DNA of 35,835 nt from Bacteroidales bacterium (GTDB taxonomy: Bacteria; Bacteroidota; Bacteroidia; Bacteroidales; P3). The notes beneath the pieces are model-generated. The model was not told where the DNA came from. It was given only the letters and a program-made list of their open reading frames with translations, and ran no database searches. Positions 1 through 35,835 of the stretch are shown piece after piece (positions within the stretch are counted from its first letter, which is position 1; the number at the start of each line of letters is the position of its first letter). Both the position numbers and the translations under genes were made by a program. The DNA is taken from assembly GCA_017960605.1 (NCBI GenBank), contig JAGCYV010000022.1, positions 1 through 35,835 of the forward strand, in the 5' to 3' direction.

Positions 1-37
1 TAAAAGTGTTGTGCTCTACCTGCTGAGCTACTGAGTC
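1..37 (-). tRNA. tRNA-Lys(UUU), partial at window edge
   Basis: The minus strand repeats the 5' half of the complete tRNA-Lys at 68-140: the same acceptor strand GACTCAG, a D-arm differing at one base (GCAGG instead of GTAGG), and the start of the anticodon stem and loop with CTTTTA. The gene runs off the left edge after the anticodon. It is the second copy of a tandem pair, about 30 bases downstream of the first, and probably shares its transcript. Confidence 0.85.
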
Positions 38-67
38 AGTCATTGCTGACTTGCTGATGGTTGTCTG

Positions 68-140
68 TGACCCAGCTGGGGCTCGAACCCAGGACCCCAA
101 CATTAAAAGTGTTGTGCTCTACCTACTGAGCTACTGAGTC
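68..140 (-). tRNA. tRNA-Lys(UUU)
   Basis: On the minus strand a full cloverleaf folds: acceptor GACTCAG/CTGGGTC (one G-T pair), a D-arm, anticodon stem CAACA/TGTTG around the loop CTTTTAA (anticodon TTT, lysine), and a T-arm with GGTTCGAGCC. The discriminator base is A at position 68. No CCA is encoded after it, so the CCA end must be added by the nucleotidyltransferase. Length is 73 bases. A well-formed promoter lies just upstream at 175-205. Confidence 0.95.
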
Positions 141-174
141 ATTTTGCCAGGCTATCTGCCCGCAAAAGAGTTTG

Positions 175-205
175 CAAAAGTACAACTTTTTTCACACATG
201 GCAAA
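175..205 (-). promoter_or_regulatory. Bacteroidales-type promoter for the tRNA-Lys pair
   Basis: Minus strand: TTTG at 205-202, a 19-base spacer, then TACTTTTG at 182-175, matching TTTG-N19/20-TAnnTTTG of the Bacteroidota primary sigma factor. Transcription would start about 30 bases before the mature tRNA end at 140. Confidence 0.8.
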
Positions 206-292
206 AAAATATGGACACACCACTCGTAATGTGGTCATAAACGTCATGGAAACAGGTGTGTATGGATGATTTTTTTTGTCTTTGAAAAGTCT

Positions 293-1099
293 TTATGGAA
301 CCTTTGGCGGGTCTTGGAAGAGGTCTATTGTTGGTTTTTCGATGGTTGCGGATATGGCAGTATCTGTGGAGTTCGTCTCCTCAGTATTGGCTTCGGTGGC
401 GATATCCACAAAGTCTTTCCAGTTCTTGTTCAAGGGCACATATCGTCCGCGCTCTTCGTAGTGGTTCACCCGTCCGGGACCGATATAGGTAGAGTTCGAG
501 GCTCGTCCATCCTTGTCAATGACAAACCCGTAGAGGTGCACCTCCTCACCGGCCCATTGTTCCGGAAGGCTTACTTTCAGCGACTTACTACGTCTTGCGA
601 CAGGGGCGGACAAGTAACCCTCCTCTCGTCCGGGAGCATAGATGTAGAGATAGACGCTGTCGTCGCCAGAGGCACGAAACGACATCATATTTTTCTCGAA
701 CCCAACGGAAATTGTCTCGTTCTCCTCAAATTTCGGGTTGTGGAAATAGACATCGGCGGCGCTACCCGCAGTCAGGCGCAGTTGGTCGTAATCCACTTCC
801 AGATGGCCTTCGTTGAGGCGAAAATGTTGCTTGTTCTGTTGGATAAAGTAGTTTCCTTCAGTCATCTGAGCCTCGTCGGCCTTCTGCCGCAATCCCAAAC
901 GCAAGGCGTCTGTAGCAGCGGAGGCAAACCGGACCATGCCCACAAACCAGTTGCGTTGCCGTTGTTGTCCTTCGGTGTTGGGATAGTTGATGTGCCTGCA
1001 ATAAGTCCGCAGGCAGGCTTTCCCTTTCCATAGGTAGCCCACCGAGCTGCCCACTCTGCCGATGACAGGGGCACTGTACCCTTGAAGAATGATTCCCAT
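293..1099 (-). CDS. DUF6266 family protein
   Basis: A 268-residue protein of unknown function. The N-terminus (MGIILQGYSAPVIGRVGSSV followed by a W-K-G segment) and the later NPKFEENETI region resemble the DUF6266 proteins common in Bacteroidota; the match is from memory of the family. I chose the ATG at 1099 because the family begins with MG followed by a Gly-rich stretch; the frame stays open 59 codons further upstream, but that part is not family-like. No signal peptide or membrane segment is visible. The C-terminal 30 residues are Thr/Glu-rich and low in complexity. It is transcribed toward the tRNA genes and no partner gene suggests its role. Confidence 0.75.
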   Translation of the reverse strand: MGIILQGYSAPVIGRVGSSVGYLWKGKACLRTYCRHINYPNTEGQQRQRNWFVGMVRFASAATDALRLGLRQKADEAQMTEGNYFIQQNKQHFRLNEGHLEVDYDQLRLTAGSAADVYFHNPKFEENETISVGFEKNMMSFRASGDDSVYLYIYAPGREEGYLSAPVARRSKSLKVSLPEQWAGEEVHLYGFVIDKDGRASNSTYIGPGRVNHYEERGRYVPLNKNWKDFVDIATEANTEETNSTDTAISATIEKPTIDLFQDPPKVP

Positions 1100-1505
1100 A
1101 GTTGTCCTGTTTTGGTTACAAAAAAGAGACTTTCTATCAACATAACGCCACTTTATATTATTTATTGTATGAAAAAAATATTTAAGGAGTAGAGAAGAAG
1201 TATAGAAGGAGTTAACTCTTCTTAAATGCTGAAAAATATTGACTTGCAAAATGACAAAAATGGGTTTGTGGTACAAAAAATCATCTTTTCTTGTCGGCTA
1301 ATCCCTCCCCCTTGGTTAGGCACAATCAACACAATGGTTCAATACTTCAAAAGGAAGCACTATGGAACCTCAATGGAGTATCTATGGAACCATAAGTGTT
1401 TTGTTGCTTAATATCAGGCTACTACATGAGTGTATAATAGCCTAATGCATTGAAAATGTGATTATGGGATCTTCGCCATGGAAACAGGGAGGCAGATAAG
1501 GGAGG
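1100..1505. other. Intergenic region with no gene seen
   Basis: Roughly 400 AT-rich bases between the U32 gene and the DUF6266 gene. I see no convincing coding frame, no TAnnTTTG promoter and no strong terminator. The 10-mer CTATGGAACC occurs twice (1360-1369 and 1382-1391), and TATGGAACC occurs again at 293-301. A short near-palindrome (GGAGTTAACTC) lies near 1207. The significance is unknown. Confidence 0.5.
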
Positions 1506-3332
1506 CTATGCCTTGTAAAAGCGCATGAGGCACTGGCGGCAGTCGAACTCCAGCCGGAGACGTTTCCCGTTGTTGACCAACAGAAGGGTGTCGCCGGGTT
1601 GGATATCGGCTTTCCTCTTCATGGTACCTTTGCCCTGCAAGCAGCATCCCAACTCATATCGTAGGCAGTAGCGTGTGGTCATCAGCGCATGGCCGTCATA
1701 GTCGTGGGTCTTTTCAAGACCATACTCCATTTGCTGTACGCCGTGTCGGCGATAGAAAGTTTCTGCCTTTGAATTGAGGATATTGGCCCTATAGTCAAGC
1801 ACGGGGGTTGGGTAGGCTTTGTCGTTGCGTTCAAAGGGTGAGTCCTTGGGGTGGAAGTGTCTGATTCTATGATTTGTGAGTTCGTCGATGGCTTCTCTGC
1901 GTAAGGCATTAATCTGAGCGGCAGGCAGGAAATAGAGTCCTTGTGTCTCATCAATAATTTGGGAGGCAGAAAAAGGGCTGTCCCCCAGTTTGGAGAGTTG
2001 TTTAACGATGTTTTTGGAGTTGCTATTTGGTTTTTCTGACGGGATGTGGTCGGTAGTGTTTTGAACCGAGACAGAAAGTCCGTCTTCGTCGGTGACATCG
2101 ACAGAAAACCCGTTGTCTGTAGCTCGGAAATGAAGACAGACATCGATGCGGCGCTCAGCACTGCGTCCTTGTAGTTGTTGTTCAAAACGTTGGTCTTGGT
2201 TGCGCCAGAGGGGTGTGCCGACAGGAAGATCGGGCATGCGGTTAGGGGTGATAGTGTCGCCGTGCACCTCGTTGACGAGGAAGCCCTGAAGGCGGCCGTC
2301 AGTATCCAGGTAGCAGATGCCGTCGCTGTTGGAGAGGGGCTCGTTTCCGTTACCACTAACGGAGAAGGTTCGCCGACCGACGGCTGTTACCTTGCCGACA
2401 GGTTTGCCCATCGATTTGGGTGTGGCGAAGTTGGCCATGGGTTGACGCTCGCGAAGGAAGTAGTCGGTATAGCCACGGTTAAAGGTGCGTTCGGGGTCGG
2501 GAATGAAATGGTATGTGATATGTCCGGAAGAGGACTTCTGTCCGCCAGACATCATGCTATCAAGCAGTTGTCTGTAGTAGGAGGTGATATTCTTCACATA
2601 GACGAGATCTTTCAGGCGTCCCTCGATTTTAAAGGAGGTGATGCCTGCATCTATCATATTATGAAGTTGTTGACTTGCATTGAAGTCCCGAAGTGAAAGT
2701 AAGTGACGATCTTTGAGTATCTGTCGGCCATCGGCTGTGACGAGGTCATAGCTGCTGCGGCAGGGTTGCGAGCAACAGCCTCGGTTTCCGCTGCGATCTG
2801 TCAGATACTGACTGAGATAGCATTGCCCGCTGTAGCTTACGCACAGGGCTCCATGGACGAATGCTTCGAGGTCTGCAGAGGTCTCCTTGCGGATGGTACG
2901 TATCTGCTCCAGAGAAGTTTCGCGGGCGAGGATGATGCGCTTGAATCCTACTGATTCCATGAATTTTATCCGCTCTATCGAGGCGTTGTGGCATTGTGTG
3001 CTGGCGTGCAGTTCGATGGGAGGTAGGTCGCACTCCAGCAGCCCGAGGTCTTGAATGATGAGGGCATCGATCCCTATGTTGTACAGTTGCCGAATCATTC
3101 TCACCGCATCCTCAATCTCGTCATCAAAAAGCAGGGTATTGACAGTGGCAAAGACTTTGGCCCGATAAAGATGGGCATATTGTACCAGTTTTTCGATGTC
3201 TTCCAAGGTATTGGTGGCGTTTGCACGGGCACCAAAGGCAGGGGCTCCAATGTAGAGAGCATCGGCACCGTGGTTCACGGCTTCGCGTCCGAATTCCGGG
3301 TTCTTGGCTGGGGACAGCAGTTCCAATTTCAT
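1506..3332 (-). CDS. U32 family protein, RlhA-like (23S rRNA C hydroxylation or collagenase-type)
   Basis: A 608-residue member of peptidase family U32. The N-terminus MKLELLSPAKNPEFGREAV, the LHASTQCHN segment, the Cys-rich signature GNRGCCSQPCRSSYDL (about residues 182-197) and SFKIEGRLKDLVYV are typical. A second domain (about 390-520) containing FSASQIIDE and ALRREAIDEL resembles the collagenase-like region of E. coli RlhA. RlhA makes 5-hydroxycytidine in 23S rRNA; many homologues are simply called collagenase-like proteases. The length is close to RlhA (about 650). The conserved cysteines may hold an iron-sulfur cluster, which is inference. The gene is divergent from the thioesterase-aroB pair. 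The rRNA-modifying role is more likely than protease activity. Confidence 0.85.
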   Translation of the reverse strand: MKLELLSPAKNPEFGREAVNHGADALYIGAPAFGARANATNTLEDIEKLVQYAHLYRAKVFATVNTLLFDDEIEDAVRMIRQLYNIGIDALIIQDLGLLECDLPPIELHASTQCHNASIERIKFMESVGFKRIILARETSLEQIRTIRKETSADLEAFVHGALCVSYSGQCYLSQYLTDRSGNRGCCSQPCRSSYDLVTADGRQILKDRHLLSLRDFNASQQLHNMIDAGITSFKIEGRLKDLVYVKNITSYYRQLLDSMMSGGQKSSSGHITYHFIPDPERTFNRGYTDYFLRERQPMANFATPKSMGKPVGKVTAVGRRTFSVSGNGNEPLSNSDGICYLDTDGRLQGFLVNEVHGDTITPNRMPDLPVGTPLWRNQDQRFEQQLQGRSAERRIDVCLHFRATDNGFSVDVTDEDGLSVSVQNTTDHIPSEKPNSNSKNIVKQLSKLGDSPFSASQIIDETQGLYFLPAAQINALRREAIDELTNHRIRHFHPKDSPFERNDKAYPTPVLDYRANILNSKAETFYRRHGVQQMEYGLEKTHDYDGHALMTTRYCLRYELGCCLQGKGTMKRKADIQPGDTLLLVNNGKRLRLEFDCRQCLMRFYKA

Positions 3333-3376
3333 ACTTTAAATAACGATTCTGTCGGCTGTTTATTGTTTTTTTTTTG

Positions 3377-3384
3377 TATCTTTG
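3377..3384 (+). promoter_or_regulatory. -7 box of the thioesterase-aroB promoter
   Basis: TATCTTTG matches TAnnTTTG and ends 23 bases before the ATG at 3408. The -33 element is weak; the region upstream is a T-run. The short leader is typical of the phylum. Confidence 0.6.
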
Positions 3385-3407
3385 CATTCTCAAAATGTGG
3401 AAACAAA

Positions 3408-3794
3408 ATGGTTGAAATTGGAATCAAAGGTCGTCTGGAGCAGACGGTGACGCCCGAGATGTCGGCTGCCCGTGTCGGTAGCGGTTTGGTGGATGTATTC
3501 GCAACCCCCATGATGATTGCTCTCGTCGAAAAAACCTGTAACGAGAGCGTGCTGCCTTGTCTTGAGGATGGTCAGGGAACGGTGGGTACATTGGTCAATG
3601 TGTCGCACACGGCCGCCACACCGATGGGTATGCGAGTATGGTGCGAAAGCGAATTGGTTGAAGTTGACCGCCGTCGCTTGGTGTTCAAGGTGAAAGCTTT
3701 CGACGAGTGCGGCATTATCGGCGAAGGTATCCATGAAAGGTTTATCATTGACACTGTGAAATTTGAAGCCAAAGTTCAAGCAAAAAAGAAATGA
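3408..3794 (+). CDS. Thioesterase family protein (hotdog fold, FlK-like)
   Basis: A 128-residue single-domain protein resembling the fluoroacetyl-CoA-thioesterase-like hotdog family, which hydrolyses acyl-CoA esters. Features seen: VTPEMSAARVGSGLVDVFAT near the N-terminus, then MMIALVEKTCN, GTVGTLVNVSHTAATPMGM (about residues 57-75), and a C-terminal beta segment with ERFIIDTVKF. I chose the ATG at 3408 because the family-like sequence begins there and a -7 box lies just upstream; the longer open frame overlaps the divergent U32 gene. It overlaps aroB by ATGA (3791-3794), so the two are translationally coupled. The physiological substrate is unknown. Confidence 0.8.
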   Translation: MVEIGIKGRLEQTVTPEMSAARVGSGLVDVFATPMMIALVEKTCNESVLPCLEDGQGTVGTLVNVSHTAATPMGMRVWCESELVEVDRRRLVFKVKAFDECGIIGEGIHERFIIDTVKFEAKVQAKKK

Positions 3795-4813
3795 AGAATA
3801 ATAAGATGGTCTATGGTGGCCTGTCAGCTTTGGGACGGGAACTGAAGAAAGAGGAATGGTGGGATGCGAAGTATGTCATTCTGGTGGATGAGAACACATT
3901 CCAGCATTGCCTGTCACGGCTGATAGGTTATGTTGAGGTCTTGCAGGAGGCCGAATTCATAGAAGTGCCTGTCGGCGAAGAATGCAAGAGCCTTGAGGTA
4001 GCGACGCAGGTCTGGCAAACGCTTCTTGAGAGTGAGGCCGACCGCAACACGGTGATTGTCAATCTCGGCGGTGGCTGTGTGTGCGATTTGGGTGGCTATG
4101 TGGCCGCCGGATACAAGCGTGGTATCCGACATATCAACGTCCCCACCACATTGCTGGCCATGACCGATGCTGCCATTGGAGGCAAGACGGCTATCAATCT
4201 CGATGGGGTGAAAAATGTCGTGGGTCATTTCTATTCACCTAGGCTAACAGTCATAGAACCAATGTTCTTGGATACTCTTCCACGAGAGGAACTCCTCAAT
4301 GGAAAGATGGAGATGGTTAAGACCGCCGCGGTGGCTGATAGTTTGTTGTTTGAACGGTTGATTGTGGATGAGGCGGTTGCCAGACAGCAGATTATAGAGG
4401 TGGCACGTATCAAGAACCGCATCGTCAAAGCCGACCCTTACGACCGCTCAATTAGACACATCCTGAATTTTGGACACACCTTCGGCCATGCTGTTGAGAT
4501 GTATTCTCAGTTGCCTCACGGGCTTGCCGTCGGGGTGGGAATGTTGGCGGCCATGTATCTTTCCGTGAAGAAACTTGGCCTTTCTGAAGATGTGTATCAC
4601 ACTTATTCCAGGTGGTTTAAACGTCATGCCGATGTTCCTCGCTACACGCTGAAGGATATCGAACACATGTTGCCTTTGATGCGACAGGACAAAAAAAACA
4701 CCGCAGGCGAACTGCGGTGTGTGCTGTTGCAAGAATCGGGCGCTGCGGTGATCGACGTTGCGGTGTCAGACCATGAAGTCCGCGATGCATTCCTGCATCT
4801 GAATGCGGTTTAG
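3791..4813 (+). CDS. aroB: 3-dehydroquinate synthase
   Basis: Converts DAHP to 3-dehydroquinate, the second step of the shikimate pathway, using NAD and a divalent metal in the cytoplasm. The 340 residues match the usual length. Motifs seen: [21 protein letters not shown] (NAD/substrate region, about 91-110), [20 protein letters not shown] (117-136), [18 protein letters not shown] (E174 is a probable metal ligand), [12 protein letters not shown] (H229, H233) and LPHG (H243). The residue after this HG is Leu where many homologues have Glu or Tyr. The start codon lies in the ATGA overlap with the thioesterase gene. The 3' end overlaps the convergent kal gene by four bases. Confidence 0.95.
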
Positions 4814-5202
4814 TTGTTTTTGCGCTGACAATTCTTCGGAGTCACGCAGGTACCGGTGGCGCGGCACACGAGAATCTTCTCTTCAAGCACATCGGCGGCG
4901 CTGTCGCTGATGTCGGGGCGGGTCTTGATGACCTTGTAGGCCTCGAAGCTCATCTTGCGGCTGGTGTTGCCAACGTGAGTGATTTCGCCGTAGGCTTCGA
5001 TATAGTCGCCGGCATAGACCGGTGCCTTGAACTCGACCATGTCATAGGCACAGAAGAGGCCTTCGTCGCCGTCTTGGATGATGAGAAGTTCGGTGGCGAC
5101 ATCGCCAAAGAGGTGGAGCATGTGGGCACCATCGACGAGGTTGCCGCCGTAGTGGGCATCCTTGGCGCTCATGCGAACGCGGAGCATAGATTTAACTGCC
5201 AT
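4810..5202 (-). CDS. kal: 3-aminobutyryl-CoA ammonia-lyase-like hotdog protein
   Basis: Kal removes ammonia from L-3-aminobutyryl-CoA to give crotonyl-CoA in the lysine fermentation pathway of fusobacteria, clostridia and some Bacteroidales. The 130-residue protein carries the features I recall for Kal: [20 protein letters not shown] near the N-terminus, [24 protein letters not shown], the hotdog segment [20 protein letters not shown], and [10 protein letters not shown] near the C-terminus. It starts four bases after the atoD stop, so the two form an operon. No Shine-Dalgarno sequence is visible. Other hotdog thioesterases are the alternative, but the pairing with a CoA-transferase subunit favours Kal. 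The rest of the pathway (kamA, kamDE, kdd, kce) is not in this window. Confidence 0.8.
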
Positions 5203-5206
5203 AATA

Positions 5207-5854
5207 TTATTTTTTAATCACGTAATCAACGAAGATACCGGGAGTCTTGACGTTCTCGGGAGCGATGGCGCCGGCGGCGACAATCTCTTGAGGCTCGACA
5301 ATGACGGTGTCGGCGGCAGTGGCCATCATGGGGCTGAAGTTCTGGCTGGTGCCCTTATAAACCAAGTTGCCGCTCTCGTCGGCGATGTTGGCGCCAATGA
5401 TGGCGACATCGGCACGGACTGGTTTTTCGAGAAGGTATTCCTTGCCATCGACAGTCACTTTCTGCTTGCCGTTCTCCACGACGGTGCCGAGACCGGTCTG
5501 GGTCAGTACACCGCCCAAGCCTGCACCAGCGGCACGGATTTGCTCGGCCAAGGTGCCCTGAGGCTGAAGGGTCACCTTCAACTCGCCGGCATTCATCTGG
5601 TCGATGGTGTTGTTGTTGGTGCCAATATGGGTGGCGATGAGGGCTTTCACCTGATGGTTGGTGATGAGTTTGCCAACGCCGACCTCGGGATAGGCGGTGT
5701 CGTTGCAAATGATGGTCAGGTCTTTGACGTTGCGAGCCACGAGTTCGTCAATGAGGGCGATGGGGTTGCCCACACCGAGGAATCCTCCAACCATAACGGT
5801 CATGCCGTCGTGAATCATGTCGGCGGCCTCTTTTACAGTGACAAATTTCTTCAT
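5207..5854 (-). CDS. atoD: CoA-transferase alpha subunit (acetoacetate:butyrate/acetate type)
   Basis: Family I CoA-transferase subunit A, 215 residues. It carries [11 protein letters not shown] (about 21-31, the CoA-transferase signature 1), [39 protein letters not shown], and [19 protein letters not shown]. With its beta partner it would move CoA between butyrate or acetate and acetoacetate, a step that closes lysine fermentation. The catalytic glutamate is on the beta subunit, which is not encoded beside it: upstream lies a divergent secreted-protein gene and downstream lies kal. The alpha subunit alone should not be active. It has its own promoter (5901-5908). Confidence 0.9.
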
Positions 5855-5900
5855 AATAATATACTGTTTTGTTGTTTTTTGCGTTATTGATTTCGAAGTG

Positions 5901-5908
5901 CAAATATA
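5901..5908 (-). promoter_or_regulatory. -7 box for the atoD-kal operon
   Basis: Minus strand TATATTTG matches TAnnTTTG, 46 bases before the atoD ATG. No good -33 TTTG at the usual distance; the upstream sequence is T-rich. Confidence 0.6.
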
Positions 5909-5935
5909 CTACTTTTTTGGCAATTGGAAAAAAAA

Positions 5936-5967
5936 TTTGCTCAGATGCCGAAATATGAGTACTTTTG
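5936..5967 (+). promoter_or_regulatory. Promoter for the 5992-8267 gene group
   Basis: TTTG at 5936-5939, 20-base spacer, TACTTTTG at 5960-5967: a near-ideal Bacteroidales promoter, 24 bases before the ATG at 5992. It is arranged back to back with the atoD promoter. Confidence 0.8.
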
Positions 5968-5991
5968 CATTTTGAATCTAAATGTAATAAG

Positions 5992-6624
5992 ATGAAAAAA
6001 ACGCTGATTTTTGCCACAATAATGATGCTTTTCGGCATCATGGCGAACGCGCAGGAATATATTGAACCCACCGAAAAGTGGAAAGTGTCCGAGGTCTGGG
6101 GCAACAACTATCATGGCTGGTCGTTCCATCAGGACTGGGAGGTGGATTTTACTGTCGAGAACCAGGACGGCCGTTTCACCCCCACCGATGCCGAAATTGC
6201 GGAGGCTGAGCGTCTGATTCAGAAACGCATCGCCTATCTGAACCGAGACCATTACAATCAGCAAGGGATGTGCCCCGTTATCGACGAGCACATGCGCATG
6301 TACCGCCGCCAGTATGTGGGATTCACCAACGACCGTGGCGACCATATTATCTGGGCCAATTTCCTTTGGGACGATAATCTGACCGACGAGCGTCTGGGCT
6401 CCGACGTGTTGCTCACCAAGGGAGGCTGCGGCCATTTCTGGCATATCAAGTGCAATCTTACCACCAAGAAGGTCTATGGTCTCGAGGTCAACGAGAGCGG
6501 CGACACTGAATACCTGCCGCGTCTGGCCAAACCGAAACCGCGCATCAGCAAGTCGAAGAGCAACAAGAAGCTGAAGGTGCGCAAGACCGGTATCATCCAC
6601 ACTGAGGCGGAGAAACAGTTCTAA
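5992..6624 (+). CDS. Secreted protein of unknown function
   Basis: A 210-residue protein that I do not recognise. A signal peptide is clear: MKKTLIFATIMMLFGIMANA followed by QE, with an A-x-A type cleavage site. The mature part is rich in Trp, Tyr and His (WGNNYHGWSFHQDWEVDF; GCGHFWHIKCNLTTKKVYGL), has two cysteines in GCGHFWHIKC (a possible disulfide or metal site), and ends with a basic Lys/Arg-rich tail (about 170-200). I chose the ATG at 5992 because the signal peptide begins there and the promoter is 24 bases upstream. It is the first gene of a tight group with the GtrA protein and the aminotransferase (gaps of 3 and 2 bases). Confidence 0.75.
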   Translation: MKKTLIFATIMMLFGIMANAQEYIEPTEKWKVSEVWGNNYHGWSFHQDWEVDFTVENQDGRFTPTDAEIAEAERLIQKRIAYLNRDHYNQQGMCPVIDEHMRMYRRQYVGFTNDRGDHIIWANFLWDDNLTDERLGSDVLLTKGGCGHFWHIKCNLTTKKVYGLEVNESGDTEYLPRLAKPKPRISKSKSNKKLKVRKTGIIHTEAEKQF

Positions 6625-6627
6625 TCG

Positions 6628-7062
6628 ATGGAGCTGCGGCCGCTCATCCTTAAGTTTTTGAAGTTCGGTATCGTCGGCGCCAGTGGCATGCTGGTGGATT
6701 TCGGCGTACTTATACTGATGCGCGACGGGGTGGGGCTGCCCGACCTGTGGGCCAACACCATCAGTTTCACCTGTGCCGCCACAAGCAACTATTTCCTCAA
6801 TCACATCTGGACATTCCGCAGCAAGGACAAACAGGTGGGGGTAGAGTATTTGAAGTTCTTGCTGGTGAGTGTAGTCGGTCTGGGAATCAACAACGGAGTG
6901 CTGTTCCTCTCGTCGCATCTCTGGCCCGAGGCTTACAATGCAAGCATCACCCTTTTGGGGATGAACATCGACGTATTCTATCTCTTCAAACTGTTGGCCA
7001 TCGCCATTACCACCATTTGGAATTTCTTCGGAAACATGTTGTTTACGTTTAAACAAAAATAA
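6628..7062 (+). CDS. GtrA family membrane protein
   Basis: A 144-residue integral membrane protein with four hydrophobic segments (about residues 10-30, 42-62, 76-98 and 112-137). The pattern LKFLKFGIVGASGMLVDFGV followed by FTCAATSNYFLNHIWTFRSK and the C-terminal NFFGNMLFTFKQK is characteristic of GtrA/DPMS-type proteins. These are thought to help move polyprenyl-phosphate-linked sugars across the inner membrane for cell-surface glycosylation. The partner glycosyltransferase is not adjacent. The start codon is three bases after the previous stop, and the aminotransferase begins two bases after its end. Confidence 0.9.
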   Translation: MELRPLILKFLKFGIVGASGMLVDFGVLILMRDGVGLPDLWANTISFTCAATSNYFLNHIWTFRSKDKQVGVEYLKFLLVSVVGLGINNGVLFLSSHLWPEAYNASITLLGMNIDVFYLFKLLAIAITTIWNFFGNMLFTFKQK

Positions 7063-7064
7063 TC

Positions 7065-8267
7065 ATGGAAATCTTATCAAACCGCATCCTCAATATGGCC
7101 GAGAGCGAGACTCTCGCCATGACCGCCAAAGCCCGCGAGCTCAAAGCCCAGGGCAAAGACGTCATCAGCCTCTCTATCGGCGAGCCCGACTTCAACACCC
7201 CCGAAGTGGTGAAGGAAGCCGCCAAAAAGGCCATCGACGACAATTTTACCCACTATCCCCCTGTGCCCGGCTATGCCGACCTTAAGGAAGCCATCTGCAC
7301 CAAGCTGAAACGTGACAACAACCTCGAGTACAAGCCCGAGCAGATTGTTGTCTCCACCGGTGCCAAGCAGAGTCTCTTCCAGGTAGTGCAGTGTCTCATC
7401 AATCCTGGCGACGAGGTGATTATCCCCACTCCCTTCTGGGTCTCCTACAAGGAGTTCGTCCGTCTGGCCGAGGGCAAGTGTGTCTTTGTACCGACCAAGC
7501 TTGAGAACGACTTCAAAGTCACTCCCGAGCAGCTCGAAGCCGCCATCACTCCCTGTACCAAGCTCATCATGTTCTCCAGCCCCAGCAACCCCACGGGTAT
7601 GCTCTACACCAAGGAGGAGTTGAAAGGCATTGCCGAGGTCGTCGCCCGTCATGAGAACCTCTTCGTTATGGCCGACGAGATTTACGAGCACATCAACTTT
7701 GTGGGCAAACACGAATCCATCGCCCAGTTCCCCGAGGTCAAGGAGCGCGTCATCACCGTCAACGGTGTCGCCAAGGGCTTCGCCATGACCGGCTGGCGTA
7801 TCGGCTTCATTGCCGCCCCCACCGTCATCGCCAAGGCTGCCAACAAGCTGCAGGGCCAGGTGACCAGTGCCACCTGCTCCATCGCTCAGAAGGCCACCGT
7901 ATGTGCCATGCTCATGGACCCCAAGACATCCAAGGACATCATCGACATGCGCAACATCTTCCAGCAGCGGCGCGACATGGTCTATAAGCTGCTGTGCGAC
8001 ATCCCCGGCCTCAAGGTTCGCCTGCCGCAGGGTGCTTTCTATTTCTTCCCCGACTGCAGCTCCTACTACGGCAAGAGTTACAACGGCACCAAGATTGAGA
8101 ACAGTACCGATATGGCATTCTACCTTCTCAATGAGGCGGGCGTGGCCACGGTCATGGGTTCCGCCTTCGGCGATGACAGTTGCATCCGCCTCTCCTACGC
8201 CACCAGCGAGGACCTCCTTCGCGAAGCCCTCCGTCGCATCAAAGAAGCTCTGGCCAAGTTGCAGTAA
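7065..8267 (+). CDS. Aspartate aminotransferase, class I PLP-dependent
   Basis: A 400-residue cytoplasmic aminotransferase of the aspartate aminotransferase Ib type, interconverting aspartate/2-oxoglutarate and oxaloacetate/glutamate. Visible landmarks: SLSIGEPDFNTPEV (36-48), STGAKQSLFQ, SSPSNPTG (171-178, with N175), ADEIYEHINF (D204, Y207), VAKGFAMTGWRIGF with the PLP-binding K237 and R245, and the C-terminal CIRLSYATS with R375, which should hold the substrate alpha-carboxylate. The residue before K237 is Ala where Ser is usual. Codon choice is strongly biased to C-ending codons compared with flanking genes, suggesting high expression. It is the last gene before the terminator at 8285-8322. 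Confidence 0.92.
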   Translation: MEILSNRILNMAESETLAMTAKARELKAQGKDVISLSIGEPDFNTPEVVKEAAKKAIDDNFTHYPPVPGYADLKEAICTKLKRDNNLEYKPEQIVVSTGAKQSLFQVVQCLINPGDEVIIPTPFWVSYKEFVRLAEGKCVFVPTKLENDFKVTPEQLEAAITPCTKLIMFSSPSNPTGMLYTKEELKGIAEVVARHENLFVMADEIYEHINFVGKHESIAQFPEVKERVITVNGVAKGFAMTGWRIGFIAAPTVIAKAANKLQGQVTSATCSIAQKATVCAMLMDPKTSKDIIDMRNIFQQRRDMVYKLLCDIPGLKVRLPQGAFYFFPDCSSYYGKSYNGTKIENSTDMAFYLLNEAGVATVMGSAFGDDSCIRLSYATSEDLLREALRRIKEALAKLQ

Positions 8268-8284
8268 ATGATTCTATCTATAAG

Positions 8285-8322
8285 AAATGGGTTGTCGGCG
8301 TTCGTCGGCAACCCATTTTTTT
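8285..8322 (+). terminator. Rho-independent terminator after the aminotransferase gene
   Basis: The stem AAATGGGTTG/CAACCCATTT (8285-8294 with 8309-8318) is extended inward by TCGGC/GTCGG-type pairs and followed by a run of seven T ending at 8322. It separates this group from the convergent gene at 8335. Confidence 0.85.
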
Positions 8323-8334
8323 GGGGATATTAAA

Positions 8335-8967
8335 TTATTTTATTCGATTAAAGCCATTCCATTTACCTTTATAAATACCTTTCTTTAAATATTTTTTGTA
8401 AAGTTTCTCCGATGACTCCTCACCTGCATGAGCAGGAACCCAATCAGACGCACTAACTGAGTCTGTTTTCAAAACAGGTTTTTTATTCCCATCAGATAAT
8501 CGGAGGTAAGCATGATCTGAACCTTTTTCATCATATACATATTCAAGAATAAAATCAGCTTCGGCTGCACATCCAACGACAATCCAATAGTTATCCTCCA
8601 TTATTGCTTTAAGAAGAAAACGGCTACCCCATCGTTGTGCTATTTTGTCGCTTGTAAGAGGAATATAAACTTTTTTCCCTTGTGCAAAATAAGAACTTGC
8701 GTCACCAGAGTAAGCAGTGGGGTTTGCGCGGTGTATTTTATCTGGTGCAAAAAGATGAACCCCCAATTCCATATCCTCATATAAGAGTACACTATCTTTT
8801 GAAATAAGGATAATATCAAATCCATTTTTAATCGTATAAGAATTAGCTTCTGTTATTTCATCAGCCATATAATAACATTTTCCACTGACGGTTTCAAGCA
8901 GACCTTGTGCATGAGTTACCCCTATTGACAGAAACAGAGAGGCAATGATAAAAAAACTTTTCTTCAT
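8335..8967 (-). CDS. Secreted protein of unknown function, AT-rich gene
   Basis: A 210-residue protein that I do not recognise. The signal peptide is MKKSFFIIASLFLSIGVTHA with cleavage before QG. The mature part has mixed beta-like segments (FDIILISKDSVLLYEDMELG, VYIPLTSDKIAQRWGSRFLL, YWIVVGCAAEADFILEYVYD) and a strongly basic tail (KLYKKYLKKGIYKGKWNG). The base composition is clearly more AT-rich than in its neighbours, suggesting recent acquisition or relaxed selection. No close promoter box is seen; the nearest good promoter (9261-9291) is about 290 bases upstream. An A-rich stretch precedes the ATG. Confidence 0.7.
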   Translation of the reverse strand: MKKSFFIIASLFLSIGVTHAQGLLETVSGKCYYMADEITEANSYTIKNGFDIILISKDSVLLYEDMELGVHLFAPDKIHRANPTAYSGDASSYFAQGKKVYIPLTSDKIAQRWGSRFLLKAIMEDNYWIVVGCAAEADFILEYVYDEKGSDHAYLRLSDGNKKPVLKTDSVSASDWVPAHAGEESSEKLYKKYLKKGIYKGKWNGFNRIK

Positions 8968-9260
8968 TTTTTATAATTTTAATGGTTTGTGTTTCTTTAT
9001 ATACCACATTACAAGAAAGTGGAGCTATCCATGTTGTCCTCTATTTCAGATGTGAGGGCTGGACTCCCGTAGTATTAAAATAAAGGTTCTATGATATGCC
9101 CCACTATGAATGTATTGTATGTGATACAAATACAAACACCTGGGCATTTACAGATACTTTATTCCCTTACTACAATTGTGAAGTGTCCAGTTTCACATCA
9201 AGGAATAAGTCAGTTAAATGCTACACTCTTGGCAAACCATTTTCTTGCGGTTTGCAGATG
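8968..9260. other. Long leader or intergenic region, no convincing gene
   Basis: About 290 bases between the minus-strand promoter at 9261-9291 and the secreted-protein gene. The plus strand holds a 63-codon Cys-rich frame (9096-9287) with no promoter and no recognisable family. The minus strand holds only short frames, such as an eight-codon one starting MVCQEC near 9240. If the promoter is used, this is an unusually long 5' leader. Confidence 0.4.
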
Positions 9261-9291
9261 CAAAAATACAACTATTTTCCGGACTGACAAA
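9261..9291 (-). promoter_or_regulatory. Bacteroidales-type promoter reading toward the 8335-8967 gene
   Basis: Minus strand: TTTG at 9291-9288, a 19-base spacer, TATTTTTG at 9268-9261. This is a full match to the consensus although no gene starts nearby. Confidence 0.65.
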
Positions 9292-9317
9292 ATTATTTTG
9301 TCCATATAATTAACAGA

Positions 9318-9347
9318 GAGGGCTCCACACATTCGTGCAGAGCCCTC
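9318..9347 (-). terminator. Stem-loop after the Ser/Arg-rich protein gene
   Basis: Perfect 8-bp stem GAGGGCTC/GAGCCCTC with inner CAC/GTG pairs, just beyond the stop at 9367. The T-run is poor on the minus strand, so it is terminator-like rather than a textbook terminator. Confidence 0.6.
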
Positions 9348-9366
9348 GTTATAATGGTTTTTTGCT

Positions 9367-10434
9367 TTAGTCAGCCTCGTAGATGAGCAGTTGTCCGTCG
9401 GCCCAGATGAAGAGCAGGGGATCTTTGTCGTGCTTCTTGCTAATCCAGCAACCGCCGTTCTCGCTGTCGATGACCATGTTGCAGTACTTGCGGTTGATCT
9501 TCTGCTCGGCCAGCAGGTGGTCGTTCTTGTCATAGACCTGCAGGTAGGTCTCGCCGCCGTCGCGCACGATGGCGTACATAATGTCGCCGCTGATGCCGTA
9601 GGTGACCATATCCACGTTGTAGGTGTCCTGCACGTAGCGCCGCACCACAACCACATCGGTCACATGGTAGTCATACCAATAGCTGTTGCAGTAGAGCCAG
9701 AATCCAGGCCAGTACCAGGGACGCGGGGGCAGCGGATCCCAGAAGAGTGGGTGGCAGTGCACCATGTGGTGGTGCCAGGGGTGGTAGAAGTAGGGTGCCG
9801 GATGGATGGGGCGGGAAGCAGGAGGCATGTAGCCGCCCGGACGGCCAGGCCGTGCATAGCCGGTGGCTCCGGGAGCGCTGGGGGCACCAGGGGCACCGGC
9901 CCGAGTAGGCGAGGCCGTAGCGCTGCTGCCGTTGGGGGGCATGTTGATGGAGCCTCCGGCATTGGAGCGCGTGGGGCTGCCTACGGTGCCGGCAGGAGCA
10001 CCGCCGCCTCTTACGCCGGAGCGTGTGGCGCTGCCGACCGAGCGGGAAGGCGAGGGGTTGCTACCGCTGCCAACCGTGCCGGCTCTTCTTGCCGACGAAG
10101 GGATTCCCGAGCCACGTGAGGGACTGGTGGTCGAACGCGAAGGACTGCTGTAGGAATTGTTGCTTCGGCTCGGACTGGTGGTTGAGCGTGAGGAATTGCT
10201 GAAGGAACTGTTGCTGCGGCTGGGACTGCTGTAAGAGCGCGACGAAGATCCACTGAACGAGCTGCTGCTACGGCTGGAACCGCTGAACGAACTTCCGCTG
10301 CTGCGACTGGGGCTGCTCACCGAGCCGCCGCTGCGTCCGCCGCCACCGCCGCGGGTGGGGCTTTGGGCCAATGCCGGCACGGCGCTCAATGCCAGTGCCA
10401 TCATCATTACCGTTATGACTTTCGAAGTTTTCAT
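9367..10434 (-). CDS. Exported Ser/Arg-rich low-complexity protein
   Basis: A 355-residue protein with signal peptide MKTSKVITVMMMALALSAVPALA and cleavage before Q. Domains in order: a Gly-rich patch (about 29-36); a long Ser/Arg/Pro tract (about 37-130) with repeats such as TTSPSRS and SGSSRSSSSF; a Gly/Ala/Pro-rich stretch (about 130-220); a Pro/His/Trp/Tyr-rich segment (HPAPYFYHPWHHHMVHCHP, then PPRPWYWPGFWLYC, about 228-268); and a folded-looking C-terminus of about 90 residues (VTDVVVVRRYVQDTYNVDMV and onward). I chose the ATG at 10434 for the signal peptide and because a -7 box lies 38 bases upstream. The function is unknown; the layout suggests a disordered envelope linker with a small C-terminal domain. 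Confidence 0.75.
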   Translation of the reverse strand: MKTSKVITVMMMALALSAVPALAQSPTRGGGGGRSGGSVSSPSRSSGSSFSGSSRSSSSFSGSSSRSYSSPSRSNSSFSNSSRSTTSPSRSNNSYSSPSRSTTSPSRGSGIPSSARRAGTVGSGSNPSPSRSVGSATRSGVRGGGAPAGTVGSPTRSNAGGSINMPPNGSSATASPTRAGAPGAPSAPGATGYARPGRPGGYMPPASRPIHPAPYFYHPWHHHMVHCHPLFWDPLPPRPWYWPGFWLYCNSYWYDYHVTDVVVVRRYVQDTYNVDMVTYGISGDIMYAIVRDGGETYLQVYDKNDHLLAEQKINRKYCNMVIDSENGGCWISKKHDKDPLLFIWADGQLLIYEAD

Positions 10435-10472
10435 GGTGTTACTCCTTTCTTTTTTGGTTTCGTTTTCTGGTG

Positions 10473-10480
10473 CAAAAATA
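10473..10480 (-). promoter_or_regulatory. -7 box upstream of the Ser/Arg-rich protein gene
   Basis: Minus strand TATTTTTG, 38 bases before the ATG at 10434. The -33 element is not clear. Confidence 0.55.
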
Positions 10481-10528
10481 CATTCTTTCCTTGGGGGAAA
10501 TTCCGAAACCATCTCCTATTTTTCCTAA

Positions 10529-12589
10529 TCATCCCACGTTGCAGCCGGGGGTGACTATGTCTGAGGGAGTTAGCAGTACTAGACGGCCGTCCTTGTCCTC
10601 GGCGCTGAGTATCATTCCCTGGCTCTCGACTCCTTTCAACTTGCGTGGCGGGAAGTTGGCGATGAAGCAAACCTGCTTGCCCACCAGCGCCTGCGGGTCG
10701 GAGTAGTACTTGGCTACGCCGCTCACAATGGTGCGGGTACCCATGTTGTCTTCCAGCTTGAACTGTAGCAACTTGTCGGCTTTAGGCACCTTGGTGCATT
10801 CCAATATGGTACCCACGCGTATGTCCATCTTGCCGAAGTCGTCGATGGTCACTGGCGCCTTCACCTCGGCGGGCTTCCAGGCGTTGAGTTCGTTCTGGGC
10901 TTTGGTGGCCTGCAACTTATCGACTTGGGCCTGGATGGTTTCGTCGCTGATTTGCTCGAAGAGCAGTTCGGGCTGGTCAATCTGATGGTCTTCCATCAGT
11001 ATGTCGGCGCGTCCGGCATCTTTCCAACCGAGGGCCTGCAAGTTCATGATGCGGTGCATCTTGTCGGCCGTAAAGGGCAGGAAGGGAGCGCAGAGCACAG
11101 CCAGATTGGCGCAGATCTGCAACGAGAGGTTCATCACCGTGGCGGTGCGTTCGGGGTCGGCCTTGATGAGTTTCCAAGGCTCAGTGTCCGTCAGGTATTT
11201 GTTGCCCAGTCGGGCCAGGTTCATCATTTCGGCGAGAGCCTCGCGGAAACGATAAGTCTCGATGCTGCGGCCTATGCGCTCGGGGAACGTGGACATCTCT
11301 TTGATAACCTCCTCGTCCTGTGCCGAAACATTGCTCAGCGCGGGCACGCGTCCGCCGTAGAACTTGTGCGTCAGCACCAAGGTCCTATTCACAAAGTTGC
11401 CGAGGATGGCCACCAATTCGCTGTTGTTCTTCAGCTGGAAGTCTTTCCAGGTGAAGTCGTTGTCCTTGGTCTCGGGGGCGTTGCTACAAAGGGTGTAGCG
11501 TAGCACGTCTTGCTTGCCGGGGAACTCTTTGAGGTATTCATGCAGCCACACGGCCCAGTTTCTGGAAGTCGAAATCTTGTCGCCTTCAAGGTTCAGGAAC
11601 TCGTTGGCCGGCACGTTGGCGGGCAGGATATAGCTGCCGTCGGCGTGGAGCATCGAGGGGAATATGATGCAGTGGAAGACGATGTTGTCCTTGCCGATGA
11701 AGTGAACCAGCTTGGTATCCTTCTCTTTCCACCACTTCTCCCAGTCGTCGCCCTTCAGCTGCTTGGTGAAGCTGATGTAGCCGATGGGGGCGTCGAACCA
11801 GACGTAGAGCACCTTGCCGTCGGCTCCTTCGACGGGCACCTTGACGCCCCAGTCGAGGTCGCGTGTGACGGCGCGAGGCTGCAAGCCGGCGTCAATCCAC
11901 GATTTGCACTGTCCATAGACGTTGGTCTTCCAGTCGCCCTTGTGGCTCTCGAGAATCCACTCGCGCAGCCAGGGCTCGTCCTGGTCCAATGGAAGGAACC
12001 AGTGTTTGGTCTCCTTGAGGACAGGCTTGCTGCCGCTAAGAGCGCTTTTGGGATTGATGAGGTCGGTGGCGTTGAGGCTGGTGCCGCAGGCTTCGCACTG
12101 GTCGCCGTAGGCGCGTTCGTTGCCGCAGTGGGGACAGGTGCCGGTGATGTAGCGGTCGGCCAGGAAGCATCCCGCCTCCTCGTCGTAATACTGCTGAGAT
12201 ACCTTCTCCACAAACTTGCCCTCTTCGTAGAGTTTCTTGAAGTAGGCCGCTGCGGTCTCATGGTGCTCCTTGCTGGAGGTGCGGCTGTAGATGTCGAACG
12301 AGATGCCCAGCTCGGCGAAGGAGTCCTTGATAATCTTGTGGTAGCGATCGACGATATCCTGCGGCGTGCAACCCTCCTTGCGGGCCTTGATGGTGATGGG
12401 CACACCGTGTTCGTCGCTGCCGCCGATAAACATCACCTCCTCACCCTGGGCACGCAGGTAGCGCACATAGACGTCGGCGGGCACATAGACACCGGCCAAG
12501 TGGCCGATATGCACCGGCCCGTTGGCGTAGGGCAGGGCCGAGGTAACGGTGTAGCGTTTGTATTTGTGGTCTTTTTCTGTGTAGGTCAT
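10529..12589 (-). CDS. metG: Methionyl-tRNA synthetase
   Basis: Charges tRNA-Met with methionine in the cytoplasm. The 686 residues cover the full dimeric form. Landmarks: ATP-binding HIGH at 27-30, [14 protein letters not shown], the zinc knuckle CPHCGN...CEACGT (about 150-170), the KMSKS equivalent KISTSRN (about 344), the anticodon-binding helical domain, and a C-terminal EMAP/Arc1p-type tRNA-binding OB domain (about 585-686) with [20 protein letters not shown] and [19 protein letters not shown]. The start codon is nine bases after the stop of the lipoprotein gene, so the two are probably cotranscribed. Confidence 0.97.
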
Positions 12590-12598
12590 TCGTTCAGG

Positions 12599-13684
12599 TT
12601 ATTGTTGATAGGTGTAGGTGGTGATGTTGCCCTCGCTGTCGGTCACGCTGGTGGGATAGTTGTCGCTGTTGTAGGTGAAGCTGTTGCTGATGACGCTCGA
12701 TGGCAGGGGCCGGTCCAGGGTGGTAAAGGGCACCTCCTGAGTGTATCCAAAGACTGTTATTTCGGCCGAGATGGCAATATTGGCGGTACCCGACACCGTT
12801 CCGGCGATGGCGTTGTTGGCCGAGAACATCGAGGCGTCGAGTTGCAGCAAATTCTCCAGGTTGCCCAGATAGTGGCGGAAGGGGTTCACTTTGCTGTCAT
12901 AGGAGGTGTAGTTGGCGGTGTCGCGGGCCGTCACATTGAAGATGATGGGTGTGTTGTCGGGCAATGCGTTGGCATAGGCAATCATGGAGGAATCCACGCC
13001 GAAGGCACTCAAGTTGGAAATCACCCCTTTCAGGGCACCCCACAAAATCTTCACGCGGAAACTCACATCCATCCGAATCTGGCGTACATTCTCGCCGTTC
13101 CAGTCGATATTCATGCTTCCCTGCACGTTATCCACCTCGGGAGCCAGGCTGTTGCCGACGGAGTCGGTGACGTACTGGGCCAGCAGTGCGTTGAACATGT
13201 CCATCAAATAGGTGTCGCTCATGTTCAGCGTGGCACCGCTTATTTTGTTGTTGCTGTGGCTCACGGTGGCTCCCACCACATCGGCACCGCCGTTCACCAG
13301 CGAGATGCGCGAGATGTAGTTGCCGCTGTAGGTCACCCCTATGGTACCGCTCAACTGGCTGCCGTAGCGGGTGACGGAGTTCACGCGGTTGTCGTCATAG
13401 GTGAAGGTGGTCCGCACCGAGCCATTGCCGTCCAGCACTGACTGAAGACGGTTGTTGTCGTCCCAGTCCCACTCTTCGGTTGTCTCGCCGTTGGTCTCGA
13501 TTTTGACAATCTTGCAGTTGGGGTTATAGACACCTTCCTGGTTGCTTTCGGGTGCGGGTGTGCCGCCACCGCCGCCGCTGGAGGAACTGGTGGTGCTGGT
13601 GGCCGCGGGGGTCGGGTCCTCTTTCTTGCAGCCGACCAGGCACAACAGTGCGGCGGCACAGAACATGACAATAACTTTCTTCAT
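12599..13684 (-). CDS. Lipoprotein with YD-repeat-like segments
   Basis: A 361-residue outer-envelope lipoprotein of unknown function. The N-terminus MKKVIVMFCAAALLCLVGCK ends in a lipobox with C19 as the lipidated cysteine. A low-complexity Thr/Ser/Gly linker follows (about 28-45). The body has beta-strand-rich repeats resembling YD or RHS repeats: RLQSVLDGNGSVRTTFTYDD near the start and FTYNSDNYPTSVTDSEGNIT, TYTYQ at the end. This resembles Bacteroidales lipoproteins annotated DUF4595 or YD-repeat, which I cannot confirm without a search. It lies between DUF5606 and metG on the same strand. Confidence 0.75.
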   Translation of the reverse strand: MKKVIVMFCAAALLCLVGCKKEDPTPAATSTTSSSSGGGGGTPAPESNQEGVYNPNCKIVKIETNGETTEEWDWDDNNRLQSVLDGNGSVRTTFTYDDNRVNSVTRYGSQLSGTIGVTYSGNYISRISLVNGGADVVGATVSHSNNKISGATLNMSDTYLMDMFNALLAQYVTDSVGNSLAPEVDNVQGSMNIDWNGENVRQIRMDVSFRVKILWGALKGVISNLSAFGVDSSMIAYANALPDNTPIIFNVTARDTANYTSYDSKVNPFRHYLGNLENLLQLDASMFSANNAIAGTVSGTANIAISAEITVFGYTQEVPFTTLDRPLPSSVISNSFTYNSDNYPTSVTDSEGNITTYTYQQ

Positions 13685-13713
13685 AAGTCTTTATGTTTTT
13701 TTCTTGTTATTTG

Positions 13714-14130
13714 TTATTTCTCTTCAGTTTCAGTCTTTTCCTCGGGGGTCAGCTTGCCGGCGGCCAGCAGGATGTTGTACCATGAGAAGAGTTTTTTCAC
13801 GTCCGATGCGTGCACCCGCTCGCGGTCGTAGTCGGGCAGGGTCTTCTCCAGCAAGGCGAACATCGTCTTGCTCTCGGCTTTCTTCGGGTCGAAGTCTGTA
13901 GCCTTGGCTTCCAGTACGTTGTAGATATTCTGCATGACTTCGTCCAGCGGACGCTCGTCGCTGTCGGTGAAAATACGTATCTCGCCCAGCGAGCTGATAC
14001 GGTCGTTCTTGAACACTGGATATTTCTGTCCAGTAACGAGGTTCATTACCACTGCGCCGCCTTTGGTCTGCGACACCAGTTCGCTCAGGTCGGGTTTGCC
14101 GGCGATAGCTAAGATGTTTGTCAAATCCAT
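13714..14130 (-). CDS. DUF5606 family protein
   Basis: A 138-residue protein matching the Bacteroidota family DUF5606: the N-terminus LTNILAIAGKPDLSELVSQT, then VMNLVTGQKYPVFKNDRISS, EIRIFTDSDERPLDEVMQNI and the C-terminal SDVKKLFSWYNILLAAGKLT are family-like by my recollection. It ends in a Glu/Lys-rich tail. No signal peptide, so cytoplasmic. Function unknown. It lies 29 bases upstream of the lipoprotein gene in the same direction, so DUF5606-lipoprotein-metG may be one operon. No promoter box was found in the roughly 100 bases upstream; an 11-bp repeat array lies beyond that. Confidence 0.8.
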   Translation of the reverse strand: MDLTNILAIAGKPDLSELVSQTKGGAVVMNLVTGQKYPVFKNDRISSLGEIRIFTDSDERPLDEVMQNIYNVLEAKATDFDPKKAESKTMFALLEKTLPDYDRERVHASDVKKLFSWYNILLAAGKLTPEEKTETEEK

Positions 14131-14235
14131 GTTTTCAATGACATTTTAATAGTTAAAGATGTATAATAACGTTTATTATCCACCATTATTGTCTTCTTAT
14201 GTAATTTTTGCTTCAGATTTCCTTTGGACACCCTA

Positions 14236-14359
14236 TCACCTCCGTCTCACCTCCGTTGCACCTCCGTCTCACCTCCGTTGCACCTCCGTCTCACCTCCGT
14301 CTCACCTCCGTTGAAAGACGGAGGGGTAACGGAGAGGCAACGGAGAGGGAATGGAGGGG
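14236..14359. repeat. 11-bp tandem array with inverted partial copies
   Basis: Seven head-to-tail 11-bp units of the form (T/G)CACCTCCGT(C/T) fill 14236-14312. After a GAAAG turn, about four degenerate units in the opposite orientation (ACGGAGGGGTA, ACGGAGAGGCA, ACGGAGAGGGA, ATGGAGGGGCT) run to 14359. CCTCCGT and ACGGAGG pair around the turn, so a long imperfect hairpin can form. It abuts the last base of the BadF-type kinase gene. On the minus-strand transcript the left arm reads as seven GGAGGTG motifs. Confidence 0.85.
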
Positions 14360-15220
14360 CTATTGTGGCATTGACGTACCAAGATGGTAGCGTCGGAGAC
14401 CTTCGATGGGGTCGGCCATGACGGTGCCGACGGTGAGGGTGTCGTCGGCGAAATAGGCACGCAGGATGTAATCGATGGCTTTGGCGAATCCTCCTACAAA
14501 GTTGATTTCTCCTTCGTTATACCCACTCTGCTCGCGCAGGGCTTCAAGAGGCCCGTGGTACCATTCGTAGAGAGCTTCCGCAAGGACACCGGCACAGTAT
14601 TCGTCGTTGGCATGGCTGACGGCGAAGGGAGCCAGCGAGGCAAGGAAGCGGTTGGGGTTGGACTGGTGATAGATGATGTCGATCAACTGATCGTCGCTCT
14701 GATGATAAGCGTCATAGAACAAAGTTCTTACGCCGTCTGGCATGCGGTGTGTCAGGTAGTCGTTGAGCAGGATGCGGCCCACATGGTTGGCCGAGCCGTG
14801 GTCACCGAGGATGAAGCCCGTGCTGGTGGGCTGGCATTCGATGGCAGTGCCGTTGTAGTAGCAGGCGTTGCTGCCGGTGCCGAGGATGGCCACGATGCTT
14901 GCCCGGTCGCCACTGGCCGCATGGCAGGCACCCAGCATGTCGGTCTCAACATGGATGTCACCCGTGCGGAAGGCCGCCGACAGGAGACGCTCCACCCGCT
15001 CCCGTTGCGAGGCGTTGCCGCAGCCGGCACCGTAGAAGTAGGTGGTCAGGGAGTCGGTGGTCTGCAGTTGGGGAAAATGTTGTCGTACAGTGGCACAGGC
15101 ATCGAGGAACTGCTCGTCGGTGGTGAAATGGGGGTTCAGACCCTCGGTAACAACCATGTTACCAGTTTCTACCTCCATCCAGGCAGTCTTGGTGCTCCCG
15201 CTGTCGGCAATCAATATCAT
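14360..15220 (-). CDS. BadF/BadG/BcrA/BcrD-type ATPase, probable N-acetylglucosamine kinase-like
   Basis: A 286-residue protein of the ASKHA sugar-kinase fold. The phosphate-1 loop is at the N-terminus ([20 protein letters not shown]); the second is [14 protein letters not shown] (about 115-128), followed by [20 protein letters not shown], typical of the GlcNAc-kinase-like BadF group in Bacteroidota. A C-terminal [14 protein letters not shown] matches the adenosine motif. It probably phosphorylates an amino sugar, perhaps from cell-wall recycling; the substrate is inference. I chose the ATG at 15220 because it starts the ASKHA fold and overlaps the pyrD stop as ATGA (15217-15220). Last gene of the 14360-21768 run. 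Confidence 0.85.
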
Positions 15221-16116
15221 ATAATGCCGATAATCTCGTTGATGTCCTTGATACCATGACAGTTGCAATAGTACTCAAGGCCGTCGATAATCTTCATGGT
15301 GACGGCGGGGTCGATGAAGTTGGCGGTGCCCACCTGAATGGCTTTGGCACCGGCCATGAGGAACTCCAACGCGTCGTTGGCCGAGGCGATACCTCCCAGA
15401 CCGATGACGGGAATCTGCACGGCATGAGCCACTTGCCACACCATGCGCACAGCCACGGGCTTGACGGCGGGACCGCTCAGTCCGCCGGTGACGGTGCTGA
15501 GGTAGGGACGACGTTTCTCTACGTCGATGGCCATGCCGAGCATGGTGTTGATAAGTGAAACGCTGTCGGCACCCGCGGCTTCGACTGCTTTGGCGATATC
15601 GACGATGCTCGTCACATTGGGCGTGAGCTTTACTATCAGTGTTTTATGATACACTTTGCGCACCTCGCCGACCACTTGTGCTGCCATGTCGGGGTTGGTG
15701 CCGAAGCCCATGCCGCCTTTCTTGACATTGGGACAGCTGATATTCAGCTCGATGGCGGAGATACGCTCCAGTTCGTCAATCTGCGCCGCCACGTCGCAGT
15801 ATTCTTCGATAGAGGAACCGCTGACATTGACGATGATGTTGGTATCCAGATGTTTGATGCGATGATAGACCTCCGAGCAGAACTTCTGCACGCCGCCGTT
15901 CTGAAGGCCCACGGCATTGAGCATGCCCGAGGGAGTTTCGGCCATACGGGGATAGGGGTTACCCTCACGGTGGGAGCCGGTAGTCCCCTTGACGATGAAG
16001 CCGCCCAGACGTTCGAGATCGACGAAGTCGGCAAATTCCTCGCCGTAGCCGAAGGTGCCGCTAGCGGTCATCACGGGATTCTTCAGACTGAGATTATGTA
16101 CTTTAACTTCTAACAT
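15217..16116 (-). CDS. pyrD: Dihydroorotate dehydrogenase, class 1B catalytic subunit
   Basis: Oxidises dihydroorotate to orotate in pyrimidine synthesis, with FMN; pairs with PyrK. Landmarks: [18 protein letters not shown] near the N-terminus, [31 protein letters not shown] (with the class 1B active-site Cys in ISCPNVK), [25 protein letters not shown], and [20 protein letters not shown] with AIQVGTANF for FMN phosphate. About 299 residues, the usual size. I prefer the ATG at 16116, seven bases inside pyrK, because it matches family N-termini; an ATG at 16125 adds MVP. No Shine-Dalgarno sequence decides between them. Confidence 0.95.
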
Positions 16117-16886
16117 TGGTACCATTTTTTCATTGTTGTGATGTCAAACACGGGGCCGTCTTTGCAGACGCAGCGGTGGCCCTGGTCGGTGTCGGTGACG
16201 CAGCAGAGACAGGCGCCTACGCCGCAGGCCATCATGTTCTCAAGACTTACCTCGCAGCGGATGCCACGTTCGGCGGCACTGCGGGCCACGGCTTTCATCA
16301 TGGGGGTTGGACCGCAGGTGTATATCATGTTGTAATGTTCGCTGAATGCGGGGTGGCTGATAACAAGGCCTTTATGCCCCAGCGAACCGTCGTCGGTGGC
16401 CAAACAGAGGGTGCCGTAGGGTAGGAACTCGTCACGCACAGGGATGAGGTCCGCTGTGCGTCCGCCGAGTAGGATGGTGCACTCCACACCTCTTGCTTTC
16501 AGCGCTTTGGAGAGGTGTAGCAGTGGCGCAATGCCGGCACCACCACCCACCAGAAGTGCGGAGGTCTGAGGCTTGAGGTCGAGTGTGAATCCATGTCCGA
16601 GGGGATAGACAATGTTCAGTTTGTCACCCACTTGCAGTTCTGCCAGACGGCGGGTGCCGTTGCCGACCACCTGGACGAGCAGGCTCAGGGTGCCGGCCTC
16701 GGGATTGACGTCGTGCACCGAGATGGGGCGGCGAAGCATCACCTCGTGGCAGCCATCCACCCGCACCTCGACAAACTGGCCGGGGACGATGGGCTGCAAG
16801 GTGCCGCCGTGTTGCAGCACCAGAGAGAAGTAGCGGTCGCCGTGCTGACGGCGTTCCACGATGGTGAAATCATGTATTTCTTTCAT
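16110..16886 (-). CDS. pyrK: Dihydroorotate dehydrogenase electron-transfer subunit
   Basis: Moves electrons from the PyrD FMN to NAD through FAD and a [2Fe-2S] cluster. The 258 residues show the FAD-binding [10 protein letters not shown] (51-60), the NAD-binding [19 protein letters not shown] (111-129) and [10 protein letters not shown] (191-200), and the cluster cysteines C221-x4-C226-x2-C229 with C241 (CGVGACLCC...RCVC). Its 3' end overlaps pyrD, and its 5' end overlaps the LptF/G permease gene by 17 bases, so translation is tightly coupled in the run. Confidence 0.95.
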
Positions 16887-18330
16887 GAGAAGGGGCTGTT
16901 TGCCTGATGAAAAGATGTTTCAGGAAGTTGACAATCTGCATGAACCGGCGTTTCCAGGTGGCGCCGTCGAAGAGAGAGGAGTCAGTAGTGGCTTCGACCG
17001 TGAGCACGATACCGATGGGTAGCATGGCGAAGGTGCTTATCCACATGCCGACGGGGCCGATGGCGCTCTCGCGCACCGCTTTCTCGGCAATCATGCCGAT
17101 GACATAATAGAGCACGAAGAAGAGCACCGATGCCACCAACGGAAGCCCAAGTCCGCCTTTGCGTACGATGCTCCCGAAAGGTGCTCCGATGAGGAAGAGC
17201 AGCAGGCAGGCCACCGAGAGGGTGTATTTACGCTGCCACTCAATGTGGTGGCGGTTGATGTATTCCTGGTCGCCGCGTTGCAGGTCGTGGTGCATCTTGA
17301 TGTCTTTGGAGGTCGAGGAGGCAGCATTGATGGCATAGTTGTAGGCTCGTTTCCTACGCTCAATCCGTTGTGCCGGGTTGTAGTGGGTATAGATGCCGGT
17401 GTCGGCAGTGACGGCTGTCGTTCCGTTTTTGCATTTCTTCCAGGCATGCAGGCTGATGACAGCATCTTCGCGTGCTTTCATACGGTGGTCGGCCAGATTC
17501 TCCTCAAGCGCATGTACGGCAGTGTCGAGTTGGGCGATGTTCATCATCTGGTAGCTGCCTTTGAAAAGATCCTCGCCGCTGCGGTTGAATGCGAAGGAGG
17601 AGATGTCGAAGGTGATGGTCTGCTCGTCGAAGCCTATGGTGGTGAGGGGTCGGCGGATGTGGTTCTCTCCGGAGGAGGATTCCATATAGGAATAGCCGTC
17701 GTTGAGGGTGAAGCGCAGGTAGCGGTTGTCGGCCGATGCCTGCATCACACCTTGTTTGGCGATGATGACGGTGGTCTCGGACATGCCCTGGGAGTGGTCG
17801 TAGATGACCACATCGTGCAGGATGCGTCCGTCGGGATCCTTGCTGCCTACGCGGATGACATAGCCCTCGATTTCCTTGTAGTATTCGCCAGGACGGATAT
17901 TGACAGCGGGTTTCTTGCGGGTGACATCGTAGAGGGTCATGCGGTATTTGAGCATGGCAGTGGGCATGATATTGTTGGAGAAATAGAATGCCACACCGGA
18001 GAGTAGCAGTACCACCAGCGTCATGGGCATCATCACCCGGCTCACAGAGATGCCGCCGGCTTTCATGGCTACCAACTCGTATTTCTCGCCGAAGTTGCCC
18101 ATGGTCATGATGGAGGCGAAAAGAATCGCAATGGGGAGTGCCATGGGGACGAAGGTGGCAGAGGCATAGACCAGCAGTTCGGCAATGACAGAGAACTCCA
18201 ATCCCTTACCCACCAAGTCGTCGATATATTTCCACACGAACTGCATCAGCAGCACGAATACCGAGATGGAGAAGGTCAGCACCAGAGGGCCGACGAATGA
18301 GCGTAGGATGAGCTGGTCTATCTTCTTCAT
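16870..18330 (-). CDS. LptF/LptG (YjgP/YjgQ) family permease
   Basis: Membrane subunit of the LptB2FG transporter that lifts lipopolysaccharide out of the inner membrane. 486 residues. Three N-terminal membrane segments (about 11-33, 57-80, 102-124) carry the family pattern MKKIDQLILRSFVGPLVLTF and NFGEKYELVAMKAGGISVSR. A large periplasmic beta-jellyroll follows (about 125-370), then three C-terminal membrane segments including LFLIGAPFGSIVRKGGLGLP. It is longer than E. coli LptF or LptG (about 360), as usual in Bacteroidota, owing to an expanded periplasmic part. Whether it is LptF or LptG cannot be decided. It lies six bases downstream of rseP. Confidence 0.9.
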   Translation of the reverse strand: MKKIDQLILRSFVGPLVLTFSISVFVLLMQFVWKYIDDLVGKGLEFSVIAELLVYASATFVPMALPIAILFASIMTMGNFGEKYELVAMKAGGISVSRVMMPMTLVVLLLSGVAFYFSNNIMPTAMLKYRMTLYDVTRKKPAVNIRPGEYYKEIEGYVIRVGSKDPDGRILHDVVIYDHSQGMSETTVIIAKQGVMQASADNRYLRFTLNDGYSYMESSSGENHIRRPLTTIGFDEQTITFDISSFAFNRSGEDLFKGSYQMMNIAQLDTAVHALEENLADHRMKAREDAVISLHAWKKCKNGTTAVTADTGIYTHYNPAQRIERRKRAYNYAINAASSTSKDIKMHHDLQRGDQEYINRHHIEWQRKYTLSVACLLLFLIGAPFGSIVRKGGLGLPLVASVLFFVLYYVIGMIAEKAVRESAIGPVGMWISTFAMLPIGIVLTVEATTDSSLFDGATWKRRFMQIVNFLKHLFIRQTAPSHERNT

Positions 18331-18336
18331 CGAGGT

Positions 18337-19737
18337 TTATAGTTTCGAACTCAGCCAGCGCCAGAGGTCGTTGCCGTTGGCCAGCACCATGAGTGCCAGC
18401 AGGAGAATCATACCCACGTTCTGTGCCACGGTGAGGAACTTGTCAGAAGGTTTGCGGCCGGTGATGATTTCCCAGAGTGTGAACATGATATGGCCGCCGT
18501 CGAGACCCGGGATGGGAATGATGTTCATGAAGGCGAGGATGAGAGCCAGGAGGGCGGTGATGGTCCAGAAGGCGTGCCAATCCCAGTGGTCGGGGAAGAT
18601 GCTGCTCATGGTGCCGAAGCCGCCGAGATTCTGCATGCCTCCCGGGGTGAAGAGTACCTTGAGGGAGGTGACGTATTCTACCAAGGTGGTCCATCCGTGG
18701 CTGATGCCGGCGGGGATGGCTTCCCAGAAAGTGTAGTCAATATGATTGACCACAAAGAGTTCGGCGATGTCGGAAACCAACTGCACCCCCATTTTACCGT
18801 CGGAACCAAGCAACATCCTCACGGAGTCGAGTTGTCCGTCGCGATAAAAGCCCACGGTGATGCTGTCGCCTGCGTGGGCGGTAAGGGCGGGCGAGATTTC
18901 GCTGAAAGAAGCCATAGCCTCACCATTGATGCTCACCACGCTGTCGCCGGCCATCATACCCGCCCGTTGGGCGGTGGAACCTGCGATAAAGTCCTTGATG
19001 ACAAATGGTCGCCGGGGCTCCATTAGGTGCTTCACGTGGCCGTTGTTCACCTTCTCCAAGAGGGTGCCGCTCAAGGTCAGATCGATAAGCGAATCGCCGC
19101 GCATGACGGTGACCTGCTTGGGGTTGTTGAGCAGCAAAGCCATGCTGGCATCGGAGAAGTCGTACATCTCCTGACCATCGATGGCATAGAGGATGTCGCC
19201 GTTCTGAAAGCCTTCGTCGAGCATCACCTCGTGGTAGTCATATCCCAAAGTGGCATTGCGTAATGGCAGTTCATCCTTGCCCCAGTGGGCGAACACGCCC
19301 GTGAAGATAAGCAGGGCCGAGATGAAGTTGACCAGCACGCCGCCGCTGATGATGCATAGGCGTTGCCAGGCGGGTTTGGTGCGGTACTCCCATGGTTGCG
19401 GTTCGCTTTCGAGGTCTTTGGCATCCTTGGTTTCGTCAATCATGCCGGCGATATCGCAATAACCGCCCAGCGGAATCCATCCGAGACCCCACAGGGTGTT
19501 GTTTTGGTCTTCGGGAGCCAGGTTTTTCTCGTCCCACGAGTCGGGAGTCTGGGAATTGAAAAACAGAAAGTGCCATTTGCCGCCGAACTTCTTGGCTTTC
19601 AGAATGGAGAACTTCCAGTTGAAGAAGATATAGTATCGTCGCACGCGCGTGCGGAAGAGTTTGGCAAAGCCAAGATGGCCCAGTTCATGGGTCATGACTA
19701 AGAGAGAGAGGCTGAGTATCAGCGCAAGCCATTTCAT
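18337..19737 (-). CDS. rseP: Site-2 zinc metalloprotease RseP
   Basis: Intramembrane protease that cleaves anti-sigma factors and remnant signal peptides. 466 residues. The zinc site HELGH is at 17-21 in the first membrane helix. A region with LGWIPLGGYCDIAGM follows, then the second helix (LCIISGGVLVNFISALLIFT), one or two PDZ domains (about 190-330, with AGMMAGDSVVSINGE), and the C-terminal LDG motif FMNIIPIPGLDGGHIMF, whose Asp is the third zinc ligand. A stretch between HELGH and the second helix (about 24-110) is expanded compared with E. coli RseP, as in other Bacteroidales. The start overlaps the dxr stop as ATGA. Confidence 0.95.
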   Translation of the reverse strand: MKWLALILSLSLLVMTHELGHLGFAKLFRTRVRRYYIFFNWKFSILKAKKFGGKWHFLFFNSQTPDSWDEKNLAPEDQNNTLWGLGWIPLGGYCDIAGMIDETKDAKDLESEPQPWEYRTKPAWQRLCIISGGVLVNFISALLIFTGVFAHWGKDELPLRNATLGYDYHEVMLDEGFQNGDILYAIDGQEMYDFSDASMALLLNNPKQVTVMRGDSLIDLTLSGTLLEKVNNGHVKHLMEPRRPFVIKDFIAGSTAQRAGMMAGDSVVSINGEAMASFSEISPALTAHAGDSITVGFYRDGQLDSVRMLLGSDGKMGVQLVSDIAELFVVNHIDYTFWEAIPAGISHGWTTLVEYVTSLKVLFTPGGMQNLGGFGTMSSIFPDHWDWHAFWTITALLALILAFMNIIPIPGLDGGHIMFTLWEIITGRKPSDKFLTVAQNVGMILLLALMVLANGNDLWRWLSSKL

Positions 19738-20861
19738 TGGTTACGTATTGTTTTGTCGGTTTGTAGCAGGTCGTCCAGTGTAGGATTGGCCACGAAGGGA
19801 GCACGTTGCATGGCTGCCTCTACGTGGTCGGCGATGTCGAGGAATCCTATCCGCCCCTCGATGAAGCGTTGCACCGCCACCTCGTTGGCGGCATTCATCA
19901 CGCAGGGTATATTGCCTCCACGATCAATGGCTTGGTAGGCCAAGTCGAGACAGCGGAAGGTCTTGCGGTCGGGTTTTTCAAATGTAAGGGTGGGGTAGTT
20001 GGTGAAATCGAACCTCGGAAGGTGGCTCTCAATGCGTTCAGGGAAGGTGAGGGCGTACTGGATGGGGGTCTCCATCGTGGGGATGCCCATCTGAGCCTTG
20101 ATGCTTCCGTCGCGGAACTGCACCATCGAGTGCACCACCGATTGGGGATGCACCACCACCTCGATGTCTTTGGCTTCGACCCCGAAGAGCCATTTGGCCT
20201 CGATGACTTCCAACCCCTTATTCATCAAGCTGGCACTGTCGATGGTTACCTTGCGGCCCATGCTCCAGTTGGGGTGTTTCAGCGCCTGCTCCAGGGTGAC
20301 GGTGGCCAATTGCTCGCGAGTCATGCCGCGGAAAGGACCGCCCGACGCAGTGAGGAGTATCTTGTCAATCTCACTCACCTCGCCGGTCAGACATTGAAAG
20401 ATGGCCGAGTGTTCGCTATCGACCGGCAGAATGGGAACACGGTGTTTGGCTGCTGCCGCAGTGACGATGGCACCTGCCACCACCATGGTTTCCTTGTTGG
20501 CCAAAGCCACAGGCTTTCCGCATTCGAGAGCTCTCAGCGTGGGTTTCAACCCAGCAAAGCCCACGATGGCAGCCACCACCATGTCGATGCTGTCCATCGC
20601 CATCAAATCCGCCATCGAAGCCTCGCCGGCATAGACTTTGATGTTCTTGTCTGCCAGTGCGTCCTGTACTTGTCGGTACTTGCTTTCGTCGGCGATGACC
20701 ACGACGTTGGGCTCGAACTCAAGCGCCTGCTGTATCAACAGGTCCGCGTTGCCACCGGCACAGAGCACCTCGATGGAGAAAAGGTCGCGGTGACGGCGCA
20801 CGACGTTCAATGTCTGTGTGCCGATTGACCCGGTCGATCCCAGTATGGCGATGTTTTTCAC
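19734..20861 (-). CDS. dxr: 1-deoxy-D-xylulose 5-phosphate reductoisomerase
   Basis: Makes 2-C-methyl-D-erythritol 4-phosphate with NADPH, the committed step of the non-mevalonate isoprenoid pathway. 375 residues. Landmarks: NADPH loop GSTGSIG (8-14), LANKETMVVAG, the metal/substrate region LPVDSEHSAIFQCL, TASGGPFRG, HPNWSMGRKVTIDSASLMNK, and GLEVIEAKWLFG. The C-terminal NAANEVAVQRFIEGRIGFLD is conserved. It overlaps rseP by ATGA, the usual Bacteroidales pairing, and starts four bases after the M23 gene ends. Confidence 0.96.
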   Translation of the reverse strand: MKNIAILGSTGSIGTQTLNVVRRHRDLFSIEVLCAGGNADLLIQQALEFEPNVVVIADESKYRQVQDALADKNIKVYAGEASMADLMAMDSIDMVVAAIVGFAGLKPTLRALECGKPVALANKETMVVAGAIVTAAAAKHRVPILPVDSEHSAIFQCLTGEVSEIDKILLTASGGPFRGMTREQLATVTLEQALKHPNWSMGRKVTIDSASLMNKGLEVIEAKWLFGVEAKDIEVVVHPQSVVHSMVQFRDGSIKAQMGIPTMETPIQYALTFPERIESHLPRFDFTNYPTLTFEKPDRKTFRCLDLAYQAIDRGGNIPCVMNAANEVAVQRFIEGRIGFLDIADHVEAAMQRAPFVANPTLDDLLQTDKTIRNQ

Positions 20862-20865
20862 GTGT

Positions 20866-21768
20866 TTAGAATGAGATGTATTCTTCGGGGTTGACGGCGG
20901 AACCGCCTACCCATATTTCAAAATGCAGATAGGCTCCTACAACGTGCCGTCCGCTGGTTCCGACGTAGGCAATGGGCTCTCCCGCCCTCACTACGTCGCC
21001 TTGCCGTTTCAGCAACGAGCCGTTGTTCTGATATACAGTGACCACGTTGCCGGGATGTTGCAAGGCGATGACATTGCCTTCTTCGGCGGTGAATCCGGCA
21101 AACACGACGGTGCCGTTGTAGGCAGCACAGACCGCACGGCTGGCATCACCTGCAATATCCACCCCAGGATGCGAAGCGCTGAATGGGGAGAGGATATTGC
21201 CTTTCAGGGGGGTGAAGAAGAGATGGGTGATGGCCGACGAGTGGTCGTTCATCGAAGGTGTGGCAGTTTCCGCCTGGTTTTTCACCTGGTAGCGGTTGTC
21301 CTCGCGTTCCACCTCCAGTCGCAGCAGGCTGTCCTCTTTTGTGCGACGGTATTGGGCAGTCAGTTGTTGCAGGGTGGCTGTGCTGTCTCGCTGCACCTCT
21401 TCATCCTCACTCAACGTTTCTCCGCGCAAGATGGCCTGCAAGGTGGCAATCATCCATTCCTGGTTGTCGAGTTGCACCTCCAGCGAGTCAATCTTTTTGG
21501 CGTTGGCGTAGGTCTGCTCCACCATGCGCGTGTCGGTGTAGCCAGGTATCCATTCCCGCAGCGGTGTAAAAGCGATGAGGATGGTGGTGAGGAGAATCAG
21601 GACAATGACGGTGATGCCGATGGTGACAAAAAGATTGATGCCCGACAGCTGGAAGGAGAACTTCTCCTTGAAGGTGTCGGTGTCCATCACCACGAATCGG
21701 TGCTTGCGCTTGATGACGTCGGTGACGGGATTGCTTCTCAGTTTGAACCACCAATCTTTGAGACCCAT
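20866..21768 (-). CDS. M23-like LytM-domain protein, catalytic His replaced
   Basis: A 300-residue membrane-anchored protein. It has a cytoplasmic N-terminal region, one membrane segment (about 43-67), a periplasmic coiled-coil-like stretch (about 85-160), and a C-terminal M23 (LytM) domain (about 180-300). M23 enzymes cut peptidoglycan cross-links. The zinc pair H200-x3-D204 (HPGVD) is present and LHFEIW gives H282, but the first His of the usual HxH is Tyr (Y280), so the catalytic base may be missing. It could be a non-catalytic LytM regulator or have weak activity; many Bacteroidota homologues look similar. It heads the run dxr-rseP-lpt-pyrK-pyrD-kinase. Confidence 0.85.
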   Translation of the reverse strand: MGLKDWWFKLRSNPVTDVIKRKHRFVVMDTDTFKEKFSFQLSGINLFVTIGITVIVLILLTTILIAFTPLREWIPGYTDTRMVEQTYANAKKIDSLEVQLDNQEWMIATLQAILRGETLSEDEEVQRDSTATLQQLTAQYRRTKEDSLLRLEVEREDNRYQVKNQAETATPSMNDHSSAITHLFFTPLKGNILSPFSASHPGVDIAGDASRAVCAAYNGTVVFAGFTAEEGNVIALQHPGNVVTVYQNNGSLLKRQGDVVRAGEPIAYVGTSGRHVVGAYLHFEIWVGGSAVNPEEYISF

Positions 21769-21783
21769 GGCATCCTAATTAAA

Positions 21784-21851
21784 AGTGGGTAGTTGTTAGT
21801 GGGTAGCGCATGCAGAAAAAGCCATTCACTACCCACTATCCGCTACCCACT
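21784..21851. repeat. Inverted heptamer repeat between the ppiD and M23 genes
   Basis: The left arm is AGTGGGT-AGTTGTT-AGTGGGT-AG (21784-21806) and the right arm is CT-ACCCACT-ATCCG-CTACCCACT (21829-21851). The 9-mer AGTGGGTAG occurs twice on the left and its complement CTACCCACT twice on the right, so two 9-bp stems can form around an internal bulge and a 22-base loop. Each arm has a 7/14-bp period. It may work as a terminator or transcript stabiliser after ppiD, but lacks a T-run. Confidence 0.8.
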
Positions 21852-21864
21852 AAGCGATTGTCTA

Positions 21865-23970
21865 TTAGAAGAACTTGTTGCGCTGGTCGGTAATCTTGGC
21901 ACCGTCGCGAAGCACCTGGTTCAGGTAGCGCGATTTCATGTTCATGCCCTGTTCCATGCGGCCCATGACGTTGTAGTTGTTCTCGGCGGCCTCTTTGCCA
22001 TCCACCTGGATGACATAGACACCGTTGGCACCCTTGACGGGACCTACCATACCGTCCTTGGTGACGGCTACGGTGGCCAGCACCTTGGGCTCCATGCCGA
22101 ATTTCTGCAAGTTGTAGTCGCCAAAGTTGACACCCGTGAGGGTGTCCACCGACACGTTCAGGGCCACCGCCACCGAGGCGATATCCTGTCCGGCCTTGAC
22201 GGCTGCATTGGCACGCTCCATCAGCACCTGAGCCTTCTTCTCGAGGCGCACCTGCTGCTCAATCATCGGACGCACTTGGTCGAGGGTGGCGTAGCCTTTC
22301 TTGTAGTCGTCTTTCAGGGCCACGACCACAAACATGCCGTCGCTCTCATAGACTTGGTCGGCTACAGCACCTACCTTGGTGTCCTCGTTGTAGGCCCACT
22401 GTACGATGCTGCGGGCATTGGGCACACCGGCCATGTTGTCGCTCATCATGCCAACACGGGCACTGCGCACCTGCAGGTTCTGCTCGCGGGCGGCGGCATC
22501 AAACGCATCGATGGTGCGGTTCTGTCCGGCAAAGCGGTTGGCATCGTTATAGACGGCGCGGTTGGTATTGTTCGAGGGAACGATTTCGCGGGTAATCAGA
22601 GCCACGCGGAATTTCTTGTTGGCGGGGGTCTTGTCGGTCACTTTCACCACGAAGTAGCCGACACCCTGCGGGTGGGTGAAGAGGAAGCTCTGTCCCACGG
22701 GGGTGTTCACAATCTGCTCGTTGAGGAAGCCGAAGCCGCCGTCGAGCTGCCATTTCATGTCACCCTTGGTATCGCCTTTCTGGGGGTCGTCGCTGAACTG
22801 CTCCACAGCCTGTTCGAAACTCATCTTGTTGCCATTGACAAGGGCAAGGACGCTGTCGGCCATACGTTTGGCCTGTTCGTCGGAACGGGTAATGTTACCG
22901 CCGGCATTGCTGTTGAGAATATATATCACGCTGGCACGCAGGCTGTCGGGACGCACGGCGCTGCCCAGCACCTTGGCCATCATCCACTCGTTGCCCACCA
23001 TCTGGGGAGCAATCATGGTGCCGGCACCGGCGGCGGCAATCTGCTCGTCGAAGGGAGTCTTGAAGGTGGAGGCTTTCACATAGGTGGAGTCATAGCTGCG
23101 GTCCGACTCGGAGTTGACAAAAAAGGCAATCTCGTCCTCGGGGATGGTCTGGAACTCATCCCACACCTTGTTCACGTCGTTCTGGATGTCGGCCAGGTCT
23201 TCGGGTGTCGGGTTGACGGGGAAGGTAATGAACTCCAGTTCGCGCATCTCTTCCTGGATGCGGAACTCGGCACGGTGCTCGTCATAGTAGGCCTTGAAGT
23301 CGGCGTCGCTGATAATGGCTTCCTCATCTCCCACAGTGTTGTAGGGGAGGGCGGCCACGCGGATGTTCGAGGTCTCGGTGCCATAGGAGGCCACCTTCTC
23401 GCTGATGGCTTTGGGCATGTAGAAGCCGCTGCCGATGAGGCTGCTGTACTTCTGCTGCTCACGGTCGCGTTTCACATATTTCTCAATCTCCACCCACTGC
23501 ATGCGGATGGTGGTGTCGAGCTGGTCGAAGTTCTCAATCAGGTAATTGACTTGCTTCAGGTCGTACTGGCCGGTCTGCGGATTGGTGAACATCTGGCGCA
23601 GATATGGGTGAATGAAGGAGCCTGTGAACATGTCGCTCACTTCGGCGGCGCTCACGCTCATGCCGAGCTTCGAGGTCTGCTCTTCCATCAAGGTTTCATC
23701 GACAAACTGCTGCCACACCTGTTCGCGGATTTGACTCTCTATCTCGGAGGGCACTTGGGCGGTCTGCTGCTGGGTCTTGTAGTTGTTTTCCATCTCGGTC
23801 ACCAACTCGTTGAACCGCTGTGAAGTCATGGTCACGCCATCAACCTTACCCACGTCGGGAATGCCGCCATTGTTCTTGGTCAGGTCGCCAAGGATGAATG
23901 CCAGGATGGCGATACCCACGATAGCCACCGCTATCCACGAATGTTTTCTGATACTTCCAATGATTGCCAT
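21865..23970 (-). CDS. Peptidylprolyl isomerase, PpiD/SurA type
   Basis: A 701-residue periplasmic folding factor anchored by an N-terminal membrane helix (about 10-30, MAIIGSIRKHSWIAVAIVGI and onward). A SurA_N-like helical region follows (about 45-200), then one recognisable parvulin domain (about 335-450, containing FEQAVEQFSDDPQKGDTKGD and GFLNEQIVNTPVGQSFLFTH) and a C-terminal chaperone-like region. PpiD proteins help outer-membrane and secreted proteins leave the Sec translocon. The length is typical of Bacteroidales PpiD (about 700). The -7 box at 24025-24032 should drive it. Confidence 0.93.
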   Translation of the reverse strand: MAIIGSIRKHSWIAVAIVGIAILAFILGDLTKNNGGIPDVGKVDGVTMTSQRFNELVTEMENNYKTQQQTAQVPSEIESQIREQVWQQFVDETLMEEQTSKLGMSVSAAEVSDMFTGSFIHPYLRQMFTNPQTGQYDLKQVNYLIENFDQLDTTIRMQWVEIEKYVKRDREQQKYSSLIGSGFYMPKAISEKVASYGTETSNIRVAALPYNTVGDEEAIISDADFKAYYDEHRAEFRIQEEMRELEFITFPVNPTPEDLADIQNDVNKVWDEFQTIPEDEIAFFVNSESDRSYDSTYVKASTFKTPFDEQIAAAGAGTMIAPQMVGNEWMMAKVLGSAVRPDSLRASVIYILNSNAGGNITRSDEQAKRMADSVLALVNGNKMSFEQAVEQFSDDPQKGDTKGDMKWQLDGGFGFLNEQIVNTPVGQSFLFTHPQGVGYFVVKVTDKTPANKKFRVALITREIVPSNNTNRAVYNDANRFAGQNRTIDAFDAAAREQNLQVRSARVGMMSDNMAGVPNARSIVQWAYNEDTKVGAVADQVYESDGMFVVVALKDDYKKGYATLDQVRPMIEQQVRLEKKAQVLMERANAAVKAGQDIASVAVALNVSVDTLTGVNFGDYNLQKFGMEPKVLATVAVTKDGMVGPVKGANGVYVIQVDGKEAAENNYNVMGRMEQGMNMKSRYLNQVLRDGAKITDQRNKFF

Positions 23971-24024
23971 TTTCTGTAGTTGTTAGTTTATTTTTGTTAT
24001 TATAATTTTCAATATTTAAGCGTG

Positions 24025-24032
24025 CAAAAATA
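24025..24032 (-). promoter_or_regulatory. -7 box upstream of ppiD
   Basis: Minus strand TATTTTTG, 54 bases before the ATG at 23970. A TTTTCC about 20 bases upstream may serve as a weak -33 element. Confidence 0.6.
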
Positions 24033-24183
24033 CAAAGAAAATCGCGTGTGGGAAAATTTTTTTTGCCACGGTGATGTCTGGGTTATTGTAAAATGCATGG
24101 AATCAGTGTTTAGTGCGGTCTGTTTTTGTGCACCGCTCAGCTGATTTCCGTGAAGGGAAAGGGTTGGAAAAGGGTGTGGAAAT

Positions 24184-24654
24184 CTAAAATTGGAACCCGA
24201 AGGGAAGCAGGTCGGCTACGCTGTCGAACAGGCGGATACAACCCTCCGACACATAGCACAGCACCCTCATCGGATGTCCTTGTCGCTGCTCGTATTCGGC
24301 CATTACCTGACGGCAGGCACCGCAGGGCGAGGCCTCGCACCGACGACCCTGCTGGTCGATGCCGACAATGGCAATCGTTTCGTAGTCACGTAGTTCCGGT
24401 TTCTGTGCCGATGCGGCGAAGAGCGCCGTCCGTTCGGCACAGAGCCCCGACGGATAGGCGGCGTTCTCCTGGTTGTTGCCGCACACCACACTGCCGTCTT
24501 TCAACCGCAAGGCCGCTCCCACATGAAACTGGGAATAAGGAGCGTATGCCCCTTCGGCGGCTTGGAACGCCTGTGCCAGCAATTCGCGGTCGCAGCTCTC
24601 GAGTTCTGTTGCCGAAGCATACTCCTTATACCTGATAACAAGACTTTTATCCAT
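24184..24654 (-). CDS. cdd: Cytidine deaminase
   Basis: Deaminates cytidine and deoxycytidine to uridine and deoxyuridine in pyrimidine salvage. 156 residues of the homotetrameric, single-domain type. The zinc site is complete: C72-A-E74 in SGLCAERTALFA and C111-x2-C114 in SPCGACRQVM. AYAPYSQFHVGAALRLKDG (36-54) and NNQENAAYPSG bind substrate. I chose the ATG at 24654 because it starts MDKSLVIRYKEY, and the -7 box at 24679 lies 25 bases upstream and inside the longer frame. It stands alone between ppiD and the polymerase gene. Confidence 0.95.
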   Translation of the reverse strand: MDKSLVIRYKEYASATELESCDRELLAQAFQAAEGAYAPYSQFHVGAALRLKDGSVVCGNNQENAAYPSGLCAERTALFAASAQKPELRDYETIAIVGIDQQGRRCEASPCGACRQVMAEYEQRQGHPMRVLCYVSEGCIRLFDSVADLLPFGFQF

Positions 24655-24678
24655 GATTCTGCATTTCTTTTTCTGCCA

Positions 24679-24707
24679 CAAAGTTACGAAAATATATTCA
24701 ATCGCAA
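24679..24707 (-). promoter_or_regulatory. Promoter for cytidine deaminase
   Basis: Minus strand: TTG at 24707-24705, an 18-base spacer, TAACTTTG at 24686-24679. Its position rules out the longer start at 24681. Confidence 0.7.
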
Positions 24708-24783
24708 GGCCGTTTTTTGCTCCTCGATTGCCAATGCTTTGTCCAAATCCTTGTAATTGGATGATATTAAGTGTTGTGCATGT

Positions 24784-24834
24784 GATGACCTAGTAGTGAC
24801 CTAGTGATGACCTAGTAGTGACCTAGTGATGACC
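24784..24834. repeat. 11-bp tandem repeat upstream of the Y-family polymerase
   Basis: Alternating 11-bp units GATGACCTAGT and AGTGACCTAGT occur twice each (24784-24827), followed by a partial GATGACC. A small AT-rich dyad ATATA-AAAAG-TATAT follows at 24835-24850. It sits in the roughly 300-base gap between the divergent cdd and polymerase genes, about 120 bases before the polymerase start. No other gene is seen in this gap; a weak TATCTTCT at 24939-24946 could be a poor -7 box. Confidence 0.85.
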
Positions 24835-24951
24835 ATATAAAAAGTATATAGTCACTATGGTGTCGTTGCCTCGCATGGATGTGGGCGATGGCTGGGGACG
24901 AAGGGAGTGGGAGGCAATTTTTCCCTTCCGTTTGCGTTATCTTCTTGTCCC

Positions 24952-26448
24952 ATGCCATCCAACCGCACATACATCGCTATCGACCTCAAGTCGTTCTACG
25001 CCTCGGTGGAGTGTGTCGAGCGTGGTCTTGACCCGCTGACTACCAATTTGGTAGTGGCTGATGCCAGCCGCACGGAGAAGACCATCTGCCTGGCGGTGAC
25101 CCCGACGTTGAAGCAATACGGGTTGTCAGGACGTTCTCGTCTGTTCGAGGTGGTGCAACGGGTGCGGCAGGTGAACAACGAACGCCGTCGCCGAGCTCCC
25201 TATGGACAGTTCTCCGGCGAGTCGGCCGACGACAACGAGCTGAAAACCAATCCTTCGCTGGCTGTCACCTATCATGTGGCACCGCCCCGTATGGCCTATT
25301 ACATCGACTATAGTGCCCGCATTTACAGCATCTACACGAAGTATGTGGCGCCCGAGGACATTCATGTCTATTCGGTCGATGAAGTCTTTGTGGATGTGAC
25401 CAACTATCTGGGAACATACAAGATGACAGCTCACGAGCTGGCACGACGTATGATTGCTCATGTATTGCGCGAGACGGGTATCACCGCCACGGCGGGCATC
25501 GGCCCCAACCTCTACCTCTGTAAGGTGGCTATGGACATCGTTGCCAAGCACATACCGGCTGACAAGGACGGCGTGCGCATCGCCGAACTGGACGAGATGT
25601 CCTACCGTCGCCAGTTGTGGGACCAGAGGCCGCTGACCGACTTCTGGCGTGTGGGACGTGGCATCGCACGCAAACTCGAAGCCTGCGGCATGAGGACCAT
25701 GGGCGATGTGGCACGTTGCTCTCTGGAAAAGGAGGCATTGCTGTATAAACTCTTCGGTGTCAATGCCGAACTGCTCATCGACCACGCCTGGGGATGGGAA
25801 CCCTGCACCATCGCCGCCATCAAAGCCTACCGTTCCAAGAGCAATTCCTTCAGTTCCGGACAGGTGCTTTCTGAACCCTATACGTTTGAGAAAGCGCGTA
25901 TTGTGATGCGTGAGATGGCCGACGCTATGGCGCTCAAGTTGGTAAGCCTCCGTATGGTGACCCATCAGGTGGATATCTATGTCAATTATGACACATCAAG
26001 CTTGAAACAAGGTGCTTACGAGGGTGATGTGGTCAGCGACTACTATGGCCGTCCGGCCCCCAAACCCGCTCATGGTTCGGTCAATCTTTCCCGACCCACC
26101 TCCTCGGCCCGTGTCATTACCGAGGCGGCCATGGAACTCTTCGACCGCAATGTCAATCCCAAGTTGCTGATTCGCAGGCTCACCATCAACGTAAACCAGG
26201 TGGTCGATGAGGAACGGATGAAAGCCAACCGGCAGGCCGAACAGCTTAGCATGTTTGCTGACTATGAGCAGGTTGCCCGAGAGAACGAGGCTGAGCAGAC
26301 TGCCCTCGCCAAGGAGCGCCGCATGCAGGAGACGGTGCTTTCTATCAAACGGAAATTCAACAAGAACGCCATCTTCAAAGGAACGGACCTCGAGGACGGG
26401 GCCACCGCACGCGACCGCAATGCACAGATAGGAGGACACAAGGCATAA
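24952..26448 (+). CDS. Y-family DNA polymerase (UmuC/DinB-type translesion polymerase)
   Basis: A 498-residue error-prone lesion-bypass polymerase. The catalytic acidic residues are in YIAIDLKSFYASVECVERGL (motif with Asp, about 7-26) and VYSVDEVFVDVTNYLG (SVDE, about 135-150). GITATAGIGPNLYLCKVAMD and the helix-hairpin region LTDFWRVGRGIARKLEACGM follow, then the little-finger domain (about 290-420). QLSMFADYEQ near 435 is a beta-clamp binding motif. I chose the ATG at 24952 because the family begins a few residues before YIAID. It resembles the UvrX-like polymerases that travel with a YolD-like partner, and just such a gene follows. No LexA box was recognised. Confidence 0.92.
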   Translation: MPSNRTYIAIDLKSFYASVECVERGLDPLTTNLVVADASRTEKTICLAVTPTLKQYGLSGRSRLFEVVQRVRQVNNERRRRAPYGQFSGESADDNELKTNPSLAVTYHVAPPRMAYYIDYSARIYSIYTKYVAPEDIHVYSVDEVFVDVTNYLGTYKMTAHELARRMIAHVLRETGITATAGIGPNLYLCKVAMDIVAKHIPADKDGVRIAELDEMSYRRQLWDQRPLTDFWRVGRGIARKLEACGMRTMGDVARCSLEKEALLYKLFGVNAELLIDHAWGWEPCTIAAIKAYRSKSNSFSSGQVLSEPYTFEKARIVMREMADAMALKLVSLRMVTHQVDIYVNYDTSSLKQGAYEGDVVSDYYGRPAPKPAHGSVNLSRPTSSARVITEAAMELFDRNVNPKLLIRRLTINVNQVVDEERMKANRQAEQLSMFADYEQVARENEAEQTALAKERRMQETVLSIKRKFNKNAIFKGTDLEDGATARDRNAQIGGHKA

Positions 26449-26450
26449 AA

Positions 26451-26471
26451 GGTTATAGGTTATTGGTTATG
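26451..26471 (+). repeat. Three GGTTAT(A/T/G) heptamers ending in a start codon
   Basis: GGTTATA, GGTTATT and GGTTATG follow each other without gaps; the last contains the ATG (26469-26471) of the YolD-like gene. The tract begins three bases after the polymerase stop, so it makes up almost the entire junction and replaces a ribosome-binding site. Confidence 0.8.
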
Positions 26472-26687
26472 GAAAAATATGAAGATATTATCAATCTGCC
26501 GCACCATGTGTCGAACTGTTACCCGCGTATGAGCATGGAGGGGCGTGCCGGTCAGTTCGCCCCCTTTGCCGCCCTCACAGGGCTTGGTGCTGCCATCCGT
26601 CGGGCCGCCGAACATCCCGATGAGCAGGTCTATTTCGATGATGAACTAGTGCAGTCTCTTTATAATGAGAATGATGGAGAGGAGTAA
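26469..26687 (+). CDS. YolD-like small protein paired with the Y-family polymerase
   Basis: A 72-residue acidic protein. The core NLPHHVSNCYPRMSMEGRAG, then QFAPFAALTGLGAAIRRAAE matches the small YolD-like proteins next to UvrX-type polymerases in Firmicutes and gut Bacteroidota. Their role is presumed to be in controlling or assisting the polymerase, but no biochemical activity is established to my knowledge. I chose the ATG at 26469; a TTG two codons earlier is possible. The gene is only 20 bases downstream of the polymerase, so the two are an operon. Confidence 0.85.
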   Translation: MEKYEDIINLPHHVSNCYPRMSMEGRAGQFAPFAALTGLGAAIRRAAEHPDEQVYFDDELVQSLYNENDGEE

Positions 26688-26688
26688 T

Positions 26689-27669
26689 ATGGGAAACAAT
26701 TTTCAATTTTCAACTTTCAACTTTCATTTCTCAATTGGCCTCTCCCCCATGGACGACATCACCGACTTGCCCTTCCGCCAGTTGTGCAAGGAATTCGGTG
26801 CCGACCTGCTCATCACGGAGTTCATCGCCAGCGAGGCACTCAACCGCGATGCCGAGAAGAGTCTCCGCAAGATGCGGTTCACTGAGGAACAGCGACCCAT
26901 TGGCATACAGATATTTGGGGCCAACGAGGACGAACTGCTGCGATGTCTCGATGTGGTGGAGCAGGCTCAGCCCGATTTCATCGACATCAACTGGGGCTGT
27001 CCGGTGCGCAAGGTGGCGGGCAAAGGAGCCGGTTCGGGCATCCTGCAGGATATACCTAAGATGCTTGAAATCACCGCCTCGCTGGTGAAGCGAGCCCATC
27101 TGCCGGTGACGGTGAAGACCCGGCTGGGCTATAATGCTGACAGCATGATGATAACCGATTTCTGCGAGGCCTTGCAAGACACCGGCATTGCCGCCCTCAG
27201 CATCCATGGACGCACTAAGACCCAGATGTATAGCGGCACCGCCGACTGGACGATGATCGGCGAGGTGAAGAACAATCCCCGCATGCACATCCCCATCTTC
27301 GGCAACGGCGACATCACTACCGCGGCGCAAGCCATTGAGAACAAGAACCGTTACGGCGTCGATGGCATCCTCATCGGGCGTGCTGCCATTGGCAACCCTT
27401 GGATTTTCGAGCAGTGCCACCGAGCCTTCGATGGATTGCCTGAAAGGGAAATCACTGTGGCAGAGCGAGTCGAGGTCTGCCGTCGTCACCTGTTGGCCGC
27501 CGCTGACTTCAAAGGGGAGCGCACCGCAGTCTTTGAGATGCGCAAACACTATGGCGCTTATTTCAAGGGACTTTACAACTTCAAACCTTTCCGCCTCGCC
27601 CTTGTCAGCACCCCCTCGATCGAAGAGACCCTCGCTGTCCTCGACCGCATTGCCGAGCAGTATAGCTGA
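26689..27669 (+). CDS. tRNA-dihydrouridine synthase, DusB-like
   Basis: An FMN enzyme reducing uridines in the tRNA D-loop. 326 residues. The TIM-barrel start is SPMDDITDLPFRQLCKEFGA (from residue 19, equivalent to APMAGVTDxPFR), followed by QIFGANEDELLRC, DINWGCPVRKVAGKGAGSGI with the catalytic Cys, VTVKTRLGY, LSIHGRTKTQMYSG, PIFGNGDI and DGILIGRAAIGNPWIF. I chose the ATG at 26689 because GGAGAGGAG precedes it and it lies just after the previous stop. The first 16 residues are odd: residues 3-16 come from a heptamer tract (26695-26736) where the family has its first beta strand (usually like IxLxNPxxLAPM). A start at M21 would lose part of the FMN site. Confidence 0.9.
   Translation: MGNNFQFSTFNFHFSIGLSPMDDITDLPFRQLCKEFGADLLITEFIASEALNRDAEKSLRKMRFTEEQRPIGIQIFGANEDELLRCLDVVEQAQPDFIDINWGCPVRKVAGKGAGSGILQDIPKMLEITASLVKRAHLPVTVKTRLGYNADSMMITDFCEALQDTGIAALSIHGRTKTQMYSGTADWTMIGEVKNNPRMHIPIFGNGDITTAAQAIENKNRYGVDGILIGRAAIGNPWIFEQCHRAFDGLPEREITVAERVEVCRRHLLAAADFKGERTAVFEMRKHYGAYFKGLYNFKPFRLALVSTPSIEETLAVLDRIAEQYS
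26695..26736 (+). repeat. Six-unit heptamer tract inside the dihydrouridine synthase gene
   Basis: Units AACAATT, TTCAATT, TTCAACT, TTCAACT, TTCATTT and CTCAATT lie in direct order; the core is TTCAA(T/C)T. The 42 bases are 14 codons, giving residues 3-16. The same core, on the minus strand, makes the tract in mutY at 31455-31482. Gain or loss of one unit would shift the frame relative to the start codon. Confidence 0.85.
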
Positions 27670-27695
27670 CACAATAAAACATATTTCCCGGCGTT

Positions 27696-28160
27696 ATGGC
27701 CTTGAATATGGAAGGAAAGAATATCATAGAAATCAAGAACAAGCGTGCGGTGTATGAGTACTTCCTGATGGATGAATATACCGCGGGGCTGGTGCTGATG
27801 GGGAGCGAGATCAAAAGTATCCGCGAGGGTAAGGCCAATCTGAACGACGCGTGGTGTACTTTTGTAGGTAACGAGTTGTTTGTCCGTGATATGCATATTT
27901 CCGAATACAAGTTTGGCAGCTACTGGGGTCATCAGGCCAAGCGTGACCGTAAGTTGCTGCTCACGCGTCGTGAACTACGCAAGCTGCAGAACAAAATCAA
28001 AGAACGTGGTTTTACCATCGTGCCGGAACTGCTTTACGTTGATTCCCGCGGATATGCCAAGATGACTATTGCCCTGGCCAAGGGCAAGCACCACTACGAC
28101 AAACGCGAGACCATCAAGGCCAAGGACTCGCGCCGCGATATGGAAAGGGAGTTGGCTTGA
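27696..28160 (+). CDS. smpB: SsrA-binding protein SmpB
   Basis: Binds tmRNA and is essential for trans-translation, rescuing stalled ribosomes. 154 residues. The OB-fold core shows [80 protein letters not shown] and [20 protein letters not shown]. The basic C-terminal tail ([19 protein letters not shown]) fits the decoding centre. A second ATG lies four codons in (27708), giving MEGKN, so either start is possible. The tmRNA gene (ssrA) is not in this window. Confidence 0.96.
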
Positions 28161-28162
28161 AT

Positions 28163-28194
28163 GTGTTAATGTTTGATTGCTTGATTGTTTGAGT
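28163..28194 (+). repeat. Four 8-bp repeats between smpB and aspartokinase
   Basis: GTGTTAAT, GTTTGATT, GCTTGATT and GTTTGAGT run without gaps in the 35-base junction between the smpB stop and the aspartokinase ATG at 28196. They occupy the place of the ribosome-binding site. Confidence 0.7.
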
Positions 28195-28195
28195 T

Positions 28196-29476
28196 ATGAA
28201 GGTATTCAAGTTTGGAGGAGCTTCGGTCAATAGCGCCGATGCCGTGCGCAACATGGCACGGATAGTGCAAAACCATTTGGAATCAGAAACATTGGTGGTA
28301 GTGGTCTCCGCTATGGGCAAGACCACCAATCTGTTGGAGAATCTGGTGCCGGGTACCGCTGCGAATGAGGACAAGGCCGCTTTGCGCCGACAGCTGGAGG
28401 AATACCATCTAAGTATCGCCAAGTCGTTGATTCCAAACGAGGAGGGTATTGTCGATAAGGTGAGAGGCTTGCTGAGCCGGCTTGATGGGACCATCGCCTC
28501 CCTCACGCCCTCGGAGGAACAATACAATTTCAACTATGACCAGGTGGTGTCCTTCGGCGAGTTGATCTCCACCACCATCATCGCACACTACCTCAACCAT
28601 CTTGGAATCAATACTCTGTGGCAGGATGCCCGCCAACTTATCCGTACCGACGACCACTACCGCGAAGGGCGCGTGAAGTGGGTGGAAACGCAACAGGCAA
28701 TTCAAAATTCAGAATTCATAATTCATAATTCTTATAGTGTCGTCATCACCCAAGGGTTTATCGGGGGCACCAGTTCTTCGTTTACCACCACGCTGGGACG
28801 TGAGGGTTCCGACTACTCGGCAAGTATCCTTGCTTACTGTCTGGGTGCCAAGAGCGTGACCATTTGGAAGGATGTGCCGGGATTCCTCAACGCCGACCCC
28901 AAGTTTTTCTCGGATACCGTAAAGATATCCCAAATACCATACAACGAGGCTATTGAGTTGGCCTATTACGGTGCCTCGGTCATTCATCCCAAGACGGTGA
29001 AGCCCATCCAGAACAAAGGCATTCCGTTATATATCAAGTCGTTTATCACTCCCGAAAACGAAGGTTCGTCGATAGGCGAATACAAGACCATTGTGCCTGA
29101 GACTCCGCTCTATATCTTTGCGAACAACCAGATACTGCTCTCTATCCTGCCTCGCGACTATTCTTTCATCGCGGAGGATAACCTGCAAGTTATCTTCGGG
29201 ATACTTAACGACCTTGGAATCAAGGTGAACCTGATGCAGAACTCCGCCTTGAGTTTCTCTATCTGCATTAACAACAACCCCCAGTTGGTGAGACCTCTTA
29301 TTGACAGGTTAAAGAGCATGTTCCGTGTGCGTTACAATGAGAATCTACAGCTGATTACCATTCGTTATTACACGCAGGAGGTCATCGACCGCATTGTGGC
29401 TGGACGGCCCATCCTGTTGGAGCAGCGAAGCCGTTCGACGGAGCAACTGGTGGTGCCGGCAACAAGCATGATCTGA
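28196..29476 (+). CDS. Aspartate kinase (monofunctional)
   Basis: Phosphorylates aspartate, first step to lysine, threonine and methionine. 426 residues. The kinase domain has KFGGASV (5-11), VVVVSAMGKTTNLLE, FNYDQVVSFGELIST, TQGFIGGTSSSFTTTLGREGSDYSAS (about 185-210) and GVYxxDP-type VPGFLNADPK; the C-terminal ACT regulatory region (about 305-426) is short. It lacks the homoserine dehydrogenase domain, so it is not ThrA. Residues 169-179 (IQNSEFIIHNS) are encoded by a five-unit heptamer tract (28699-28733), in a variable linker before the conserved VVITQGF. In the present sequence the frame is intact. It overlaps the recombinase gene by one base (TGATG). Confidence 0.93.
   Translation: MKVFKFGGASVNSADAVRNMARIVQNHLESETLVVVVSAMGKTTNLLENLVPGTAANEDKAALRRQLEEYHLSIAKSLIPNEEGIVDKVRGLLSRLDGTIASLTPSEEQYNFNYDQVVSFGELISTTIIAHYLNHLGINTLWQDARQLIRTDDHYREGRVKWVETQQAIQNSEFIIHNSYSVVITQGFIGGTSSSFTTTLGREGSDYSASILAYCLGAKSVTIWKDVPGFLNADPKFFSDTVKISQIPYNEAIELAYYGASVIHPKTVKPIQNKGIPLYIKSFITPENEGSSIGEYKTIVPETPLYIFANNQILLSILPRDYSFIAEDNLQVIFGILNDLGIKVNLMQNSALSFSICINNNPQLVRPLIDRLKSMFRVRYNENLQLITIRYYTQEVIDRIVAGRPILLEQRSRSTEQLVVPATSMI
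28699..28733 (+). repeat. Five-unit heptamer tract inside aspartokinase
   Basis: AATTCAA, AATTCAG, AATTCAT, AATTCAT and AATTCTT, 35 bases, in frame. A gain of one AATTCAT unit would create a TAA within the tract, so repeat-number change would switch the gene off; three-unit changes would keep frame. Confidence 0.85.
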
Positions 29477-30375
29477 TGGGTATCGAGGAGGCCATAGACC
29501 TGTTCTACAATTACATCGCCAACGAACGACGTCTGTCGGAGAGGACGGTGCGAAGCTATATGACCAATCTGGACGACCTCTCCAAATATATGGAGAAGGC
29601 CCAGATAGGGTCGATGGAGGAATTGACTTCGAGGGATATCAGGGAGTGGGAATTGCAGCATATGGGTGCCGGAGAGTCGCCCCGCACGGTTCGGTGGCGC
29701 CTGTCGGCCGTGAGTAGCTGGCTGCGGTTCCTCCAGCGGCATGGATACTATGACACCGACCTGATGGCCAAGGTAGTGGCTCCGAAGCAACCGCGTTGGA
29801 TGCCGGTATTCTTCCGCGAGAGCGAGACGGAGCACCTCTACGAGGAAGGTGTGTTCGGAGATGACTTTATCGGACGGCGGGACCGGCTGATGCTGAGGTT
29901 GATGTATGAGACCGGCATCCGTCGTTCGGAGGTGGTGGGATTGAAGGAAGGGGCGGTCGATATCACGGCTTTAACCCTCAAAGTCAGGGGAAAACGGAAC
30001 AAGGAGCGGATGATACCGATAGAAAGTGAACTGGCACACAATATTTCAGAATACATTGCGTTAAAGCAACAGGAGACGGGTGACAGAGAGTGGCTGTTTG
30101 TGAATGGCAGTGGGAAGCCGTTGCGTCCGGAGTCGGTGAATTATATCGTCAAGAAGTATATGACGAAGCTCTCCAGAGCCGACCGCATCTCACCCCATGT
30201 ATTCCGACACAGTTTCGCCACCCATATCCTGAGCGAAGGGGGCGACCTGATGGCGGTGAAGGAACTGTTGGGACATGAGAACCTGGCCACCACAGAGGTC
30301 TATACCCACGTCACCCGAGATCACCTGAAGGATGTCTATCGTCAGGCGCATCCCCGCGGCAAAGCAAAGAAATGA
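29476..30375 (+). CDS. Tyrosine recombinase, XerC/XerD-like
   Basis: A 299-residue integrase-type recombinase of the size used in chromosome-dimer resolution. The N-terminal SAM-like domain (about 1-90) has ERRLSERTVRSYMTNLDDLS. The catalytic set is complete: R149 (ETGIRRSEV), K173 (KVRGKRNKER), H241-x2-R244 (HVFRHSF), H267 (LLGHENL) and nucleophile Y276 (TEVYTHV). In Bacteroidales this gene sits next to hpf, as here (hpf starts 31 bases later), so this is the housekeeping recombinase. No dif-like site was identified in the window. Confidence 0.93.
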   Translation: MGIEEAIDLFYNYIANERRLSERTVRSYMTNLDDLSKYMEKAQIGSMEELTSRDIREWELQHMGAGESPRTVRWRLSAVSSWLRFLQRHGYYDTDLMAKVVAPKQPRWMPVFFRESETEHLYEEGVFGDDFIGRRDRLMLRLMYETGIRRSEVVGLKEGAVDITALTLKVRGKRNKERMIPIESELAHNISEYIALKQQETGDREWLFVNGSGKPLRPESVNYIVKKYMTKLSRADRISPHVFRHSFATHILSEGGDLMAVKELLGHENLATTEVYTHVTRDHLKDVYRQAHPRGKAKK

Positions 30376-30394
30376 AATACACCAACATATAAAA

Positions 30395-30401
30395 AAGGAG
30401 G
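30395..30401 (+). promoter_or_regulatory. Strong Shine-Dalgarno sequence for hpf
   Basis: AAGGAGG ends five bases before the ATG at 30407. Most genes here have no such site, so it sets the hpf start firmly at 30407 rather than at the longer frame starting at 30332. Confidence 0.85.
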
Positions 30402-30406
30402 ATATC

Positions 30407-30694
30407 ATGAACACAATCATCAACACTGCCAAATTCAAAGCCGACGAGAAGTTGGAGAAGTACATCAACGACAAGGTCGCAAAGCTGGACCGCATGACCG
30501 ACCGCGCTACCAAGTGCGAGGTATTCCTCAAGATTGACAAACCGGAGAGCGACAATAATAAGATTGCCGAGTTGCAGCTTGCCCTGCCGGGCCAGACGCT
30601 GTTCATCTCGAAACAATCCGATACCTTCGAGCAGGCTGTCAGCGAGGCAGTGGATGCCATGAAGGTGCAGATTGAGAAATACAAGAACGCATAA
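30407..30694 (+). CDS. hpf: Ribosome hibernation-promoting factor, short form
   Basis: A 95-residue HPF/YfiA family protein that binds the decoding region of 30S subunits and helps form dormant ribosomes in stationary phase or starvation. The segment KFKADEKLEKYINDKVAKLD, TKCEVFLKIDKPE, AELQLALPGQTLFISKQSDT and FEQAVSEAVDAMKVQIEKYK follows the family beta-alpha-beta-beta-beta-alpha order. Only the N-terminal domain is present (long HPF has a dimerising C-terminal domain). It has a strong Shine-Dalgarno site and is followed by a terminator. Confidence 0.93.
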   Translation: MNTIINTAKFKADEKLEKYINDKVAKLDRMTDRATKCEVFLKIDKPESDNNKIAELQLALPGQTLFISKQSDTFEQAVSEAVDAMKVQIEKYKNA

Positions 30695-30714
30695 GGCGTT
30701 TCTTGTATTGCCAG

Positions 30715-30759
30715 AAAGCCAAAACTAATCACCCGTGACCGTTTTGGCTTTTTCTTTTT
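30715..30759 (+). terminator. Rho-independent terminator after hpf
   Basis: An 11-bp stem AAAGCCAAAAC/GTTTTGGCTTT (30715-30725 with 30741-30751) is followed by TTCTTTTTG. It ends the plus-strand group and separates it from convergent ssb. Confidence 0.9.
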
Positions 30760-30775
30760 GTGTTTTAGGTTGGGC

Positions 30776-31195
30776 TTAGAAGGGCAGGTCTCCCAGCGGC
30801 TCCGAGTCGTTCAGAATGTCAATCAGGGGATTGCCTTTGACCTCGTCTTGCTGACGTTTGCTGAGGAGCAGCAGGTTGTCGGCCACCACCTCGGTGACAT
30901 GGCGTTTGTTGCCTTCTTTGTCTTCCCAAGAGCGGCTTTGCAGCCGGCCTTCGAGATATATCTGAGCACCTTTGGTCAGGATGCGTTCGGCCACGTCGGC
31001 CAGTCCTCGCCAGCAGACGACATTGTGCCATTCGGTGATTTCCACGCGCTCGCTTTCACGGGTGCGGCGGTATTCGGTGGTGGCCAGGGGGAAGGATGCT
31101 TTCTTGACAGGGGCGGCGCCTTCGGAGGGGAATGTGACTACATCGGGATTCTTGCCCACGTTTCCTACCAGGATCACTTTGTTTACTCCAATCAT
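30776..31195 (-). CDS. ssb: Single-stranded DNA-binding protein
   Basis: Coats single-stranded DNA in replication, repair and recombination. 139 residues. The OB-fold segments are GVNKVILVGNVGKNPDVVTF, ASFPLATTEYRRT, TEWHNVVCWRGLADVAERIL and TKGAQIYLEGRLQSRSWEDK. A short linker leads to the acidic tip EPLGDLPF, which recruits partner proteins (the DxPF tip). It is short for the phylum (often 140-160). A -7-like box with an overlapping dyad lies upstream at 31247-31278. It is on the same strand as mutY. Confidence 0.95.
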   Translation of the reverse strand: MIGVNKVILVGNVGKNPDVVTFPSEGAAPVKKASFPLATTEYRRTRESERVEITEWHNVVCWRGLADVAERILTKGAQIYLEGRLQSRSWEDKEGNKRHVTEVVADNLLLLSKRQQDEVKGNPLIDILNDSEPLGDLPF

Positions 31196-31246
31196 ACTTG
31201 TGTCTCGTTACGTTAGTTTGTGTGTTTTCTCTAATAATTCAGAGTG

Positions 31247-31278
31247 CGAAGATACGACAATTTTCCCATATGGGGAAA
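31247..31278 (-). promoter_or_regulatory. Putative ssb promoter with overlapping dyad
   Basis: Minus strand TATCTTCG (31254-31247) is one base off TAnnTTTG, about 52 bases before the ssb ATG. A dyad TTTCCC-ATATG-GGGAAA (31262-31278) sits where the -33 region should be and may be an operator. The protein that would bind it is unknown. Confidence 0.45.
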
Positions 31279-31287
31279 TAAAGATTT

Positions 31288-31461
31288 TCACACTTCCTGC
31301 AAATACTTATCAATCAGTCGGGATACAGGTAGTTTTTTTATCTCTCCGGCGGTTGCGAGCCTTGTGTTTTCGGGTAAAACGACGGGCTTGTCGGGCAAAT
31401 CTGCCGGTAGGAAACGGGCGTGGATGGTGCGGTGGGTTAGCTGGTGGAGGAAGGAAGTTGA
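31288..31461 (-). pseudogene. mutY: Out-of-frame C-terminal part of MutY
   Basis: This minus-strand frame continues the MutY homology that the main frame loses: after NFQFSTSFLHQLTHRTIHAR it reads through FLPADLPDKPVVLPENTRLA and ends GEIKKLPVSRLIDKYLQEV. The HxLTHRxxxARF motif and the terminal LPVxRLIxKYL are the end of the MutT-like domain that recognises 8-oxoguanine. No start codon or promoter serves this part alone. It is joined to the main frame only if the heptamer tract at 31455-31482 changes length. Confidence 0.85.
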
Positions 31462-32327
31462 AAATTGAAAATTGTAAGTTGGAATCGTTCTTTGATGAAG
31501 CGTGTGGCTTCGGCCGTGAGTTCGCTGTCGGTCAGCTCGTTGGGGGTCTCTAATAGAGGAAACTCCCACAGGCCGCGCCAGATGTCCTTGCCGGTGCGCT
31601 GCTGCATGATGCGACGGCCCTTCCAGCGGAGGTCCAGATAGTAGAACCAGCGGTCTTTAGGTTTGGTCTTCAGTGCTTTGACGGGGAACGCGGCTACTCT
31701 GTGCGTCCGAAAAGCCATGCACTCGTCGGCGAAGGGGCAGGCCTCGCAGTCGGGATGCGGGGTGCACTGCAGGGCGCCGAAGTCCATCAGGGCGGCGTTG
31801 AAACGGTCGGGCCGATCGCGGTCTATCAATTTCATTAACAGAGATTCAAACTCCGAGTAGGCGCTGTCGGTGCCGATGGGGGTAGCGATGCCCCGCAGGC
31901 GGCTGATGAAGCGATAGACATTGCCGTCGATGACAGGGTGGGGGAGCCGGTAGGCGAACGAGGCGATGGCTGCTGCCGTATAGCGTCCCACCCCCTTGAG
32001 TTTCAACAGGCTGTCGTAGGTCGAAGGGAACACCCCGTCGCACTCATTCAATATATATTGTGCGGCAGCGTGCAGGTTGCGTGCACGGGAATAGTAGCCG
32101 AGCCCCTGCCACAGGCGCAGCACCTGCTCCTCGCTGGCATGGGCCAGGTCGGCCACCGTCGGGAAGGCGTCGATGAACCGCAGGTAGTAGTCGCGCCCCT
32201 GTTCGATGCGTGTTTGCTGCAGGATAATCTCCGAAAGCCAGATGCGATAGGGGTCGTCGATACCCCTCCAGGGGAGCGTCCGTCCATGCTCGTCAAACCA
32301 TGATTCCAAGGTGCTCAAAAATGCCAT
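31437..32327 (-). CDS. mutY: Adenine DNA glycosylase MutY, frame-interrupted near its C-terminus
   Basis: Removes adenine mispaired with 8-oxoguanine, preventing G:C to T:A changes. As read, 296 residues. The catalytic domain is intact: E33 (SEIILQQT), the helix-hairpin-helix LKGVGRYTAAAI (about 109-120), D134 (VIDGNVYRF), and four cluster cysteines C188, C194, C197, C203. The spacing C-x5-C-x2-C-x5-C is one shorter in the first gap than E. coli (x6). The MutT-like domain starts (KDRWFYYLDLRWKG, IWRGLWEFPLLE) but the frame runs through a heptamer tract to SSTS and stops. The rest of the domain lies in the frame at 31288-31461. Five units (+7) or two (-14) would rejoin it, giving 348 or 341 residues, the usual length (about 350). 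Truncated enzymes of this kind keep some adenine removal but should recognise 8-oxoguanine poorly (inference). Confidence 0.9.
   Translation of the reverse strand: MAFLSTLESWFDEHGRTLPWRGIDDPYRIWLSEIILQQTRIEQGRDYYLRFIDAFPTVADLAHASEEQVLRLWQGLGYYSRARNLHAAAQYILNECDGVFPSTYDSLLKLKGVGRYTAAAIASFAYRLPHPVIDGNVYRFISRLRGIATPIGTDSAYSEFESLLMKLIDRDRPDRFNAALMDFGALQCTPHPDCEACPFADECMAFRTHRVAAFPVKALKTKPKDRWFYYLDLRWKGRRIMQQRTGKDIWRGLWEFPLLETPNELTDSELTAEATRFIKERFQLTIFNFQLPSSTS
31455..31482 (-). repeat. Four-unit heptamer tract at the mutY frame break
   Basis: On the minus strand CCAACTT, ACAATTT, TCAATTT and TCAACTT follow without gaps (28 bases). The core TCAA(T/C)TT is the same as in the tract at 26695-26736. 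The main mutY frame and the frame of its C-terminal part differ by one frame step, corrected by one more unit or two fewer. Confidence 0.88.
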
Positions 32328-32345
32328 TTCTGTTCATTTTTTAGT

Positions 32346-32381
32346 CAAAAAACACACGTAACAGCCTGAAAAAAGTGTGTT
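32346..32381 (-). terminator. Terminator-like hairpin just upstream of mutY
   Basis: On the minus strand AACACAC (32381-32375) pairs with GTGTGTT (32357-32351) around a 17-base loop, followed by TTTTTG. It ends about 20 bases before the mutY ATG. It could be an attenuator or chance. No TAnnTTTG promoter for mutY was found. Confidence 0.35.
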
Positions 32382-32483
32382 AAATCTCGATTTTGCGATT
32401 TTGTTATAGTTCTTTCTGCCAGTAAGTTGTGTTTAATGAAATGTTAAATAGTATTAAAAACAAACTTATTAACCGTCCAACAT

Positions 32484-32514
32484 TTTGCCATGTCGGAAAA
32501 AGGTAGTACTTTTG
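32484..32514 (+). promoter_or_regulatory. Promoter for rpmB-rpsU
   Basis: TTTG at 32484-32487, 19-base spacer, TACTTTTG at 32507-32514: an ideal Bacteroidales promoter. The leader to the ATG (32580) has a hairpin GTTTTCT-CCGA-AAGAAAAC (about 32520-32538) that might be a ribosomal-protein control site. Confidence 0.85.
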
Positions 32515-32579
32515 CCGCCGTTTTCTCCGAAAGAAAACGTGGTTAATAAACGTAAAACAACAATAAAAATTATACTGCA

Positions 32580-32819
32580 ATGTCAAAGAAATGCGAAATC
32601 ACCGGTAAGAAAGTCATCGTGGGCAACAATGTGTCGCACTCCCGTATCCACACCAAACGTACCTTCAGCCCCAACCTGCAGACCAAGAAGTTCTACATTC
32701 CCGAGGAGGACATGTGGATTACCCTGAAAGTCTCGGCCAAAGGCATGCGTATCATCAACAAGAAAGGCATCATCGCCGCTTTGAATGACGCTGCCGCCCA
32801 GGGTCACCTGATGTTCTAA
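32580..32819 (+). CDS. rpmB: 50S ribosomal protein L28
   Basis: A structural protein of the large subunit, 79 residues, the usual length. SKKCEITGKKVIVGNNVSHS, NLQTKKFYIPEEDMWITLKV and the C-terminal region KGMRIINKKGIIAALNDAAA are typical of L28 in this phylum. It is driven by the promoter at 32484-32514. In many Bacteroidales rpmG (L33) follows; here rpsU follows after a 64-base gap. Confidence 0.96.
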   Translation: MSKKCEITGKKVIVGNNVSHSRIHTKRTFSPNLQTKKFYIPEEDMWITLKVSAKGMRIINKKGIIAALNDAAAQGHLMF

Positions 32820-32883
32820 GTGAAGACAACATGTCTTAAATAAACCATTAGTATTAACCTTAACAAAGAAAGAGGTATTAACA

Positions 32884-33081
32884 ATGATCGTAGTTCCCAT
32901 TAAAGAAGGTGAAAACCTCGAGAGAGCTCTGAAGAAGCTGAAACGCAAATTCGACAAGACCGGTGTGGTGAAAGAGATGCGCCGTCGTCAGCAGTTCACC
33001 AAACCCAGCGTCATCAATCGCGAGAAGCATCTGAAGGCCATCTACGTCCAGCACCTGCGTCAGCAAGAGCTCGACAAGTAA
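32884..33081 (+). CDS. rpsU: 30S ribosomal protein S21
   Basis: A basic 65-residue small-subunit protein near the 16S rRNA 3' end. MIVVPIKEGENLERALKKLK, RKFDKTGVVKEMRRRQQFTK and PSVINREKHLKAIYVQHL are characteristic of Bacteroidota S21. In this phylum S21 is thought to take part in hiding the anti-Shine-Dalgarno sequence. It is preceded by an A/G-rich stretch and followed by a strong terminator. Confidence 0.96.
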   Translation: MIVVPIKEGENLERALKKLKRKFDKTGVVKEMRRRQQFTKPSVINREKHLKAIYVQHLRQQELDK

Positions 33082-33123
33082 GCCCGACGAGAGAGCTCCC
33101 CAGCGGAGCAACGCCATTGAAGT

Positions 33124-33161
33124 GAAAAGCCCCCGCAACAATTTGTTGCAGGGGCTTTTCT
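33124..33161 (+). terminator. Rho-independent terminator after rpsU
   Basis: A strong stem GAAAAGCCCC..GCAACA / TGTTGC..GGGGCTTTTC (33124-33160) ends with TTTTC. It closes the rpmB-rpsU operon. From 33162 to 33345 (184 bases) I see no gene. Confidence 0.9.
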
Positions 33162-33345
33162 GTTAGGGCAAGCGGTCTGAATAAAACATTTATTTGTCAG
33201 TTTGGAAAAGGCATGTATCTGTTGAGTTTATAACATACCGTCAGAGTTGGTTGTAAAGTAATTACGAATGGCTCTAAAAAGCACACTTCTGCTACGGATG
33301 TAGCAGGAGTGGCATATCCTTCTTTTGAGGTTCTGGGACCGAGTA

Positions 33346-34611
33346 TTAGTCCTTTTTGAAATAATCACCTTGTTTTGTGTAAGAATTACCTTCGCTGTCT
33401 TGGTATTCTGTCCCCAAAAGTGTTTTTTCTCCCGTTATTTTCCCGCCGTCCTCGGTCGTGTAAGTGGTTTTGCTTCCAACGCTGCCAATAGCAGTTCCTA
33501 TGGCACTCTTACCGGCTCCAATAACAAAACCAATAATAAAAAGCCAGAAAAGAAGTTTTGCGAACCAAGCGAAAACGCCCGCCAAGAAACAGAAAGATAG
33601 CAGAAGCAATAATCCCCCCCAAAGGAATCTGATAATATATTTGAACGGTATTTGTTTGGTCAAAGATAGAATAATCCATATCAGATTAAGTAAAAGGATT
33701 AAAATGAAGATAATGGCTAATATCCCGGATACATATTCCGTAAACGTATCATTCATTGATCGAAAATGACATAAGCCAACAAGACCAGCTTCTATTGCTA
33801 TGGCAATGTGTCCATAGATGCTGCCAATCATTAATATCCAAGCCCCAGAAGAAAGTTTCTCTACGACCTCAATAGGTTTATATAAAAGGAAGATTGCCGT
33901 TCCGAGTAATAATAATCCTAGTATCCAGATATTTTTGCCCATCAAGTTTCGTCCAAATACACAAATGTTTTTCACGAAGGAAAAGTAAACTTGCCTTAAG
34001 TCTCCGGAATTCAATTTGTCGTACTTAAGATTGCTAATTCTATCCAATGTAATGGGATTGTACTCTGAGTCATCAAGGATTTCTTCTTGATATGAACCTA
34101 TCCCCTCTTTACCAGCGGCGTAAATTGTCGAATAGATTGCATCATGGTTGCTGATAAAAACGCGTAACTCTTTAATAAACGAATCTCTTTTGTAATTTTC
34201 TTCGTGCCCATTTACATAACTTGTAAGAGTTCCTCCAGGAAAACACATTACCCGGCAAAAAGCATCATCGTCCCAATTGCTTTCACGACGAACGGATTTT
34301 GTGAGTGCTAAAATATCATATTCCTCTGTATGCTGTTTGATTTTCTTTTTTGATAGAGTATCATTATATAAGATGGTTAATGTTCTAATACGATAAATTG
34401 TCCAGGGCTCATCGTCGCCATATCCAACTTTGCTTCCATAAACATCGGTGTACTCTCCGTGGACAGTTTTCCCGATTTCTTGCCCTCTATGTAAAAGAAA
34501 ACTATTGGTAAAGATCCCACAGATATCATTGAAGTTGTCACGATAATCCGTGCATGATGATAAGGTGAATAACAAAGGAAATAATAATAGCGATAGTCTA
34601 ATTTTTTTCAT
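33346..34611 (-). CDS. AT-rich multi-pass membrane lipoprotein of unknown function
   Basis: A 421-residue protein I do not recognise. The N-terminus MKKIRLSLLLFPLLFTLSSC is a lipoprotein signal peptide with C20 at the lipobox. A periplasmic region of about 200 residues follows (20-220; two Cys in AFCRVMCFPGG). Then come four or five membrane segments (about 226-245, 255-280, 290-313, 322-345, 348-365), a Gly-zipper-like GFVIGAGKSAIGTAIGSVGS, and a hydrophilic Gly/Thr-rich tail of about 45 residues. The base composition is clearly more AT-rich than its neighbours, suggesting transfer. A lipidated N-terminus combined with several membrane helices is unusual. It stands alone between two terminators. 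Confidence 0.7.
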   Translation of the reverse strand: MKKIRLSLLLFPLLFTLSSCTDYRDNFNDICGIFTNSFLLHRGQEIGKTVHGEYTDVYGSKVGYGDDEPWTIYRIRTLTILYNDTLSKKKIKQHTEEYDILALTKSVRRESNWDDDAFCRVMCFPGGTLTSYVNGHEENYKRDSFIKELRVFISNHDAIYSTIYAAGKEGIGSYQEEILDDSEYNPITLDRISNLKYDKLNSGDLRQVYFSFVKNICVFGRNLMGKNIWILGLLLLGTAIFLLYKPIEVVEKLSSGAWILMIGSIYGHIAIAIEAGLVGLCHFRSMNDTFTEYVSGILAIIFILILLLNLIWIILSLTKQIPFKYIIRFLWGGLLLLLSFCFLAGVFAWFAKLLFWLFIIGFVIGAGKSAIGTAIGSVGSKTTYTTEDGGKITGEKTLLGTEYQDSEGNSYTKQGDYFKKD

Positions 34612-34638
34612 ATTATATCGGTTTTATTGCTATTAAAA

Positions 34639-34674
34639 TCAAGAAAGAGTGCTGATATGGGCACTCTTTCTTGA
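34639..34674 (-). terminator. Terminator-like stem-loop after the POT transporter gene
   Basis: A perfect 14-bp stem TCAAGAAAGAGTGC/GCACTCTTTCTTGA (34639-34652 with 34661-34674) with an 8-base loop lies 15 bases beyond the transporter stop. On the minus strand it is followed by TTTTAATA. It may also insulate the lipoprotein gene start at 34611. Confidence 0.8.
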
Positions 34675-34688
34675 TGGGTTGTGTTGTG

Positions 34689-35835
34689 TTACTGCTGCTG
34701 GGCGGTAATCTTCTCAAGCCACTTGAGCATGCCGAACATCACGGTCATGGCGATGAGGCAGATGATGGCAAAGACGGTCCACGTCATCCACAGCTTGGGC
34801 AGCTGGTTGAAGAGGAACGGTCCGACCATGATGAGCAGGTTGCCGACGGCGGTGGCGGCGAGCCACAGACCCTGGCAGATACCCTGCAGGTGCTTGGGGG
34901 CAATCTTCGACACGAAGCTCAGACCCATCGGGCTGATGAAGAGCTCGGCTACGGTGAGGAAGAAGTAGGTGACGATGAGCACCCATGCGTCGGCTTTCAT
35001 TCCGGCGATGGTGGCGGCATCCTGCTTCAGGAAGGCGGTGCCCGAAGGATAGCCCATATGCATGCTGAAGATGGTGAGGAAGATGTAGGCACAGGCGGCG
35101 AAGAGCATACCGAGCACAATCTTGCGCGGGGCGGAGAACTTGCGACCCCACTTGGTGCCGAAGAGCCACATGATGACGGGCGTCAGCAGGATGACGAGGG
35201 CGGGGTTGAGGAACTGCCACACCTCAGGAGCCACGCTGTCGGAGTTGACGAAGTTGCGGGCAAAGAGCGAGAGCGACTGGCCGTTCTGGTGGAACGACAT
35301 CCAGAAGAAGACGCAGATGCCAAGCACGGCATAGAGACCGGCCATACGCTGTTTGATGTCCTTGGCCATAGCCAGACGCTCCTCGGCGGTGTACTCGACC
35401 ACTTCGGCTTTCGCTTTCTTGGCGGGAGTGGGGAAGAGTTTCTTGAAGATGAGGAAGATGACGAGGGAGATGAGCATGGCGGCCACGGAGGCGATGAACG
35501 AGTAGTGCACACCAGTGTTGAACACCTGTAGGTAGCTCTCGCAGGCGGCCTGAATGTTGGCGGGGTCGAAGTTGGTGTTGCTGTTGCTCATCCAGGTAGT
35601 GAGGTTGGCCATCTGGGTGGCATCCATACCAGTGGCATCGGTGATGTACTGGTGGCAGAGGGCAGGCAGGTCGCTATTGTAGGTCATGCCGTTGCGGCCG
35701 AGCCACCACTGGCGCAGCGAGGGGGCCACGAAGGGGGCCAGCACACCGCCGATGTTGATGAAGACGTAGAAAATCTGGAAACCCGGGTCGCGCTTGCTCT
35801 GGGCGATGGCAAGGGCTTCGGGGCCTTTCTTGGCA
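34689..35835 (-). CDS. POT/PTR family peptide:proton symporter, N-terminus outside the window
   Basis: The C-terminal 382 or so residues of a proton-coupled oligopeptide transporter (major facilitator fold). The frame is open to the window edge at 35835, so the start lies beyond. Family marks: FQIFYVFINIGGVLAPFVAP near the visible start, YAVLGICVFFWMSFHQNGQS, FLNPALVILLTPVIMWLFGT, and the conserved ELFISPMGLSFVSKIAPKHL with GICQGLWLAATAVGNLL. About nine membrane segments are visible. The ExxERFxYY motif would be in the missing N-terminus. Bacteroidales homologues import di- and tripeptides, the main nutrient of amino-acid-fermenting members. Confidence 0.9.
   Translation of the reverse strand, partial: AKKGPEALAIAQSKRDPGFQIFYVFINIGGVLAPFVAPSLRQWWLGRNGMTYNSDLPALCHQYITDATGMDATQMANLTTWMSNSNTNFDPANIQAACESYLQVFNTGVHYSFIASVAAMLISLVIFLIFKKLFPTPAKKAKAEVVEYTAEERLAMAKDIKQRMAGLYAVLGICVFFWMSFHQNGQSLSLFARNFVNSDSVAPEVWQFLNPALVILLTPVIMWLFGTKWGRKFSAPRKIVLGMLFAACAYIFLTIFSMHMGYPSGTAFLKQDAATIAGMKADAWVLIVTYFFLTVAELFISPMGLSFVSKIAPKHLQGICQGLWLAATAVGNLLIMVGPFLFNQLPKLWMTWTVFAIICLIAMTVMFGMLKWLEKITAQQQ

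Follow-up and report, generated by a model that had tools for sequence, protein, structure and literature searches.

A mutY frame break at a heptamer tract in a Bacteroidales genome, and in-frame heptamer arrays in its genus

Switching of mutY by repeat slippage is already in print and hence is not new: in Helicobacter pylori, slippage in a homonucleotide tract switches the gene (Huang, Kang and Blaser 2006, cited here from the accessible part of a review, PMC8875331). A 6-bp tandem repeat acts as a switch in mutL of Salmonella and Escherichia coli, and the repeat survey of that work took in mutL and mutS, with mutY unmentioned in the portion of the paper that was accessible (PMC2955026). For a unit of 7 nt, the accessible part of a study of neuO in the E. 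coli K1 phage CUS-3 describes a coding heptanucleotide repeat that 42 of 64 genomes (65.6%) carry out of frame (PMC13001214). Heptanucleotide repeats have also been described, again in sources available in part, as TAACTGA repeats in Beggiatoaceae, cyanobacteria and five Bacteroidetes (PMC4679880), and as GGGAATC-type repeats in Xanthomonas and GGGGA(T/C)T repeats in Nostoc (PMC4692102). In the literature searched, no description of translated heptamer arrays in Bacteroidetes or Bacteroidales was found, which is not proof of their absence from print.

The break in mutY and its predicted product

The window, that is, the whole stretch of 35,835 nt analysed here, is contig C66 of a 1.91-Mb Bacteroidales draft genome in 78 contigs, 78% complete. 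Its mutY is divided between two frames at an imperfect heptamer tract, and the features concerned are the following.

31437..32327, minus strand: truncated mutY, 296 aa, with the HhH-GPD catalytic domain, the Fe-S cysteines, the linker and the first part of the NUDIX-like C-terminal domain
31455..31482, minus strand: imperfect heptamer tract of four units, within which the frame is lost, in a segment 7 nt shorter than that of the relatives
31288..31446, minus strand: cut-off MutY end, HQLTHRTIHARF...LIDKYLQEV and then a stop, in the other frame, with an H-x-L-T-H aligned with the FSH loop

Read directly, the minus strand at 31482-31455 is CCAACTT-ACAATTT-TCAATTT-TCAACTT, an imperfect tract of four heptamers inside which the mutY frame (31437-32327, 296 aa) is lost; a TAA stop follows at 31439-31437, five sense codons past the tract. 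The lost end of the protein, HQLTHRTIHARF...VSRLIDKYL, is open over 52 codons in another frame, down to 31288. The long piece has the characters of a MutY, namely an HhH-GPD catalytic domain (PF00730, 70.1 bits), a score above the cut-off of the mutY model (NCBIfam TIGR01084, 301.4 bits, cut-off 286.5) and the 4Fe-4S cysteines, whose four columns (C188, C194, C197 and C203) are invariant in the MutY alignment. The Pfam NUDIX_4 profile, of 113 positions, is shared between the pieces, with positions 5-41 matched in the long piece (27.6 bits) and 59-112 in the cut-off piece (17.9 bits); both matches lie below the 35-bit gathering score, as expected of two halves of one domain. When the MutY of the closest relative (genome G047, 84% identity) was searched against the window with tblastn, two overlapping matches in two frames were returned. 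A preliminary description of this DNA had reported a frame break at the heptamer tract, and the break and its sequence are borne out by the direct reading, the ORF pieces, NCBIfam, the split NUDIX_4 domain and tblastn. Its frame arithmetic is also correct: the addition of one heptamer, or the removal of two, would rejoin the frames into 348 or 341 residues. A second full MutY in the same genome was rejected, the sole other MutY-like match being weak (27% identity, E 4e-12, residues 51-210) and of the kind expected of endonuclease III.

The H-x-FSH motif of MutY senses 8-oxoguanine (OG), and Thr is frequently found in place of Ser, according to the accessible parts of two papers (PMC11078426; PMC10993402). 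When a profile of 41 MutY sequences was used for alignment, HAFSH of Gs MutY (3g0q) fell opposite the H-x-L-[ST]-H that stands in the cut-off end. A NUDIX-like C-terminal domain with H-x-FSH, or its S/T variant, was not found in the same protein as the catalytic domain; HQLTH stands past the break, in the other frame and aligned with the FSH loop, and the earlier remark that loss of the C-terminal domain weakens 8-oxoguanine recognition agrees with this. E. coli MutY without its C-terminal domain kept its activity in vitro, and mutation frequency rose 500-fold (PMC10993402, in the part available). Because the predicted 296-aa product is without the OG-sensing loop, it would probably be a poor repair enzyme in the cell, deficient in or incapable of the repair of OG:A.

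The mutY tract in related species

The site was compared in one genome per species, in 45 mutY orthologue rows representing 44 genomes (G030 is counted twice, and the window's copy is included). At the same codons, ten other rows (L142, L145, L146, L147, L148, L149, L150, L152, L156 and L160) score at least 24/38 for period 7; the window's copy scores 24/38, and the remaining 34 rows score 19/38 or less. The arrays are of two flavours, TTTCAAT/TTTCAAC (TTTCAGT in L145) and TTTCACC. The conserved anchors on either side are 102 nt apart in 42 of the 45 rows, and one row each has 105 nt and 87 nt, with a single frame throughout; the window's copy, with 95 nt between anchors and two frames, is the only one of its kind. 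The frame is kept in 44 of the 45 rows, the window's alone being 7 nt short. An insertion that lengthened MutY was rejected, since array-bearing and array-free orthologues share the length of this segment. These alignments indicate that heptamer arrays are translated at the same MutY site in a group of species and that the window's copy is one unit short. The proposal of a switch had raised the question of how related genomes stand at this site, and there ten other species have arrays and only the window's copy is out of frame. As in phase-variable loci, a tandem tract lies within a gene and its unit number sets the frame. G047 scores 15/38 at these codons and has no clear array, so the state of the tract in the last common ancestor is uncertain. 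Across the genus, MutY was matched (E 1e-40) in 64 of 120 genomes, and the window's is the only truncated one; two other open frames shorter than 351 aa (310 and 317) match the query from residues 44 and 36, and have thus lost the start, the opposite end.

The break could in principle have arisen in the assembly, the true tract having the relatives' length and the assembler having collapsed one unit. Tandem repeats are prone to such collapse, and this draft genome is in 78 contigs. However, the mutY tract, at about 35 nt, is far below the usual short-read length, and 23 other arrays in the examined stretches lie in open coding-like frames. Of 16 ORFs on the G047 contig that match the window, two-frame matches were obtained for two only, mutY and an opposite-strand ORF over the same ssb-mutY stretch, and for none of the neighbouring real genes (syntenic 27.7-35.8 kb only). 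An artefact of this kind is considered distinctly improbable.

The values of dN/dS relative to G047 (Nei-Gojobori) were 0.135 over the 279 codons before the break and 0.137 over the 52 codons after it, the second value being derived from few changes (7 nonsynonymous and 13 synonymous differences). Such similar values on either side imply that selection acted on the cut-off end during most of the period since the split from G047. This points to a break that is recent, or else to a cut-off end that is still used part of the time, that is, intermittently. Constraint on the second piece would also be in keeping with programmed ribosomal frameshifting, or translation in two pieces, that restores a full MutY. 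The other 63 MutY-bearing genomes, however, have one open frame, and a canonical -1 ribosomal slippery site was rejected, no in-frame -1 slippery heptamer being present in the stretch that starts 30 nt ahead of the tract and ends at the stop. Restoration at the level of translation therefore appears very improbable.

Heptamer arrays in the genome and genus

The mutY tract is one of four arrays found in the window by a period-7 scan, whereas 50 dinucleotide shuffles averaged 0.08 arrays and never had more than 1, on which basis a chance repeat was rejected. Tandem Repeats Finder gave it 2.4 perfect copies and a score of 34, among 27 rows at a low threshold. In the genome as a whole, a pattern roughly two and a half units long, with one mismatch allowed, matched 127 times versus 16 for the reversed control pattern, overlapping matches in one array being counted separately. 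The genome thus has many period-7 arrays above chance, as genomes with dispersed heptanucleotide repeats do, and 76 of 119 genomes in the genus have exact matches to the heptamer pattern. Several motifs were present, whereas repeats of the TAACTGA type favour a single motif that lies mostly immediately before start codons. The arrays, with a peak length of 33-34 nt, numbered 86 in 168 kb of the window's genome, a density biased upward insofar as these 168 kb comprise the window and stretches chosen around heptamer-pattern matches.

Judged by codon score, 23 of the 86 arrays have an open coding-like frame running through both flanks. Choice of the coding frame from ORFs only may pick wrong frames, and codon scores were added; the codon-score filter missed mutY itself, and other broken genes may have escaped it. 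Another 34 rows were examined, and in 18 of them the frame upstream comes to a stop no more than 15 nt from the array start, so that arrays often begin at a stop codon. Ten array-bearing proteins were scanned, and in six the array falls inside the matched family (aspartokinase, AlaRS, RNase R, YgiQ, MurF and an NqrA-like protein). It is at or beyond the edge of the family match in DusB, MtaB and a beta-ketoacyl synthase, and well outside the matched part in the tenth, a RapZ match. Two of these arrays are in the window.

26696..26729, plus strand: heptamer array CAATTTT/CAACTTT, translated at the N-terminus of dusB, right after the start region and ahead of the matched domain
28698..28735, plus strand: AT-rich heptamer array of the AATTCAT type, translated in frame inside aspartokinase

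In relatives, the aspartokinase loop (L193-L222) differs in sequence, in its heptamer-like units or in length. Closely spaced pairs of arrays in opposite orientation were seen inside open frames elsewhere in the window's genome (C4:51227-51308, C53:6672-6745 and C21:2641-2749), and their peptides read hairpin-like (KLKIENS ... NFQLS). Heptamer-coded peptides (SIIFNFQF...) were also seen in the apparent signal peptides of several proteins (L001, L004 and L182). Arrays with an 11-base unit occur in the window at 14236-14360 and 24782-24834 (TCACCTCCGTC, ACGGAGAGGCA and GTGATGACCTA).

A loop of AlaRS (L179, L223-L252; 30 rows) carries different heptamer motifs in different species, in frame, and several of the rows are without an array there. 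The alaS array in L247 has 21 extra nt, equivalent to three units, and is still in frame. Among rows with visible arrays (10 of 30 for mutY and 15 of 30 for alaS, the window's tract being omitted for its different length), units were more alike within than between species, with similarities of 0.860 versus 0.741 at mutY and 0.790 versus 0.617 at alaS. A likeness within species as large as this was reached in 0 of 5000 permutations at mutY and 0 of 5000 at alaS, a statistic weakened by the choice of rows and by shared descent, which the permutations ignore. Likeness of units within a species is what turnover of units by slippage or replacement would predict.

Our preferred reading, to which we give a probability of roughly 0.6, is that recent loss of one unit (7 nt) from a translated heptamer array in a tolerant segment of MutY truncated the gene. 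On this reading, short heptanucleotide arrays, often of 30-40 nt, are scattered over this genome and, judged by pattern, over many species of the genus; some lie within genes and form part of the protein in frame, and a group of related species has come to carry them in a tolerant stretch of the C-terminal domain of MutY. Their units would turn over by slippage or replacement, with selection holding the total length in frame. The window's genome would recently have lost one unit, most likely via slipped-strand mispairing or unequal exchange, and the shifted frame would then run to the stop five codons past the tract, giving a product of 296 aa with the glycosylase domain kept and the OG-sensing loop gone. 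This account takes the array to be ancestral, slippage to be the cause, the break to be recent and function to be lost. Against it stand the single assembled mutY copy, from a 78%-complete draft, which could reflect an assembly error or a minority strain, and the position of the gap: because the units resemble both each other and the C-rich flank, the missing 7 nt may belong either to the tract or to that flank, and the gap could adjoin the array rather than lie within it.

Gene loss, switching and comparison with known systems

Two outcomes, reversion and a first step towards gene loss, are sub-cases of the loss of one unit, and the odds assigned to the separate readings do not sum to one. 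MutY was without a match (E 1e-40) in 56 of the 120 genomes of the genus, and in 26 of the 62 that are at least 90% complete and no more than 5% contaminated. None of 119 genomes gave an Fpg/MutM match, in a search whose control was positive for 8 of 14 reference genomes. The absence of MutY from so many good genomes, together with the absence of Fpg, makes plain gene loss a strong rival. On an AlaRS tree of 30 genomes, presence and absence of MutY changed at least 7 times, four changes being forced by well supported branches; 4 of the 11 mutY-less genomes on this tree are less than 90% complete. The MutY label was weakly clustered on the tree (7 changes versus a shuffled mean of 9.2, with 36 to 39 of 500 shuffles as low). 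G008 and G023, both without MutY, were placed next to the window's trio by a weakly supported join (83/69). The frameshift may thus be the first inactivating hit in a dispensable mutY, at the start of permanent loss in a lineage that discards the gene repeatedly, a reading to which we give slightly less than even odds. It is countered by the lack of relaxed constraint on the cut-off end (dN/dS 0.137) and by the lack of any other decaying copy, as the 1.5 kb upstream of ssb contained no mutY remnant at any of 14 informative loci from genomes without MutY. That search covered 20 genomes, 19 without MutY and G047 as positive control, and relied on a mutY-ssb adjacency checked in the window and G047 only; ssb was located in 15 of the 19, of which one was dropped (32 nt upstream only), and three chance matches were obtained (E 0.24 to 0.72).

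True phase variation would entail frequent and reversible change in unit number, with cells alternating between full and truncated MutY and between low and high rates of G:C to T:A change. Consistent with it are the constraint still seen on the cut-off end, the shift of frame that any one-unit change here must cause, the whole-unit change at another array (three units, L247), the homogenised look of the units, and the existence of slippage switches in mutY (H. pylori), mutL (Salmonella) and neuO (a coding heptanucleotide). However, mutY is broken in 1 of 64 MutY-bearing genomes compared with 42 of 64 out of frame for neuO, and four imperfect units are few. That the nameable intragenic arrays are mostly in housekeeping genes also argues that they did not evolve as switches. 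The switch proposed in the preliminary description is therefore supported in part: the 7-nt deficit, the arrays in ten species, the constrained end and the loss of the OG motif speak for it, and the one broken copy in 64, the short imperfect tract and the repeated loss of mutY against it. We regard phase variation as unlikely. A wider proposal, which we hold to be unlikelier still, is that self-renewing translated heptanucleotide arrays settle in tolerant loops of core proteins, changing motif and unit number from one species to another, and that in dispensable repair genes such as mutY their turnover would act as a reversible switch, with subpopulations cycling through a G:C to T:A mutator state.

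If the mutY tract does switch, a rumen-associated lineage would have a built-in mutator specific in its mutation spectrum. Even without switching, the genus shows 7-base arrays living in core proteins and remodelled without breaking them, and the dispensable mutY reveals the consequence of losing one array unit. That Fpg went undetected in this genus (0 of 119 genomes) while MutY is lost repeatedly also bears on how anaerobes handle oxidised guanine.

Rickettsia palindromic elements, which occur in protein-coding genes, share with the arrays described here the tolerance of in-frame sequence inside proteins; they differ as longer palindromes that are not heptamer arrays. The TAACTGA, GGGAATC-type and GGGGA(T/C)T repeats are likewise many short 7-nt arrays dispersed over a genome, but in the accessible parts of their sources they are mostly intergenic and of one motif, whereas the window's genome has several motifs, some in frame in housekeeping genes. 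The neuO repeat is a 7-nt unit in coding sequence whose number modulo three sets the frame, as in mutY here, but its tract is longer (3 to 53 units), its variation has been shown and it is not in a repair gene (PMC13001214, in the part available). The H. pylori case, as far as the review available in part describes it, concerns the same gene and a repeat frameshift, with loss of function raising the mutation rate; there the repeat is a homonucleotide run, whereas the window's is a heptamer array in the C-terminal domain, in Bacteroidales, known from one assembled sequence. The mutL switch differs in a 6-bp unit that keeps the frame and in belonging to mismatch repair rather than base excision, but shares with the mutY tract its few tandem units in a mutation-avoidance gene, where a change of one unit inactivates (PMC2955026, in the part available).
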